From an uncultured Bacteroidales bacterium (GTDB lineage: Bacteria; Bacteroidota; Bacteroidia; Bacteroidales; CAIXZF01): DNA of 64,000 bases. Location: contig CAIXZF010000081.1 of assembly GCA_903923925.1 (NCBI GenBank), positions 1-64,000 of the forward strand, in the 5' to 3' direction. This document shows, piece after piece, positions 1-64,000 of the stretch; position 1 is the stretch's first letter; each line of letters opens with the position of its first letter. The notes under the pieces were generated by a model that was given only the letters and a program-made list of their open reading frames with translations, did no database searches and was not told where the DNA came from. Made by a program: the position numbers and the translations under genes.

Positions 1-42
1 CTGCCTCCTGCCTTCTGCCTCCTGCCTCCTGCCTCCTGCCTA
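1..42. repeat. Heptamer tandem repeat (CTGCCTN)6
   Basis: Six consecutive 7-base units, CTGCCT followed by C, T, C, C, C and A, run from the window edge and stop exactly at the stop codon of the leftward thrH gene. The true length is unknown because the window begins inside the array. Short heptamer arrays of this kind are intergenic low-complexity repeats. No coding or terminator role is visible. Confidence 0.85.
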
Positions 43-645
43 CTAAAAAAGGCTTTTAAGAATTTCCGATTTGAGTTCCTCGTAGTTAGTAGTAACCGGC
101 AATTGCGGATATTCCTCTTTAACATTTGTAGGCGGACGGTAAAGGATTCCCTGTTCTGCCTGCAGCAGCATGCTAATATCATTATACGAATCACCTACAG
201 CTGTAATTCTGTAAGTAAGGCTTTGGAAGGCTTCAACCGAGCGTCTTTTTGGATCGGGTTGTCGCAGCGTATAATCTGTTATCATTCCACGATTATCGGT
301 AACAAGATTATGACAGAGAACGAGAGGCTTTCCTAGTTTTTCAATGAAAGGCATTGCAAATTCCACAAAACTGTCGGTAACAACAACTACCTGCGATTTT
401 TCGCGCGCCCAGTCCATGAATTCTCTTGCACCAGGAAGCAGACCGAGTGAAGAAATTATGTCTTGTATGTATTTTAATGTAATCCCATTTTGGTGAAGAA
501 TTCCAATACGATATCGCATGAGTTTATCGTAATCAGGCTCGTCGCGGGTTGTTATTTTAAGCGCCTCCAAACCAGTTTTAGCAGCTACATTCACCCAGAT
601 TTCAGGAGTAAAAACTCCTTCCATATCGAAACAAATAAGATTCAT
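43..645 (-). CDS. thrH: HAD-family phosphoserine phosphatase / homoserine phosphotransferase (ThrH-like)
   Basis: This 200-aa protein is close to the usual ThrH length. HAD motif I is FDMEGV near the N-terminus (Asp7 nucleophile, Glu9), followed by PEIW. Motif II is VVVTDS, the motif III lysine lies in PDPKRRS, and the motif IV acidic pair is in VGDSYND. ThrH of Pseudomonas dephosphorylates phosphoserine and can transfer the phosphate to homoserine. Here the gene lies 8 bases after threonine synthase on the same strand, behind a Cys/Met PLP enzyme. That makes a role in supplying O-phosphohomoserine plausible, although simple phosphoserine phosphatase activity cannot be excluded. The stop codon abuts a heptamer repeat. 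Confidence 0.85.
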   Translation of the reverse strand: MNLICFDMEGVFTPEIWVNVAAKTGLEALKITTRDEPDYDKLMRYRIGILHQNGITLKYIQDIISSLGLLPGAREFMDWAREKSQVVVVTDSFVEFAMPFIEKLGKPLVLCHNLVTDNRGMITDYTLRQPDPKRRSVEAFQSLTYRITAVGDSYNDISMLLQAEQGILYRPPTNVKEEYPQLPVTTNYEELKSEILKSLF

Positions 646-653
646 AATCCGTG

Positions 654-2018
654 TTATTTAAAGCTTGTCAACAGATAATTTTTAAATGCCGGGTAATCCT
701 TCTTCAAATATTCGAATGACTCATCCTTGTCGTCAATACCAAGCAGGCCTGCTGGCAATTCAGGTTGAAAAGCAAGTAAGTTGTTAATTTCGTCAGGGAA
801 CTTTGCAGGATGTGCAGTTTCGAGAGAGATACACAATAGCCCGGCCAGTTCAGTTTGATCCAGCCCGGAAAGGTATTGGTTTAAGCCGTTCCAGCCCACA
901 GCGCCATGCGGTTCAAGCAATAGTTTATACTGATTCCAGGCTTCAGAAATTGTTTGCCTGGTTTGTGCATTGTCAACGGATACAGCCCAGAGATCCTTCT
1001 GCATGGCATCGCGATCAGCTTGCCTGATGATCATCCCTTTTTCATCCATTTCTCCACCATAAAGTGCAATCAGTCGCGAAAGATTACTGGGGTGCCCCAC
1101 ATTCATAGCGCTGGAAATACAATTTTTCGAAGGTTCTATTTTCTGGTATTTCCCGGTTTTAAGATAGGTTGGGAACTCATCGTTCTCATTAACTGCAATT
1201 ACAAAGCGGCTAATTGGTAATCCCATTCTTACAGCCAGCATCCCTCCCATCATATCACCAAAATTCCCGGAAGGCACGCAAAACACAGCTTTATCATCAT
1301 CAGATTCATTTCTTAATCTGGAATAAGCGTAGAAATAGTATACACTCTGAGGAATGAGCCGTCCAATATTAATACTATTTGCAGACGAAAGCTGAAGAAA
1401 ATCGAGCTCGGGATCAGCAAATGCATCTTTTACCAATGCCTGACAATCATCGAACTTCCCATCCAGCGCAATTACATGCACATTCTGGCCAAGTGTAGTC
1501 ATTTGCTTTCGTTGCATGTTTGTAACTTCCGTTTCAGGAAAGAGAATCACTACCTCAATATTATCAAGGCCAAGAAAAGCATTGGCAATAGCACTTCCGG
1601 TATCACCGGAAGTAGCTGTCAATATTAGTAATTTGCGATTTTCCAGCCTGAGAAAATAATTCATCATCCTTCCCATCATTCGTGCAGCAAAGTCTTTAAA
1701 CGATGCTGTTGGGCCCTGATCGAGCCGGAGAATATATTTCCTGTCGCAAACATGCTCCAGAGGAATGGGATAATTATAGGCATCACGGCAAATCGCGGCA
1801 AGGTCGGTATCATCAATTTGCCCGCTGATAAAGCGCCTGATTATAGTGAAGGCAATTTCATGATAATCCATTTTTCCGAACTTCCTGATTTCTGAAGAAG
1901 TTATCCTTGGGATTTCCCGCGGCATGTAAAGTCCACGGTCGGGCGCCTGCCCTTTCAGAAGAGCTTCTTTGAAACTTACATCAGGCGACTTAAGATTTGT
2001 AGAATAATACTTCATCAT
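654..2018 (-). CDS. thrC: Threonine synthase
   Basis: This 454-aa PLP enzyme converts O-phosphohomoserine to threonine. The PLP lysine lies in GPTASFKDFAAR (Lys108), the glycine-rich phosphate loop is in TATSGDTGSAIA, and SGNFGDMMGG is another conserved stretch. The length and the N-terminal YYSTNLKSPDVSF segment fit the bacterial/fungal ThrC class. Two ATG codons are adjacent (2018 and 2015) and the start between them is arbitrary. It is the middle gene of a tight leftward operon: 5 bases from the upstream PLP enzyme and 8 bases from thrH. The context is aspartate-family amino-acid synthesis downstream of homoserine. Confidence 0.95.
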   Translation of the reverse strand: MMKYYSTNLKSPDVSFKEALLKGQAPDRGLYMPREIPRITSSEIRKFGKMDYHEIAFTIIRRFISGQIDDTDLAAICRDAYNYPIPLEHVCDRKYILRLDQGPTASFKDFAARMMGRMMNYFLRLENRKLLILTATSGDTGSAIANAFLGLDNIEVVILFPETEVTNMQRKQMTTLGQNVHVIALDGKFDDCQALVKDAFADPELDFLQLSSANSINIGRLIPQSVYYFYAYSRLRNESDDDKAVFCVPSGNFGDMMGGMLAVRMGLPISRFVIAVNENDEFPTYLKTGKYQKIEPSKNCISSAMNVGHPSNLSRLIALYGGEMDEKGMIIRQADRDAMQKDLWAVSVDNAQTRQTISEAWNQYKLLLEPHGAVGWNGLNQYLSGLDQTELAGLLCISLETAHPAKFPDEINNLLAFQPELPAGLLGIDDKDESFEYLKKDYPAFKNYLLTSFK

Positions 2019-2023
2019 AAAAC

Positions 2024-3490
2024 TTAAAATTGAAGGCGGGAAGATGATGCTCCACCAGCAGAAAATTCAGGTGATGAGTACGATTTTTTAACGCCATCCA
2101 AAGTAGACAATGCCTGGTCCAAATCACGGATAATATCATCAGGATGTTCTCCGCCAACGCAAAGACGAATCAGATTATCAGGAATGTCAGCAATCTTCCT
2201 TGCCTCTTCCCCTTGCTGTGAATGCGTGCTGATAGCAGGAATAGTGGCTATTGATTTTATTCTGCCCAGATCGGTAGCCCTGTAAATTCTTTCGAAAGCA
2301 TCGAAAACCATGCGCGTTTCATTTCTTCCACCTTTTACACGGAATGACATAAGATGACCGAACCTGTTGACTTTTTCGCCATATTGCTGATCAAACTCTG
2401 AATCCACCAGAAACATATACTGCTTGGCCAGATCATGAAGCGGATGTTGCGGAATTCCAAGATAATCGACCTGTTCGATGTGCTTGTGAGTGGACAGAAA
2501 TTCTGCTACTTTGAGGGTTGAACGGCTTACAAGATCCATGCGGGAGCGGATTGTACGGATATCGTTAAGTGCCAGCACTGCATTCATTGGAGATATATTC
2601 GGTCCATTATCGCGGTTTGGCAAAAGTTTCAGATAACCGGCAAAATCGGCTTTTAGTTCGTCATTATCTATGTTAAGCTTTAGATTCTTACGGGAGATAA
2701 CTGCACCGGCAATTGCAAAACCGCTGGTTGCCAGCGACTTTGTAACACTCTGAACCACAATATCTGCACCATATTGCAAAGGTCTCAGCAAGGCTGGCGT
2801 GGCTACTGTTGAATCAATTATTACAGGAAGTCCGTATTTACGGCCCAATTGAACAACTTTTTCCAGATCGAAAAAGCCCTGAGAAGGATTGCTCGGCATC
2901 TCACCATAAAGGAAGCGTGTGTTTTCGTCGATGCGCGACTCCCATTCATTTATTTCATTTGAATGAACAACTCTTCTCCACTCAATATTCTTTTCTTTTT
3001 CCTTTCGCACTGCAAATTGCTGAAATGTGCCCCCATAAAGCTGGCAGGTAGCAACAAAATTCATTTTTGCTCCCGGTCTTTTGGGGTCGCTTAGCAGGAA
3101 AGGGTCAACTGCAGAAGCAATTGCCGACATACCAGAAGATGTTGCTATACAGGAAGTTTCTTCGCCGCTGCCATAGCCTTCGAGAAGGGAAAGAACGCCT
3201 TCGAGATAATACATAGAAGGATTTGCAATCCGGGAGTAGCACCAGGTTGGAATCTGGTATCCAAGGGCAGCTTCCATTTCATCCGAATCATGATATGCCT
3301 GAGATGAGGACATATAAATCGGCTCTATAACAGAGCCCTGGTTAAAGTCGAGGGCTTCCTGCATGGAATAAATCCCGTGGACAGCAATCGTATCGAAGCG
3401 GCAAGCCCGCATCTGTTCGAGCTGCAACTTTTGCCAGGCTATGGCACGCTTTGCAGCCTCAATGTAATGGTTAACTCCTTTAGAATCCAT
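2024..3490 (-). CDS. Cys/Met-metabolism PLP-dependent lyase/synthase (MetB/MetY/MGL family)
   Basis: This 488-aa protein belongs to the cystathionine gamma-synthase, homoserine sulfhydrylase and methionine gamma-lyase superfamily. Hallmarks are SRIANPSMYYLEGVLSLLEG, SSGMSAIASAV, the cofactor aspartate in IIDSTVATP and the PLP lysine in QSVTKSLATSG. It is roughly 90 residues longer than the common ~395-aa members, with about 45 extra residues at the N-terminus and internal insertions. The substrate cannot be settled from sequence alone. Placement as first gene of an operon with thrC and thrH suggests use of an activated homoserine. The start is the ATG at 3490, preceded by a plausible Bacteroidota promoter. 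Confidence 0.85.
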   Translation of the reverse strand: MDSKGVNHYIEAAKRAIAWQKLQLEQMRACRFDTIAVHGIYSMQEALDFNQGSVIEPIYMSSSQAYHDSDEMEAALGYQIPTWCYSRIANPSMYYLEGVLSLLEGYGSGEETSCIATSSGMSAIASAVDPFLLSDPKRPGAKMNFVATCQLYGGTFQQFAVRKEKEKNIEWRRVVHSNEINEWESRIDENTRFLYGEMPSNPSQGFFDLEKVVQLGRKYGLPVIIDSTVATPALLRPLQYGADIVVQSVTKSLATSGFAIAGAVISRKNLKLNIDNDELKADFAGYLKLLPNRDNGPNISPMNAVLALNDIRTIRSRMDLVSRSTLKVAEFLSTHKHIEQVDYLGIPQHPLHDLAKQYMFLVDSEFDQQYGEKVNRFGHLMSFRVKGGRNETRMVFDAFERIYRATDLGRIKSIATIPAISTHSQQGEEARKIADIPDNLIRLCVGGEHPDDIIRDLDQALSTLDGVKKSYSSPEFSAGGASSSRLQF

Positions 3491-3528
3491 AGTTTGTTTG
3501 AGTAAGGGCTTGTTAATTTTAGCTTCTT

Positions 3529-3558
3529 TAAAAGTATAAATAAATCATGAATGTCAAA
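3529..3558 (-). promoter_or_regulatory. Candidate Bacteroidota promoter of the metB-like/thrC/thrH operon
   Basis: On the minus strand, TTTG (3558-3555) and TACTTTTA (3536-3529) are separated by 18 bases. The second box matches the -7 consensus TAnnTTTG at all but the last base, and the spacing is right for the -33 box. Transcription would begin near 3520, leaving a leader of about 30 bases. That is too short for a riboswitch. Confidence 0.45.
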
Positions 3559-3705
3559 CATAAGCTTGTTAAAAATGAACAAGGTCACGAAAATCCAAAG
3601 TGAATACATCTATTCTGAATCTTATTTCAGAAAACCTCAAACATATTAGGCATAAGGTGGTTATAAAGAGCAATGAGTATTACACATAGTGTGATTAAAT
3701 AATAT

Positions 3706-3713
3706 TATTTTTG
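3706..3713 (+). promoter_or_regulatory. -7 promoter box of lpdA
   Basis: TATTTTTG is a perfect match to TAnnTTTG. It contains the TTG codon that opens the longest reading frame, so that TTG is better read as promoter sequence. The coding start is the ATG 34 bases further on. No clear -33 TTG is seen. Confidence 0.55.
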
Positions 3714-3746
3714 CATCAGATTAAAGCATTTAATAAGACTACAGAT

Positions 3747-5138
3747 ATGGAATTTGACGTAATCGTTCTGGGTAGTGGCCCTGGTGGATATGTAGCTGCA
3801 ATTCGCGCCTCGCAATTAGGATTCAAAGTTGCTGTTGTTGAGAAAGCCGAACTTGGGGGCGTTTGCCTCAACTGGGGGTGTATTCCAACCAAAGCCTTGT
3901 TAAAAAGTGCGCAGGTATATAATTATTTGAAGCATTCCACAGATTATGGAATATCTGTTAATGGTGAAGTTTCCGTGGATTTCAGTGCGATTGTAAACAG
4001 AAGCCGCGGAGTTGCCGACGGAATGAGCAAAGGAATACAGTTTCTTTTCAAGAAAAACAATATTACACATATCAAGGGAACCGGCATAGTTAAGCCTGGC
4101 AAAACCATTGGTGTTACTGATGACGAAGGCCTCACAAAGGATTATACCGCTACTCATATACTAATAGCCACGGGAGCCAGGAGTCGCGAATTGCCAAACC
4201 TGAAACAGGATGGGAAAAGAATTATCGGGTACCGTGAAGCTATGACGCTTTCAGTTCAACCTAAATCAATGGTAGTTGTGGGGTCGGGAGCCATAGGTTC
4301 AGAATTTGCGCATTTTTACAATTCAATAGGTACAAAAGTTACCCTGGTGGAATTTATGCCGAATGTTGTTCCTGTTGAAGATGAAGAAGTATCCAAGCAA
4401 CTTGAACGCTCCTTCAAAAAGGCCGGAATGACGGTTATGACCTCCTCAACGGTGGAAAATGTTGATCTGAGTGGCGAGCTTTGCAAAGTCAAAATCAAAA
4501 CAAAAAAAGGAGAAGAAATAGTTGAGGCAGAAATAGTACTTTCAGCGGTTGGAATTGCTACAAACCTCGAAGGTATCGGCCTTGAAGAAACAGGAATAAA
4601 GCTTGAGAATAACAAAATTGTTGTTGACGACTTTTACAGAACAAATTTAGAAGGGTATTATGCAATTGGTGATATTGTTCGTGGTCCGGCCCTGGCCCAT
4701 GTTGCATCAGCTGAAGGCATTACCTGTATTGAGAACATTGCCGGACATCATCCTGAACCAATTGATTATGGAAACATACCGGGATGCACTTACACAAACC
4801 CTGAAATTGCTTCGGTAGGAATGACAGAAAAAGCTGCAAGAGATGCAGGCTATGAGCTAAAAATCGGGAAATTCCCCTACTCAGCCTCTGGAAAAGCCAG
4901 TGCGGCCGGTAGCAAAGACGGATTTGTTAAGGTTATTTTTGATGCAAAATACGGTGAATTACTGGGAGCACATATGATTGGTGACAATGTTACTGAGATG
5001 ATTGCAGAAATGGTTGTTGCACGCAAGCTCGAAACTACCGGTCATGAAATAATAAAAGCGATTCACCCCCATCCTACCATGTCGGAAGCAGTTATGGAAG
5101 CAGTTGCTGCAGCTTATGGCGAAGTAATTCACCTCTAA
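3747..5138 (+). CDS. lpdA: Dihydrolipoyl dehydrogenase (E3)
   Basis: This 463-aa flavoprotein reoxidises the dihydrolipoyl groups of 2-oxoacid dehydrogenase complexes or the glycine cleavage system using NAD+. The N-terminal FAD motif is VLGSGPGGYVAA. The redox disulphide is in GGVCLNWGCIPTK, the NAD-binding fold starts with VVVGSGAIGSEFA, and the C-terminal catalytic His/Glu motif is HPHPTMSEA. The ATG at 3747 gives the family length. The in-frame TTG at 3711 would add 12 residues but lies inside a -7 promoter box. No E1 or E2 genes are in the window, so the partner complex is unknown. asnB follows after 10 bases. Confidence 0.96.
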   Translation: MEFDVIVLGSGPGGYVAAIRASQLGFKVAVVEKAELGGVCLNWGCIPTKALLKSAQVYNYLKHSTDYGISVNGEVSVDFSAIVNRSRGVADGMSKGIQFLFKKNNITHIKGTGIVKPGKTIGVTDDEGLTKDYTATHILIATGARSRELPNLKQDGKRIIGYREAMTLSVQPKSMVVVGSGAIGSEFAHFYNSIGTKVTLVEFMPNVVPVEDEEVSKQLERSFKKAGMTVMTSSTVENVDLSGELCKVKIKTKKGEEIVEAEIVLSAVGIATNLEGIGLEETGIKLENNKIVVDDFYRTNLEGYYAIGDIVRGPALAHVASAEGITCIENIAGHHPEPIDYGNIPGCTYTNPEIASVGMTEKAARDAGYELKIGKFPYSASGKASAAGSKDGFVKVIFDAKYGELLGAHMIGDNVTEMIAEMVVARKLETTGHEIIKAIHPHPTMSEAVMEAVAAAYGEVIHL

Positions 5139-5148
5139 TCGATTTGCC

Positions 5149-7035
5149 TTGTGTGGGATAAGCGGTATATTGGCGTTAACCGAAAGTGGCAGGGATTTCC
5201 TTCCGAAAATAGAAGTATGTGTTGAGGCTAATAAGAAACGTGGCCCGGATAATCAGCAGACTTTTTACAATAATAACATTGCCTTAGGGCATTCCAGGCT
5301 TTCGGTTATTGATCTTAATCAGGAGGCAAATCAACCTTTTTCTGATGGCAGCGGAAGGTATCACATTGTTTTTAACGGGGAGATTTACAATTTTCAAACA
5401 CTGAGAGTTGATCTTGAAATGCGGGGATATATTTTCCGTACAAAAAGTGATACCGAAGTTCTTCTGAATTTATTTATTGAGGAAGGAGCAGAAGCATTAA
5501 ACAAGCTGAATGGCTTTTTTGCTTTTGCTGTTTATGATTCGATAGAGGAACAGCTTTTCCTGGCACGCGACCGCTACGGCATTAAACCTCTTATTTATTA
5601 TAAAAATGATGATGTTTTTATATTCTCCAGCAGAATGCAGGGAATTAAAGATTGTGGGATTCAGACTACCCTGGATTCAGAAAGCATATATCATTATTTT
5701 CAGCTAAATTATATCCCTCAGCCATATAGCATATACAATGAAATAAAGAAAATACCTGCTGGTCATTATTGCAGAATTGACAAACACAATTTTTTACTCA
5801 CAAGGTATTATGATTTAAAACCTGTTGCATTAAAAACAGCTATTCCAACCTATAATGAAGCAAAAAAGAACATTCTGCAACTGCTTACAAAATCAGTAGA
5901 GCGGCGGCTTATAACTGATGTTCCTCTTGGTGCTTTTCTGAGCGGAGGATTGGACTCATCAATAATTGTTGCTCTTGCAGCACAGCTAAAACCCGACCTT
6001 GAAACGTTTTCTGTCGGATTCAGCGATCAACCTCATTATGATGAAAGGCGTTTTGCAGCGGCCGTTGCAAAAAAATATAATACCAGGCATCATGAAATTG
6101 TGCTTAAATCGAGTGATCTTTTTAATGTACTTTTTGATGTTCTGGATGAGATCGATGAGCCCTTTGCTGATTCATCGGCACTTGCTGTTTATAGTTTGAG
6201 CAAAGAAGTAAAAAAACATGTAACTGTTGCTTTATCAGGTGATGGTGCTGATGAATTATTTGGTGGCTATATCAAACATTCGGCAGAATGGATGGCCCTA
6301 AAGTACAATTGGCTGAGTTCATCAATGAGATTACTCCTTCCTTTTCTTAAGCTGCTGCCTCAGTCGAGGAATAGCAGTTCTGCCAATATTTTCCGACAGT
6401 TAAACAGAATGGCTGAAGGCATTGGACTCTCTGAAGCGGATCGATATTGGAGGTGGTGCAGCATCAGTACTGCTGAAGAAGTAAAGTCGCTACTCCAAAT
6501 AAACTACTCTACTCAAATCAGCAACAGCAGGAAAGCTGGAAATCTCAGATTTATGAAGGGGAAGCGCGATTTAAACAATGTACTTCTGAGCGATCAGGAA
6601 TTAGTGCTGCCCGGCGATATGCTTCATAAAGTCGATAGTATGTCAATGGCTCATGCACTGGAAGTAAGAGTCCCTTTTCTCGATCACAATCTTGTGAGTT
6701 ATGTAAACCTCTTACCAGCCGATTACAAGATTCAGTGGAGAATGAGAAAAAGAATTTTAAGAGATACTTTCGCGTCTTTCTTGCCTGAAGAAGTAAAAAA
6801 CCGTGGAAAACACGGATTTGAAGTACCTTTGCTAAATTGGTTCAGGGGGGAATTTGGCGATTATATCAGGGATAATTTACTGGAAGCTGTTTTTATTAAA
6901 AGGCAGGGAATATTCAGGATAGAAGCTATTACAGAACTGCAAAAGAAATTGCATTCTTCCAATCCCGGCGACATTGCTTCAAAGTTGTGGGCACTGATTG
7001 TATTTCAATACTGGTGGAAAAAACATCATCAATAA
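5149..7035 (+). CDS. asnB: Asparagine synthase (glutamine-hydrolysing), TTG start
   Basis: This 628-aa protein has an N-terminal class II glutamine amidotransferase domain (catalytic Cys2 in CGISGI, then HSRLSVIDL and FNGEIYN). A C-terminal synthetase domain follows, with the pyrophosphate loop SGGLDSS at about residue 265 and LSGDGADELFGGY. The start is the TTG at 5149: processed class II amidotransferases need cysteine directly after the initiator methionine, and TGT is the next codon. Length and position before glycosyltransferase and export genes resemble the AsnB/WbpS-like proteins that amidate sugars in surface polysaccharide loci. Ordinary asparagine synthesis is equally possible. Confidence 0.93.
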   Translation: MCGISGILALTESGRDFLPKIEVCVEANKKRGPDNQQTFYNNNIALGHSRLSVIDLNQEANQPFSDGSGRYHIVFNGEIYNFQTLRVDLEMRGYIFRTKSDTEVLLNLFIEEGAEALNKLNGFFAFAVYDSIEEQLFLARDRYGIKPLIYYKNDDVFIFSSRMQGIKDCGIQTTLDSESIYHYFQLNYIPQPYSIYNEIKKIPAGHYCRIDKHNFLLTRYYDLKPVALKTAIPTYNEAKKNILQLLTKSVERRLITDVPLGAFLSGGLDSSIIVALAAQLKPDLETFSVGFSDQPHYDERRFAAAVAKKYNTRHHEIVLKSSDLFNVLFDVLDEIDEPFADSSALAVYSLSKEVKKHVTVALSGDGADELFGGYIKHSAEWMALKYNWLSSSMRLLLPFLKLLPQSRNSSSANIFRQLNRMAEGIGLSEADRYWRWCSISTAEEVKSLLQINYSTQISNSRKAGNLRFMKGKRDLNNVLLSDQELVLPGDMLHKVDSMSMAHALEVRVPFLDHNLVSYVNLLPADYKIQWRMRKRILRDTFASFLPEEVKNRGKHGFEVPLLNWFRGEFGDYIRDNLLEAVFIKRQGIFRIEAITELQKKLHSSNPGDIASKLWALIVFQYWWKKHHQ

Positions 7036-7065
7036 AAGCATATCACAGGAAATAATTCAAAGCAA

Positions 7066-8229
7066 ATGCCGAAAGTACTCAGGATAATAAACCGGTTTAA
7101 CCTTGGTGGGCCAACTTACAATGCTGCCTATCTGACAAAGTACCTGGAGCCTGAATTTGAAACATTGTTAATTGGTGGCAGTATCGATAAAACAGAAGCC
7201 AGTTCAACCTATATTCTCGACAAGCTGGGAATCAATTACAGTACAATTCAGGAAATGCAGAGACCTATCAGCATAAAACATGACAGCATTGCATATAAAA
7301 AAATACGGGGAATTATTCGGGATTTCAGGCCAGACATTGTGCACACGCATGCATCAAAAGCAGGAGCATTAGGCAGATTAGCGGCATTTAAAGAGGGCGT
7401 TCCTGTTATTGTACATACTTTTCACGGGAATGTGCTGGATGGATATTTCGGCAGAATAAAATCAAGGATTTTCATCAGCCTTGAGCGATTTCTTGCGGAA
7501 CGGTCGTCGGGAATTATTGCTATCAGCAAGTCCCAGAAATCTGACCTGATCCACAATTTCCATTTGTGTTCTCCTGAAAAACTGCATATGATTCCTTTAG
7601 GGTTTGACCTTGAGAAATTCAGCATTGATATGCCCATTAAAAGGGAAGAATTCAGAAAAGCACATGGACTAAAAGAAGAAGTTGCAATCGGAATTATCGG
7701 CCGCCTGGTCCCGGTTAAAAATCATAAACTTTTTATTGAAGCGATTCATTTCCTGTCGGAAAACAGTTCCACCCCATTCAGGGCTTATATAATTGGCGAT
7801 GGAGAGGACAGGAAAATGCTCGAAGAATATGCAAAAAAGTTTGGATTAGAAGCTCCTCTTCTCAATTTCACATCATGGATAAAAGAGATTGATTTTGTGA
7901 TGGCAGGATTGGATATAGTAGCCTTGACTTCGCATAATGAAGGTACACCCGTTAGCCTGATTGAAGCACAGGCAGCAAACAAACCTATTGTTACCACGAA
8001 TGTGGGAGGAATCGAGGATGTTGTTATTCCCAATGAAACCGCATTGCAGGCAGATATTGATTCACCTCTGGACTTTTGCAAAAAATTGCAGAAATTAACC
8101 GATACTCCGGAACTTAGGCTGAAATTGTCCGTAAAAGGGAATGAGTTTGTGCTTAATTCTTTCAATTATTCACGACTGGTTTCTGATATGAGGACTTTGT
8201 ATTGGGACTTACTTAAAAAATTGGGATAA
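7066..8229 (+). CDS. Glycosyltransferase family 4 (GT-B fold)
   Basis: This 387-aa cytoplasmic or membrane-associated glycosyltransferase starts with FNLGGPTYNAAYL, the N-terminal donor/acceptor loop of GT4 enzymes. It contains VHTHASKAGALGR and HTFHGNVLDGYFG. The C-terminal nucleotide-sugar site has the Glu-x7-Glu pattern in NEGTPVSLIEAQA, followed by VTTNVGGI. The linkage it makes cannot be inferred. It lies between asnB and the polysaccharide export genes, so it probably builds the repeat unit of a capsule or exopolysaccharide. It is 30 bases from asnB and 31 bases from the next start. Confidence 0.9.
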   Translation: MPKVLRIINRFNLGGPTYNAAYLTKYLEPEFETLLIGGSIDKTEASSTYILDKLGINYSTIQEMQRPISIKHDSIAYKKIRGIIRDFRPDIVHTHASKAGALGRLAAFKEGVPVIVHTFHGNVLDGYFGRIKSRIFISLERFLAERSSGIIAISKSQKSDLIHNFHLCSPEKLHMIPLGFDLEKFSIDMPIKREEFRKAHGLKEEVAIGIIGRLVPVKNHKLFIEAIHFLSENSSTPFRAYIIGDGEDRKMLEEYAKKFGLEAPLLNFTSWIKEIDFVMAGLDIVALTSHNEGTPVSLIEAQAANKPIVTTNVGGIEDVVIPNETALQADIDSPLDFCKKLQKLTDTPELRLKLSVKGNEFVLNSFNYSRLVSDMRTLYWDLLKKLG

Positions 8230-8260
8230 AGAATTATCTTTACAGAGAGAAACATTGAAA

Positions 8261-9016
8261 ATGCCATTTATAGACAGACGAATAGGATTCTACGTTTTAA
8301 TATTACTAATTCTGAGTTCCTGCAGGGTACTAAACCCCACGCAGATGCTAAGAACAGGTAAAAACTACCCCTACAGTAAACTTCCTGATAATCAAGTTAT
8401 TGATGAGTACAGAATTGCTCCCAATGATTTACTCGAAATTGCTATTTCAACAAACAACGGGCAGAACCTTATTAACCCGGCAGGTGGAAGTAGTGCAGTT
8501 TCGGGGGGAAACAACAAGACTTATCTTGTTGAATTCGACGGGATGGTTAATATTCCACTCTTAAACAGAATAAAGCTCAGCGACATGAGCTTGCGCGAGT
8601 GTGAATCCTTTTTGCAGGAAAAGTTCTGTTATTTTTTTAAAGAGCCCTATGTTCAGGTAAAAGTTTTAAATAGCAGGGTGATCGTTTTTCCCGGCGGAAA
8701 AGGTGGTGGCGCAAAAGTGCTTCTGCTTGAACACACCAACACTACTTTGTTTGAGGCACTTGCACTTGCTGGCGGAATTAGTGACGGTAAAGCCTCACAA
8801 ATAAAACTGATACGGGGTGAGCTTCAGGAACGAAAAATATTTTTAATCGATCTATCAAAGATTGAAGGCTTGAAAGATGCTGATATCGTTTTAAAAGCCA
8901 ACGATATCATTTATATTGAACCGATTCATCAAACACCTCAGGAAATCACTTCGCAAATAACTCCATATTTTGCGTTATTCAGCACTTTTGCTCTTATTTA
9001 CACTTTATTCAGATAA
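8261..9016 (+). CDS. Polysaccharide export lipoprotein (Wza/BexD-like)
   Basis: This 251-aa protein begins with a lipoprotein signal ending LILLILSSC, predicting acylated cysteine and membrane anchoring. A poly-export domain follows (DEYRIAPNDLLEIAIS), then an SLBB-like segment (GGKGGGAKVLLLEHTNTTLFEALALAGGI). The C-terminal hydrophobic stretch PYFALFSTFALIYTLF could be the membrane-spanning helix seen in Wza-type exporters. An in-frame TTG at 8255 would add two residues; the ATG at 8261 is preferred. The next gene, its kinase partner, starts 2 bases after the stop, indicating tight co-expression. Confidence 0.9.
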   Translation: MPFIDRRIGFYVLILLILSSCRVLNPTQMLRTGKNYPYSKLPDNQVIDEYRIAPNDLLEIAISTNNGQNLINPAGGSSAVSGGNNKTYLVEFDGMVNIPLLNRIKLSDMSLRECESFLQEKFCYFFKEPYVQVKVLNSRVIVFPGGKGGGAKVLLLEHTNTTLFEALALAGGISDGKASQIKLIRGELQERKIFLIDLSKIEGLKDADIVLKANDIIYIEPIHQTPQEITSQITPYFALFSTFALIYTLFR

Positions 9017-9018
9017 AT

Positions 9019-11478
9019 ATGGCGCTTAAGAGAAAAATTTCAAGTCTGAATGATGAAATGGATATGCGCTTATTTCTTTTTATTCTTAAAAAGAATTTAT
9101 TACCCATTTCAACTATTATTATTATTGCTTTAATCTGTTCTTTTGCATATTTGCGTTACACTCACCCTGTTTATGAAGCTGATGCAATAATTCAGATTAA
9201 TAAAGAGGATGAGACTAATAAAATCCTGAATGTTGCCAATTTGTATGACAATGAAGACGGATTGCAGAAAAAAATTGTGCTTTTACGGTCCAGTATTTTC
9301 CTGCAAAGGGCTTTATCAAAACTTCCTTTGGAGATCAGCTATTTTTTAGAAGGTACGATATTAAGTTTCGAACAGTATAAAACAACACCTTACGTAGTTT
9401 GGGTAAACGTTAAAGATCCTGAAATTTATGGAGTCCCGGTTAAAGTAAAATTTTTAAGCAATAAAAAGTGTACTATTTCTTTTGAATCAACTACATCAGG
9501 ACAACAAGAAAGAGAACTGAACATTAATGACATTGGCTTTTTCAAGGATGTTGATATAAAAGTTTCGCTGAACAATACTTCTTCGGTGACTTCTTCTTCT
9601 GATCAATTGAAAAAAGAATCCTATTATTTTGTTATTGAGAATCCGAGCACTAATTATAAGTTATACTCAAAGCGCCTGGCTACTGTAATTCAGGATGCTG
9701 CTGCGAACACTATCGCAATCAGCCTTCAGGACCGCAATGCAGCAAAAGCATCCGATATTGTTAATACAATAGCCAGAGAATTTCAAATGTATGATGTTGA
9801 GAAAAAACAGGAAAGTTCAAATAATATCATCACTTTTATAAATGATCAGCTTGACCAGCTTAAAGATTCACTTGTAAAATCTGAGGATCAGATTGAAACC
9901 TTTAAGCAGGAGAACAATATCGACTCAATCGTAATAAAAACACTTCCTGAGATAATAATCAGAGTAAATTCTATTGAAGAAGAAGTAGCCAGGCTGGGAA
10001 TTCAGGAACGTGGAATTACAGAAGTTGAGAAGGAGTTAGCCAAATCGCCTCAAATCGACAATTACCGCCTTGTTGCTTTATTGTCAGCCAGTCAGCTGCC
10101 TGGCCAGGTGGTGTCGTTGCTTACTCCCTTACGCGATTTATTGCTAAGCCGTGAGCAACAATTATATTCTGTAACAACCAACAGCGGGCAGATCCATTCT
10201 ATCGACTATCAAATAAATGTTCAGGCAAAAATGATATTGCAAAGTACCCGTTCATTCAGAGAAAAATTAGTTGAAAATAAAATTGAGCTTGATAAGTTAA
10301 TCCTGAAATACAGGGAAGAATTGCTCTCCAATTCAGGCAACTTTAATGCATTGGAGCTAATACGGTTACAAAGAGTTTACAGTATTAACGAACGATACTA
10401 TAATGAGTTAATTGAGAAAAAGGTAAATTATGCAATCGCAAGAGCAGGTTATGTTTCGCAGAACGTAATTCTTAAGAAATCAGAAACACCTGCAAAACCC
10501 GTTTTCCCTTTGCAAGACGAGATCTATATTTTCAGTTTTGCAATTGCACTTTTAATAGGATTTGGAATAATACTTTTCAAATACCTTTTGTATAATGAAA
10601 TAATGACTGTTGGTGACATTGTGAAATACACCGACATACCCGTTCTTGGAGTTGTTCCGCAATACAGTAAATCAATCCCAGGCTCATTATGCGTTGTAGA
10701 AGAGCATCCTAAATCGATTTTTGCTGAATCATTGCGGGCAATCCGAACCAATCTGCAATTTATATCATCATCTGAAGGGCCAAAGGTAATAGCTATCACA
10801 AGTACTGTTTCTGGCGAAGGAAAGACTTTTCTGGCGATTAATCTCGCGGGAATATTATCTTTCTCCGACAAAAAAGTAATAATTATAGACCTGGATTTAA
10901 GAAAACCTAAAATCCACATGGGATTTCATGTTGAGAACAAAAGAGGAATCAGTACAATTTTATCAGGACGCGATGAGCCTTTGTCATGCATTCATAAGAA
11001 TACTATCGCAAATCTTGATTTTATAACAGCTGGTCCGATACCACCAAATCCTTCAGAACTAATCCTTAATGCGCGTTTCGAAATTCTAATTAATCTTCTT
11101 AAAGAACTTTACGATTACATTTTAATCGACAATCCACCGATTGGATTAGTAACAGATTCAATGGAAAGTTTAAAGCTTGCTGATTATCCCATTTATGTAT
11201 TCAAAGCGAATTACAGCAAGAAAACTTTTATTGAAAATGTTGAGCGGCTAAACCAGCAGAGTAACCTGAAGAATCTTGCACTTATTCTTAATTCACAGGA
11301 TACGTTAACTAAAAGTTACGACTACAGGAAAGGCTATGGGTATGGCTATGGGTATGGCTATGGGTACGGCTACGGCTATGGGTATGGGTATGATTACTCA
11401 TATTATGATGAAGAAGAGATGTCATCAAAATTAAACCCAGTAATAAAAAGATTACGGCAATTTTTCAGAAAACATTAA
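9019..11478 (+). CDS. Wzc-like polysaccharide co-polymerase / BY-type tyrosine kinase
   Basis: This 819-aa inner-membrane protein controls chain length and export of surface polysaccharide. It has an N-terminal Wzz domain with a transmembrane helix near residues 30-50 and a long coiled-coil periplasmic region. A second helix lies near 505-525, followed by a cytoplasmic bacterial tyrosine-kinase domain. Walker A is VSGEGKT, Walker A' is IIIDLDLRKPK and Walker B is YILIDNPP. The C-terminal tail, where such kinases autophosphorylate, carries ten consecutive Gly-Tyr dipeptides (residues 772-791) plus five further tyrosines nearby. It follows the Wza-like gene by 2 bases. Confidence 0.93.
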   Translation: MALKRKISSLNDEMDMRLFLFILKKNLLPISTIIIIALICSFAYLRYTHPVYEADAIIQINKEDETNKILNVANLYDNEDGLQKKIVLLRSSIFLQRALSKLPLEISYFLEGTILSFEQYKTTPYVVWVNVKDPEIYGVPVKVKFLSNKKCTISFESTTSGQQERELNINDIGFFKDVDIKVSLNNTSSVTSSSDQLKKESYYFVIENPSTNYKLYSKRLATVIQDAAANTIAISLQDRNAAKASDIVNTIAREFQMYDVEKKQESSNNIITFINDQLDQLKDSLVKSEDQIETFKQENNIDSIVIKTLPEIIIRVNSIEEEVARLGIQERGITEVEKELAKSPQIDNYRLVALLSASQLPGQVVSLLTPLRDLLLSREQQLYSVTTNSGQIHSIDYQINVQAKMILQSTRSFREKLVENKIELDKLILKYREELLSNSGNFNALELIRLQRVYSINERYYNELIEKKVNYAIARAGYVSQNVILKKSETPAKPVFPLQDEIYIFSFAIALLIGFGIILFKYLLYNEIMTVGDIVKYTDIPVLGVVPQYSKSIPGSLCVVEEHPKSIFAESLRAIRTNLQFISSSEGPKVIAITSTVSGEGKTFLAINLAGILSFSDKKVIIIDLDLRKPKIHMGFHVENKRGISTILSGRDEPLSCIHKNTIANLDFITAGPIPPNPSELILNARFEILINLLKELYDYILIDNPPIGLVTDSMESLKLADYPIYVFKANYSKKTFIENVERLNQQSNLKNLALILNSQDTLTKSYDYRKGYGYGYGYGYGYGYGYGYGYDYSYYDEEEMSSKLNPVIKRLRQFFRKH
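11332..11391 (+). repeat. In-frame (Gly-Tyr)10 codon repeat in the kinase tail
   Basis: Ten consecutive 6-base units of the form GGS-TAY encode Gly-Tyr, mostly alternating GGCTAT and GGGTAT. Replication slippage here would change the number of tyrosines in steps of one without breaking the frame. Confidence 0.95.
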
Positions 11479-11488
11479 TAGAAACTTT

Positions 11489-12031
11489 ATGGAAATTATA
11501 AAAACTGAAATTGAAGATGTAAAGCTCATTAAACCGGACGTTTTCAGAGATGCACGCGGGTATTTTTATGAGTCGTATAATAAACCTAAATTTAATGCTC
11601 TTGGAATTGAACTTGACTTTATTCAGGATAACGAATCCTTGTCATCAAAAGGAGTTCTTCGCGGATTGCATTTCCAGGTTCCGCCTTTTGCACAGGGTAA
11701 GCTCATCAGGGTTGTTAAAGGCGCTGTTTTGGATGTAGCTGTTGATTTAAGGAAGAATTCCAAAACTTTTGGAAAATTTGTCTCATTCGAACTTAGCGAA
11801 GAAAACAAATTAGTGTGCTGGATTCCACCAGGGTTTGCGCACGGATTTCTGACATTGCGGGATGAAACAATATTTTCCTATAAATGTACAAACTACTATA
11901 ATAAAGACAGCGAACGCAGCATCAGGTGGAATGATCCCGATATTAACATTGATTGGAATTACCCTGATCCTCTTCTTTCAGATAAGGATCAGATAGCAAT
12001 GTTATTTAAAAATTTTGATTCCCCCTTCTGA
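11489..12031 (+). CDS. rfbC: dTDP-4-dehydrorhamnose 3,5-epimerase (RmlC)
   Basis: This 180-aa cupin epimerase converts dTDP-4-keto-6-deoxyglucose to dTDP-4-keto-rhamnose for surface sugars. The catalytic histidine is in LRGLHFQ, followed by GKLIRVVKGAVLDVAVDLR and WIPPGFAHGFL; the tyrosine and aspartate of the usual active site also appear. Length is typical. The rfbA, rfbB and rfbD partners are not in the window, so the rest of the dTDP-rhamnose pathway must be encoded elsewhere. It starts 10 bases after the tyrosine kinase and is probably co-transcribed. Confidence 0.94.
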   Translation: MEIIKTEIEDVKLIKPDVFRDARGYFYESYNKPKFNALGIELDFIQDNESLSSKGVLRGLHFQVPPFAQGKLIRVVKGAVLDVAVDLRKNSKTFGKFVSFELSEENKLVCWIPPGFAHGFLTLRDETIFSYKCTNYYNKDSERSIRWNDPDINIDWNYPDPLLSDKDQIAMLFKNFDSPF

Positions 12032-12077
12032 TACTCTTTAAATATTTACGAACTTTGCATTTTTACACACAAGAAGT

Positions 12078-13145
12078 ATGTATGACCTGAACGTGACATT
12101 ATGGATATCGTATGTAATATTCATTATTGTAACATTTTGTTTTTCATTACTCACCAACTTCTTGTTTCTCAGGTTTGTGCGCACATTGGGAATTAGAAAC
12201 TCAGATCCTAAACTAATCAGATGGAGCGCTGAAGCTAAGCCATCACTTGGTGGAATGACATTCTTTATAACCTTTCTTTTCTCAGTTTCGGCGTATTCTT
12301 TTATATTCGAACAAAACGATTATTTCCGAAACCCTCAATCAATAGGTATTATAATTGCATGCACTATTGGCTTTCTAATGGGTTTGCATGATGATGCATA
12401 TAATACCAAAGTAAGCATAAAGCTTTTTACCCAAATCGCCTGCGGAATAATCCTGATTTCTACAGGAACTTACATTAACATTACTGATAATCAGATAATT
12501 AATTACATAATTACGATTTTTTGGGTAGTCGGGATAATGAATTCGTTGAATATGCTTGATAACATGGATGCAATTTCAGCTCTGGTTTCGCTTTTCATTA
12601 TACTTACTGCAATTATTTCTTTGTTTCTTAAAAATGATTACCATAATCCATACTCATTGTTATTGTTAGGAATTCTTGCAGCAATCGGGGCATTTCTAAT
12701 CTATAACTGGCATCCTTCTAAAATGATAATGGGCGATACCGGAAGTCAGTTTCTCGGAATTTTATTGGCAGTTATCGGAATTTTATACTTCTGGAATGCT
12801 GATAAGCCAGAAGAACCTGTGATCGCTTTCAAACAAATCATGATTGTAATGACCCTATACTCTTTATTGTTAATAGACACTTCCACTGTCTTCATTAAGC
12901 GTATTATAGCAGGAGGCTCACCTTTTGTGGGTGGGAAAGATCATACAACTCATCATCTGTCGTACCTCGGTTTAACCGACAGGCAAGTTGCTTATGCATT
13001 TATCCTGTTAAGCATCTTCTCAATGTTAATTACAATAAGTTTGCAATTCTGGATAGTATGGTCAACAATGCTTGGCATCTCACTGCTTATCTATTTTTTT
13101 ACGTTGTTCGGGGCGCTCTTCTATATTGCTAACCTTAACAAATAA
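12078..13145 (+). CDS. WecA/TagO-like polyprenyl-phosphate phosphoglycosyltransferase
   Basis: This 355-aa polytopic membrane protein of the MraY/WecA superfamily has about ten hydrophobic segments. Key motifs are LGGMTFF near the N-terminus, LHDDAYNT (cytoplasmic acidic pair), NMLDNMDA, the MIMGDTGSQF loop and KDHTTHHLSYLG. These enzymes transfer a sugar-1-phosphate onto undecaprenyl phosphate, the first membrane step of capsule, O-antigen or teichoic-type glycan assembly. The gene lies 46 bases after rfbC. The box GAACTTTG at 12050-12057 is one mismatch from a -7 promoter, so independent initiation is possible. Confidence 0.9.
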   Translation: MYDLNVTLWISYVIFIIVTFCFSLLTNFLFLRFVRTLGIRNSDPKLIRWSAEAKPSLGGMTFFITFLFSVSAYSFIFEQNDYFRNPQSIGIIIACTIGFLMGLHDDAYNTKVSIKLFTQIACGIILISTGTYINITDNQIINYIITIFWVVGIMNSLNMLDNMDAISALVSLFIILTAIISLFLKNDYHNPYSLLLLGILAAIGAFLIYNWHPSKMIMGDTGSQFLGILLAVIGILYFWNADKPEEPVIAFKQIMIVMTLYSLLLIDTSTVFIKRIIAGGSPFVGGKDHTTHHLSYLGLTDRQVAYAFILLSIFSMLITISLQFWIVWSTMLGISLLIYFFTLFGALFYIANLNK

Positions 13146-13174
13146 TTATTCTCCAGACTTTCCGTTGTGACATT

Positions 13175-14158
13175 ATGAAATATAAAATCTATATCTGGCT
13201 TCCTTCAGTCGTAATAATTGCGATATCAATAGTATTCATTTTTTCAAAATGGAAAATGGGGATAAGTGATTCTGAATATTCGGAAGCTGTTTCGCATAAT
13301 CTGAAAGCTATTGCGCTCGACATCCCAGTTAATCAGGACTTTGCCGGAGAAAAAGTTCCAATGGATATGTTCTATGTGAGGGAAGCTTTCGACAGGGAAT
13401 TAATAACCAATGTTTACTGGCATTCATCAACCTTATTTATGTTGAAAAGGGCAAACAGATATTTCCCGGTAATCGAACCAATTCTGGCAAAAAATAACAT
13501 TCCTGACGATTTCAAGTATATTGTATTGGCAGAAAGCAACTTAACAAATACTCAGTCTCCCTCTGGAGCTGTTGGGTACTGGCAGTTTCTTAAAGCCACC
13601 GGACAAATGTATGGTTTAGAAATAAATGATGAGATTGATGAACGCTATAACCTGGAAAAATCGACTGAGGCAGCATGCAAATATTTGTCCGATTCGTACA
13701 GAACCTATAAGAACTGGACTTTAACTGCTGCATCATATAATTCAGGGCCTGATAATATCAGTAAACCGATGGCGGCACAACAGGAAAGCAGTTTTTATGA
13801 TTTGTTGCTGAATCCCGAAACATCAAGGTATATTTACAGAATACTGGCAATAAAAGAAGTTTTTGCTGATCCTGCAAAATATGGATTTCATTACAGATCC
13901 AAGGACCTTTACCCTGAGATTCCATGTAAAAAGATTGCTATTGATTCCGGAATCCGCGACCTGGCTGCTTTTGCCAGGCTACAGGGAATAAACTATAAAA
14001 TATTGAAGGAATTTAATCCATGGTTGAGAAAGAGTTTTCTCACGAATAAAAGCAAAAAAGTATATATTCTTGATATCCCGAATCGCAATGATTTATTATA
14101 CAGTACTATTTTAAAGTCCGACAGTTTACAAGATTTAAAACTTCAACCTAATAAATAA
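13175..14158 (+). CDS. Lytic transglycosylase (SLT domain, MltD-like)
   Basis: This 327-aa protein has one N-terminal hydrophobic segment (residues 7-25) and is probably periplasmic and membrane anchored. The SLT catalytic region contains the glutamate in VLAESN, then SPSGAVGYWQFL and AASYNSGPDNI. A C-terminal segment around GINYKILKEFNPWL resembles a LysM-type wall-binding unit. Enzymes of this class cleave peptidoglycan with formation of anhydromuropeptides. It sits downstream of the polysaccharide genes and 15 bases before uvrA; a role in opening the wall for glycan export is inference only. Confidence 0.88.
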   Translation: MKYKIYIWLPSVVIIAISIVFIFSKWKMGISDSEYSEAVSHNLKAIALDIPVNQDFAGEKVPMDMFYVREAFDRELITNVYWHSSTLFMLKRANRYFPVIEPILAKNNIPDDFKYIVLAESNLTNTQSPSGAVGYWQFLKATGQMYGLEINDEIDERYNLEKSTEAACKYLSDSYRTYKNWTLTAASYNSGPDNISKPMAAQQESSFYDLLLNPETSRYIYRILAIKEVFADPAKYGFHYRSKDLYPEIPCKKIAIDSGIRDLAAFARLQGINYKILKEFNPWLRKSFLTNKSKKVYILDIPNRNDLLYSTILKSDSLQDLKLQPNK

Positions 14159-14173
14159 TCGGGAAGATAAAAG

Positions 14174-17059
14174 ATGAGGAAAGATTTTTATGAAATGATT
14201 GAAGTTCCTGAAGGGAATCCGATGCCAGAGGGAGAAGGAACTGATTTCATTGAAATATATGGAGCCAGGGCCCATAATCTTCAGAATATTGACTTAGCAA
14301 TTCCAAGGAATAAATTAGTAGTCATAACAGGACTAAGCGGCAGCGGGAAATCGTCCTTAGCATTCGATACTATTTTTGCAGAAGGGCAGCGAAGGTACAT
14401 TGAAACTTTTTCGGCATATGCCAGACAATTTCTCGGAAACCTTGAACGCCCGGAAGTTGACAAGATAACGGGTCTTAGTCCAGTAATTTCCATTGAACAG
14501 AAATCTGTAAACAGAAACCCAAGATCAACTGTTGGCACAATAACTGAAATTTACGACTTTATGCGTTTGCTTTATGCAAGAATAGCAGATGCATATTCCT
14601 ATGAAACTGGCGAAAAAATGGTCAGGTATTCTGAAGCACAAATCGTGCAGATGATTCTGGAGCACTACAGGTCCAATACGATCAGCCTGATGGCTCCTGT
14701 GGTGAAAGGACGCAAAGGACATTACAGGGAGCTTTTTGAACAGGTCAGAAAACAAGGTTTCCTAAAGGTTCGTATCGACGGAGAAATCAGGGAAATCTCC
14801 TTCGGATTGCAGGTCGACAGGTATAAAATTCACGATATTGAGATTGTAATTGACAAAATAAACGTTACCAAAGATTCTGCAAAACGGGTTAATGATTCCG
14901 TTCAGCTTGCAATGAAACATGGCAAAGGAAGTTTGCTCGTACTCGACCATATCACCAATGATGTCAGGCATTTCAGCCGCCATTTAATGTGTCCGACAAC
15001 TGGCATTGCCTATGAAGAACCGGAACCTAATAACTTTTCATTTAATTCGCCCTATGGTTCCTGCCCATCATGCAATGGACTGGGAAGTATTGCTGAAGTG
15101 GATCTTGCAAAGATTATTCCAGATAAAAAACGGAGTATCCGGGGAGGTGGAATTGAACCTATCGGCGAATATAAGAACAACTGGATTTTCAGACAACTGG
15201 AAGCAATCGGCGAAAAGCACGGCTTTAATCTCGATACTCCCATTGAAGAAATGCAGGAAAAAGCTGTTAATACAATATTATATGGCAGCGATGAAGTTTT
15301 AAAGATAAAAAATGAGGTTCTGGGCGTAACATCCTCGTATTCGCTGAATTTCGAAGGTATTGTAAGCTTCATTATTCATCAGAATACCGATTCTGCACCA
15401 AAAGGAATTCAGAAATGGGCAAGTGGTTTTATGCACAAAAAAGTATGCCCTGAATGCAGTGGCAGCAGGCTGCGAAAAGAGTCTCTTTATTTTAAAATTG
15501 GCGATAAAAATATTTCAGAATTGTCGCGCATGGATCCGGTTGCTCTTTTCAAATGGTTCGACACAATTGAAATGGATCTTGATGAGCGAAAGCAGGTAAT
15601 ATCTCATGAAATTATCCGTGAAATAAAAACGAGACTCAACTTTCTGCTTGAAGTGGGGCTTGATTATTTATCAATCGACCGGCCAGCAACGAGTTTGTCG
15701 GGTGGCGAATCTCAGAGAATCAGGCTGGCAACGCAGATTGGCTCTCAACTAATGGGTGTATTGTATATTCTCGACGAGCCGAGTATTGGATTGCACCAAA
15801 GAGACAATGTGCGGCTGATACATGCTCTCAAAGATTTACGCGATATCGGCAACTCCATCATTGTAGTTGAACACGACGAAGAAACCATGCTGGCAGCCGA
15901 TTACCTTGTAGATATCGGACCAGGTGCAGGAGTTCATGGAGGCAGAATCGTAGCCAGCGGAAAGCCAGCAGATTTACTGGCAAATGGAGACACAGTTACC
16001 TGTCAGTATCTGCGGGGAGAGAAGAAAATTCTGGTTCCTAAAAAGCGGAGAAAGGGAAATGGAAGTAAATTAAGTTTACTTGGTGCCAGCGGCAACAATC
16101 TTAAAAACGTTAATCTTCAGCTTCCCCTGGGGATGTTTATTTGTATTACCGGCGTTTCAGGAAGTGGTAAATCATCGCTTATAAACGAAACTCTGTATCC
16201 GATTTTAAGCACTCATTTTTTCAGGTCAGAAACCAAACCATTGCAGTATAAGAAGATTGAAGGTTTGAAAAATATTGATAAGGTTATCGAGATTGATCAA
16301 TCACCAATCGGCAGAACTCCCAGGTCGAATCCTGCAACGTATACCGGTGTTTTTGACGATATCCGCAAGCTGTTTGCCATGGTTCCTGAAGCTAAAATAC
16401 GGGGATATTTACCAGGGCGTTTCTCGTTTAATGTTAAAGGTGGCCGCTGCGAAACCTGCAGCGGGGCTGGAATCCGGCTGATTGAGATGAATTTCCTCCC
16501 TGATGTTCAGGTTGGATGTGAAACATGTAATGGAAGAAGATACAACAGAGAAACCCTTGAAGTCAGATACAAAGGGAAGACGATTAACGATGTTCTGGAC
16601 ATGACAATTGAAGAGGCTGTTGGCTTTTTTGAAAACATCCCGTCAATTCTGATAAAAATAAAAACATTAAACGAAGTTGGACTAGGTTATATAACTCTCG
16701 GACAACAATCTACAACGCTCTCAGGTGGAGAAGCCCAACGTGTAAAACTAGCTACCGAACTTTCAAAAAAGGACACCGGAAATACACTTTATATTCTGGA
16801 TGAGCCTACAACAGGACTGCATTTCGAAGATGTAAATGTATTGTTACATGTTCTTAATCAACTTGTTGAAAAAGGCAATACTGTGGTGGTTATTGAACAC
16901 AATATGGATGTAATTAAAGTCGCAGACTATATAATTGATCTTGGTCCGGAAGGTGGCGAAAGAGGAGGCACAATCTTATGTGAAGGTACTCCTGAGGTAA
17001 TTGCAAAATCCAAAGTTGGATTTACTGCATCATTCCTAGCACAGGCGCTGAAAAGATAA
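14174..17059 (+). CDS. uvrA: Excinuclease ABC subunit A
   Basis: This 961-aa DNA-damage sensor of nucleotide excision repair has two ABC ATPase halves. The first has Walker A GLSGSGKSSL and signature LSGGESQRIRLA. The second has Walker A GVSGSGKSSL and signature LSGGEAQRVKLA. Zinc-finger CxxC pairs appear (CPSCNG with CPECSG; CETCSG with CETCNG). Length fits the family. It starts 15 bases after the lytic transglycosylase and ends 18 bases before the LOG gene, so it probably belongs to the same long transcription unit. No uvrB or uvrC is nearby. Confidence 0.98.
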   Translation: MRKDFYEMIEVPEGNPMPEGEGTDFIEIYGARAHNLQNIDLAIPRNKLVVITGLSGSGKSSLAFDTIFAEGQRRYIETFSAYARQFLGNLERPEVDKITGLSPVISIEQKSVNRNPRSTVGTITEIYDFMRLLYARIADAYSYETGEKMVRYSEAQIVQMILEHYRSNTISLMAPVVKGRKGHYRELFEQVRKQGFLKVRIDGEIREISFGLQVDRYKIHDIEIVIDKINVTKDSAKRVNDSVQLAMKHGKGSLLVLDHITNDVRHFSRHLMCPTTGIAYEEPEPNNFSFNSPYGSCPSCNGLGSIAEVDLAKIIPDKKRSIRGGGIEPIGEYKNNWIFRQLEAIGEKHGFNLDTPIEEMQEKAVNTILYGSDEVLKIKNEVLGVTSSYSLNFEGIVSFIIHQNTDSAPKGIQKWASGFMHKKVCPECSGSRLRKESLYFKIGDKNISELSRMDPVALFKWFDTIEMDLDERKQVISHEIIREIKTRLNFLLEVGLDYLSIDRPATSLSGGESQRIRLATQIGSQLMGVLYILDEPSIGLHQRDNVRLIHALKDLRDIGNSIIVVEHDEETMLAADYLVDIGPGAGVHGGRIVASGKPADLLANGDTVTCQYLRGEKKILVPKKRRKGNGSKLSLLGASGNNLKNVNLQLPLGMFICITGVSGSGKSSLINETLYPILSTHFFRSETKPLQYKKIEGLKNIDKVIEIDQSPIGRTPRSNPATYTGVFDDIRKLFAMVPEAKIRGYLPGRFSFNVKGGRCETCSGAGIRLIEMNFLPDVQVGCETCNGRRYNRETLEVRYKGKTINDVLDMTIEEAVGFFENIPSILIKIKTLNEVGLGYITLGQQSTTLSGGEAQRVKLATELSKKDTGNTLYILDEPTTGLHFEDVNVLLHVLNQLVEKGNTVVVIEHNMDVIKVADYIIDLGPEGGERGGTILCEGTPEVIAKSKVGFTASFLAQALKR

Positions 17060-17077
17060 TATTAAATACAAATCACT

Positions 17078-17806
17078 ATGTTTGCTAACGACTCAAATAC
17101 CCATAATGAGGATGATTTAATCCGCCAGGCATTTACACCAAAAGACTGGACTGAAATAAAATCGACAGATTCCTGGGACGTCTTTAAAATCATGGCTGAA
17201 TTAGTTCAGGGATTTGAAAAATTAGCCAAAATAGGACCCTGCGTTACAGTATTTGGTTCAGCGAGGTCGAAACAGGGAACCAAATATTACAAAACTGCTG
17301 AAAAAATCGCATACTTGCTTACAGCCAAAGGCTTTGGTATAATAAGTGGCGGTGGTCCCGGTATTATGGAGGCAGCAAATAAAGGAGCTTACTTTTCTGG
17401 TGGTAAATCGGTAGGACTAAATATAATGTTGCCTCATGAACAATCATCAAACCAATTTATTGACAAAGATAAACTTATCACTTTTGAATACTTTTTTGTA
17501 AGGAAAGTAATGTTTATGAAATACAGTCAGGGCTATATTGTGATGCCTGGCGGTTTCGGAACACTCGACGAAATGTTTGAAGCGGTAACCCTGATCCAAA
17601 CCCATAAGATGGTAAACTTTCCAATAGTTCTTGTTGGCAGGGATTACTGGACTGGTTTGATCGACTGGCTTAAAGCCCAGCTGCTTGGCGAAGGAAACAT
17701 TACAGAAAACGACCTTAACATTTTCTGTATTGTAGATACTGCTGAAGAAGCTGTGGAAACAATAGAAAAGTTCTATAACAATTATGCGCTAAAACCCAAT
17801 TTTTAA
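17078..17806 (+). CDS. LOG family protein (TIGR00730-type nucleotide phosphoribohydrolase fold)
   Basis: This 242-aa Rossmann-fold protein carries GGGPGIMEAANKGA and the diagnostic PGGFGTLDEMFE. Related LOG proteins hydrolyse cytokinin ribotides or AMP-like nucleotides at the N-glycosidic bond. The older label lysine decarboxylase is misleading. The N-terminal ~45 residues before VTVFGSAR are poorly conserved in my reading. It is located 18 bases after uvrA and 19 bases before the retropepsin-like gene. The physiological substrate cannot be told from sequence. Confidence 0.9.
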   Translation: MFANDSNTHNEDDLIRQAFTPKDWTEIKSTDSWDVFKIMAELVQGFEKLAKIGPCVTVFGSARSKQGTKYYKTAEKIAYLLTAKGFGIISGGGPGIMEAANKGAYFSGGKSVGLNIMLPHEQSSNQFIDKDKLITFEYFFVRKVMFMKYSQGYIVMPGGFGTLDEMFEAVTLIQTHKMVNFPIVLVGRDYWTGLIDWLKAQLLGEGNITENDLNIFCIVDTAEEAVETIEKFYNNYALKPNF

Positions 17807-17825
17807 TATCCTCAAACCAATCATT

Positions 17826-18275
17826 ATGATATCTATCCTGCCCTTGCAGCTTCTGCAGGTTGAGTCTGACGGCTGCCACCTGATGTGTGAAGCAGAAGTT
17901 GAAGGCAGAAAAATAAATATGCTGATAGACACCGGAGCTTCGCGAACAGTCTTTGATAGCATCAGCCTGCAAAAATCGCTTGGAATAGACATTACAACAT
18001 TGCAAAGCAACGAACGACTTTCGGCCGGCATAGGTACAACTAGCCTTGAAAGCCTCTTCCTCCAGATTGAATCCTTCAAGATTGGAGAAGTTTTGATTTC
18101 TGATTATCAGGCCGTTCTCATTGATCTTGGCCAGGTTAATACCATGTACACTTCGCTGGGACTCCCGGCAATTGAAGGGGTTCTTGGTGGTGATTTACTT
18201 ATATCGATGAGGGCAGTTATTGACTACAGATTAATGACAATGAAACTAAGAAAACCACGCAAAGCGCTACCGTAA
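17826..18275 (+). CDS. Retropepsin-like aspartic protease
   Basis: This 149-aa single-domain protein has the catalytic triad-like motif LIDTGASRTVFD near residue 38. A second half-motif, EGVLGGDLL, followed by a hydrophobic strand, is the arrangement of dimeric pepsin-fold proteases. No signal peptide or transmembrane segment is evident, so it is probably cytoplasmic. The substrate is unknown. It overlaps the convergent T9SS gene by 9 bases at their 3' ends. Its active-site motif is intact, in contrast to the related-looking domain at the end of the OmpA-family protein about 12 kb downstream. Confidence 0.85.
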   Translation: MISILPLQLLQVESDGCHLMCEAEVEGRKINMLIDTGASRTVFDSISLQKSLGIDITTLQSNERLSAGIGTTSLESLFLQIESFKIGEVLISDYQAVLIDLGQVNTMYTSLGLPAIEGVLGGDLLISMRAVIDYRLMTMKLRKPRKALP

Positions 18276-21200
18276 CAGAGTAACCGATCCTGTAAGTTTG
18301 GCAGGCCTGTTGGATTGGGGGTGGATTACCGCTATGTAAGAAACTACATAGAAGTATACACCTTCAGAGCAGTCCTCACCATTATTAAGATTTGTCCCAT
18401 CCCATCCTTCTTCAAGATCAGTTGACTTGTAAACAAGCTTCCCCCAGCGATTGTAAATTTCGATGTTAAAATCAAAAATCTCACCATACTTCTTTGGAAG
18501 AAAACGGTCGTTTTTTAAATCAGAATTTGGAGTAAAAATATTTGGATATTCCAGCTCGCTGCAATCAAGAACATCAACAGTATCGATACCATAGCAGCTC
18601 CCTCTTACTATTTTAACCCAATAATTCCCGGGAGTAACTACAGTAAATTTCTGATTTACACTTCCATCCTGCCATTCATAATATACAGAATCCTGGAATG
18701 AGCCCGCATCGAGAATAATTTCAGGCAAATCGCAGAGGTATAAACTGTCTCCTAATTCAACATACGGACTTGCAGTAATTGTGAGGCTTATCGTATCAGA
18801 CATTACAGCGATGCATCCTGTAACCGGATCAATGGCATGGATTGTATAATTCCCCTGAGCTTCCTGGTTGCCAAAGGTGAAAGAGAAACCTGTTCCTGTA
18901 AAAGGAAATCCCTGGATAAGTCCATTAAGAATAAGAGAATATTCAACACCTGTCTGGCTTCCTTCCATGCCTACCGGCAATCCTCCCGTTCCATCGCAGG
19001 CCGTGCCTCCCCCGTTTAACTGAAAGGAAAGAGGAAGTGCATTTACTGTAATATTCTGATTAGCAGTGTCGGTGCAGCCATTAGGCCCTGTAAAGGAATA
19101 TTCAACAGGAATTACACCTGAACCACTAACAGAGGGATTGAAAAAACCGTTTGAAACACCTGCACCGGAATATGTTCCGCCGGCAGGAGTTCCCATAGTA
19201 AGTGAAATCGTACTATCATTCAGGCAGAGTGCTGCAACAGCAGCAAATTGAACATCCGGCAGTGGCTTCACCAGAATAGGTTGAAATGCAGTATCAGAAC
19301 AGCCAATTGAATCCGCATAAACATATCCTAACGAAAAAGTGCCGGAACCATTAACAACTGGATTAAAGTATCCGTTTGCCACACCTGGTCCGGTATAGTA
19401 TCCCCCTGCCGGGGAACCTCCTGACAAAGCTATTGAATCATCATTTGCGCAGACATCGCCAAGCGCAGGCATAGTAGCCGTTGGAATCAGATTAACCGCA
19501 ATAGTTTGGGTATCAGAACCGCCACAACCATATTGATCTAAATAATCATAGATAATCTGAAATGTTCCTTGTCCCGAAACCGCTGGATTGAAAATATTAC
19601 TTGTGATCCCGGGGCCTATGTAAGTCCCGCCAGCTGGTGTTCCACCCTGTAATTGAAAAGGCGTTACATTTATACATACCGGCTGCAATGGAGCAAATGC
19701 AACCGCCGGCACAGGGTATACACTCACAGAATCAGTAGCGTGATTAACACAACCTATCAGATCCTGGTAAGAATATGTTATCACGAAAACACCTAATCCG
19801 GTTGTTGTGGGATTAAAAAGCCCATTTACCACGCCGGGGCCTGAATAAGTGCCACCAACAGGAGTTCCTCCGGAAAGTACCTGTGGTGAAGCATTTATAC
19901 AAATTCCCTGGAATGCGCTCTGAGTAACAACAGGCAAAGGTGAAACCGTAACATTCTGCATTCCACTGCTTGAACATCCGTGGGTATTTGTATAATAATA
20001 ACTTATCGTGTAGGATCCAATTCCGATTTGCGGGTTGAATGACCCATTCACTACTCCCTGTCCAAAATAAGTACCTCCGGCAGGAGCTGCAGTATTTAAC
20101 AGTAATGAAGGAGAGTTAACACATTGGCCTGCAATAGGTGCAAAAACTACAGGCGTCGGGGCATAAACCTGAATAGGTTGTGAAGCCATTCCTGAGCAGT
20201 TATTTGCATCTGTATAGATATAACCTATTGTAAAAATACCAACACCTGCCGCTGCGGGATCAAATAAGTTATTTGTAACTGCTGTTCCGGAATATGTACC
20301 CCCTGAAGGACTTCCGCCGCTTAAAACAAAAGGGCTATGATTCAAACAAACAGCAGTGAGCGGCGACATTGTTACCGTTGGTCCGGGAATCTCAGTAATA
20401 GTAACACTCTGAGTTGAAGCGCATCCTGCACTGTCTGTAACTGTTACAGTATACGTTCCTCCACTCACATTTTGAAGTGTATCATTGTTCTGAACAGGTA
20501 CTGTATTCCACACATAATTAAAGGGTGCTGTTCCTCCAACAGTCTGAACTACAGCAGTTCCATTCGACTGGCTGCAGAAAGAATTTGTAAATGAAGAAAT
20601 TGACAGAACAGGCGCTGCAATTTCCGGTACATATACAGAAAGCGTTTTAGGACAACCACCACTTGTAATTGTCACAGTATAAGTTCCGGAAGCCAATCCT
20701 GCAACTGATGCTGTGTTTTGAGGAGGTGTGGTGCTCCACAGATAAGAATAAGTTCCTGTGCCTCCCATTCCTGCAACAGTTGCAGAGCCATTGAAATGTC
20801 CGCAATATGAAGGAGTAGTGCCATTTAACTGTGCTGCAATAGTATTAACAGTAACCACTGAATTTAATATCGCAGTATCCTGAGTGCAAAAAGTATTATA
20901 TCCTGTGTTAGATACAGTAACAGTATATGTAGTAGTAACAGAAGGGCTAACAGAAATTGAAGCATTATTCATCTGGCTGACAAGCGCAGGATCCGGTGGA
21001 TTTGAAGCCCAGGTATATCCAACGCCACCTGCCGCAGTTATTGAAGATGTGGCACCTGAGCAAATCGTTTGGTTCGAAGTTACTGATGGCGACATACTTA
21101 CACCTACATTACAGGCTATAACATAATCACACACATCCCCATAATTACCATCAATCATGAAATAGTAAACATTCCCAGGCGTAAGACCTGTTGCAGAAAT

Positions 21201-21626
21201 CTGACCATTCGTAGGATATCCGGGGTTCCAGCAATTTGAAACTGAAGTGAAATTATAACAGTCGGTGGTGGCATAAATCTGCATTTGAATACCATGGTTT
21301 ATTGTGCAATTCATACACCAGACATTAAAAACTGCTGTAGTACCGGATGCAATAAATTTCAGCCATGAGTTATTCTGAATATTCGCACAAAAAACATTAC
21401 CCAAAGGGGTATTATTTTCGTTTGCACTATTAGTAGGGCTTACAGTATAACCGTAGGAGGCACTTGTATTTCCGCAATACCCGTTCAGGTTACAGATTGG
21501 AGTTGCAAATGAACAATAATCATTTGCAACCGGATTTGTTGCGCAGGGTGGCTGAGCAAAAACAGCAAATCCCTTCAAAATAAAAATCAATAAAAAAAGT
21601 ATCAGTTTTAGTAGTAGCCCCTTCAT
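18267..21626 (-). CDS. Large secreted protein with SprB-type and Ig-like repeats and type B T9SS C-terminal domain
   Basis: This 1119-aa protein has a Sec signal (hydrophobic residues 5-22, FAVFAQ). An N-terminal cysteine-bearing domain is followed by two SprB-like repeats (about residues 265-415, with GTYTVTI and GTYTVTVTDSAGC). Six tandem modules of ~78 residues (about 417-885) share a cysteine, GGTPAGGTYSGPGV, NG-FNP and a closing GC. The gliding-motility-associated C-terminal domain starts at YPNIFTPNSDLKND and contains IYNRWGKLVYKS and GVYFYVV. The protein is therefore a T9SS cargo, probably a surface adhesin. It is convergent with the retropepsin-like gene and 46 bases downstream of the next T9SS cargo gene. 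Confidence 0.92.
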   Translation of the reverse strand: MKGLLLKLILFLLIFILKGFAVFAQPPCATNPVANDYCSFATPICNLNGYCGNTSASYGYTVSPTNSANENNTPLGNVFCANIQNNSWLKFIASGTTAVFNVWCMNCTINHGIQMQIYATTDCYNFTSVSNCWNPGYPTNGQISATGLTPGNVYYFMIDGNYGDVCDYVIACNVGVSMSPSVTSNQTICSGATSSITAAGGVGYTWASNPPDPALVSQMNNASISVSPSVTTTYTVTVSNTGYNTFCTQDTAILNSVVTVNTIAAQLNGTTPSYCGHFNGSATVAGMGGTGTYSYLWSTTPPQNTASVAGLASGTYTVTITSGGCPKTLSVYVPEIAAPVLSISSFTNSFCSQSNGTAVVQTVGGTAPFNYVWNTVPVQNNDTLQNVSGGTYTVTVTDSAGCASTQSVTITEIPGPTVTMSPLTAVCLNHSPFVLSGGSPSGGTYSGTAVTNNLFDPAAAGVGIFTIGYIYTDANNCSGMASQPIQVYAPTPVVFAPIAGQCVNSPSLLLNTAAPAGGTYFGQGVVNGSFNPQIGIGSYTISYYYTNTHGCSSSGMQNVTVSPLPVVTQSAFQGICINASPQVLSGGTPVGGTYSGPGVVNGLFNPTTTGLGVFVITYSYQDLIGCVNHATDSVSVYPVPAVAFAPLQPVCINVTPFQLQGGTPAGGTYIGPGITSNIFNPAVSGQGTFQIIYDYLDQYGCGGSDTQTIAVNLIPTATMPALGDVCANDDSIALSGGSPAGGYYTGPGVANGYFNPVVNGSGTFSLGYVYADSIGCSDTAFQPILVKPLPDVQFAAVAALCLNDSTISLTMGTPAGGTYSGAGVSNGFFNPSVSGSGVIPVEYSFTGPNGCTDTANQNITVNALPLSFQLNGGGTACDGTGGLPVGMEGSQTGVEYSLILNGLIQGFPFTGTGFSFTFGNQEAQGNYTIHAIDPVTGCIAVMSDTISLTITASPYVELGDSLYLCDLPEIILDAGSFQDSVYYEWQDGSVNQKFTVVTPGNYWVKIVRGSCYGIDTVDVLDCSELEYPNIFTPNSDLKNDRFLPKKYGEIFDFNIEIYNRWGKLVYKSTDLEEGWDGTNLNNGEDCSEGVYFYVVSYIAVIHPQSNRPAKLTGSVTLLR

Positions 21627-21672
21627 AATAGCACATATTTATTGATTTGTGAATGCCTTACAATTTATGCTC

Positions 21673-23961
21673 TTATTTACACAATACAATTTTTTTAACA
21701 ATATACGGAATTTTACAGTGCATTAAACCATCAACTACAATATAATAGATTCCATTCTCCAGTTCAGATAAATCGATAAGTTCCTTTGTATTACTGCAAA
21801 TTTTCCCGGTTTTCAATGTCCGGCCTGAGAAATCGGCAACTCTGAAATTACCGATTGTCATAAATGGAAGGTCCAACTGAACATTAAAAAAGCCATTCCC
21901 CGGATTAGGATAAACTGAAAGCTTCGCATCTTCGTTAGAATTAACTTCCTGCATTCCAATTATTTGTGGCGATGATCCTTTAAAGTAAATTAAACCGCCA
22001 GAAACTGTACCCATGACCAAATCAGGAAGCGTATCTCCATTATAATAGGCTACTGCAGGGGCCGACCGCTCGCCGTCGCGAAGAAAGAGATAGTATTGAT
22101 CAACCTCTGTGAACTCACCGTTAATATTCGGAACAATATCTTTATAATAAGCAATACCACCTTTCAAAGAACCAACAAACAGTCGGGTATCTCCAGAATT
22201 TGTTTTACAAAAACAAGGGATGCTGTAGCCCTGATAACTAACATTCGCATCCCTTACATCTACTTTTCCTAAACTATCATTTGTTAATGTAAACACAGGG
22301 TTTGATGAGGATCCATCATTGTGATAATATTTCAGCAGCCCTTTTTGCTCCCCGATTATGAGGTCAAGCTTTCCATCAGAATCCAGATCAAAAAGCTGAG
22401 GGGCACTATAATCACCGGCATCAATACCCTGGTAGTTAAAAACAGCCGCTGAGTATGCAGGAAGTTGCCCTGAAGGATTATTATTATGAAAAAATATCAA
22501 TTTACCATCGCTGTTTCCGAGTATCATATCGGCGGATCCATCACCATCAATATCACCAAAAGCAGGGTAAGCTCCTTTTAGATGAAGAGCGTGAATATTT
22601 GCAAAATTTGTATCAATAAGTCTGAATACAGGATTCAGTAGCGACCCAATATTTTTGTAATATGATAAGGATGAGGTAAATGACGAATGCAGATTACCTG
22701 TCTGATGCCAGGAAGAATCATAGGTTCCATAGTTCCCGGCAATAATATCTGTGAGACCATCATTGTTAATATCAAAGGCTACCGGTAATGCATCTGATCC
22801 TAAATCAATCATGTCGTTCTGCAGAAAATCTGTTGAATTCAGAGTGAAGACCGGATTTGAATTTGTGCCATCATTCAGGTATAGCCAAACACTTTTTTTG
22901 TTTTCAGACAGGCTGCTTTGAGGATCAAAAGGCGATGCGATAAGGTCTTTAATCCCATCATTATTCACATCAAGGGAATTAACATCCGGAAAAGAATTCA
23001 GGTGAAGGGGAACATTGTTCGACGGAAAATGGGTATCAACAGATGTTATTCTTGCGGTATCCTGAGTACCACCATTATATAAAGCATGTACATTGGGGTA
23101 GTCCACGTCGCCGATGATCATATCCTTTGCCAGATCGCCATTAAGATCGAGTGCTAATAAAGTGGAACCTGTATGCCTGGTTCCCAGCGTATCGATAAAC
23201 ATGCCTGATTGTTTTGCACAGTCTTTAAAAGGACATGGCGCATTAATGGTGATTCCGTTTGCAGTATCATTTTCCTTAAAATACCCCCAGCATTGATGGT
23301 TAAGCCTGAAATCAAGACTATCGCAATTCCCATATTTCTCCATCGACATATTCTGGTGATAATGAACATAAGTACCTATAATCCAGAATGTAAGAATATC
23401 CAGATCTCCATCACCATCCATATCAGCAATAGCCGGATAATCAACGCTGGAAAGAAACAAGCCCTGGTACATGCTGAACTGGAACGACTGAATTTCATTC
23501 GTAATCAATTTAAATTTCAATCCTGTACTCTGGTCTGACACATTTTTGTAAACTTTTATCCCGCCAATGCCGTATGTAAACAAGTCTTCTTTACCGTCAC
23601 AATTATAATCTGCAAGTTTTACCCAATCATAAACATGTGGAAAATGATTGTTGAAAGTATCTGTGTAGGTATATAAGGTATTCCCCTGGCTCCCCAAATT
23701 AAGGAAAGTGAGTATTCTGCCACCTATTCTATCGTAAATAAAGAGGTCTTTTTTACCATCAAGATTAAGGTCAATTTCCGAAAACTGTGCGGAATTTATA
23801 CCACCAGCCCATGAATTCAGGTAAGGTATACCATTAAGTTTCTGCACAATAACACTTTGGGTTCTTTCGAATCCAAAATCATTAAACACCTGAGAAAACA
23901 GGCCAAATGGATAAAAGATACCTATAATGATGATTATTGTAAATAAAATTTTATTTGACAT
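21673..23961 (-). CDS. FG-GAP/VCBS repeat protein with T9SS type A sorting domain
   Basis: This 762-aa secreted protein has a signal peptide (residues 4-23). It contains many integrin-like calcium-binding motifs of the form D-x-D-x-D-G: DLNLDGKKDLF, DYNCDGKEDLF, DMDGDGDLDIL, DLNGDLAKDM, DINNDGLTDI, DIDGDGSADM and DLDSDGKLDLI. These indicate a beta-propeller or repeat fold of the FG-GAP type. The C-terminal ~75 residues begin SVYPNPGNGFFNV and end with YYIVV, a type A T9SS sorting domain. The binding partner is unknown. It is probably co-transcribed with the larger T9SS gene 46 bases downstream. Confidence 0.92.
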   Translation of the reverse strand: MSNKILFTIIIIIGIFYPFGLFSQVFNDFGFERTQSVIVQKLNGIPYLNSWAGGINSAQFSEIDLNLDGKKDLFIYDRIGGRILTFLNLGSQGNTLYTYTDTFNNHFPHVYDWVKLADYNCDGKEDLFTYGIGGIKVYKNVSDQSTGLKFKLITNEIQSFQFSMYQGLFLSSVDYPAIADMDGDGDLDILTFWIIGTYVHYHQNMSMEKYGNCDSLDFRLNHQCWGYFKENDTANGITINAPCPFKDCAKQSGMFIDTLGTRHTGSTLLALDLNGDLAKDMIIGDVDYPNVHALYNGGTQDTARITSVDTHFPSNNVPLHLNSFPDVNSLDVNNDGIKDLIASPFDPQSSLSENKKSVWLYLNDGTNSNPVFTLNSTDFLQNDMIDLGSDALPVAFDINNDGLTDIIAGNYGTYDSSWHQTGNLHSSFTSSLSYYKNIGSLLNPVFRLIDTNFANIHALHLKGAYPAFGDIDGDGSADMILGNSDGKLIFFHNNNPSGQLPAYSAAVFNYQGIDAGDYSAPQLFDLDSDGKLDLIIGEQKGLLKYYHNDGSSSNPVFTLTNDSLGKVDVRDANVSYQGYSIPCFCKTNSGDTRLFVGSLKGGIAYYKDIVPNINGEFTEVDQYYLFLRDGERSAPAVAYYNGDTLPDLVMGTVSGGLIYFKGSSPQIIGMQEVNSNEDAKLSVYPNPGNGFFNVQLDLPFMTIGNFRVADFSGRTLKTGKICSNTKELIDLSELENGIYYIVVDGLMHCKIPYIVKKIVLCK

Positions 23962-23982
23962 TTTGATAAAATTAGCTTTGGT

Positions 23983-24015
23983 TTTGCTAAGTTACGAATG
24001 TTATTTCTATATTTG
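23983..24015 (+). promoter_or_regulatory. Bacteroidota promoter of secDF
   Basis: TTTG (23983-23986) is followed after 21 bases by TATATTTG (24008-24015), a full match to the -33/-7 pattern. The predicted start near 24022 leaves a leader of about 35 bases before the secDF ATG at 24057. Confidence 0.7.
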
Positions 24016-24056
24016 CACCCTCAAATTTTGAAGAGATATAATTAATTCTACGTCAT

Positions 24057-27000
24057 ATGCAAAATAAGGGTTTTATTAAATTTTTTGCGATATTATTAAC
24101 GCTGGTTTGTGTTTTTCAGCTATCCTTCACGTTTTTTGCCCGAAAAGTAGAGAACAAGGCAAAGGAATACGCTTCGAGTCCTGTTGCAAAAGAGCAAGCA
24201 GTCCGACTCTCTAAAGGAAATACAATCGTCGAGACAATGAAGCTCGATTCCATCATGAAATCCCGTGAGCGTTATTACCTTGATTCAATGTATAACGAGG
24301 TGATTTACAACATCCTGGTCAGGAAATATTCTTACAAAGACTGTAAAGAGCGGGAATTGAATCTTGGGCTTGACTTAAAAGGCGGTATGAACGTAACAAT
24401 GGAAATTTCTGTTGTTGACATCATCAAAGCTTTATCCGGTCATAGCACAAACGCCACCTTTGTTAAGGCAATAGACCTGGCGAATGAGAAATTCAAGACC
24501 AGTCAGAAAGATTTTGTAACCCTATTTGATGAGTCATTCAAGGAAGTTGATCCCAATGCCAAGCTTGCGGCAATATTTGCTACAATTGAGCTTAAGGACA
24601 GAATTAATCCAAAATCTACGAATGCAGAAGTTATAAAGGTAATCCGCGAAGAATCGAACGGCGCAATTGATCGTACCTTCAACATTCTTCGTACCCGTAT
24701 CGACAGGTTCGGTGTTACCCAGCCAAATATTCAGCAATTACAGACTGCTGGTCGTATTCTCATTGAATTACCAGGTATTAAAGATCCTGAACGTGTAAGA
24801 AAACTCTTACAGGGAACAGCAAATCTGGAGTTCTGGGAAACTTATGAATTCCAGGATCTTACCGGTTTCTTTACCGAAGCAAACAAACGTTTGGTTGGTA
24901 TGATCGGACCATCAGGAGAAATCCACACAATGGATGGTGATTCCCTTGCCCTAAAAAATGATTCTCTGAAAGGTGATACTACTAAAGTTAAAAAGGAAGT
25001 AGCAGCAGCTAAACCTGAGAAAAAAGATACTGCAAAGACTACCTTGATGGACAAAATCAAGGATACCACCAAGGTTGCAGGAAAAGGAAAAGATGACAAG
25101 AGTTTCAATGAATTTGCAAAAACAAATCCATTATATGCTTACCTTCAGTTAAATCTGACCAGAAATAAAGACGGTCAGTACTTCCCTGGCAAAGGACCTA
25201 TGGTTGGTTATTCTGCCGTTAAAGACACTGCAAGGGTTAACAAATTATTATCTGCAACAAAGAACATCTTCCCTAAGAACCTGAAATTATTATGGACAGT
25301 AAAACCTGAGAAAGATCAGAAAGATATTCTTCAGTTGATTGCTATCAAAATCAACTCACGCGAAGGTACTGCCACATTAACCGGTGATGTTGTTGTTGAC
25401 GCTCGTCAGGATTACAGCCAGAACGGAACCGTTGAAATTACCATGCTTATGAATCCTGAAGGAGGAAGAACATGGGCAAGAATGACAGGTGAAAACGTAG
25501 GCAGATCAGTAGCGATTGTTCTTGATAACTATGTATATTCATTCCCAAGAGTAAATGAAGAAATTCCAAACGGAAGAACTTCTATCACCGGTAACTTCAC
25601 CGTTGAAGAAGCAAAAGACCTTGCAAATATTCTTAAAGCCGGTAAACTTCCAGCACCTGCCCGTATTGTAGCAGAAGATATAGTTGGACCATCACTTGGT
25701 AAAGAAGCCATTAATACCGGTTTACTTTCATTCGTAATCGCTTTCCTACTTGTATTGCTGTATATGTTCCTTTACTACAATACCGGCGGACTTATTGCCG
25801 ACATTGCTTTGTTTATGAACGTATTCCTTTTACTAGGTGTACTTGCATCCTTCGGTGCAGTACTTACACTCCCTGGTATCGCCGGTATTGTGCTTACCAT
25901 GGGTATGGCAGTGGATGCGAACGTTATTATTTATGAGCGTATCCGGGAGGAACTTCGAGCCGGGAAGGGCATGCGACTTGCTATTTCAGACGGTTACAAG
26001 CATGCATATTCAGCTATTATCGACGGTAACGTAACTACAATTCTTACTGCTGTTATTCTGTACATTTTCGGTTCAGGTCCTATTCAGGGTTTTGCAACTA
26101 CACTTATTATCGGTCTTGTTTCTTCCCTTTTCACCGCTATCTTTATTTCCAGGCTGGTTTTTGAATGGATGCTTGATCATAACAAAGAGATTAAGTTCTG
26201 GAACAAATACACCAAAAACTGGCTGACAAATGTTCACATCGACTTTATCGGAATCAGGAAAAAATTGTATTACGCATCTGGTGCTGTAATTCTTATTGGT
26301 TTCATTTTTATGGGAACCAGAGGTTTTGTTGCTGGTGTTGATTTTGTAGGAGGAAGAACTTATGTTGTTCGTTTCGATCAGAATGTAACTACTACTGACC
26401 TGCGTCAATCTCTGCGTCAGTCATTTGGTGAAGAGCCTGAAGTAAAAACTTTCGGTCCTGACAATCAGGTTAGAATTACAACAAAATACCTGATCAATGA
26501 CAACACCTCTGCTGCGGATTCAATCATTGAAACAAAACTTTATACCGGGCTTAAACCTTTCTTTAAAGCTGGTATCAGCTATAATGACTTTACATCAACT
26601 AAAGAAGATAAACTCATTGGTAAATTAAGTAGCCAGAAAGTAGGGCCAACCATTGCCAAGGACATAAAACGTGCGGCTATTATTGCTGTAATTCTGGCTC
26701 TTTTTGCAATCTTCCTTTATGTTGCAGTTCGTTTCAAGAGATGGCAATGGGGGCTTGGAGGTGTTATATCACTTGCTCACGACTCGCTTATTGCGCTTTC
26801 CTTGTACGCTATTTTGCACGGGATTGTGCCATTTACACTTGAGGTCGACCAATCCATGATTGCCGCAATTCTTACAATCATCGGATTCTCCATCAACGAT
26901 ACGGTAATCATCTTCGACAGAATTCGTGAATACAGGAAGCTTTATCCTAAACGCGAACTCGGTCAGAATATCAATGATGCTATCAACAGCACCCTGGGAC

Positions 27001-27218
27001 GTACCTTTAATACATCAGGAACAGTATTGGTAGTATTACTTGCGATGGTTATTTTCGGCGGTGAAGTAATTCGCGGTATGAACTTTGTACTTTTCATCGG
27101 TTTAGGAATTGGTACCTATTCATCGATCTTCAACGCTACTCCAATTGCCTACGATTTTATCAACTGGCGCGACAGAGTAAATAACAAGAAAAAAGAAAAA
27201 CAAATAGTTAAGAAATAA
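24057..27218 (+). CDS. secDF: Fused protein translocase subunit SecDF
   Basis: This 1053-aa inner-membrane protein combines SecD and SecF, which use the proton gradient to complete Sec export. The SecD half has an N-terminal helix, LGLDLKGGMNV, the P1 periplasmic domain, VVVDARQDYSQ and the helix-rich GMAVDANVIIYERIREE segment. The SecF half has GVDFVGGRTYVV and TIIGFSINDTVIIFDRIRE. A Lys/Asp/Thr-rich low-complexity insertion lies at about residues 290-355 within the periplasmic part. It has its own strong promoter and is followed by an intrinsic terminator, so it appears monocistronic. It serves export of the many secreted proteins here. Confidence 0.97.
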   Translation: MQNKGFIKFFAILLTLVCVFQLSFTFFARKVENKAKEYASSPVAKEQAVRLSKGNTIVETMKLDSIMKSRERYYLDSMYNEVIYNILVRKYSYKDCKERELNLGLDLKGGMNVTMEISVVDIIKALSGHSTNATFVKAIDLANEKFKTSQKDFVTLFDESFKEVDPNAKLAAIFATIELKDRINPKSTNAEVIKVIREESNGAIDRTFNILRTRIDRFGVTQPNIQQLQTAGRILIELPGIKDPERVRKLLQGTANLEFWETYEFQDLTGFFTEANKRLVGMIGPSGEIHTMDGDSLALKNDSLKGDTTKVKKEVAAAKPEKKDTAKTTLMDKIKDTTKVAGKGKDDKSFNEFAKTNPLYAYLQLNLTRNKDGQYFPGKGPMVGYSAVKDTARVNKLLSATKNIFPKNLKLLWTVKPEKDQKDILQLIAIKINSREGTATLTGDVVVDARQDYSQNGTVEITMLMNPEGGRTWARMTGENVGRSVAIVLDNYVYSFPRVNEEIPNGRTSITGNFTVEEAKDLANILKAGKLPAPARIVAEDIVGPSLGKEAINTGLLSFVIAFLLVLLYMFLYYNTGGLIADIALFMNVFLLLGVLASFGAVLTLPGIAGIVLTMGMAVDANVIIYERIREELRAGKGMRLAISDGYKHAYSAIIDGNVTTILTAVILYIFGSGPIQGFATTLIIGLVSSLFTAIFISRLVFEWMLDHNKEIKFWNKYTKNWLTNVHIDFIGIRKKLYYASGAVILIGFIFMGTRGFVAGVDFVGGRTYVVRFDQNVTTTDLRQSLRQSFGEEPEVKTFGPDNQVRITTKYLINDNTSAADSIIETKLYTGLKPFFKAGISYNDFTSTKEDKLIGKLSSQKVGPTIAKDIKRAAIIAVILALFAIFLYVAVRFKRWQWGLGGVISLAHDSLIALSLYAILHGIVPFTLEVDQSMIAAILTIIGFSINDTVIIFDRIREYRKLYPKRELGQNINDAINSTLGRTFNTSGTVLVVLLAMVIFGGEVIRGMNFVLFIGLGIGTYSSIFNATPIAYDFINWRDRVNNKKKEKQIVKK

Positions 27219-27240
27219 TGCTTAACTCAAAATACTGAAT

Positions 27241-27272
27241 AAAAAAAGGTGGTTTACGGACCACCTTTTTTT
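27241..27272 (+). terminator. Intrinsic terminator after secDF
   Basis: GGTGGT and ACCACC form a 6-bp stem with a 6-base loop (TTACGG). It is flanked by seven A and seven T, which extend the pairing and give the U tract. It lies 22 bases after the secDF stop. Confidence 0.9.
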
Positions 27273-27296
27273 ATGTCATTTTTTTAAAGTTATTCC

Positions 27297-27304
27297 TACC
27301 TTTG
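27297..27304 (+). promoter_or_regulatory. -7 promoter box of the tatA-like gene
   Basis: TACCTTTG matches TAnnTTTG exactly and lies 22 bases before the ATG, just after the secDF terminator. No convincing -33 TTG is seen. Confidence 0.55.
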
Positions 27305-27326
27305 GCAATTCAAAATCAGAACCATT

Positions 27327-27755
27327 ATGCCAATACCGGTTTTTTTAGATATTAGTACCGGAGAGCTTTTTGTTATTTTCATAGCGATCTTCGTGGTATT
27401 TGGCCCTAAAAAAGTTCCTGAAATTGCCCGTAAGATTGGAAGGGGCATGAATGAATTGAAAAAGGTTACGAGTGATCTTACCAAGGAATTTAAAGAAGGT
27501 GCTAATTCTTTAAAGGATGACATTGATGTTCTGAAACCAGATATGTATGGAAATATTCCGTATACACCACCAAAACAACTTGAAGAAACCACTCCTTCAC
27601 AAACAAGCGCCAGACCATTTTCCAGCAATGGATACAACGAAAATAAGTCAAATTTGAACTCTTCAGATGCGACTGACGGTATAAAACCAGCAGATCCGGT
27701 AACAAAAGCAACTGCAGAATCGCAAAAAACTGAAGATAAAGGATTGCTATTTTAA
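27327..27755 (+). CDS. TatA/TatB-family twin-arginine translocase subunit
   Basis: This 142-aa protein has one N-terminal hydrophobic helix (residues 9-25), then the family hinge and amphipathic helix FGPKKVPEIARKIGRGMNELKK. A charged helix and a disordered C-terminal tail rich in Pro, Ser, Thr and Glu follow. TatA proteins assemble the pore for folded proteins, with TatC as partner. No tatC is in the window. The TatA/TatB distinction cannot be made safely. It has its own promoter box between two transcription units. Confidence 0.85.
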   Translation: MPIPVFLDISTGELFVIFIAIFVVFGPKKVPEIARKIGRGMNELKKVTSDLTKEFKEGANSLKDDIDVLKPDMYGNIPYTPPKQLEETTPSQTSARPFSSNGYNENKSNLNSSDATDGIKPADPVTKATAESQKTEDKGLLF

Positions 27756-27898
27756 GTGTTTTACGGTTTCAATGATTTCAATATACTGATTTACAATCAT
27801 TTGTATTTACATTTCAATTTCCTATTTAAAAATTTTCCAATATTATAATCACAAAAAATAATTCCGTATTTTAGCAATAATTATAATATAAAATCTCT

Positions 27899-30412
27899 TT
27901 GGGTATGAGAATAATCCGCTTACTATTCCCCGTTATCATAATGGGCCTTCTTTTTACAGTTGAGGTTAAGGCGCAACAAAAGCGAAACTACACTCAAGAA
28001 GCAGATCAGACTTTCGAAGACAAGATGTTCAATCTTGCAATCGATAAGTATAAAAAAGCTGCAACAAAGATTAAAAAGAATAAAGTTGAAAAGAACAGGA
28101 TCAGTTTTCAGATTGCAGAATGTTACAGGTTAACAAATAACATGAAGAAAGCTGAAGGTGAATATAAACGCCTTGAAAAAATCCAGTATTATAAAACCAA
28201 TCCTCTTTCATTGCTTTATTATGCTGATGCTTTGAAGATTAATGAAAAGTATGAATATGCGATAATTCAATATACGCATTACAAAGAATTTGCACCGAAT
28301 GATCCTCGTGGAGAAATTGGCGTAGAGTCATCCATAATTGCAACAAAGTGGAAAGACAATCCTACACGCTACGCGGTTGATCCGAGCGATGATGCACATA
28401 AGGAATTAAATGCCTGGAAGAACATCAATGGAGGTGCTGATGATTTCTCTCCTTCTTTTGGTGATGAAAAAGGGCGTACCATCATTTTTACTTCTGCCAG
28501 AGAAAACAGTACCGGCAACCGTATTGATGACTGGACAGGTCAGAATTTTTCCGACTTTTATTATGTAAGTGAAAGTTCAAAAGGCGACTGGTCGCAACCT
28601 CTCCCTCTTGATGATCAGGGCGTTTTGAATACTGAGGCAAACGAAGGAAATGCCAGTTTCAATGGAAAGTGTACAGTAATGTATTTCACCCGTTGCGGCT
28701 ACGAGAAGAAAAAACAACTCGGTTGTATGGTTTATAAAACCGAGAAAAAAGGTAAAGCCTGGGCAGAGCCAGAAGCAGTAAAATTAGGTATCGACAGCAC
28801 CAAAACTTACGGACATCCTTCAATTTCAAAGGATGAGCTTTCCATTTATTTTGTCTCCGATATGGATGGTGGCGTTGGTGGAAGAGATATCTGGGTAGCT
28901 ACCCGTTCAAAAAAGTCGAAGGAGTTCGATAATCCTAAGAACCTCGGTCCTGATGTGAATACTCCCGGTGATGAAGTCTTTCCTTACCTTCGTTCCGATT
29001 CAGTTCTCTATTTTTCATCCAACTATTATGCCGGCATGGGCGGTCTTGATATTTTCAGGACAGAAAAAATCAAAGGCAATAAATGGTCGAAACCTGAAAA
29101 CCTGAAATACCCTATTAACTCGAATGCTGATGATTTCGGAATCACATTCTTCCCGGGTTCAGCAGAAGAAAAAGGGTATTTTACTTCAAATCGTAAATTA
29201 AAAGGAGTTAAAGGCGGCGACGACATCTACTCTTTTATTAAAATACCTCTGGTTTTCACCTTACAAGGTATTGTTAAAGACGACCGTACCTTACAATACA
29301 TCAAAGGTGCCGCTGTAAAAATGATTGGATCAGATGGTACTTCTCTGGAAGTTAAAACCGATTCCAAAGGATATTACAGTTTCGATGATACACAAATACT
29401 ACCCTTGACATCCTACGATCTTACCGTTTCAAAAGATGGTTACTTCTCAGATAAAGGCAGGGAAACAACTGTTGGACTTGAGCAAAGTAAAGACCTTGTG
29501 CTCGATTTCGTTCTCGTTCCGATTCCGGTTAAACCTATCGTACTTCCTGAAATTCTTTATGACCTGGCAAAATGGGAACTTCTGCCACAATATCAGGACT
29601 CACTGCAGGGGTTAATTACTACCCTTGAGGCTAACCCTACAATGACAATTGAGTTAGGTTCACATACTGATACCCGCGACTCTGATATTAAAAACGATAC
29701 CTTGTCGCTAAGACGTGCTCAGAGCGTAGTTAGCTACCTGATTTCAAGAGGCATTGACCGTGACAGGTTAACTGCAAGAGGTTATGGCGAGCGTATTCCA
29801 CGCGAATTGTTAAAAGATATTACAACTAAGGATGGTTTCAGATTTTCGACAGGTACAATCCTGAACGATGAGTTTATCAATTCACTGAAAACCAAACCTG
29901 AACAGGAAGCTGCTCACCAGTTAAACCGTCGTACAGAAATGCGTATCGTAAGTATGAACTTCGTACCGAAAGCTAAAATTGATACAACCAACAAAGGAGC
30001 AATCACTATTGTTACAGATCCTACAGCAAACTCTATTCCTATAACATTTGTAGAAGGTGAAATTTTTGAAGGCAATTGTATTCTGAATGAATATGCAAAG
30101 AACTTTACCTACGATAAAGCGATCTCAACGATTTCCTTCTCACTGGAAGAAGCGCTCGGACTGCTTACCAAAGGTTTTATCAGTAAATCAGATTTCCTTG
30201 GCGATGTAAACAAGTCACTTGCTAACGGAACGATTGCTGACAAGTCAAAATTCAGCATCAAGAAGCTTACTATTGGTAAAAATAACCTTGAAAACGTTGA
30301 AGCTGTTGTACTGAAAGATCAGAAAGTTCCGATAAAATTAGGAGATAGCGTTCTGTCAAAAATCGCTAAATTTAAGATTGATAAAGATAAAAAGAGTCTT
30401 ATTTTTGAATAA
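27899..30412 (+). CDS. PorE-like TPR / PD40 propeller / OmpA-family envelope protein with degenerate retropepsin-like C-terminal domain
   Basis: This 837-aa protein has a Sec signal ending VKAQQ rather than a lipobox. Domains in order: TPR-like helices (about 25-150), WD40/PD40 propeller blades (about 170-445; SFGDEKGRTIIFTSA, YFVSDMDGGVGGRDIW), a carboxypeptidase-regulatory-like fold (about 450-540), and an OmpA peptidoglycan-binding domain (about 545-690; ELGSHTDTR, RAQSV, ARGYGE). The final ~120 residues resemble retropepsin-like domains: YDKAISTISFS, EEALGLLTKGF, SLANGTI and KLGDSVLSKIAKFKID. The DTGA active site reads DKAI (Asp739 kept). The first four domains match the architecture of PorE, a T9SS outer-membrane-associated protein. 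Function of the tail is unknown. Confidence 0.85.
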   Translation: MGMRIIRLLFPVIIMGLLFTVEVKAQQKRNYTQEADQTFEDKMFNLAIDKYKKAATKIKKNKVEKNRISFQIAECYRLTNNMKKAEGEYKRLEKIQYYKTNPLSLLYYADALKINEKYEYAIIQYTHYKEFAPNDPRGEIGVESSIIATKWKDNPTRYAVDPSDDAHKELNAWKNINGGADDFSPSFGDEKGRTIIFTSARENSTGNRIDDWTGQNFSDFYYVSESSKGDWSQPLPLDDQGVLNTEANEGNASFNGKCTVMYFTRCGYEKKKQLGCMVYKTEKKGKAWAEPEAVKLGIDSTKTYGHPSISKDELSIYFVSDMDGGVGGRDIWVATRSKKSKEFDNPKNLGPDVNTPGDEVFPYLRSDSVLYFSSNYYAGMGGLDIFRTEKIKGNKWSKPENLKYPINSNADDFGITFFPGSAEEKGYFTSNRKLKGVKGGDDIYSFIKIPLVFTLQGIVKDDRTLQYIKGAAVKMIGSDGTSLEVKTDSKGYYSFDDTQILPLTSYDLTVSKDGYFSDKGRETTVGLEQSKDLVLDFVLVPIPVKPIVLPEILYDLAKWELLPQYQDSLQGLITTLEANPTMTIELGSHTDTRDSDIKNDTLSLRRAQSVVSYLISRGIDRDRLTARGYGERIPRELLKDITTKDGFRFSTGTILNDEFINSLKTKPEQEAAHQLNRRTEMRIVSMNFVPKAKIDTTNKGAITIVTDPTANSIPITFVEGEIFEGNCILNEYAKNFTYDKAISTISFSLEEALGLLTKGFISKSDFLGDVNKSLANGTIADKSKFSIKKLTIGKNNLENVEAVVLKDQKVPIKLGDSVLSKIAKFKIDKDKKSLIFE

Positions 30413-30430
30413 CACATTCAAAACCCTGAT

Positions 30431-30463
30431 AAAAAAGCATTCCATTCAATGGGATGCTTTTTT
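30431..30463 (+). terminator. Intrinsic terminator after the OmpA-family gene
   Basis: GCATTCCA pairs with TGGGATGC (one G-T pair) around the loop TTCAA, with six A before and six T after. It lies 18 bases after the stop. It also contains the ATG at 30449 that would extend purM; that start is therefore unlikely. Confidence 0.85.
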
Positions 30464-30478
30464 ATTTTCAATCGCAGC

Positions 30479-31648
30479 ATGAACGAAGAATCAAGATACC
30501 AGCAAAGAGGTGTATCATCCTCAAAAGAAGATGTTCACAAGGCTATAAGCAAACTTAGCAAAGGACTTTATCCCCGGGCTTTTTGTAAGATTCTACCTGA
30601 CATTTCCGGTGGAGATGAAGAATATTGCACAGTACTTCATGCGGATGGCGCAGGAACAAAATCCTCACTGGCTTACCTGTACTGGAAAGAAACCGGAGAT
30701 CTCAGCGTATGGAAAGGGATTGCACAGGATGCCATCGTAATGAATACCGATGATCTGTTATGCATTGGAACTACTGGTCCCATGATTTTATCATCTACAA
30801 TTGGAAGGAATAAAAACCTTATTCCCGGTGAAGTTATCAGTGCCATTATTGAAGGAACCGAGGAATACCTCGAAATGCTGCGAAAATGGGGAATTGAAAT
30901 TTATCTGGCAGGAGGTGAAACTGCTGACGTTGGCGACCTTGTTAAAACAATTATTGTAGATGCAACTGTATTTGCCAGAGTAAAGAAATCTGACGTTATT
31001 GATAATGGCAAAATTCAGGACAAAGATGTTATTGTCGGATTCGCCTCTTTCGGACAATCTATTTACGAAAAAGAATATAATGGAGGAATGGGCAGTAACG
31101 GATTAACCTCTGCACGGCATGATGTATTTTCAAAACACTATGCCGGGAAGTATCCGGAGACTTACAATACTGCACTCGACAAGGATGTTGTGTATTCAGG
31201 CACACAACTCCTTACAAATGAAACTTCTGTAAAGGGAATTGACGCCGGGAGACTGGTTCTCTCCCCTACCCGCACCTATGCACCAATGATGAAAGTTGTT
31301 CTCGCTGAACTTCATACACATATTCATGGAATTGTTCATTGTAGCGGTGGCGGGCAGACAAAAGTTCTCCATTTTGTTGAAGATCTGCATATTATTAAGG
31401 ATAACATGTTTCCTGTTCCTCCCTTATTTGAGCTGATACAAACAGAATCCGGTACTGACTGGAAAGAAATGTATAAAGTCTTTAATATGGGGCACAGGCT
31501 TGAGATTTATCTACCTGAAATCCATGCACAAAGACTTATTGATATTGCCTCAGAATTCAGAATTGAAGGACGGATTATTGGCCGTTGTGAGTCCTCAGCA
31601 GGAAAACAACTTAGTATCCTTAGCGAAAAGGGAAGCTTTACTTACTGA
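30479..31648 (+). CDS. purM: Phosphoribosylformylglycinamidine cyclo-ligase (AIR synthetase)
   Basis: This 389-aa enzyme closes the imidazole ring in purine synthesis (FGAM to AIR, ATP-dependent). Features include LHADGAGTKSSLAYLYW, the metal/ATP site MNTDDLLCIG, AGGETADVGDL and the glycine-rich GGGQTKVLHF. It is longer than the ~345-aa enterobacterial enzyme, as usual in Bacteroidota. The ATG at 30479 is chosen because the longer reading frame begins inside the preceding terminator. purM, prfA and pyrF lie in the same order and direction. prfA has its own promoter box in the intervening 55 bases. Confidence 0.93.
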   Translation: MNEESRYQQRGVSSSKEDVHKAISKLSKGLYPRAFCKILPDISGGDEEYCTVLHADGAGTKSSLAYLYWKETGDLSVWKGIAQDAIVMNTDDLLCIGTTGPMILSSTIGRNKNLIPGEVISAIIEGTEEYLEMLRKWGIEIYLAGGETADVGDLVKTIIVDATVFARVKKSDVIDNGKIQDKDVIVGFASFGQSIYEKEYNGGMGSNGLTSARHDVFSKHYAGKYPETYNTALDKDVVYSGTQLLTNETSVKGIDAGRLVLSPTRTYAPMMKVVLAELHTHIHGIVHCSGGGQTKVLHFVEDLHIIKDNMFPVPPLFELIQTESGTDWKEMYKVFNMGHRLEIYLPEIHAQRLIDIASEFRIEGRIIGRCESSAGKQLSILSEKGSFTY

Positions 31649-31664
31649 TCTCTGTTTTTATTCG

Positions 31665-31672
31665 TAATTTTG
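31665..31672 (+). promoter_or_regulatory. -7 promoter box of prfA
   Basis: TAATTTTG matches TAnnTTTG exactly and is followed by CAGC. The ATG of prfA is 31 bases downstream, which gives a leader of about 25 bases. Confidence 0.6.
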
Positions 31673-31703
31673 CAGCGAATTTCAGAAAGGAAAATAAAAA
31701 TAA

Positions 31704-32783
31704 ATGGATTTAATTGCGAAGTTGCAGGTCATTTATGAGAGATGGGAAGAAATTGGTCGCCAGATCAATGACCCCGACATCATGGCCGACATGAAGAAAT
31801 ACATCAAACTTAACAAAGATTACAAGGATTTGGTGCCTATGGTTGAGGCATTTAAAACATATTCAACCATCCTCGATCATATTGAATCAGCAAAAGATAT
31901 GCTGTATAATGAAAAGGATGAGGAAATGAAGTCTATGGCCAAGGATGAATTAACTGATTTGGACATTCGAAAAACTCAGCTGGAAGAAGATATTAAATTT
32001 TTGCTTATTCCAAAAGATCCCCAGGATTCCAAGAATGCAGTTCTTGAGATCCGTGCAGGAACCGGAGGTGATGAAGCCAGTATATTCGCCGGTGACCTTT
32101 TCAGAATGTACATGAAGTATTGCGAAAACAGGAACTGGAAAGTTGAACTTGTAAGCAGTTCACAGGGTACCGTTGGTGGATATAAGGAAATAATTCTTGA
32201 AGTGAAGGGAGATAATGCCTATGGACAGCTCAAATATGAGTCGGGAGTGCACAGGGTTCAGCGAATACCTTCAACAGAAACACAGGGCCGGATACACACA
32301 TCTGCTGCCTCGGTAGCCGTGTTGCCCGAAGCTGATGAATTCGATGTAGAAATACTGCCAAGTGATATCCGTAAAGATACCTTCTGTTCTTCAGGTCCCG
32401 GAGGGCAATCGGTGAACACCACCTACTCTGCAATCCGCCTTACTCACGTTCCAACGGGGATAGTTGCTACCTGCCAGGATCAGAAATCGCAGTTAAAGAA
32501 TTTCGAACAGGCAATGACAGTACTCAGAACCAGAATTTTTGAACGTGAATACCAGAAATACATGGATGAGATTTCGTCAAAACGGAAAACCATGGTTTCA
32601 ACAGGCGACCGTTCTGCAAAAATCAGAACCTATAATTATCCTCAAAGTCGTGTTACTGATCATCGTATAAATCTGACTTTCTATAACTTACCAAGTTTTA
32701 CGGATGGAGACATCCAGCCAATGATTGATGCATTGCAAATGGCCGAGAATGCTGAACTTTTAAAAGCAGCAGTTGACGCATAA
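31704..32783 (+). CDS. prfA: Peptide chain release factor 1
   Basis: This 359-aa protein recognises UAA and UAG and triggers peptide release. The hydrolysis-promoting GGQ lies in SSGPGGQSVNTTYSA. The conserved domain start is EIRAGTGGDEASIFAGDL, and GVHRVQRIP and GRIHTSAASVAV flank the codon-recognition region. The C-terminal DRSAKIRTYNYPQSRVTDHR is typical of RF1. The variant GPGGQS instead of GAGGQH is, as I recall, common in this phylum. pyrF follows after 12 bases and is probably co-transcribed. Confidence 0.97.
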   Translation: MDLIAKLQVIYERWEEIGRQINDPDIMADMKKYIKLNKDYKDLVPMVEAFKTYSTILDHIESAKDMLYNEKDEEMKSMAKDELTDLDIRKTQLEEDIKFLLIPKDPQDSKNAVLEIRAGTGGDEASIFAGDLFRMYMKYCENRNWKVELVSSSQGTVGGYKEIILEVKGDNAYGQLKYESGVHRVQRIPSTETQGRIHTSAASVAVLPEADEFDVEILPSDIRKDTFCSSGPGGQSVNTTYSAIRLTHVPTGIVATCQDQKSQLKNFEQAMTVLRTRIFEREYQKYMDEISSKRKTMVSTGDRSAKIRTYNYPQSRVTDHRINLTFYNLPSFTDGDIQPMIDALQMAENAELLKAAVDA

Positions 32784-32795
32784 AACCGTATACCT

Positions 32796-33665
32796 ATGAC
32801 ACGACAGGAACTTACAGACCTTATCAAACGTAAAGGCTCTTTTCTATGTGTAGGATTGGATTCCGACATAACCAAAATCCCGAAACATTTATTAGACCAT
32901 GAGGACCCTGTTTTCGAGTTTAACAAACAGATAATTGATGCAACAATTGATTACGCTGTTGCCTATAAGCCAAACACTGCTTTTTATGAGAGTCGTGGGG
33001 CAAAAGGCTGGATTAGCCTTGAAAAAACAAACGACTATCTGAACAGTTTCGGTAAAGAAATATTTACCATTGCCGACGCTAAAAGAGGAGATATCGGAAA
33101 TACCTCCTCTCAGTATGCCATGGCATTTTTCGACCACATGGATTTTGATGCTATAACAGTGGCACCCTACATGGGCGAAGATTCCGTTAAACCTTTTCTA
33201 AACTATGAAGGTAAATGGGTAGTTCTTCTTGCCCTAACTTCTAATGATGGCTCCAATGACTTTCAGACGCTTCAACCGCAACGGTCGAAGTTCTGGCAAT
33301 CGATGGGAATGGATAAAAAACTTGGCAAGCCATTGTATGAAATTGTGATGCGTAAATCGTTTGAGTGGGCCAGCCAGTATAACCTCATGTTTGTTGTTGG
33401 TGCCACAAGGGCTCGCAAGCTTGAACATATCAGAACTATAGTACCATATCATTATTTACTTATTCCAGGCGTTGGTGCTCAGGGCGGAAGCCTGAGGGAA
33501 GTTGCAAAATACGGACTTACCAAACAGTGCGGACTGCTTGTAAACTCCTCCCGTAACATCATTTTTGCCTCCACAGGCGAAGATTTTGCAAAACGTGCCG
33601 GGGAAAGCGCCTTTAGTATGCAGAAGGAAATGAAAGCACTGCTGATGCGGTACAGGGTTCATTAG
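32796..33665 (+). CDS. pyrF: Orotidine 5'-phosphate decarboxylase (type 2)
   Basis: This 289-aa TIM-barrel enzyme makes UMP from OMP. The catalytic Asp-Lys-Asp arrangement is in [26 protein letters not shown] marks the N-terminus and [10 protein letters not shown] the phosphate-binding loop. The length and the [10 protein letters not shown] form identify the longer type 2 subfamily. It lies 12 bases after prfA and converges on a T9SS cargo gene with only 15 bases between the stops. Confidence 0.96.
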
Positions 33666-33680
33666 GAAGTTTGAGTTTGC

Positions 33681-34841
33681 TTAGAATTTGATCACGCGCT
33701 TACATTCAAAACTTCCTTCAAAAATTATTTTAACAAGGTAAATCCCTCTTTGCAGTCCCGATATATTAACATTAGATTCTGTTACATTATATTGATAATC
33801 TGCTGATTGTACAACTTGCCCTAAATTATTTACAAGTTCTATTCTTCTAAAAGGTTTGAAAGTTGTCACCGAAAAAATGTCGGTAGCTGGATTGGGGAAG
33901 ATCTTCGATTTGCGATCAATGGTTAAAGTCTCAATTGAGTTGGAAACATCCCGAAAATAAAAAGTAGAATAGAAAAAAGAAGTTGAAGAAGTATCCGGAA
34001 AATACCTGGTTCTACTCCCGGTAATTTCACTAAATAGGATATATGGGTGGTCCTTTAAAACTCCAATCGTATTGAATGCTATAATTCTGTATAACTCAGT
34101 ATATGTTGTGTCGATTAAATTAAACAGACTGTCGGGACCGAAGGTGTGAATGAACTTTTGTTCTTCCGTAATTACTTTTCTTCTGATAAAAAACACAGAA
34201 TCATAGGTCGCGCATGGGGTTATTAATCCTCCGGTATTCAATACTTTACCATTAACAGAAGAGCGGCTCGTAGAATACGTTGTGGTAGTTAAAACATTGG
34301 GATCAATACAACCACCATCATTTTTAATGTTCACAAAGTAAGCACTGTCGCTAAACTCAGCGTTTTTACAGATAGGATATGATACTAATAATGAAGGATT
34401 ACTGTATTCGGTCCTATCTTGAATATAGAAAACCGATGACAGGTTGCAAGGCATGTCAAATGAATAATCATAGCCGTTGTCATACACACCCGAAGAATCT
34501 GAAATAAAGTAGCTGGCAGCCACAACTATTTGCGAAACAGCCTTGAAATTAGATGCCTTTAATCCGCTTGATGAAGTTGGCATAATTTCTTTAAATTCAA
34601 GACTGTTCATAAACCCAAAGGTACAAGGTGATGAACTCGGCAGTATGTATGTCTGGTAGTTTATTGTATCAACATTGACGTACGTAGCTGGCAAAATGAT
34701 TGTATAATGCGAGGCACCAGAAGCAGCAGCTGCTTCTAAATGAAAATCACTGTAATACAAAGTATCCTGTGCTACACAAACAGAATTTGCATAGATCAGG
34801 AACAAACTAAAAATGCCAATTTTAATCAGCGACAGTTTCAA
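33681..34841 (-). CDS. Secreted protein with T9SS type A sorting domain, function unknown
   Basis: This 386-aa protein has a signal peptide (KLSLIKIGIFSLFLIYANS, cleavage near VAQ). The middle region (~290 residues) has no family that I recognise and may be beta-rich. The C-terminal ~75 residues, starting KIFPNPATDIFSV and containing RRIELVNNLGQVV and GIYLVKI, form a type A sorting domain. No ATG lies near the start. The TTG at 34841 gives a clean signal peptide; another TTG at 34850 would add three residues. The 5' end overlaps the end of ilvE by 20 bases, so translation may be coupled. Confidence 0.82.
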   Translation of the reverse strand: MKLSLIKIGIFSLFLIYANSVCVAQDTLYYSDFHLEAAAASGASHYTIILPATYVNVDTINYQTYILPSSSPCTFGFMNSLEFKEIMPTSSSGLKASNFKAVSQIVVAASYFISDSSGVYDNGYDYSFDMPCNLSSVFYIQDRTEYSNPSLLVSYPICKNAEFSDSAYFVNIKNDGGCIDPNVLTTTTYSTSRSSVNGKVLNTGGLITPCATYDSVFFIRRKVITEEQKFIHTFGPDSLFNLIDTTYTELYRIIAFNTIGVLKDHPYILFSEITGSRTRYFPDTSSTSFFYSTFYFRDVSNSIETLTIDRKSKIFPNPATDIFSVTTFKPFRRIELVNNLGQVVQSADYQYNVTESNVNISGLQRGIYLVKIIFEGSFECKRVIKF

Positions 34842-35862
34842 TAGTATCAATAATTGTACACCAGTTATATTTGTCTTCTACCTCACCAAGCTGAATAGCA
34901 CGGAGTTGATTGTACAAAGCAGTTGAGACCGGGCCAGCATTTCCATCCGGGCAATACTCAAACGTTTTGCCAGTATCTCTGTCCACTATTTTGCCGATTG
35001 GGGAAATTACTGCAGCAGTTCCGCAGGCGCCAACTTCCTCAAGGCTGCCAAGCTCATCAACATACAGATGTCTTTTTTCAACCACAAGTCCCATATCTTC
35101 GGCCAGAGTCATCAGGCTTTTATTTGTAATCGAAGGTAAAATTGAGGCTGAAAGTGGTGTAATATACTTGTTCTCTCTAATGCCGAAGAAATTGGCTGGA
35201 CCAGCCTCGTCAATGAAATTTTTCTCTTTTGCATCGAGAAAAATTGCTGTAGAAAAACCTTCATCATGCGCTCTTTCTCCAGCTCTGAGGCTGGCTGCAT
35301 AATTACCACCTACCTTTATATGGCCTGTACCAAGCGGTGCAGCCCTGTCGTAATCGCGTACAATCTGCATAGCCACGGGTTTGAAACCTTCCTTAAAATA
35401 AGGACCAACCGGACCAACAAATACCATAAACAAATATTCTTTAGCCGGCTTCACTCCTACCTGAGGACCGGAACCGATCAACAACGGACGAATATATAAA
35501 GATGCGCCAGTTCCGTAAGGTGGTATATATTTCGAATTTAACTGAACAGCTTTAATAACAGCACTACAAAAAATATCATCCGGTACTTCCTGCATCATAA
35601 CACCCTGGGCTGAAGCACGCATACGTTTGGCATTCTCATTTATGCGAAAAACCCTTACCTTCCCATCAACACCCATAAAAGCCTTTAATCCTTCGAATGC
35701 TTCCTGTCCGTAATGCAAAGCAGTTGCAGCAATATGTAAATTAACATATTCTGAATCAGAAATTTCTAATTCACCCCATTGTTTCTCTTTGAAATAGCAA
35801 CGAACGTTGTAGTCCGTTTTAAAATAACCGAATGGTAAACTTCCCCAATCTATTGATTCCAT
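34822..35862 (-). CDS. ilvE: Branched-chain amino-acid aminotransferase
   Basis: This 346-aa fold-IV PLP enzyme interconverts Leu, Ile and Val with their 2-oxoacids. The PLP lysine is in GHIKVGGNYAAS, the glutamate in IDEAGPANFFG, and the phosphate cup near EEVGACGTAAVISP. HYGQEAFEGLKAF near residue 55 is typical of the larger (eukaryote-like) BCAT class. Length fits. It is upstream of the T9SS cargo gene and overlaps it by 20 bases. There is no ilv biosynthetic cluster here, so its use may be catabolic or biosynthetic. Confidence 0.95.
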   Translation of the reverse strand: MESIDWGSLPFGYFKTDYNVRCYFKEKQWGELEISDSEYVNLHIAATALHYGQEAFEGLKAFMGVDGKVRVFRINENAKRMRASAQGVMMQEVPDDIFCSAVIKAVQLNSKYIPPYGTGASLYIRPLLIGSGPQVGVKPAKEYLFMVFVGPVGPYFKEGFKPVAMQIVRDYDRAAPLGTGHIKVGGNYAASLRAGERAHDEGFSTAIFLDAKEKNFIDEAGPANFFGIRENKYITPLSASILPSITNKSLMTLAEDMGLVVEKRHLYVDELGSLEEVGACGTAAVISPIGKIVDRDTGKTFEYCPDGNAGPVSTALYNQLRAIQLGEVEDKYNWCTIIDTIETVAD

Positions 35863-35954
35863 GTTGTTTAGTATTTTTAGTTAAAGTTTAGTAGTAGAAA
35901 TCGTAGAAGCGAAATTAGGAAATATCTTTGAATTCCTCACCTTGCCGGCTGATT

Positions 35955-37463
35955 TTAAAATGTCGAATTCGCAATGCTAATCATAAGCTTCTCCAGTTTC
36001 AATTTCATTGACTGAGGAGAGCCTTCATAATTGTTGACAATTATAGCAAAAGCGAGCTCTTCACCCTTTTTATCCAATGTAATTCCGGCATAGGATCTAA
36101 CTCCTTTCATGTAGCCGCTTTTAGCTCTTAGGTTGCCTTCAGCAGTACTTCCTTTGAATAGATTTTTCAGATTCCCGGATTGGCCGCCTTCGTTAAGTGT
36201 TTCAAGAAAGTCGCGATTTTTCAGGTCTCTTGCCATAAATCTCAGCATGGATGCGAGTTGGAAACAACTGATTTTATTTAATGGCGAAAGCCCACATCCA
36301 TCTTCCATTTGAAGAGCTGATGTGTTAATTCCATTTTTTGCCCAGAATTCTGTTATTATCTGTATCCCTTTCTGCTCGTTTCCAGGCTGGTTTTCGAGAC
36401 TTCCAAGGGTTTTAACGAGAGATTCCGCATATAAATTAATGCTTTTTTCATGAATCAGTCTTATTATTTGCTCGAGGGAAGGAGATTCTATGCTATCAAG
36501 TAGGCTTCTGTTATGGTTTACAAAATTTCCGGTTCTGCTTAAATTTTTCAGGGTATTTGCCGGATTTCCAATCTCAATATTCTTTAAGGTTAAGTAGCGA
36601 TGAAATGCTCTTACGCATGCAATAGTGGGATCAGGAAGTGATCCTTTCACTTTAAAAGGGGAATTATCGAGAGGCACAGTGCCTCTGGCAAGTCTCTGGT
36701 TATCGCCGGGAACTCCATACAGAATAACCTGGTCGCCGGAGCCCGCTGCAGCCGTTGTAACAGCATTATCGAATTCCAGTTCTGTAACTGCAGGCTCTAC
36801 AGAAACTATCCTCGTTTTATCTCCGATTTTCTGCCCCGACTGAAACGATACAGTATAAAAATTCTCATGGTAATTTAACGCACAAGCCCCTGAACCATAA
36901 TAATTCCCAATATCAGACCATAACCAGTTAGAAGGAATCAGATCGGAATTCCAGAGTTGGGCATCAGCAAGAATAGTTCCTGCCACAATCTTTATCCCGG
37001 CATGTGCAATAGTTTTGTAAAAACGCCCGAATACACTATCCTCACTCCATTTCTCTACTCGTTGAGATGCAAAGGTTGGATCGCCACTACCTCTCAGGTA
37101 TAAATTACCATGCAATATTGAATCCTTGTCGATATAGCTATCATGCTCAAGATATGTTTTAAAAGTATAGTTTTTCCCAAGCTTTATCCAGGCAGGATAA
37201 GTAAGAACGAGTTTTAAAACAGAAGCGGGAGTTAGCGCAATTTCAGGCTGGTGTGAAGCAAGCAACCTTCCATCCGAAACTCTGATAACTGCAATACTCC
37301 AGGAGGCATGCCGCATTTCACCATCTGAATTCAATTCCTCGATGGCGTTCTGAAGTTCATTCTGAATAGTCTCCTTTTTCTTTTGCTGAGCAAATGTAAA
37401 ATCAGGAAAAACAAAGAATGCGAACACTAAAAGATGCAAAAACAAATTTTTATGATAATTCAC
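35955..37463 (-). CDS. dacB: D-alanyl-D-alanine carboxypeptidase/endopeptidase (PBP4, DacB family)
   Basis: This 502-aa periplasmic class C penicillin-binding protein has a signal peptide (LLVFAFFVFPDFTFAQ). The active-site serine motif is SVLK in TPASVLKLV. The second motif reads SIN in SINLYAESL, and the third is KSG in LRAKSGYMKG in place of KTG. It trims or cleaves peptidoglycan cross-links. The start codon is GTG at 37463. Its promoter is back-to-back with that of sixA. Confidence 0.93.
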   Translation of the reverse strand: MNYHKNLFLHLLVFAFFVFPDFTFAQQKKKETIQNELQNAIEELNSDGEMRHASWSIAVIRVSDGRLLASHQPEIALTPASVLKLVLTYPAWIKLGKNYTFKTYLEHDSYIDKDSILHGNLYLRGSGDPTFASQRVEKWSEDSVFGRFYKTIAHAGIKIVAGTILADAQLWNSDLIPSNWLWSDIGNYYGSGACALNYHENFYTVSFQSGQKIGDKTRIVSVEPAVTELEFDNAVTTAAAGSGDQVILYGVPGDNQRLARGTVPLDNSPFKVKGSLPDPTIACVRAFHRYLTLKNIEIGNPANTLKNLSRTGNFVNHNRSLLDSIESPSLEQIIRLIHEKSINLYAESLVKTLGSLENQPGNEQKGIQIITEFWAKNGINTSALQMEDGCGLSPLNKISCFQLASMLRFMARDLKNRDFLETLNEGGQSGNLKNLFKGSTAEGNLRAKSGYMKGVRSYAGITLDKKGEELAFAIIVNNYEGSPQSMKLKLEKLMISIANSTF

Positions 37464-37490
37464 AATAGTTTAACAATTTAGATAAGAGGT

Positions 37491-37515
37491 CAAAATTAAA
37501 TAAAAACTAACTTTG
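37491..37515. promoter_or_regulatory. Back-to-back -7 boxes for dacB (minus) and sixA (plus)
   Basis: Minus-strand TAATTTTG occupies 37498-37491 and plus-strand TAACTTTG occupies 37508-37515. Both match TAnnTTTG exactly and are separated by 9 bases. The plus box ends only 4 bases before the sixA ATG, so that transcript would be leaderless or nearly so. Confidence 0.55.
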
Positions 37516-37519
37516 CTAT

Positions 37520-38014
37520 ATGAAAACCTTATTGATAGTTAGACATGCAAAGGCCGACTGGCAAATGCCAGGTCAGAAAGATCAGGACAGACCACTGATA
37601 AACAGGGGGATTAAACGTACAGAATTAATTTCTGATTTCCTTAAAAATAAAAATATTAATCCTGACTTAATAGTGGCAAGTTCAGCGATCAGAGCGGCAC
37701 AAACTGCAAAATTATTAGCTAAAGGTCTGGATTTCAATGAATCTAAAATTATTTTCAATCCTAACATTTACCATTGGTCGCATGTCGATTTATTTGATGT
37801 TTTCCTTGAAATTCCGGATGATGTAAATACAATGATACTTGTTGGTCACAACCCTACATTAACCGACTTTTCGAACATTTTCCTCGACCATCCTATTGAG
37901 AACTTACCAACAACCGGTGTTGTCTGTATTTCTTTCGACACCAATGTTTGGTCCGATATACGGAAATCAACCACAAAAACCGAATTCGTAATTTTTCCGA
38001 AAATGCTCCAGTAA
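37520..38014 (+). CDS. sixA: SixA-like histidine phosphatase
   Basis: This 164-aa member of the histidine phosphatase superfamily has the catalytic RHG-like motif RHAKADW near the N-terminus. ASSAIRAAQTAKLLA and the second histidine in LVGHNPTLTDF complete the core. SixA proteins remove phosphate from histidine in phosphorelay or PTS proteins. It is 5 bases upstream of ppk1, so the two are co-transcribed. The start ATG lies immediately after a -7 box. Confidence 0.88.
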   Translation: MKTLLIVRHAKADWQMPGQKDQDRPLINRGIKRTELISDFLKNKNINPDLIVASSAIRAAQTAKLLAKGLDFNESKIIFNPNIYHWSHVDLFDVFLEIPDDVNTMILVGHNPTLTDFSNIFLDHPIENLPTTGVVCISFDTNVWSDIRKSTTKTEFVIFPKMLQ

Positions 38015-38019
38015 GCTAT

Positions 38020-40089
38020 ATGCCTAAAAAAATCGATTATAAGCTTATTAACAGGGAAGAAAGCTGGCTATATTTCAATGAGCGTGTTCTGCAGGAGGCA
38101 GCCGATAAGGATGTGCCTTTAATTGACCGCTTAAAATTTCTTGGTATTTTTTCAAATAATCTCGACGAATTTTTCAGGGTAAGAGTAGCCACAATTACCA
38201 GGATGTTGAAATGGAAAGAAACAGATTCATATCTTCTTAATATTAACCCAAAAAAAGTACTAAAAAAAATACTTGAACTTGACCAAAAATATTCGATCGA
38301 ATTTCATTCAATCTATAATGAAATCCTTGATGAATTGGAAAAGCAGAATATTTTTATCGTTAACGAAAAAAAATTATCAAAAGAACAAGGAGAATTAGTA
38401 AGAAGGTATTTCCAGAACCAGGTTAGACCTAATCTATTCCCTATAATGCTGAGCAACAGCGACATGAAACTCCCTTTAAAAGATAATTCTATCTATTTGG
38501 GTGTCGCAATGCAAAATTCCGGAAAGTTGTTAAAAGATAAATTTTCAATTATCAAGATACCTACCGGACAGCTTTCCAGGTTCTTTATTTTTCCTAAGGT
38601 TGACGATAAATCTTACATTATCTTATTAGACGATGTGATCAGGTATTGCCTGGATGACATTTTTTCAATATTCAAGTATGATAAAATACGGGCGTATACA
38701 ATAAAATTCACCAGGGATGCTGAACTGGATATCGACAGTGATATCTCGAAAAGCTTCATGGAAAATATTTCAGATAGCTTGAAAAAAAGAACTGCAGGAG
38801 ATCCTGTTCGATTCATTTACGACAAAGATATTCCTGAATTATTATTGAAGACAATTGTTAAGAAACTTAAAATCAACGATGATGACGCTATGGTACCAAG
38901 TGGAAGATACCATAACTTTAAAGATTTTACCTCCTTCCCGAATGTTGGAGGACAAGCGCTGGAATATCCCAAATTGGTTCCACTTCCACATAAAGATCTG
39001 GAGGGCAAAGTAAGCATCTTTGATGCTATCCGGAAGAATGATATCATGCTTCACTTCCCTTACCAGAGCTTCAATTACATAATCGACCTGATCAGGGAGG
39101 CCTCCATTGATCCGAAAGTGCGCTCTATCCGAATGAGTTTATACCGGCTTGCTAATAAGTCTAACATTGTGAACGCCCTTATTAATGCAGCAAGAAATGG
39201 CAAATCTGTTACAGTTTTTATGGAGCTGCAGGCTCGTTTCGATGAAGAAGCAAATATTTACTTTGCAGAGCGCTTACAAGAAGAGGGCGTTCGAATAATT
39301 CAGGGTATTCCCGGTTTTAAAGTTCATGGTAAGTTGATGCTTATCCGGAGAAAAGAGCAGACTAATAATGTTTATTACGGGCTAATTTCTACAGGAAATT
39401 TCAATGAAAGTACTGCAAGAATTTATGCTGATGATTGCCTGATGACTGTTGACCCTCAGATAAATCAGGAAATCCTTAAAGTTTTTGATCTATTTGATGC
39501 GAATTTCAAACAGCAGCGATTTAAAGAACTTATTGTTTCACCTTTCAGGATGCGGGAACATTTTATTACACTTCTTAAAAACGAAATAAAAAATGCTAAA
39601 GCCGGCAAAGAGGCCTGGGCTATCATTAAACTTAATAATCTTGTTGATGAAGTTATTGTTAAACAATTAATTAATGCTGCCAACCAGGGAGTTAAATTGA
39701 AATTAATTATCCGGGGATCCTGTGTTATTCATCCAGAAATACTTAATATTCAGGACAATATGGAGATTATCAGCATCGTTGACAGATTTCTCGAACATTC
39801 CAGAATATTGGTATTCTGCAACGGTGGAAAAGAGCTTTACTATACCACATCAGCGGATTGGATGGGACGAAATTTCGACAACAGAATAGAAGTTGCTGTC
39901 CCGGTTAAAAGTCCTGCAATACAGAATGAGCTCAAAAACATGTTGCTTATTCAGCTCAAAGACAATGTGAAAGCCAGAGTAATGGGTAAAAACAAAATCA
40001 ATAAATACAGAACTACATCAGACGACTTCCCCGTTAGAAGTCAGTTTGAAATCTATAACTACTTTTACAAACAATTGTCACCCGAATAA
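38020..40089 (+). CDS. ppk1: Polyphosphate kinase 1
   Basis: This 689-aa enzyme makes long-chain polyphosphate from ATP. The N-terminal domain has SWLYFNERVLQEA and NNLDEFFRVRV. The catalytic domains have FPYQSFNYIIDLIREA, RMSLYRLA, the autophosphorylated histidine in FKVHGKLMLI and GNFNESTARIYAD. The C-terminus has the second HKD-like region with DRFLEHSRILVF. The ATG at 38020 matches the family N-terminus; the longer frame begins inside sixA. The stop lies 4 bases before the moeA ATG. Confidence 0.95.
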   Translation: MPKKIDYKLINREESWLYFNERVLQEAADKDVPLIDRLKFLGIFSNNLDEFFRVRVATITRMLKWKETDSYLLNINPKKVLKKILELDQKYSIEFHSIYNEILDELEKQNIFIVNEKKLSKEQGELVRRYFQNQVRPNLFPIMLSNSDMKLPLKDNSIYLGVAMQNSGKLLKDKFSIIKIPTGQLSRFFIFPKVDDKSYIILLDDVIRYCLDDIFSIFKYDKIRAYTIKFTRDAELDIDSDISKSFMENISDSLKKRTAGDPVRFIYDKDIPELLLKTIVKKLKINDDDAMVPSGRYHNFKDFTSFPNVGGQALEYPKLVPLPHKDLEGKVSIFDAIRKNDIMLHFPYQSFNYIIDLIREASIDPKVRSIRMSLYRLANKSNIVNALINAARNGKSVTVFMELQARFDEEANIYFAERLQEEGVRIIQGIPGFKVHGKLMLIRRKEQTNNVYYGLISTGNFNESTARIYADDCLMTVDPQINQEILKVFDLFDANFKQQRFKELIVSPFRMREHFITLLKNEIKNAKAGKEAWAIIKLNNLVDEVIVKQLINAANQGVKLKLIIRGSCVIHPEILNIQDNMEIISIVDRFLEHSRILVFCNGGKELYYTTSADWMGRNFDNRIEVAVPVKSPAIQNELKNMLLIQLKDNVKARVMGKNKINKYRTTSDDFPVRSQFEIYNYFYKQLSPE

Positions 40090-40093
40090 ACCG

Positions 40094-41269
40094 ATGATCA
40101 CATTTGAAGAAGCAATAAAAATAGTAAGCAGTATCCCTTTCACCATTTCAACTGAATCCATTGAACTAAGCAGCTCTGTTGGACGTATTCTTGCTGAGGA
40201 TGTATTTTCCGACATGGATATGCCTCCCTTCGATAAATCTGCGATGGACGGCTATGCTTGTCTGCAGAGCGATCTGCCAGGGCCGTTGAAAGTTCTGGAA
40301 ATTATTCCCGCCGGAGTGCAGCCGTCCGAAACAATAACTCCCGGATACTGCTCTAAGATTATGACAGGTGGTATAGTTCCAGCTGGCGCTGATTGTATCC
40401 TGAAAGTTGAAGAAACCGAATCATCCGGCGAGGGTTATATCCGGTTTACATCAAAGTATACTTTTCATAATATTTGCTTTAAAGGCGAAGACATTAAAAC
40501 CGGCGACCGTGTTTTAACAAAGGGCACTGAAATACAACCTCAGCATATTGCTGTTATGGCTGCAGTTGGCTACTGCAATCCATTGGTTAACAAAAAGTTA
40601 CGAGCAGGGATACTGGTTACAGGCGATGAACTGGTTGAGCCTCATAAAAAACCATCTGACACAAAGATCCGCAATAGTAATGGCTGGCAGATTATAGCAC
40701 AATGCCTTCGCGCCGGATTGGAACCTAATTACTATGGTATAATTCCTGACGAGCAGGATAATCTCTTTTTATTTATTCAAAAGTCATTGAATGAAAATAA
40801 TATCCTCTTATTAACAGGTGGCGTTTCAATGGGTGATTTCGATTATGTACCAGCGATGCTGAGGAAAGCTGGTGTTGAAATTATTTTTGAAAAAGTAGCA
40901 GTTCAGCCTGGAAGTCCAACACTTTTTGGTAAAACTGAAAACTGCTTTGTTTTCGGGCTACCTGGTAATCCTGTTTCTACTTTTGTTCAATTTGAGTTGA
41001 TGGTAAGGGCTTTAGCCAATAAACTAAATGGATTGGATTATCAGCCACGAATGCTGCCACTTCAGTTAGCCGCTACCTATAGCCGAAAAAAAGCTTTCAG
41101 GAAATCTTTTTTTCCTGTAAAAGTTGATGCGTCTGGAAAAGTGAAAGCACTTGAATATCACGGTTCAGCTCATATTTTTTCATTTTCTGAAGCCAATGCA
41201 ATTGCCTCCATTGAGGCTGGCTGTTTTGAAATCCCGGAAGGAGATTATATAAATGTTAGATTCATATAA
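40094..41269 (+). CDS. moeA: Molybdopterin molybdenumtransferase
   Basis: This 391-aa enzyme inserts molybdate (or tungstate) into adenylylated molybdopterin. Features are PPFDKSAMDGYA, IMTGGIVPAGAD, VGVTGDEL-like ILVTGDELVEP, LLTGGVSMGDFDYV and FGLPGNPVSTFVQFEL. Length is normal. The ATG at 40094 is chosen because the longer frame starts inside ppk1. It is the first gene of a moeA-moaA-moaC-MOSC/mogA block, and the moaA start overlaps its 3' end by 17 bases. No promoter is evident between ppk1 and moeA, so read-through is likely. Confidence 0.95.
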   Translation: MITFEEAIKIVSSIPFTISTESIELSSSVGRILAEDVFSDMDMPPFDKSAMDGYACLQSDLPGPLKVLEIIPAGVQPSETITPGYCSKIMTGGIVPAGADCILKVEETESSGEGYIRFTSKYTFHNICFKGEDIKTGDRVLTKGTEIQPQHIAVMAAVGYCNPLVNKKLRAGILVTGDELVEPHKKPSDTKIRNSNGWQIIAQCLRAGLEPNYYGIIPDEQDNLFLFIQKSLNENNILLLTGGVSMGDFDYVPAMLRKAGVEIIFEKVAVQPGSPTLFGKTENCFVFGLPGNPVSTFVQFELMVRALANKLNGLDYQPRMLPLQLAATYSRKKAFRKSFFPVKVDASGKVKALEYHGSAHIFSFSEANAIASIEAGCFEIPEGDYINVRFI

Positions 41270-42053
41270 AAGAAATATTAATTACCTCAGAATATCAGTT
41301 ACCGACCGGTGTAACCTCAGATGCACATACTGCATGCCCGAAGATGGTGTAAAAATGCTTCATCATGAAGATATTCTCAGTTATGAGGAAATAACTGAAA
41401 TAGTAAAAGTTGCAGTTGCCAATGGGATTACAAAAGTACGAATAACAGGGGGTGAACCACTAGTGCGTAAAGGAATTACAGATCTTGTTTCTATGATTTC
41501 GGGAATTCCTGGTATAGCAGATCTGGCAATGACAACGAATGCAATTCTGCTTAGCAACTATGCTAATGAATTAAAGAAGGCAGGTTTGAACCGTATAAAT
41601 ATCAGTCTTGACTCAGTTAATCCTGAAAAATTCCGATCCATTACCAGGGGCGGCAATATAAATGATGTTTTCAACGGTATTAAAGCAGCAAAAGAAGCAG
41701 GCCTTCTCCCTATAAAAATCAATTGTGTTATCAGTAAATCAAAAGAGGAAACTGATGCCCTTGAAGTAGCAGACTTTTGCAGAAACAACAAGCTTGAAAT
41801 TCGATTTATCCATCAAATGAGCCTTAAAGACGGACAATTCTCGGTGGTTGAAGGTGGCGATGGCGGACATTGTGCAAGCTGTAACAGGCTTCGGCTAACT
41901 GCTGATGGGAAAATTAAACCATGTCTCTTCAACGATATGGAATTTAATGCCAGGGAACTTGGCGCCGAAAATGCCATTTTAATGGCTATCGGAAAAAAAC
42001 CTGCAAACGGAACTGTTAATTGTTCCGGACATTTTTACAACATAGGAGGATAA
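41253..42053 (+). CDS. moaA: GTP 3',8-cyclase MoaA, compact form
   Basis: This radical SAM enzyme performs the first step of molybdopterin synthesis. It has the N-terminal cluster CNLRCTYC (Cys20, 24, 27), ITGGEPLVRKG and the C-terminal cluster CASCNRLRLTADG...C (Cys207, 210, 224). The end, YNIGG, keeps the family double glycine. At 266 aa it is about 60 residues shorter than E. coli MoaA (329 aa). About 45 of those are missing between RFIHQM and HCASC, where only 17 residues remain. GTP-binding arginines (Arg19, 212, 214 by motif position) are present, so it may be active. It sits directly between moeA and moaC. Confidence 0.88.
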   Translation: MLDSYKRNINYLRISVTDRCNLRCTYCMPEDGVKMLHHEDILSYEEITEIVKVAVANGITKVRITGGEPLVRKGITDLVSMISGIPGIADLAMTTNAILLSNYANELKKAGLNRINISLDSVNPEKFRSITRGGNINDVFNGIKAAKEAGLLPIKINCVISKSKEETDALEVADFCRNNKLEIRFIHQMSLKDGQFSVVEGGDGGHCASCNRLRLTADGKIKPCLFNDMEFNARELGAENAILMAIGKKPANGTVNCSGHFYNIGG

Positions 42054-42054
42054 A

Positions 42055-42519
42055 ATGGCAAATGAATTATCTCATACAAATCAACAAGGCAAAGCGAATA
42101 TGGTGGATGTAAGCGCAAAGCCTCCAATGGTTCGCACAGCAACTGCCACAGGATTTATCAGACTGAAACCTGAGACAATATCGCTGATCAAAGAGAATCA
42201 GCTTAAAAAAGGTGATGTACTTACTGTTGCTGAGATCGCCGGCATTCAGGCTGCAAAAAACACATCAATGCTTATCCCCTTATGTCATCCTCTGCAGTTA
42301 ACTAAAGTTGATGTAAAATGCAGACTAACCTCTGACGGAATAATTGCAGATAGTTTTACAAAATGTATTGGCCAAACTGGTGTGGAGATGGAATCTTTAA
42401 CTGCCGTTTCCGTATCTTTGCTTACTATCTATGACATGTGCAAGGCTGTTGATAAGGAAATGAAAATCGAAAACATTGAATTGCTCATCAAAACAAAGGA
42501 ACTTCCACAAAAAGACTAA
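42055..42519 (+). CDS. moaC: Cyclic pyranopterin monophosphate synthase
   Basis: This 154-aa enzyme acts after MoaA to make cyclic pyranopterin. The active-site motifs LIPLCHPLQL, TGVEMESLTAVS and TIYDMCKAVDK (Asp and Lys) are intact. FIRLKPETISLI lies near the N-terminus. Length is normal. The start codon follows the moaA stop by one base, so translation is probably coupled, which supports moaA being functional. Confidence 0.96.
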   Translation: MANELSHTNQQGKANMVDVSAKPPMVRTATATGFIRLKPETISLIKENQLKKGDVLTVAEIAGIQAAKNTSMLIPLCHPLQLTKVDVKCRLTSDGIIADSFTKCIGQTGVEMESLTAVSVSLLTIYDMCKAVDKEMKIENIELLIKTKELPQKD

Positions 42520-42531
42520 ACTATAACTACA

Positions 42532-43482
42532 ATGGTATATAAAGAAAATAAAAAACTCAGTGTTGTCTCTGTTAATACTTCCACAAAAAAAGGTGTTGTT
42601 AAGTCTCCTGTAGAGTTCATCGACCTATATTCATCCGGGGTTCGGGGAGATGCTCATGCATCAACTGCAGGCATCAGGCAGGTTAGTATGCTGGCTAAAG
42701 AGAGCATCGACAGGTTTTCAAAAGAATCAGCTAAACAATTCAGATACGGCGATTTTGCGGAGAATATAACCACCGAAGGCTTTGAGCTTTATATGACACA
42801 TCCTCTCGATCGTTTTATATGTGGAGATGTGGTTCTGGAAGTCACCCAGATCGGAAAGAAATGTCATGGGGGATTTTGCGCCATTTTTCGTGAAGTCGGT
42901 AATTGTGTGATGCCCAAGGAAGGAATTTTTGCCAGGGTACTGAATCCCGGAATTATTAAACCGGGCGATGCCTTAGTGTATCAGCAAAAGGTTTACTTCA
43001 CTATGGTAATAACCCTTAGCGACCGTGCCAGCCAGGGTATCTATGAAGACAAAAGCGGCCCTGCTATTGAACAGAAACTTGAGCAGTATTTCAAGCAGAA
43101 TTACATGAAATATTGTATCAAATCGAGTATAATTGCCGACAATCCATACCAGCTAAAGGAACTTCTGCTGCTCGCTAAACAGGAGAACGTAGATTTTATA
43201 TTTACCACAGGAGGAACAGGAATAGGTCCCCGCGACATTACGCCCGAAGTAATTAAACCCTTACTCGACAAGGAAATTCCGGGAATAATGGACAATATCC
43301 GGTTTAAATACGGACAAGATAAACCAAATGCTCTGATTAGCAGATCAATTGCCGGAGTTATGGGGAATTCCCTGGTTTTTGCCCTACCGGGCAGTGTTCG
43401 GGCAGTAAATGAATATATTACTGAGATTGAAGGATCATTAAAGCATATGGCTTACATGCTTCATGGTCTGGATACTCATTAA
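42532..43482 (+). CDS. MOSC domain / molybdopterin adenylyltransferase (MogA/MoaB) fusion
   Basis: This 316-aa two-domain protein has an N-terminal MOSC domain (about 5-150), with GVRGDAHAS and the conserved cysteine in GKKCHGGFC. The C-terminal MogA/MoaB domain starts at about residue 156 (VITLSDRASQG) and contains FTTGGTGIGPRDITPE and ALPGSVRAVNEY. MogA adenylylates molybdopterin before MoeA inserts metal. MOSC domains carry sulphur or bind finished cofactor. The fusion could pass cofactor intermediates between steps (inference). It follows moaC by 12 bases and overlaps the convergent iorB by 4 bases. Confidence 0.9.
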   Translation: MVYKENKKLSVVSVNTSTKKGVVKSPVEFIDLYSSGVRGDAHASTAGIRQVSMLAKESIDRFSKESAKQFRYGDFAENITTEGFELYMTHPLDRFICGDVVLEVTQIGKKCHGGFCAIFREVGNCVMPKEGIFARVLNPGIIKPGDALVYQQKVYFTMVITLSDRASQGIYEDKSGPAIEQKLEQYFKQNYMKYCIKSSIIADNPYQLKELLLLAKQENVDFIFTTGGTGIGPRDITPEVIKPLLDKEIPGIMDNIRFKYGQDKPNALISRSIAGVMGNSLVFALPGSVRAVNEYITEIEGSLKHMAYMLHGLDTH

Positions 43483-44069
43483 TGATCTTTTATCTGACTT
43501 AGCGCAAATTCATGCCCTGCATTCAATGCAGCGAGATTCATTGAAATGATATCGTCGCCTTTGCGCTGAAAAATAGCTTTTATTGCTTCTTGAAGTTCTT
43601 CAAAACTGACACCCAAAAACGGAGATGCAGCACCTAAAATGACCACATTGGCACATTTCCCGGACCCCAGATCGCGGGCGATAGCATCCGCATCGAGTGC
43701 AATATGATTATTAATAGATTCAACCTCTGCCATAATTTCATGCATTTCAGGGTAGTTGCCAATATTAATATACGGTTTAGTATTTGTAATCAGCCATCCA
43801 TCAGGTCCTAACATCGGCAGATACCTCAACGATTCCATGGGTTCCACAGAAATAATCATATCTGCTTTCCCAATCGGAATCAGATCAGAATAAATTTCAT
43901 TGTCAGAAATCCTCAGATTCGAGGTTACATCGCCGCCGCGCTGGCTCATTCCATGAGTTTCAGCCTGTTTCAGAAACATTCCAAGGTTAACAGCTGCAGT
44001 TCCAATGATTGCTGCAATCGACAAAATACCTTGTCCCCCCACTCCCGCTAATATAATATCACGCTTCAT
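43479..44069 (-). CDS. iorB: Indolepyruvate:ferredoxin oxidoreductase beta subunit
   Basis: This 196-aa gamma-type subunit of the 2-oxoacid:ferredoxin oxidoreductase family starts IILAGVGGQGILSIAAIIG and contains KQAETHGMSQRGGDVTSN. With IorA it decarboxylates aryl pyruvates from Trp, Phe and Tyr to aryl-acetyl-CoA. It lies 40 bases after iorA in the same operon. Its 3' end overlaps the convergent MOSC-MogA gene by 4 bases. Confidence 0.92.
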   Translation of the reverse strand: MKRDIILAGVGGQGILSIAAIIGTAAVNLGMFLKQAETHGMSQRGGDVTSNLRISDNEIYSDLIPIGKADMIISVEPMESLRYLPMLGPDGWLITNTKPYINIGNYPEMHEIMAEVESINNHIALDADAIARDLGSGKCANVVILGAASPFLGVSFEELQEAIKAIFQRKGDDIISMNLAALNAGHEFALSQIKDH

Positions 44070-44109
44070 ATCTCTTGATTTTCAGAGCTTTAAATTCATT
44101 TTTTACTAA

Positions 44110-45726
44110 TTACAATGCCACCGTCTTGATTTTAATTTCATTCTTTTTGCGCTTTGTGGCAGTTTGGATGCACTCTCTGCGAGGTATTATAACACTAACA
44201 CCTTCATATTCAAGTTCTCTTTTCATAATAGCCATGTTTTCCTCATGGAATTTCGGGGAAGGATTAAGGACTATAATATGGCTTCTGTCAACACCAAGAC
44301 CTTCTACAATAGACTCAATACGACCAAAAGCTGCACTTGGCTGGCCACCTGTCATAGCTGTTGTTGAATTATCAAGGATGATAAGCTTCACATTTGATTC
44401 ATCGTTTACAACATCGAGCAGGCCTGTCATTCCTGAATGGGTAAATGTTGAATCCCCGATTACAGCAACAGACGGACTAAAGCCAACATCAGCGGCTCCT
44501 TTGGCCATCGTTATCGATGCGCCCATATCAACACAGGTATTAATGGCATCAAAAGGCTCCAGCGCACCTAAGGTATAACATCCGATATCCGAAAACACTC
44601 TTCCTTTTGTATAGAGTGCAAGTGCTTCATTAAGTGCATTGTATGTATAAATATGAGGACAACCACCACACAAAGAAGGAGGTCTGTTTGCAACAACTTT
44701 TGGAATATCGCTTCCCGGAGTCAATGGGAATCCCAACGCAAGACCAACAATGCCAGGGTTAAGTTCTCCATCTCTCGGAATAGACCCGTCCAAACGGCCA
44801 TGAACAGGCTTTCCAGTATCGAGATAGCCTTTAATCATCTCTTCTATCATTGGATATCCATCTTCGAGCACAAGAATCTCATCACAGCTTTGGTAAAGCT
44901 TTTTAATCATCTCCTTTGGCATTGGATACTGACCAAGTTTAACAACAGGAAAAGGAACAATCCCATTCTGATAATTCTCCAGCAGGTAATTATAGGCAAT
45001 TCCGCAGGCAATTACGCCAAGGCTTTTATCAGCAGCATCAATGTATTGATTAAACCCGGTATTTTCGGATTCAGTAACAAAATGCTCACTGTTTTTTAAT
45101 AGATCTTTGTATTGCCGCCTGGCATTAGCAGGCAAAAGAATAAACTGTCGTGGATTTGCGGGTAGTTTATGCGGATTCTGAATCCTTGAAGTTCTGCGCA
45201 AAACACCAGAGCGTGAATGAGCAAGCCTTGTTGTTAAGCGGATCATTACAGGCACATGATATTTTTCAGAATAGTCGAAAGCATAATGTGTCATATCATA
45301 AGCTTCCTGTTGATTACTTGGCTCGAGAATAGGGATTAGGGCAAATTTTCCATAAAAACGGGAATCCTGCTCATTCTGTGATGAATGCATTGAAGGATCA
45401 TCAGCAGCTACTATTATTAAACCACCATTTGCACCAGTAATAGCAGAGTTCATAAAAGGATCGGCTGCAACATTAAGTCCCACATGTTTCATGGCAGTCA
45501 TAGCACGTTTACCAGTATAAGAAACTCCCAGGGCAGCTTCCATTGCAGTTTTTTCATTGGAAACCCATGAGCTATAGATTCCAAGTTCTGTAGCTTCCTT
45601 TGAATTTTGAATATATTCATTAATTTCTGTAGACGGAGTTCCTGGATAAGCATACATTGCTGACAATCCAGCATCTATAGCTGCCTGCGCAATTGCCTCA
45701 TCTCCAAGTAATAACAGTTTTTGCAT
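44110..45726 (-). CDS. iorA: Indolepyruvate:ferredoxin oxidoreductase alpha subunit, lacking a ferredoxin domain
   Basis: This 538-aa protein combines the pyrimidine and TPP-binding domains: LLLGDEAIAQAAIDAG, YAYPGTPSTEI, CGGCPH and the TPP/Mg loop GDSTFTHSGMTGLLD with LDNSTTAMTGGQP. Canonical archaeal IorA is longer (about 650 aa) because of a C-terminal two-cluster ferredoxin domain. Here the chain stops just after SVIIPRREC with a short lysine-rich tail and no cysteine clusters. Electrons would need another route. The ATG at 45726 is chosen; an upstream start at 45759 would lie inside the promoter. iorB follows. Confidence 0.93.
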   Translation of the reverse strand: MQKLLLLGDEAIAQAAIDAGLSAMYAYPGTPSTEINEYIQNSKEATELGIYSSWVSNEKTAMEAALGVSYTGKRAMTAMKHVGLNVAADPFMNSAITGANGGLIIVAADDPSMHSSQNEQDSRFYGKFALIPILEPSNQQEAYDMTHYAFDYSEKYHVPVMIRLTTRLAHSRSGVLRRTSRIQNPHKLPANPRQFILLPANARRQYKDLLKNSEHFVTESENTGFNQYIDAADKSLGVIACGIAYNYLLENYQNGIVPFPVVKLGQYPMPKEMIKKLYQSCDEILVLEDGYPMIEEMIKGYLDTGKPVHGRLDGSIPRDGELNPGIVGLALGFPLTPGSDIPKVVANRPPSLCGGCPHIYTYNALNEALALYTKGRVFSDIGCYTLGALEPFDAINTCVDMGASITMAKGAADVGFSPSVAVIGDSTFTHSGMTGLLDVVNDESNVKLIILDNSTTAMTGGQPSAAFGRIESIVEGLGVDRSHIIVLNPSPKFHEENMAIMKRELEYEGVSVIIPRRECIQTATKRKKNEIKIKTVAL

Positions 45727-45756
45727 GATGTAATATAGTTGTTGTTTTTGAATTAA

Positions 45757-45787
45757 CAAAGCTACTCCGAAATCCTGTAACTACAAA
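45757..45787 (-). promoter_or_regulatory. Bacteroidota promoter of iorAB
   Basis: On the minus strand, TTTG (45787-45784), a 19-base spacer and TAGCTTTG (45764-45757) match the -33/-7 consensus. The predicted start near 45750 gives a leader of about 24 bases. Confidence 0.7.
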
Positions 45788-45856
45788 GGAATTCCAGCAA
45801 GCAGTCAGAAATATTCTTAAGTTGCATAGGATGAATTCCACTTTAAGATATTCTAG

Positions 45857-46102
45857 TTGCGCCTTCTTTGCGTGGTTGGTGGCACCACATACACTGGCTA
45901 CTCATGGGGTCCGCAGGGTGACGCCATCCGAGCAGCAAATTATATCAGATTAGTTCGCAATGTTAGCAATACTACAGGATTAAATGAAGAATTTGATAGA
46001 GGTAAAATCAACATCTATCCAAATCCATTTATCAATAAAAAAAGCATAATCGGCGAAACAGCTATGGATAATTATTCATTAAAAAATAAAGTGATCCTTT
46101 GA
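45857..46102 (+). pseudogene. Remnant of a T9SS-exported protein
   Basis: An 81-residue open stretch without an ATG start contains GDAIRAANYIRLVRN, which resembles the end of a DUF1566-type (Lcl C-terminal) domain. INIYPNPF follows, the opening of a type A T9SS sorting domain. The rest of the sorting domain is missing: the frame diverges after about 20 residues and stops. There is no signal peptide and no upstream continuation, because an in-frame stop lies just before. It is best read as a decayed 3' end left between iorA and the kinase genes. Confidence 0.6.
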
Positions 46103-46114
46103 AACAAGGATTTT
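46094..46114 (+). terminator. Weak terminator-like hairpin
   Basis: ATCCTT and AAGGAT form a 6-bp stem with a 6-base loop, followed by TTT. It overlaps the stop of the T9SS remnant. The short U run makes it a weak candidate. Confidence 0.3.
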
Positions 46115-46158
46115 GCTCCTTCCGATTAACAATCTCACTTATGATAGATTGATGACTG

Positions 46159-46166
46159 TAAATTTG
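46159..46166 (+). promoter_or_regulatory. -7 promoter box of the two-kinase operon
   Basis: TAAATTTG matches TAnnTTTG. Candidate ATG starts lie 15 and 27 bases downstream. It places the true kinase start after the TTG at 46113 that opens the longest frame. Confidence 0.55.
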
Positions 46167-46181
46167 TATATTTACTGTTTA

Positions 46182-49100
46182 ATGGCAAAAGGAATGAAAG
46201 ATAACGGGAAAACCAAGGGGGCACTTATTCGCCAAAAGGCAGAGGAGCAACTGAAACTGAACGCTGACAAGTCACCAAACCTCTTCAAAACAGAAGCTGA
46301 CAGGCTCAAACTGATTCATGAACCACAGGTGCATCAGATAGAGCTTGAAATGCAGATGGAAGAACTCAATCTGGCAAAACAGCAGGAAGAACTTGCTAAA
46401 GAAAAATATACAAACATTTTCGATCATGCGCCATCAGCCTATTTTACGCTCACGGCCAGCGGCAATATCACGGATATCAACCTGTCGGGAGCGAAAATGC
46501 TTGGCAAAGATCGTAGTATCCTGATTGATACCATTTTTTCACATTTTATTTCAATCGATTCAAGAGATTCTTTTGCCGATTTTCTTTCAAAAGTATTAAA
46601 CGGAAAAAGCCCTCAAAACTGCGAGGTGCATTTTTGTACTAAAGAGGGTATACTTCTTTATTCCCATCTTAGCGGTAGCATAGCCGACGATGGAATTCAT
46701 TGCCTGATAACTGCAATAGATATTACCGATCGAAAGAACATAGAGCTGGCACTTCGTAAAGAAGTTGAACGGAATTCCTTGTTGCTCGGCTTATTTACTG
46801 ATGCGCCAGATCTTAACGATAAAGAACTCTACGATCGCGCACTTGATATAGCCGTTAAAATAACTGACAGCAAAATTGGTTTCTTTCACAAAGTAAGCGA
46901 CAACCAGCAGGAAGCCATACTCACTACCTGGAATGATGAAGCAAAGAAAAATTGTACCGCTGTTTACGACAATCATTATCCCATTGAATTAGCAGGAAAC
47001 TGGGCCGATTGTTTAAGACAAAAGAAAGCGGTTATTTACAATGATTACCCAGCCTCGCCCAATAAAAAAGGGATGCCCGAAGGTCATGCCATTGTTAGCA
47101 GAACCATGATGATCCCGGTAATTCATGAAGAAAAAGCCCGGCTAATCTTTGGTGTAGGCAATAAATCATCAGATTACACAGATCTGGATGTATTGCATAT
47201 GCAAGCTGTAGCCAACGAACTCTATAAAATACTGGGAAAACGCAAGTTAGAAGAAGACCTTCAGAAAACCAAAGAACGCTTGCATTTTGCCATAGAAGGC
47301 AGTAACGATGGCATCTGGGACTGGAATATAATCACAGGTGAAGTCTTTTTCTCAAACCGATGGAAAGAGATGATAGGCCATGAGTCTGAAGAACTGGATG
47401 GAAAACTCAGCGAATGGCAAAACCGGGTTCACCCCGATGACATTGATGAGGTTCTGTTAAAACTGCAACAGCATTTTAACAGGGAAACCCCTCAATACAT
47501 AGCAGAGCATCGCATAAAATGCAAAGATGGCTCATGGAAATGGATTGCCGACCGCGGCAAGGTACTTCAATGGACAGCAGAGGGCAAGCCTGCCAGAATG
47601 GTTGGCACACATGCCGATATCAGCAGTCGCAAGCACACGGAAGACAAATTGAAGGAGAGCGAGTTTCAATACAGAAACCTGGCTGATTCCGGTTCTGCAC
47701 TGATCTGGACATCAGGTACAGATAAACTGTGTAATTATTTTAACAGCCCATGGTTGAAATTCACTGGAAGAACTCTGGAACAGGAAATGGGAAACGGCTG
47801 GGCAGAAGGAGTTCATCCTGATGATTTCGATAATTGCCTTGAAACATATATATCTGCATTCAATAAGCAATTCCCATTCGAGATGGAATACCGTTTGCGT
47901 CATGCAAGTGGAGAATACAGGTGGATATTAGATTTGGGCACACCAAATTTTAACAGCAAAGGAGAATTCGTCGGTTACATCGGGCATTGTTTCGACATCT
48001 CTGAACGCAAAAAGATGGATATTGAACTAAGGATAGCGCTCTCTAAGTACAAAACATTATTCGATGTTCTTCCTATCGGGATCGCAGTTTCTGACAAGGA
48101 AGGCAGGCTGATGGAAGGCAACCTGATGTCAGAGAAGCTGCTCGGACTTTCAAATGAAGAAGTAATCAGGCGACAGATCAACGGAGCAGAATGGCAGGTT
48201 GTGCGCCCCGACGGCACACCGATGCCTGCCGACGAATTCGCAAGTGTAAGGGCATTAAAGGAAAACCGCAAGATAGAAAATGTCGAGCTCGGCATTAAAA
48301 AAAGCCCTAATGAAACAACATGGCTTATTGTCTCAGCTGCACCAATACCAATTGATGGCCAGGGAGTTGTAATTACATATACTGATGTTACTGATCATAA
48401 ACTCATCGAGGATACGCAGTCGTTCCTGTTGAGCTGTGGTTTGCCGGGCAGCGGTGAAAAGTTTTTTGAGTCGCTGGCCCGCTACCTTGCTGAAACACTA
48501 AACATGGAATATGTCTGCATTGACCGGCTCGAGCCTGATGGACTGACCGCACAAACTGTTGCCATATATAATGAAGGCCAGTTTGAAAGTAATGTGCAGT
48601 ATGCTCTGAAAGATACACCTTGCGGCGAGGTGGTTGACAAGAGAATTTGTTGTTACCGGAATGGGGTGCGGCATCTATTCCCTAATGACCTGGCATTGCA
48701 GGACCTTAATGCGGAAAGCTATGTTGGCACTACTCTTATTGACTCAAAAGGACAGGCTATTGGCCTAATTGCCATTATCGGGCATCGGCCACTGCAGGAT
48801 GAACGAAAGGCGGAAGCCTTGCTGAAACTGATTGCGCAGCGGGCCGCCGGCGAACTGGAGCGACGTCAGGCTGAAAATGCGCTGAATGAAACGCTGAAGC
48901 AATTATTGGAAGCCAAAGTAAAAGCAGAAGAAAGCGAAAGCCGCTTAAGAAATTACTTCCAGCTTGGTTTATTAGGCATGGCAATAACTTCAATCGATAA
49001 ACAATGGTTAGAAATTAACGATACTGTTAGCAATTTATTAGGTTATTCAAAAGAAGAGCTATCGCAAAAAACATGGGCAGAACTTACTCATCACGATGAC

Positions 49101-50447
49101 ATTGAAATAGATTTCTCGTATTTTGACCAGGTTATGAAGGGCGAAATTGACGGATACAAACTTGACAAACGATTTATTCGAAAAAATGGCGAAATAATTT
49201 ACACGGAATTGGCCGTTCATTGCCACCGCGACGAAAATAAAAAAGTTAAATATTTTCTCGCTCTTATTAATGATATTACAGACCGGAAAATTACCGAACA
49301 ACAATTAGTTATAGCCAAAGAAAGAGCCGAAGAAAGCGACCGCCTCAAATCCGCTTTCCTTGCCAATATGAGCCACGAAATTCGTACGCCCATGAATGGA
49401 ATTTTAGGATTTTCCGAACTGCTTAAAACACCTGGTCTTACCGGCGATGAGCAGCAAAAATATATCCGGATAATTGAAAAAAGCGGAACTCGAATGCTCA
49501 ATATCATCAACGACATAATTGATATCTCGAAAATAGAAGCTGGTTTGATTAAATTAGAACTAAAAGAAACAAATATCAACGAACAAATTGAATTCATTTA
49601 TACTTTCTTTAAACCCGAGGTGGAAACCAAAGGAATGAAACTCTCGTTTAACAACCACTTGACGGCAAAAGAAGCCACCATCAAAACCGACACAGAAAAG
49701 CTATATGCCATTCTTTCTAATCTGGTTAAAAATGCCATAAAATACACTAAAGAAGGTGCAATAGAGTTTGGATATTTAAAAAAAGATGAAAACCTTGAGT
49801 TTTATGTAAAAGATACTGGTATTGGTATCCAAAAAGACAGGCAGTCTGCAATATTTGAGCGCTTTATTCAGGCTGATATAGAGGATAGAGATGCCCGCCA
49901 AGGTGCAGGTTTAGGTTTATCGATTACAAAATCTTATGTTGAAATGTGTGGTGGCAAAATATGGGTTGAAAGTGAAGAAGGACTTGGTTCAACCTTCTAC
50001 TTCGCCATACCTTACATTACTGAACCGGCAGAAATAATTGTTTTTCAAGAAGTATTGCCTTTCGAAAAAGGGAACAATAAGCTTTCAAACCTGAGAATTT
50101 TAATTGCCGAAGACGATGAAGTATCAGCAGTTTTGCTGGAGTTAGAATTCAAAGCTATTAGCAAAGAAATTTTAAAAGCCGGCACTGGTTCAGAAGCCGT
50201 TGAGATTTGTCGCAATAATCCCAACATAGACCTGATCCTGATGGACTCCAGAATGCCCGAAATGAGCGGATATGAAGCAACCCGGCAAATCAGAACATTT
50301 AACAAGAATATAATCATTATTGCTCAAACAGCTTATGCTATGGCTGGCGACCGGGAAAAAGCGCTGCAGGCAGGATGTAATGACTACATCACAAAACCTT
50401 TAAATCATAGTTTATTATTGAAGTTGATTCAGAAGTATTTCAAGTAA
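46182..50447 (+). CDS. Hybrid sensor histidine kinase (multi-PAS/GAF, receiver domain)
   Basis: This ~1421-aa protein has no signal peptide or transmembrane segment and is probably cytoplasmic. After a charged coiled-coil start the order reads PAS, GAF, PAS, PAS, PAS, GAF, PAS, HisKA, HATPase, REC. Examples are FDHAPSAYFTLTASG (PAS), RLHFAIEGSNDGIWDWN (PAS), FDVLPIGIAVSDKEG (PAS) and SESRLRNYFQLGLLGMAI (PAS). The phospho-accepting His1065 is in MSHEIRTPMNG. ATP motifs include DTGIGIQ and GAGLGLSI. The receiver has Asp1355 in LILMDSRMPEMSG. There is no DNA-binding or enzymatic output. ATGs at 46182 and 46194 are both possible. A second kinase gene follows after 14 bases. Confidence 0.92.
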   Translation: MAKGMKDNGKTKGALIRQKAEEQLKLNADKSPNLFKTEADRLKLIHEPQVHQIELEMQMEELNLAKQQEELAKEKYTNIFDHAPSAYFTLTASGNITDINLSGAKMLGKDRSILIDTIFSHFISIDSRDSFADFLSKVLNGKSPQNCEVHFCTKEGILLYSHLSGSIADDGIHCLITAIDITDRKNIELALRKEVERNSLLLGLFTDAPDLNDKELYDRALDIAVKITDSKIGFFHKVSDNQQEAILTTWNDEAKKNCTAVYDNHYPIELAGNWADCLRQKKAVIYNDYPASPNKKGMPEGHAIVSRTMMIPVIHEEKARLIFGVGNKSSDYTDLDVLHMQAVANELYKILGKRKLEEDLQKTKERLHFAIEGSNDGIWDWNIITGEVFFSNRWKEMIGHESEELDGKLSEWQNRVHPDDIDEVLLKLQQHFNRETPQYIAEHRIKCKDGSWKWIADRGKVLQWTAEGKPARMVGTHADISSRKHTEDKLKESEFQYRNLADSGSALIWTSGTDKLCNYFNSPWLKFTGRTLEQEMGNGWAEGVHPDDFDNCLETYISAFNKQFPFEMEYRLRHASGEYRWILDLGTPNFNSKGEFVGYIGHCFDISERKKMDIELRIALSKYKTLFDVLPIGIAVSDKEGRLMEGNLMSEKLLGLSNEEVIRRQINGAEWQVVRPDGTPMPADEFASVRALKENRKIENVELGIKKSPNETTWLIVSAAPIPIDGQGVVITYTDVTDHKLIEDTQSFLLSCGLPGSGEKFFESLARYLAETLNMEYVCIDRLEPDGLTAQTVAIYNEGQFESNVQYALKDTPCGEVVDKRICCYRNGVRHLFPNDLALQDLNAESYVGTTLIDSKGQAIGLIAIIGHRPLQDERKAEALLKLIAQRAAGELERRQAENALNETLKQLLEAKVKAEESESRLRNYFQLGLLGMAITSIDKQWLEINDTVSNLLGYSKEELSQKTWAELTHHDDIEIDFSYFDQVMKGEIDGYKLDKRFIRKNGEIIYTELAVHCHRDENKKVKYFLALINDITDRKITEQQLVIAKERAEESDRLKSAFLANMSHEIRTPMNGILGFSELLKTPGLTGDEQQKYIRIIEKSGTRMLNIINDIIDISKIEAGLIKLELKETNINEQIEFIYTFFKPEVETKGMKLSFNNHLTAKEATIKTDTEKLYAILSNLVKNAIKYTKEGAIEFGYLKKDENLEFYVKDTGIGIQKDRQSAIFERFIQADIEDRDARQGAGLGLSITKSYVEMCGGKIWVESEEGLGSTFYFAIPYITEPAEIIVFQEVLPFEKGNNKLSNLRILIAEDDEVSAVLLELEFKAISKEILKAGTGSEAVEICRNNPNIDLILMDSRMPEMSGYEATRQIRTFNKNIIIIAQTAYAMAGDREKALQAGCNDYITKPLNHSLLLKLIQKYFK

Positions 50448-50461
50448 TAAAAGCAATTTGT

Positions 50462-52324
50462 ATGAATGATGAAAGTGTAAAAATGCGAACATTCCTGTAC
50501 TTTATTTTGTTGTCGGCATTTTGGACATTTCTGATTGTAATTCTTGTAATTGTCAATTACGATCAGGTTTACCAGAATTCTCTTCAAATAGTAAAATCCA
50601 GCGCAATCGATGGCTTTAACAAAGATTTAGTATATAGGAGATGGGCTACTTTTCATGGCGGTGTTTATGTGCCGGTTACTGACAGCACTCCCCCTAATTC
50701 GTATCTTTCTAAAATACCTGAACGAGATATTACAACTCCTTCCGGAAAAAAACTCACCTTAGTCAACCCTGCTTACATGACCCGCCAGGTGCAAGAACTG
50801 GGGGCTAAGCAATTTGGATTATTAGGTCATATTACAAGCCTTAAACCGCTAAGACCATCCAATGCTGCAGATGATTGGGAAAAGATTGCATTACTAGCAT
50901 TTGAACATGGTTCCAAAGAGTCGGCAGCCCTGGCAATGCTAAAAGGAAAGGAGTATTTTCGTTTCATGAAACCACTGATTATTGAGCAGGGATGTTTGAA
51001 ATGCCACCGCAAGCAAGGTTATAAAATCGGTGATATTCGAGGGGGGTTAAGTGTTTCAGTTCCCTGGGAACCTGTCAAAAAGCAGTTAAAAACTCACCTG
51101 CTTTTTTTATTCTTTACGTATGGCAGTATCTGGATTGTTGGACTTGCCGGTGCTGGATTTATTATGAAAAGAATTCATAACCATCAGAAGAATCAAACAA
51201 TGCTGGAGGATACTTTACGTAAAAATGAACAAAAGTACAGGTCACTATTTGACAATTTGGCTCAGGGCATAGTACTGCATGATATTATCCTTAATTCATC
51301 AGGTGAAGCGATTGATTACAGATTCGTTGAAGCCAATAAAAGTTTTGAAGAGCTCACTGGTCTGAAACGGGAAGATATCATTGGCAGAACAGTTTTTGAA
51401 GTAATGCCGGGAACTGAACAAGTCTGGATTGAGAAATATGGTCAGGTTGTAGCTACCGGCGTACCCATGCATTATGAAAATTATGCCAGCGAACTCAACA
51501 AACATTACGAGGTTGTTGCATACCGGCCGCTGCCAGGGCAGTTTGCTGTTATTTTTTCAGACGTTACCAGAAGACGTCAAAACGAAGAACAAATCAGACA
51601 AAACATCGAAGAGCTTTCAAAACTAAATGCAGAAAAAGACAAATTCTTTTCCATTATTGCTCACGACCTGCGCAGCCCATTTAATGTACTCCTTGGCTTA
51701 ACCTTGCTACTGGAAGAGGAGATGAAAACAATGTCACAAGAGGAGATTCAAATGATTGCCCTGAAAATCAGGAAATCTGCAACCAGCCTCCATAACTTGC
51801 TGGAAAACCTTTTAGAATGGTCGCAATTACAAAGAGACTTTTTTCCTTTCTCTCCTGAGCCAATATTACTAAAACCAAAAGTTACAATTGAAGCTGCATT
51901 GTTAATGGAATCGGCGAATAAAAAAGGAATCGATTTGATCTATGATATCCCCGAAGGTTTATTTGTTGTTGCTGATAAATATATGCTGGGGGGAATCCTT
52001 CGTAATTTAGCCGGCAACGCGCTTAAATTTACGCATTCTGGAGGAAAAGTTACAATTGTTGCTAAGCCAATCTCATCCGAATGGGTTGAGATTACAGTTA
52101 CAGATACTGGCATCGGAATGGACAAAGAAATGGTCGGGAATATTTTCAAATTGGATAAGGATTCAAAACGCAGAGGAACCAACGATGAGCCCAGCACTGG
52201 ATTGGGATTGCTCATTTGTAAAGATTTTATCATAAAGCACGGAGGAAAATTTTGGGTGGAAAGCGAAGAAGAAATTGGTTCAACTTTTTACTTTACCTTG
52301 CCTAACAATATTGCAGCAGTATAA
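50462..52324 (+). CDS. Sensor histidine kinase with haem-binding type CxxCH (DUF3365/Tll0287-like) sensor domain
   Basis: This 620-aa membrane kinase has one helix at about residues 8-28 and an extracytoplasmic domain resembling Tll0287/DUF3365. That domain contains the c-type haem motif CLKCH (Cys178, Cys181, His182). A second helix near 215-235, a PAS domain (about 260-375), HisKA with His401 in IIAHDLRSPFN, and an HATPase with DTGIGMD and STGLGLLI follow. It could sense redox state, gas or ligand through haem. No receiver partner follows. The nearest receiver is the REC domain of the hybrid kinase 14 bases upstream, so a joint phosphorelay is plausible. Confidence 0.9.
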   Translation: MNDESVKMRTFLYFILLSAFWTFLIVILVIVNYDQVYQNSLQIVKSSAIDGFNKDLVYRRWATFHGGVYVPVTDSTPPNSYLSKIPERDITTPSGKKLTLVNPAYMTRQVQELGAKQFGLLGHITSLKPLRPSNAADDWEKIALLAFEHGSKESAALAMLKGKEYFRFMKPLIIEQGCLKCHRKQGYKIGDIRGGLSVSVPWEPVKKQLKTHLLFLFFTYGSIWIVGLAGAGFIMKRIHNHQKNQTMLEDTLRKNEQKYRSLFDNLAQGIVLHDIILNSSGEAIDYRFVEANKSFEELTGLKREDIIGRTVFEVMPGTEQVWIEKYGQVVATGVPMHYENYASELNKHYEVVAYRPLPGQFAVIFSDVTRRRQNEEQIRQNIEELSKLNAEKDKFFSIIAHDLRSPFNVLLGLTLLLEEEMKTMSQEEIQMIALKIRKSATSLHNLLENLLEWSQLQRDFFPFSPEPILLKPKVTIEAALLMESANKKGIDLIYDIPEGLFVVADKYMLGGILRNLAGNALKFTHSGGKVTIVAKPISSEWVEITVTDTGIGMDKEMVGNIFKLDKDSKRRGTNDEPSTGLGLLICKDFIIKHGGKFWVESEEEIGSTFYFTLPNNIAAV

Positions 52325-52426
52325 GAAACCATCATTCGAAAGATTTATCTCTTGAAAAAGCAAACAATAAGGATTAAAAGCTAAAATCCCCTGAGAAATT
52401 TTTATACCAGGAAAGCTGCTTTATTA

Positions 52427-53092
52427 TTGCTCGCAGTGTCAATAATGGCCAATGATACAAAATTGAAAGATCTTACAAATCATCAGAATGAGAGCTTTGC
52501 TGTCAGTTTTAATTACGGAAACACACAGTACAAGAATATAATCTGTTCAATCAATACCGATAAAAAGGAGCGGATTATTATTGGTGCCCATTATGATGTA
52601 TGTGGCGATCAGGACGGAGCAGATGATAATGCAAGCGGTGTTGCTGGTTTGCTTGAATTGGCAAGACTTTAAAAAAATGAAAAGCTGGATTATAGAATCG
52701 ATTTTGTTGCATATACTTTAGAAGAACCACCTTTCTATGGGACTGACATTATGGGTTCCTATATTCATGCAAAATATATAAATGATAACAAAGTACTGGT
52801 CAAAGGGATGATTTGTTTAGAAATGTTAGGTTATTATAGCGATAAACCAAATTCACAAAATTATCCGGTACAGTTCTTAAGTTGGTTTTACGGAGATAAA
52901 GCTGATTATATTATGCTTGTTCAAAGATATTGGAATGGGAAATTTGGCTATAGTGCAGTTATGATAACGAATACGTCATTTTATCGTAATAAAAATTATC
53001 ATGAAAATACAGATAAATTTGAAACTCTGGATGTAAAACGCTTAGCATTAACTGTTGATGAATTATACCTCACTCTAAAACAATACAAATAG
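52427..53092 (+). pseudogene. Broken M28-family zinc peptidase
   Basis: One reading frame carries two clear halves of an M28 peptidase separated by an in-frame TAA at 52670-52672. The first half has IIGAHYDVCGDQDGADDNAS (metal His and Asp). The second has YTLEEPPFYGT (Glu-Glu), MICLEMLGY and FYRNKNYHENTDK (final His). The N-terminus is truncated: it begins with a short hydrophobic stretch and no good start. The stretch between YIMLVQ and FGYSAVM looks about 45 residues shorter than I recall for this family. With truncation, a stop and probable deletion, it is a decaying gene. The frame is otherwise open, so decay looks recent. Confidence 0.75.
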
Positions 53093-53093
53093 A

Positions 53094-53264
53094 ATTCACA
53101 CATATACATATACACCGGATGCCGCATTGGCAACAGCACTTCCTGGAAACACTGCTGACGCATTCAACCAGGTATGGTTTGATAAACACGTTTTCAAATT
53201 TGGCAATGAAGATCAGATTGACATTATGATGAAACTTATACTCAGACAAAGACCTTCGCTTTAA
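53094..53264 (+). pseudogene. Unrecognised gene fragment (C-terminal piece)
   Basis: An open stretch with no start codon encodes about 56 residues, including TPDAALATALPGNTADAFNQ, then VWFDKHVFKFGNEDQID, ending RQRPSL and TAA at 53262. The composition looks protein-like rather than random, but I recognise no family. It directly follows the broken M28 gene. It may be the 3' end of another decayed gene; it may also be chance. Confidence 0.3.
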
Positions 53265-53341
53265 TTATTACCCTGCTAAATCGATAAACTGGCAAGTTGC
53301 TACATTAAGGACCAGTTCGCTTATGATTAAATATTAATCTG

Positions 53342-53349
53342 TATTTTTG
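53342..53349 (+). promoter_or_regulatory. -7 promoter box of the GT-C-type gene
   Basis: TATTTTTG matches TAnnTTTG and contains the TTG at 53347 that opens the longest frame. The ATG at 53404 is the better start. Confidence 0.5.
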
Positions 53350-53403
53350 ATCTCTGCAACCGTAAACAGCAGCTGCAAGGACAATCAACAAGAAATACTT
53401 TTG

Positions 53404-54879
53404 ATGAAATTAAAACTTCCGAAAGCAAAACCAGGTCTCATACCTTTTGTCGGGATTTTAATAGCATTATACATCTTTTCAAAAGCTGGAATCTCCTCAT
53501 TTACCCACGACGAAAGCTATTCCTATCTCCATTATCCTCACGACAGCTTTATCAAAATAATTTCTTTCAGCAATTGGTTCATGAATAACCATATTCTGAA
53601 CAGCCTCTTTATGAAATATTCGGAACAGCTTTGGGGAAATTCAGAATTTGCACTCAGGCTCCCAAATTTGTTTTTAATGGTAGTTTACATGTTTTACAGT
53701 TACAGGCTGTTCCAGAATAAGAATTCAATTTTATCTGTTGCCATTTTTTGTATTCTTTGTACAAACGTTTTAATGATGGACTTATTCGGCCTGGCTCGTG
53801 GGTATGGATTGTCGTTCGGGTTTATGCTGATGAGTTTATATCATTTTCTGGCTTATTTAAAGAAGAACAAAAAAGTTGATCTTGCTGTCTTCCATTTTGC
53901 AGCTTTACTTGCTGTATTAAGTCATTTTACCTTATTATTAGCATACATTTCTCTGTTGTTGTTATTCAATGTTGTAAAAATCCTGGAATCTCGATTTGGT
54001 GGGGCTGAAAAATTTCATTTGTTTAAAACAAATAAGCCGAATATCATCCCAATTCTTTTAAACACGATAATCTTGTATGAACCTTTAAGAAGAGCAATCA
54101 GCTATGGAGATTTTAGTGTTGGGGGAAAATCCGGGTTTTATTCGGACACTGTTACGCATTTTATTTACAATATTTTTGATGGTATCGAAATCTCATCTCC
54201 TATTCTGTTCGTTCTTCAGGTCCTTTTTACCTTCATCATAGTAATCCCTTTATTCATTATTGTTAAAAACATTAGTGAAAGGAAAACTGTTTTTATATAT
54301 AATCACAAAGGACTTATTGTTACTAATTTTCTACTATTAATCATTTCAATAATCCTCATACTACAGCATCTGATTCTTAGAACAGACTACCCTATAGATC
54401 GATTTTCAATTTTCCTTTTTCCAATTTTCAGCATTCATTTCGGATTTTTTATCAATTATCTCATTGAAACGTCCTATAAGAAAACAATCCTGGTTATTAC
54501 TTCATTCATTGCATTGGCTGCAATTATTAATTTTGGAAAAAGAGCTGATTTACATGCGTCAGCCGGATGGACGTATGATTCGGAAACAAAGAACATGATT
54601 CAAACATTGATATCAACTAGAAAAATGAACAATGACAATTCTAAAAATATCAGGCTAAGTGTAAATTGGCTCTTTGAGCCAACAATTAATTTCTACAGAA
54701 TAACAAAAGGACTAGATTGGCTACTACCAATAGATCGTAATAGTGCAGGTAAAACTGATGACTACTACTATATTTTCGAAAATGAGCCTTGTCCGTTGAG
54801 CGCTTCCGAATACGAAATAATTAAAAAATTCGAAAACACAAAAACCATTCTAATTAAGCATAAAACAGCTTCTGATTAA
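53404..54879 (+). CDS. Multi-pass membrane protein of the GT-C glycosyltransferase type
   Basis: This 491-aa protein has about 10-12 hydrophobic helices. Between the first two is FTHDESYSYLHY, where the Asp-Glu pair matches the catalytic loop of GT-C enzymes such as ArnT, PMT and GT39. LWGNSEFALRLPNL in the following loop is also typical of that superfamily. GT-C enzymes transfer sugars from polyprenyl-phosphate carriers on the outer face of the inner membrane. The acceptor is unknown. It lies in an accessory stretch between a broken peptidase gene and a phosphodiesterase lipoprotein and has its own promoter box. Confidence 0.75.
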   Translation: MKLKLPKAKPGLIPFVGILIALYIFSKAGISSFTHDESYSYLHYPHDSFIKIISFSNWFMNNHILNSLFMKYSEQLWGNSEFALRLPNLFLMVVYMFYSYRLFQNKNSILSVAIFCILCTNVLMMDLFGLARGYGLSFGFMLMSLYHFLAYLKKNKKVDLAVFHFAALLAVLSHFTLLLAYISLLLLFNVVKILESRFGGAEKFHLFKTNKPNIIPILLNTIILYEPLRRAISYGDFSVGGKSGFYSDTVTHFIYNIFDGIEISSPILFVLQVLFTFIIVIPLFIIVKNISERKTVFIYNHKGLIVTNFLLLIISIILILQHLILRTDYPIDRFSIFLFPIFSIHFGFFINYLIETSYKKTILVITSFIALAAIINFGKRADLHASAGWTYDSETKNMIQTLISTRKMNNDNSKNIRLSVNWLFEPTINFYRITKGLDWLLPIDRNSAGKTDDYYYIFENEPCPLSASEYEIIKKFENTKTILIKHKTASD

Positions 54880-55334
54880 AATAAACACCACTAAAACAGG
54901 TATTTAATCAAATTTTTAGCTCCAAAAACAAAATAGTTTCTAATAACAGAAGCTGGAACTTTCACATTTAAAACAAACCAATGGCCTTCTGTCAATTTAA
55001 ACGAGAACAATATGTTAATACTACCATTGAGGATTTTAGGGAGTATCGCCAACTCCTTTATCATTAAAAATAAAGCTTATGTTTCAGAATATTGTAGAAT
55101 CAATAAAATGATTTTTCCCGAACTTAAAATCCAATTCCTTGCATTGCACATATAGCCCAGAGGGCTTTAATGTCAATAAAAAATGCAGGGTAGGAATAAG
55201 TATTGCCCTTAGGGCATAAATGAAATGTTCCGAATTGTTTTTATCTCAATTGATTAAACACCAAACAAATTTCATTATACAGGAGAACTTATCGATTTCT
55301 TTACACCAATACGCAAAGACTATTTGTGAGAATT
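54880..55334. other. Gene-free stretch with two palindromes
   Basis: About 450 bases hold no convincing reading frame on either strand. The only structure I see is the pair of hairpin-forming palindromes at 55154-55216. Base composition is more AT-rich than in flanking genes. No -7 box with good spacing was found directly before the lipoprotein gene. Confidence 0.5.
55154..55216. repeat. Paired GCCC/GGGC palindromes (degenerate interspersed repeat candidate)
   Basis: AGCCC-AGA-GGGCT (55154-55166) and TGCCC-TTA-GGGCA (55204-55216) are two perfect 5-bp hairpins with 3-base loops, 37 bases apart in an AT-rich spacer. They resemble intergenic repeats built from GCCC/GGGC stems that I recall from Bacteroidota genomes. 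No transposase is nearby. Confidence 0.4.
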
Positions 55335-56279
55335 ATGAGAACCTTAACTAAACTACTAATTGCAATTCTGTTCATTACAACTGTTTGTATATCTTGCAAA
55401 AAGAGAGCAGTTACACCCAAGTATAAAACCGAAAATATTATTGTTGTTATTGTTGATGGAGCAAGATATTCAGAAACCTGGGGAGATTCTTCCCACAAAT
55501 ACATTCCTCATTTGTCCGGCCAATTATCCAAAACCGGAGTTATAAACACACAATTTTACAATAATGGACCAACGTATACACTTGCTGGCCATACAAGTAT
55601 TACCACGGGATTTTATCAGGAAATTAACAATTCTGGCAATGAAATTCCCAGGTATCCTTCCTTTTTCCAATATTTCAATACCAGGTACTTATTTAATAAA
55701 ACAATCTCTTGTATAATATCCAGCAAGGATAAATTAGAAATATTAAAAAACTGTCAGGAAGTAGAATTTAACAACAAATTCCTGCCTTTTTCTAATTGCG
55801 GAATAAATGGTTCAGGCAGTGGCTACAGAGAAGATAGTGTAACACTTAACGTATTATTTCAAGTCTTATCAGAATACCATCCAAAGCTCACCCTGGTGAG
55901 TTTCAAAGAGCCCGATTTTTCAGCACATAGCAACAACTGGAAAAAGTATATAAAAGGGATACAGTATACAGATGAATATGTGTATCAGATCTGGAAATAT
56001 ATTCAAAGTGACAATAACTACAATGGGAAAACAAGCTTGTTTGTAACAAACGATCATGGAAGGCATTTAGATAGCATTGCCGATGGCTTTGCTTCCCATG
56101 GAGATGCTTGTTTGGGGTGCCGTCATATTAACCTATTTGCATATGGACCAGACTTTAAGCAAGGAGTAGTTTTAGACAATAAAAGAGAAATAATCGACAT
56201 CTGTGCAACAATTTCAGAGTTATTGCAACTAGAAATGAAATATGATAAAGGGAAAATTATGAATGAGTTGTTTAAATAA
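55335..56279 (+). CDS. Alkaline-phosphatase-superfamily phosphodiesterase lipoprotein
   Basis: This 314-aa lipoprotein signal ends FITTVCISC, so the protein is anchored to a membrane. The fold is that of type I phosphodiesterase/nucleotide pyrophosphatase. IVVIVDGARYSETWG gives the first metal Asp. NNGPTYTLAGHTSITTGFY gives the likely Thr nucleophile. FKEPDFSAHSNNW, TNDHGRHLD and FASHGD supply the other metal ligands. Length is short for the family. The ATG at 55335 is preferred to the GTG at 55326. The substrate is unknown; nucleotide, lipid or glycan phosphoesters are possible. It converges on the LytTR regulator with 16 bases between stops. Confidence 0.82.
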   Translation: MRTLTKLLIAILFITTVCISCKKRAVTPKYKTENIIVVIVDGARYSETWGDSSHKYIPHLSGQLSKTGVINTQFYNNGPTYTLAGHTSITTGFYQEINNSGNEIPRYPSFFQYFNTRYLFNKTISCIISSKDKLEILKNCQEVEFNNKFLPFSNCGINGSGSGYREDSVTLNVLFQVLSEYHPKLTLVSFKEPDFSAHSNNWKKYIKGIQYTDEYVYQIWKYIQSDNNYNGKTSLFVTNDHGRHLDSIADGFASHGDACLGCRHINLFAYGPDFKQGVVLDNKREIIDICATISELLQLEMKYDKGKIMNELFK

Positions 56280-56295
56280 CGGATTGCGCTGTAAT

Positions 56296-57033
56296 TTAAA
56301 TTAATTTCCTGCCTCCAAGAATATCAAAAAACTGTTTCTTGTACATCTCCCCTATCGGGATATCGTGACCGTGCAATTTAATCTTGCTCTTTTCGATGCT
56401 CTCAATTTTATCAAGCGCTATGATATAGCTTTTGTGAATTCTCACAAAGTTATCATGAGGGAGTACCTGTTCTATCCTGTTAAAGCTCATTAAGGTCATT
56501 ATCCTCTCGGTTTTGGTATGTAAACGAAGATAATCCTTCATTCCTTCAATAAACATTATGTCATTAAAGAAAACCTTCTGCATTCTGTATTCAGTTTTGA
56601 TGAAGAAAAATTCACCTGCCTGATTTGATTTAGAAGCAATATTGCTTATGGGGGCCTGAATTGGTTCTTTCACGAATTTTAACTCATCATAAACTTTTTC
56701 CACCGACTTGATAAAGCGTTCAAAAGAAATCGGTTTCAGCAAATAATCTGATACATCCAGCTCATAAGCCTTTAAAGCATAGGAATCGTAGGCAGTTGTT
56801 AAAATTACTTTTGGCTTTTTTGTAAGAATCTCGAGGAACTGTATACCGGTGAGATTGTCCATTTTCACATCCAGAAAAATAAGATCAATTGAATTCCGTT
56901 TCAGGAATTCCAAAGCTTTCAGGGGATCATCAAAAGTGCCCAATAAATTCAAAAACGGTACTTTTTTTATGTAATCCTCCATTTTCAGGAGTGCCAAGGG
57001 CTCATCATCAACGGCTATACAATGTATTATCAT
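56296..57033 (-). CDS. LytTR-family response regulator
   Basis: This 245-aa protein has an N-terminal receiver (AVDDEPLAL, phospho-acceptor Asp55 in LIFLDVKMDNLTG, Lys in DYLLKPISF). A C-terminal LytTR DNA-binding domain contains FFIKTEYRMQKV, DIMFIEGMKDYLRLHT and FVRIHKSYI. LytTR regulators bind direct repeats upstream of envelope or metabolic genes. The ATG overlaps the stop of the upstream kinase by 4 bases (57030-57033), so the two are translationally coupled and form a cognate pair. Targets are not evident. Confidence 0.95.
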   Translation of the reverse strand: MIIHCIAVDDEPLALLKMEDYIKKVPFLNLLGTFDDPLKALEFLKRNSIDLIFLDVKMDNLTGIQFLEILTKKPKVILTTAYDSYALKAYELDVSDYLLKPISFERFIKSVEKVYDELKFVKEPIQAPISNIASKSNQAGEFFFIKTEYRMQKVFFNDIMFIEGMKDYLRLHTKTERIMTLMSFNRIEQVLPHDNFVRIHKSYIIALDKIESIEKSKIKLHGHDIPIGEMYKKQFFDILGGRKLI

Positions 57034-58082
57034 TTGAAATTTATTCTGAGGTGAACGGAAAAAATATTGTTTGCAGACTGAATAATCAATTCATGCTGAT
57101 CTGGATAAAGCAGTAATAATCTGCGCTTTACATTACTCAAACCAATTCCATTGGATTCGTGGTTGCTTATATCTTCTATAGGCTTGTACGAATTCATTGC
57201 ATTCATTACCAATGTTCGGGGAAAAATGTCAATTCGGATCCGGATAGCAGGGGAAGTAGCATTTTTATCGACATGTTTGAATGCATTTTCAATAAAAGGC
57301 ACAAGCATCATTGGTGCAATGAGTTGCTGACCAGGATCACCTTCAATATTAAATTCAACAAGCTCCCGGTTTTTCAAACGTAATAAGTGAAGTTCGATAA
57401 AGGTTTGCAGATAGCTTATTTCCTTAAACAGTGGTACAAATTCTCTGTCAGCTTCGTAGATCATATATCTCATAATCTCCGACAGCCTGTGTATCGAAAC
57501 AGAAGCCTGCCCGGGGTCAATATTAATTAGTGTATCAATATTGTTTAACGTATTGAAAAGGAAATGCGGGTTGATCTGTGATCTGAGCAAGGCAAGTTCA
57601 CTGGCCTTGTTCTGCAGCTCCAGCATTGTTCTTTGTTGCTCAGACCGAAGCCAGTGCCTGACAAGCTTTATCACCGATGCACCCAGTACAACAGTATAAA
57701 TTTCAATAAGAAGGTAAAACCAGGCAAAATTAAAAAAAGGAGTCCCTTCTTTTAGAACTCCCGGCCATAACAATGGAATAGCAATATACCTGTTTACTGC
57801 AGCTTCAATAACAAGAATCACCATTGCTGTTACAACAAAGAGGCCTGCAAATGAGAGGTATTTTTTTTTAAGCAGAAACCTTGGAATAAGAAAATAAATA
57901 TGAAAATAGGTCACAGCCATATCGAGAGGCAGTGTAATCAGCATTTGCAACAAAATTCTAAGGTAGTTCTGATCTCTTGAACCAAATGTGATGGTGTAGA
58001 ATGCCAAGACTCCAAGCCAAAAGAGTATATGTTGAGAAATTCTCAATATCCTGCCGGGAAAGGCGATATACTCTGCTTTCAT
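57030..58082 (-). CDS. LytS-type sensor histidine kinase (His_kinase PF06580 family)
   Basis: This 350-aa membrane kinase has four predicted helices in the first ~142 residues and a short coiled coil. Its kinase core has the acceptor His173 in SQINPHFLFNTLNNID. ATP-binding motifs are LVPFIENAFKHV and NGIGLSNVKRRL. There is no separate extracytoplasmic sensor, so the stimulus is probably perceived in the membrane. The ATG at 58082 is preferred; an upstream in-frame ATG at 58109 would add 9 residues. It is paired with the LytTR regulator through a 4-base overlap. Confidence 0.93.
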   Translation of the reverse strand: MKAEYIAFPGRILRISQHILFWLGVLAFYTITFGSRDQNYLRILLQMLITLPLDMAVTYFHIYFLIPRFLLKKKYLSFAGLFVVTAMVILVIEAAVNRYIAIPLLWPGVLKEGTPFFNFAWFYLLIEIYTVVLGASVIKLVRHWLRSEQQRTMLELQNKASELALLRSQINPHFLFNTLNNIDTLINIDPGQASVSIHRLSEIMRYMIYEADREFVPLFKEISYLQTFIELHLLRLKNRELVEFNIEGDPGQQLIAPMMLVPFIENAFKHVDKNATSPAIRIRIDIFPRTLVMNAMNSYKPIEDISNHESNGIGLSNVKRRLLLLYPDQHELIIQSANNIFSVHLRINFK

Positions 58083-58174
58083 GGTAGTCTGTCTTAATAT
58101 TGTATGCAAATTACTATAAAATCTATTGTTTTTCTAAATATTATAGACCAACACCAAAATTCTCTCTGCGAACT

Positions 58175-58220
58175 GCTTGAAAAACAAAACGCGCCATACC
58201 TGGAAAAGGAATGGCGCGTT
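58175..58220 (-). terminator. Intrinsic terminator after gltA
   Basis: On the minus strand, AACGCGCCAT and ATGGCGCGTT form a 10-bp stem with a 12-base loop. A T-rich run (TTTTGTTTTT) follows. It lies 21 bases after the gltA stop. Confidence 0.9.
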
Positions 58221-58241
58221 AAATATAATTTTAAGGTTTGT

Positions 58242-59579
58242 TTAGTCGGCGATCTCTTTCTTGCTCCTTTTTGCATTTTTCTTAAATGCAATGGCTTCAA
58301 CCATCTCAGTTGTGATAGATTTCGGACGCTCGAGAGGGTACAATAATGCACGGTCCCAAATAATATTGGCGCAAATTCCAATTGCACGGCCAATACCAAA
58401 CAGAACGGTATAAAAATCGTATTCCTGAACTCCATAATGCCATTGAATCTGACCTGATTGAGCGTCGACATTCGGCCATGGATTCTTAGCCTTACCTTGT
58501 TGCCGCAAAATGTCAGGAACTACTCTGTACAGCATGTCGACATACTTAAACAACTTGTCTTCGGGCATATGTTTTAGAGCGAATTCACGTTGAATGGTAT
58601 AACGAGGGTCGGTTTTTCTGAGAACAGCATGGCCGTAACCAGGAATTACCTGTCCGGCATTCAGCGTATCCCAAACAAACTGCTTCATTTCTTCTTCGGT
58701 TGGCTCTTTACCTTCCATTTTATCGTATAACTCGAGTAACCACCTCAGTACTTCCTGGTTTGCCAATCCGTGCAATGGTCCTGCCAATCCGTTAATCATT
58801 GCGGAAATTGCCAGGTAGATATCGGATAAAGAACTAGCCACAAGGTGTCCGGCGTGAGCACTTACGTTACCAGCTTCATGATCGGCATGGATAATGAAAT
58901 GTAAACGACTTACGTCATCATATGGTTTATCTTTCCCCATCATATGGGCAAAGTTTCCACCAAAATCAAGGTCAGGATTCGATTGAATACGTTTACCATC
59001 ACGGTAAAGTTTTGCATAGATATACGTAGCCAGTTCAGGTAGTTTTGCAAGAAGATTGAGTGCATCCTCATAGGTTGAGTCCCAATATTCAAATTTGCTT
59101 ATTCCTCCCCTGTATTTTTTTGCAAAAAACGACTCCCGCTGCATGGTCATAATAGCTGAAGAGAAGATTGTCATTGGGTGACTGCAGCATGGGAAAGCAT
59201 CAATAACTTCGTAAACATAACGAGGCAATACGCGCCTTTTGCTGAATTCATCCTGAAGTTCTTCAACGTCTTTATCATCAGGAATTTCTCCCATCAGCAG
59301 AAGATAGAACAAACCCTCTACATAAGGCATTTCAGCGCCTTTTGGTTTTGGAAGTTTCTCGAATACTTCAGGCAGGGTAAATCCTCTGTAACGAATCCCT
59401 TCCTGAGGATCAAGATAGGATATGTCCGTAACAAGGCATTTGATACCACGCATGCCACCTAATACCTGAGCGATAGTGACTTCATCCATGATAACATCGC
59501 CATACTCCTTTAGAAGCTTGTTAACCCTGGGTCTTTCCCGTTCGATTTTGTCGTAAAGTTTATCTTTTAACCGAGCCAT
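58242..59579 (-). CDS. gltA: Citrate synthase, mitochondrial/eukaryotic-like type
   Basis: This 445-aa enzyme condenses oxaloacetate and acetyl-CoA. Catalytic residues lie in NGLAGPLHGLANQEV (His), PGYGHAVLR (His) and PWPNVDAQSG (Asp). The surrounding sequence (GGMRGIKCLVTDISYLDP, GIRYRGFTLPE, LRKTDPRYTIQREFAL) is closer to animal mitochondrial citrate synthase than to the E. coli type, as far as I can recall both. It lies 31 bases after icd in the same direction and ends in a strong terminator, forming an icd-gltA TCA operon. Confidence 0.96.
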   Translation of the reverse strand: MARLKDKLYDKIERERPRVNKLLKEYGDVIMDEVTIAQVLGGMRGIKCLVTDISYLDPQEGIRYRGFTLPEVFEKLPKPKGAEMPYVEGLFYLLLMGEIPDDKDVEELQDEFSKRRVLPRYVYEVIDAFPCCSHPMTIFSSAIMTMQRESFFAKKYRGGISKFEYWDSTYEDALNLLAKLPELATYIYAKLYRDGKRIQSNPDLDFGGNFAHMMGKDKPYDDVSRLHFIIHADHEAGNVSAHAGHLVASSLSDIYLAISAMINGLAGPLHGLANQEVLRWLLELYDKMEGKEPTEEEMKQFVWDTLNAGQVIPGYGHAVLRKTDPRYTIQREFALKHMPEDKLFKYVDMLYRVVPDILRQQGKAKNPWPNVDAQSGQIQWHYGVQEYDFYTVLFGIGRAIGICANIIWDRALLYPLERPKSITTEMVEAIAFKKNAKRSKKEIAD

Positions 59580-59610
59580 TTCATTAAATTTTTATATTGA
59601 GTTTGTCTGT

Positions 59611-60885
59611 TTATTTTCTTGAAATATTTTCTACAATAGCAGTTCCGAATTCTGAACATTTTAGTTTGGTAGCGCCTTCCATTAACCTGTGGAAATCATA
59701 GGTTACTCTTTTCTGCAAAATAGCTTCTTCAACACCTGAATAAATCAGATCTGCGGCTTCCTGCCATCCAAGATATTCAAGCATGAGTGCTCCGCTTAAA
59801 ATAACACTACCGGGGTTAACCATATCCAGGCCTGCATATTTCGGAGCTGTACCATGAGTTGCTTCAAAAATTGCAAAACCATTCTGATAATTAATATTTG
59901 CACCCGGAGCAATTCCAATTCCGCCGACCATGGCAGCTAATGCATCAGAAATATAGTCACCATTCAGGTTAAGCGTGGCAATTACTGAATATTCTTTAGG
60001 TCTGGTAAGTATTTGCTGAAGAAAAGCATCTGCAATAACATCCTTGACAATTAATTTACCGGATTTTTCGGCAGCTGCCAGAGCATTGTCGGCAATTTCC
60101 TTGTTTTCTGTTTCTACAATTTTATCATATTGCTGCCAGGTAAACACTTTGTCGCCAAACTCCCGTTCTGCCAGTTCATAGCCCCATTTTTTGAAACCGC
60201 CTTCAGTAAATTTCATTATGTTCCCTTTGTGAACAATGGTAACAGATGGCAAATTCTTTCTCAGAGCATATTCAATGGCAGCTCTCACGAGGCGTTCAGT
60301 ACCTTCAACAGAAACAGGTTTGATTCCAATTGAACTGCTTTCAGGAAAACGGATTTTAGTAACTCCCATTTCATCAATAAGGAAGCGCCTTACTTTTTCA
60401 CACTCAGCATCACCATTCATGTATTCTATTCCTGCATAAATATCTTCTGTGTTTTCACGGAAAATATGCATATCAACCCATTCAGGGTGTTTTACCGGAG
60501 AAGGAACTCCTTCAAAATAGCGAACAGGTCTGAGGCAGACATATAAATCGAGGATCTGGCGTAAGGCCACATTCAAAGAGCGGATTCCCCCTCCCACAGG
60601 TGTGGTTAATGGTCCTTTTATTCCAACAACATATTCTTTAAATGCATCTAAAGTTGCATCCGGCAACCAACTTCCAGTGAGATTAAAAGCTTTTTCTCCT
60701 GCATACACTTCTTTCCAGCTTATTTTTCGCTTACCCTGGTATGCTTTTTCAACTGCGGCATCAAATACATTCACAGATGCTGACCATATGTCGGCACCTG
60801 TTCCATCCCCTTCAATGAAAGGAATTATCACATGATCCGGAACATTTAATTTCCTGTTTTCTACTGTAATTTTCGACGGCTCCAT
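59611..60885 (-). CDS. icd: NADP-dependent isocitrate dehydrogenase
   Basis: This 424-aa subfamily I enzyme, close to the E. coli protein in length, oxidatively decarboxylates isocitrate. [14 protein letters not shown] is at the N-terminus, and the substrate-binding [10 protein letters not shown] contains the serine phosphorylated in E. coli. [20 protein letters not shown] and NLNGDYISD follow. HGTAPKYAG carries the Lys-Tyr pair associated with NADP preference. The ATG at 60885 fits the family; the longer frame to 60978 runs through the promoter region. It is the first gene of the icd-gltA unit. Confidence 0.95.
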
Positions 60886-60904
60886 TTTCAAATTTAAATT
60901 TCGA

Positions 60905-60912
60905 CAAACATA
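60905..60912 (-). promoter_or_regulatory. -7 promoter box of icd-gltA
   Basis: Minus-strand TATGTTTG matches TAnnTTTG and lies 19 bases before the icd ATG. No convincing -33 box was found. Confidence 0.5.
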
Positions 60913-61064
60913 TAACTTTTTATATAAAAGAATGTAACACTGACTAAAAATAATTGCATAAAAATTGAAGTAGACCACAACAATTTCATAGTCTCAAACA
61001 CGACAATAGAAAGTGATCAGTTCTGAGCCTTGAGAAGGTAAAAATCAATAAAATAAAATGAATT

Positions 61065-62870
61065 TCAGGCTTCTGCCTTAATCTGGAAACTTAAAGCTAA
61101 CTGAGCTGACAATTTTTCGAGTTCTTTCAGGGCAACTTCAGACTCAGATCCTGAAAAGAACTTGTCTGTTGAAAATAAATATCTATAATATTCAATGCCT
61201 TCAATAAGATTTTTTCTGTATTTCTCCAGGAAAGCATACTGCTTATCGGTTGGGTTTTCCGGCAATTCGGCAGCAAGTCGTTTCAGATAATCGATATAAA
61301 TTCCAAGTTCCTTAATAAATAAATTAGGCCTGTCGGGATTATCGATCAGATTTGTACGGCCATAAATATGGTCAGTCATTTCCTGAAGGGAAACAATTTT
61401 TGAAAAATAAGCCATATTTGGTCCCGGGCAAACAGAAACTCCCGGGCCTTCAATTTTAGTTTCGAGATTATTAACCAAAAGGGCAGATGTACCAAGTCCC
61501 ACACAAATGCAAGATTTTTCAACAATTTTCTCGACTGCCTTTTGATAAGAACCATTGATAATCTTCTGATCACTGATTTGTTCCAGTTTTAAACGTTGAA
61601 ACTGACGTGATGCCGAACAAATCGGTCTTTCCGTAAATTCCTGGTTTAATGCAACATACTTTTTCGGGCAAGGACTTCCAGGGCGGCCATTCGAAATCCA
61701 TACCTGCTTCTCAGCATCCTTAGTGTTTTTTTTCAGACTATTAAAAGGAATTCCAAGCGGAGAAATATCGCTTAAGTGGAGATCATCCTCTTTAGCTTCA
61801 CATAATAATTCAAGAGTCTTTTCATCAACATTAATTACTTCAGGTACTAAAAGAAAGGGGGTACCCCAGCCTATAGAATCCAGATTGTAATACTCGAGCA
61901 GAAAGTTATGTTCTTCGGAGGTACCAATTCCTCCCTGTGCGGTAATAAATATAGAAGGAGGAACTTCAGGACAATTCCTGTTTTTAGTTTTCAGCGCCTG
62001 AACATAGATCTCAAACATGGAATCAGTAAGCGCAGTCCGGTTATTTTTAAATTCTTCGAGTATCGGGCCAAGCAGGTAGCCATCTGTTGCAAAGGCATGA
62101 CCTCCACAATTCAAACCTGATTCAACTCGGAATTCTGACACCCAGATACCTTTTTTTGCAAGAAATTTCCCTTGAATCAAAGCCGACCTGTAATCGCTGA
62201 CTTTCAGAATAATTCTTTTGATAAGTTTACCCTCAGTATTTGGATAGAAATCTTCGAAATTTTCGATATAAGAATACAGGCTGGGACTCATGCCTGCAGA
62301 TAAAACCACAGAAGAATTAAGATTGCTGTTTGCAAACCCACGAAGGGCAGCATGTGCATCATTGTATTCAGAAGGTAGTTTATTCCCCTCAAGGTAATTA
62401 ACACGATCTACCTTGGTCATTATATTTACATCAATATTGCCAGTGAGCAGATTTTCATTCAACCATTGCTGAATGTCTGCCTTTAGTGTATTGTTGTGAA
62501 CCAGTTCATTAAATTTCTCTTTTATTGAAGATAGGTCAGGAAGCATTTCCATGTACTTGTCGAGTTCCTTCTGGCCATCAGCCATCATACTCTTAACATC
62601 ATGAAACTTCTGTTGTACCATTTCATCCACCATGTTCAAGTAGGTGGTTATGCGTTTTGCCCTGAAATCTTCAACTTTTTCAGAAATGGCATGAAAAGGA
62701 ATATCCAGTTTTTTACTGTAAAATTCCCTCATTTTCTCCATTAGAATATCATCAACTAAAGATATTACGGAAGAAATCCCAAACTGAGCAACCTTAACAG
62801 GAGTGTCAATTGTGAAACCAATCCCCATTACGGGAATATGGAAATTATGCATGCCATAGGTTTCTCTCAT
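61065..62870 (-). CDS. Nitronate monooxygenase/FabK-like TIM-barrel protein with helical insertion, function unknown
   Basis: This 601-aa protein has HIPVMGIGFTIDTPVKVAQF at the start, ESGLNCGGHAF in the middle, and ITAQGGIGTSEEHN followed by SIGWGTPFLLVPEV. Together these resemble the FMN-binding strands of nitronate monooxygenase and enoyl-ACP reductase FabK. Residues about 60-150 form a charged helical insertion. The second half has scattered cysteines in GSPCPKKY, RPICSAS, KSCICVGLG and SVCPGPN that could bind a metal or Fe-S cluster. No signal peptide is seen. I know no characterised member. ATGs at 62870 and 62852 are both possible. It is monocistronic with its own -7 box. Confidence 0.7.
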   Translation of the reverse strand: MRETYGMHNFHIPVMGIGFTIDTPVKVAQFGISSVISLVDDILMEKMREFYSKKLDIPFHAISEKVEDFRAKRITTYLNMVDEMVQQKFHDVKSMMADGQKELDKYMEMLPDLSSIKEKFNELVHNNTLKADIQQWLNENLLTGNIDVNIMTKVDRVNYLEGNKLPSEYNDAHAALRGFANSNLNSSVVLSAGMSPSLYSYIENFEDFYPNTEGKLIKRIILKVSDYRSALIQGKFLAKKGIWVSEFRVESGLNCGGHAFATDGYLLGPILEEFKNNRTALTDSMFEIYVQALKTKNRNCPEVPPSIFITAQGGIGTSEEHNFLLEYYNLDSIGWGTPFLLVPEVINVDEKTLELLCEAKEDDLHLSDISPLGIPFNSLKKNTKDAEKQVWISNGRPGSPCPKKYVALNQEFTERPICSASRQFQRLKLEQISDQKIINGSYQKAVEKIVEKSCICVGLGTSALLVNNLETKIEGPGVSVCPGPNMAYFSKIVSLQEMTDHIYGRTNLIDNPDRPNLFIKELGIYIDYLKRLAAELPENPTDKQYAFLEKYRKNLIEGIEYYRYLFSTDKFFSGSESEVALKELEKLSAQLALSFQIKAEA

Positions 62871-62896
62871 CAGTCCCCAAATGTGTTTACTTAATG

Positions 62897-62904
62897 CAAA
62901 GGTA
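62897..62904 (-). promoter_or_regulatory. -7 promoter box of the TIM-barrel gene
   Basis: Minus-strand TACCTTTG matches TAnnTTTG and lies 26 bases before the ATG at 62870. No convincing -33 box was found. Confidence 0.55.
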
Positions 62905-63007
62905 CAAATAAATATAGCTAAATGGATGTTTTAGCGAAATGAATTCATATTTATTCGCTGTATTCTTAGCAAAACAGGTATTTTTACACTCTTGAACCCT
63001 ACATTAA

Positions 63008-63847
63008 ATGATAGAAGGCAGGTCATTTTTAACTTTTTCAACATCCTACTTTAGGGAGTTATTTTTTGGCACCTGGCAAAAAGCTGAGAAGGATTCTTTT
63101 AGGGGCATAACTCAGGGTAAACTGGTCGACATTCGTATTCTGATTATCCTTATATATATACCTGTTGCGCTTAGCATCGTCAAATATTTCAGCAATCCTG
63201 ATCTATACCTGGTTTACCTGGTAAATAAATTCCCCGGAAAATTTGAACTTTGGTTTTATTCTGTTTTTTATGGCTCTGTTAATGCTGAATTCCATAAAAA
63301 GTTATTCTGGATTGGCTCAATTGTATTATTTTACATGGTAATCCCTGCTTTCATCGTTAAAATCGGATTTAAGCAAAAACTGAAAGATTTCGGTTTTTCG
63401 CTTAAAAATGTTCATAAGGATTATCCTTTGTATATCCTGATGCTGCTGATAATGCTCCCTATCGTATTTTTTGCCTCGATGACTGCCTCATTCCAGGAAC
63501 GATATCCGATATTTCAACCCGCCAGGAATCAATTGCTGTCGATATTTATCTGGTGGCAAATTGCATATTTTGTGCAATTTGTTGCAGTTGAGTTCTTTTT
63601 CAGGGGGTTTATTATTCATGGGATAAAATCGCGTTTCGGCCTGTATACAGTTTTTATCTCGATGATACCGTATTGCATGGTTCACTTCGGGAAGCCCTTC
63701 GGGGAAACCATGGCTGCCATTGTTGCCGGCATTATTCTGGGAACCCTGAGTTTAAAAAGCAGGTCGATTACCTTAGGCATCCTCATACATTATTCAGTTG
63801 CTATAACTATGGATCTTTTTGCCTTATACAGAGAAGGTATCCTTTGA
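63008..63847 (+). CDS. CPBP family intramembrane metalloprotease (Abi/CAAX-like)
   Basis: This 279-aa protein has about seven hydrophobic helices. The CPBP motifs are reduced but visible: AVEFFFRGFIIHG (Glu and Arg of the EExxxR-type motif, with only one Glu) and IPYCMVHFGKP (His). Members include type II CAAX proteases and bacteriocin self-immunity proteins; many are uncharacterised. It is divergent from the TIM-barrel gene, with 137 bases between the starts. The next gene starts 24 bases downstream. The substrate is unknown. Confidence 0.82.
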   Translation: MIEGRSFLTFSTSYFRELFFGTWQKAEKDSFRGITQGKLVDIRILIILIYIPVALSIVKYFSNPDLYLVYLVNKFPGKFELWFYSVFYGSVNAEFHKKLFWIGSIVLFYMVIPAFIVKIGFKQKLKDFGFSLKNVHKDYPLYILMLLIMLPIVFFASMTASFQERYPIFQPARNQLLSIFIWWQIAYFVQFVAVEFFFRGFIIHGIKSRFGLYTVFISMIPYCMVHFGKPFGETMAAIVAGIILGTLSLKSRSITLGILIHYSVAITMDLFALYREGIL

Positions 63848-63871
63848 AATGCTAATTTAAAGTCTGTTTAC

Positions 63872-64000
63872 ATGAACAAATACACAAAACTGGCAATTAT
63901 AGTATTTCTGACAATACTATGCGGTTCATTGATCTGGTACACTTTAAAAGAGAACACAAACCCGAAAAGCGCCAATAGTGACTCAAAGTATTATGAATCA
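63872..64000 (+). CDS. Start of a membrane-anchored or secreted protein, truncated by the window edge
   Basis: An ATG opens a frame that runs to the window end (43 codons). It encodes MNKYTKLAI, a hydrophobic helix VFLTILCGSLIWY, and then a polar Asn/Ser/Lys-rich stretch. This looks like a signal anchor or signal peptide. The family cannot be told. It follows the CPBP gene by 24 bases and may be in the same operon. Confidence 0.6.
   Translation, partial: MNKYTKLAIIVFLTILCGSLIWYTLKENTNPKSANSDSKYYES

Follow-up and report, generated by a model that had tools for sequence, protein, structure and literature searches.

A compact MoaA from a branch of anaerobic Bacteroidales, probably a GTP 3',8-cyclase on a trimmed scaffold

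Gene context and sequence features

The window (the whole 64,000-nucleotide stretch of DNA from an uncultured Bacteroidales bacterium that was analyzed) carries on its forward strand a gene unit in which moeA (40094-41269; Pfam MoeA_N, MoCF_biosynth, and MoeA_C) is followed by a compact moaA (41253-42053), predicted to encode a GTP 3',8-cyclase of 266 amino acids, by moaC (42055-42519), encoding cyclic pyranopterin monophosphate synthase (TIGR00581, 195 bits against a cut-off of 141.5), and, as the last gene, by a 316-amino-acid MOSC-MoaB/Mog fusion (42532-43482; Pfam MOSC and MoCF_biosynth). The packing is as tight as a previous sequence-only reading of this DNA had described, with 17 bases shared between moeA and the start of moaA, and moaA ending 1 base before moaC. 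Downstream of compact moaA, in the window and the 43 further compact loci that were compared, moaC is usual, as are MOSC and Mog, either fused or as a pair, the two domains being separate genes in Cloacimonadota and Muiribacteriota loci; moreover, a tungsten AFOR, a ThiS/ThiF pair, and a substrate-binding-protein ABC transporter are found nearby in some compact genomes. Convergent with the moa unit, the reverse strand of the window encodes a POR-family gamma subunit similar to IorB of indolepyruvate ferredoxin oxidoreductase (43479-44069) and an IorA-like POR_N/TPP-domain protein (44110-45759), a pair that might feed aldehyde or aryl-acid metabolism together with AFOR.

Both the open reading frame and the alignment with Escherichia coli MG1655 bear out the reported length of 266 residues against 329 in E. 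coli, a difference of 63. The linker between M189 and C207, from RFIHQM to CxxC (41820-41870), has 17 residues in the window MoaA versus 62 in MG1655, so that the 45-residue loss before the C-terminal cluster described by the sequence-only reading stands; that reading had overlooked a second loss, since the tail after C224 (41925-42050), which ends in GG, has 42 residues versus 55 in E. coli (54-64 in the full-length MoaA measured), i.e., 13 fewer. The last 5 residues of the difference fall in the N-terminus and the next loop.

The SAM-binding [4Fe-4S] motif C20-x3-C24-x2-C27 (41310-41333) is invariant in compact and full-length MoaA. R13 (41289-41291), the equivalent of the GTP-contacting Arg17 of Staphylococcus aureus, is invariant too. 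C207-x2-C210-x13-C224 (41871-41924) conforms to the CxxCx13C auxiliary cluster motif described for MoaA (PMC5352715) and includes R212 and R214; by alignment with 1tv7 and 2fb2, R13, R212, and R214 match Arg17, Arg266, and Arg268 of S. aureus, the triple mutated to alanine in PDB 2fb2. An alignment of 24 members of the compact clade shows no change in cluster cysteines, GTP arginines, or GG, and the C-terminal GG is kept in all compact members, in agreement with the earlier claim that these motifs are intact. Furthermore, the protein passes narrowly the curated NCBIfam equivalog for MoaA (TIGR02666, 292.1 bits against a cut-off of 284.05). The match to Mob_synth_C (PF06463) scores 43.9 against a cut-off of 37.4 and spans profile positions 53-101 of 128, short of the whole domain; this partial match is the variant feature itself, and the complete domain is not defining for the enzyme. 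No second MoaA was found in the window's genome, rated 100% complete, where other matches were weak radical SAM ones only.

Distribution, phylogeny, and selection

At the order level, a compact MoaA was recognized by whole-protein match in 21 of 59 genomes, i.e., the window's own and 20 of its 58 relatives, in every case with the frame open and moeA in front; one genome (G043) has the only full-length MoaA found among these relatives, and the remaining ones have no clear MoaA. Relatives with the compact form include Marinifilum, Labilibaculum, Prolixibacteraceae, and many Bacteroidales MAGs. In a class sample of 395 genomes the compact form was present in 5, one being the window's own, and a full-length match in 181. 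The compact MoaA is common to a whole branch of anaerobic Bacteroidales, and no description of a short MoaA in this order was found in the open-access literature. It occurs as well in Muiribacteriota and, rarely, in Cloacimonadota (2/99 genomes), an occurrence outside Bacteroidota that the sequence-only reading did not anticipate, nor did it foresee the association with a pathway lacking MoaE.

The RFIx-to-CxxC spacing measured in about 125 MoaA sequences is bimodal, about 19 in compact and 61-74 in full-length proteins with no intermediates, and this separation into two classes is not chance variation. The 44 compact sequences form one group in a tree of 129 sequences (SH-aLRT 98), and a smaller, careful tree built without the deleted columns supports the clade at 100/98. 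Its nearest full-length neighbors are Bacillota MoaA (86/76, moderate support), whereas full-length Bacteroidia MoaA sit elsewhere on the tree, with G043 among them. These placements of the compact clade and of G043 do not support an origin of the compact form by recent deletion in a full-length MoaA of the type found in other Bacteroidota. The deletions likely had a single origin and then spread between phyla, at least partly horizontally, in one direction or another. One sequence labeled 'Bacteroidales bacterium' (L071, JAIXLE010000153.1) is a full-length MoaA placed inside Planctomycetota, reflecting MAG contamination or transfer.

Between pairs of close compact genes dN/dS is 0.04-0.10, therefore compact moaA is under purifying selection. 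Taken with the 20 other genomes of the order and the single clade, this strong constraint upholds the view that the short gene is an in-frame architecture rather than decay; the opposite outcome, in which all relatives would have had full-length MoaA and this copy relaxed selection, was looked for and was not what the relatives showed.

Conservation and structural models of the lost segments

Among 85 full-length sequences, none of the 58 columns present in full-length but not in compact MoaA reaches at least 90% conservation, versus 60 of the 264 retained columns. Some positions have changed all the same, since the compact clade deviates at residues near-invariant in full-length MoaA, namely the E and P of RFIExMP, an M of the tail, the G and I of the pre-cluster strand, and the F that precedes the first cluster cysteine.

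For the window protein, an AlphaFold2 model built without clusters or GTP has a mean pLDDT of 88.5, with a weak GG tail (residues 262-266 below 50). In this model, strand 182-187 (beta6) is followed by a helix-free stretch up to the auxiliary-cluster hairpin, whereas the model of a full-length Clostridiales MoaA (L051; pLDDT 90.5, likewise without clusters or GTP) places helices 192-201 and 205-212 and strand 226-230 in the corresponding segment; from this difference, the compact protein seems to have lost the barrel helix alpha6 together with one strand. A structure search with the compact model gave MoaA 1tv7 as the best PDB match (Z 26.8, rmsd 2.5, 247 residues), the next enzyme below it being BlsE (Z 20.3), while the L051 control model matched MoaA 1tv7/2fb2 best, with Z 35 over about 300 residues. 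That a whole branch shares the compact form suggests that about 60 residues, including one barrel helix, can go without loss of catalytic parts. The sequence-only reading's proposal of a minimal core for GTP cyclisation is a plausible one, considering that no conserved residue was lost and that the MoaA fold is kept in the model.

MoaE absence and the cofactor pathway

Despite the presence of MoaA and MoeA, MoaE (PF02391) was not found in the window's genome, which does carry AFOR and, on another contig, an adjoining ThiS and ThiF pair. MoaE is missing from 22 of 25 compact-MoaA genomes (the window's and 21 others, all of which have MoaA and MoeA and most an AFOR), versus 7 of 182 genomes with full-length MoaA (present in 175/182); the Fisher value of 1e-20 for this association is overstated, because the compact genomes form one clade. 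The Cloacimonadota and Muiribacteriota genomes are likewise without MoaE. No MoaE substitute was found beside compact moaA in the loci examined, where the neighbors were transporter parts, a pyrophosphatase, an oxidoreductase, an acetyltransferase, and MOSC/Mog genes, the last being the only ones to recur across loci. In four compact-MoaA genomes (G028, G047, G048, and G051), matches to Molybdopterin oxidoreductase contain a single in-frame TGA and are possibly selenocysteine formate dehydrogenases.

MoaE absence has been reported in acetogens (PMC5039349), and a role in pterin synthesis has been predicted for the ThiS-like WorX encoded beside tungsten oxidoreductases, with ThiF adjoining in one characterized case (PMC13328260). 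The MoaE gap itself is therefore not new; its tie to a compact MoaA was not found in the literature searched. In this context, we put forward only tentatively, as the less probable side of the matter, that the compact MoaA is the mark of a separate Mo/W-cofactor module spread by horizontal transfer, to which the trimmed protein would be adapted and in which molybdopterin would be made free of MoaE by another thiolation enzyme. The components of such a module are moeA-moaA-moaC-MOSC/Mog, often with a tungsten AFOR and a ThiS/ThiF pair.

Proposed function and alternative explanations

We consider it highly probable that the compact MoaA works as a GTP 3',8-cyclase in streamlined form, on a trimmed scaffold, and is thus a variant of a known enzyme. 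Residue conservation, membership of one clade, purifying selection, the modelled fold, and a conserved gene unit were observed; the chemistry, taken from the characterized MoaA family, and the dispensability of the lost parts we infer. In that family, the 5'-deoxyadenosyl radical is generated at the N-terminal cluster and guanine N1 is bound by the auxiliary one; 3',8-cH2GTP arises after H3' abstraction and is converted by MoaC to cPMP (PMC5352715; PMC9012708). By analogy, the C20/C24/C27 cluster would cleave SAM, GTP would be held by the C207/C210/C224 auxiliary cluster together with R13, R212, and R214, and the 5'-deoxyadenosyl radical would abstract the H3' of GTP to give 3',8-cH2GTP, which MoaC, the product of the next gene, would turn into cPMP. 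In-frame deletions in the clade's ancestor would have removed the last barrel helix alpha6 and the next strand (about 45 residues) as well as about 13 tail residues, none of them catalytic. The cofactor-dependent AFOR is found alongside compact MoaA in 17 of 21 compact genomes.

It is conceivable, if improbable, that a partner is needed, with MoeA, MoaC, or the MOSC-Mog fusion filling the site of alpha6 and the tail to complete the fold, and the lone compact MoaA being poorly active. The constant company of moeA, which stands immediately upstream in the window and in 43/43 other compact loci, including those of Cloacimonadota and Muiribacteriota, would fit such an arrangement, as would the overlap of the two genes in the window, but gene overlaps are frequent in operons generally. 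Moreover, a Bacteroidales-specific motif, VEGGxGG, lies at the end point of the lost segment, yet it is missing from the Cloacimonadota and Muiribacteriota members, and the compact protein alone was modelled confidently over most of its length.

An altered substrate or product, such that the compact clade would no longer be a GTP 3',8-cyclase, seems very unlikely. The replacement of a few near-invariant residues points in that direction, and so does the lack of MoaE in most compact genomes, since their downstream pathway must then differ; on the other hand, there is no variation in the arginines that contact GTP or in the open, three-cysteine auxiliary cluster, the adjoining moaC, whose substrate is the MoaA product, passes its own cut-off, and AFOR, which depends on the cofactor, is present. 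Least credible of all is a decayed gene or an assembly error, in support of which nothing was found besides the short length: the same lengths and spacing recur in independent genomes from several collections, the frame is open with every motif intact, and the compact relatives, the two spacing classes, and the dN/dS among close relatives rule out a pseudogene or an assembly artifact.

Significance and comparison with known systems

MoaA starts molybdenum and tungsten cofactor synthesis and is conserved up to humans (MOCS1A), and the parts of it required for its unusual radical cyclisation are still under study. With the last barrel helix apparently gone and the tail cut back, this natural, clade-wide MoaA sets scaffold apart from catalytic core, and its small size suits it to structural work. 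In addition, since genomes with compact MoaA are mostly without MoaE, they are a good search ground for the missing molybdopterin synthase of anaerobes. Proof of activity without alpha6, or elucidation of the MoaE-less route in organisms with compact MoaA, would add to this significance.

The window protein shares with S. aureus MoaA (1tv7/2fb2) and E. coli MoaA the radical SAM motif, the open CxxCx13C auxiliary cluster, the GTP arginines, the GG end, and a MoaC neighbor, with 34-35% identity to the solved structures over aligned residues; it differs from the characterized enzymes in being without about 45 residues between beta6 and the auxiliary cluster and about 13 of the tail. Among full-length Bacillota MoaA, the Clostridiales protein L051 is 41% identical to it, and the Alkaliphilus genome encoding L060 is also without MoaE, whereas Bacillota proteins are of 320 amino acids and, in the L051 model, keep helices and a strand in the segment lost by the compact form. 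QueE, another radical SAM enzyme, acts on a substrate and by a reaction that are not those of MoaA and is not known to have an auxiliary cluster. Going by the title of Dowling et al. 2014 (ref 49 of PMC10470005), which presents QueE as a 'new minimal core fold' for radical SAM enzymes, there is a precedent for an enzyme of this superfamily with a trimmed barrel.
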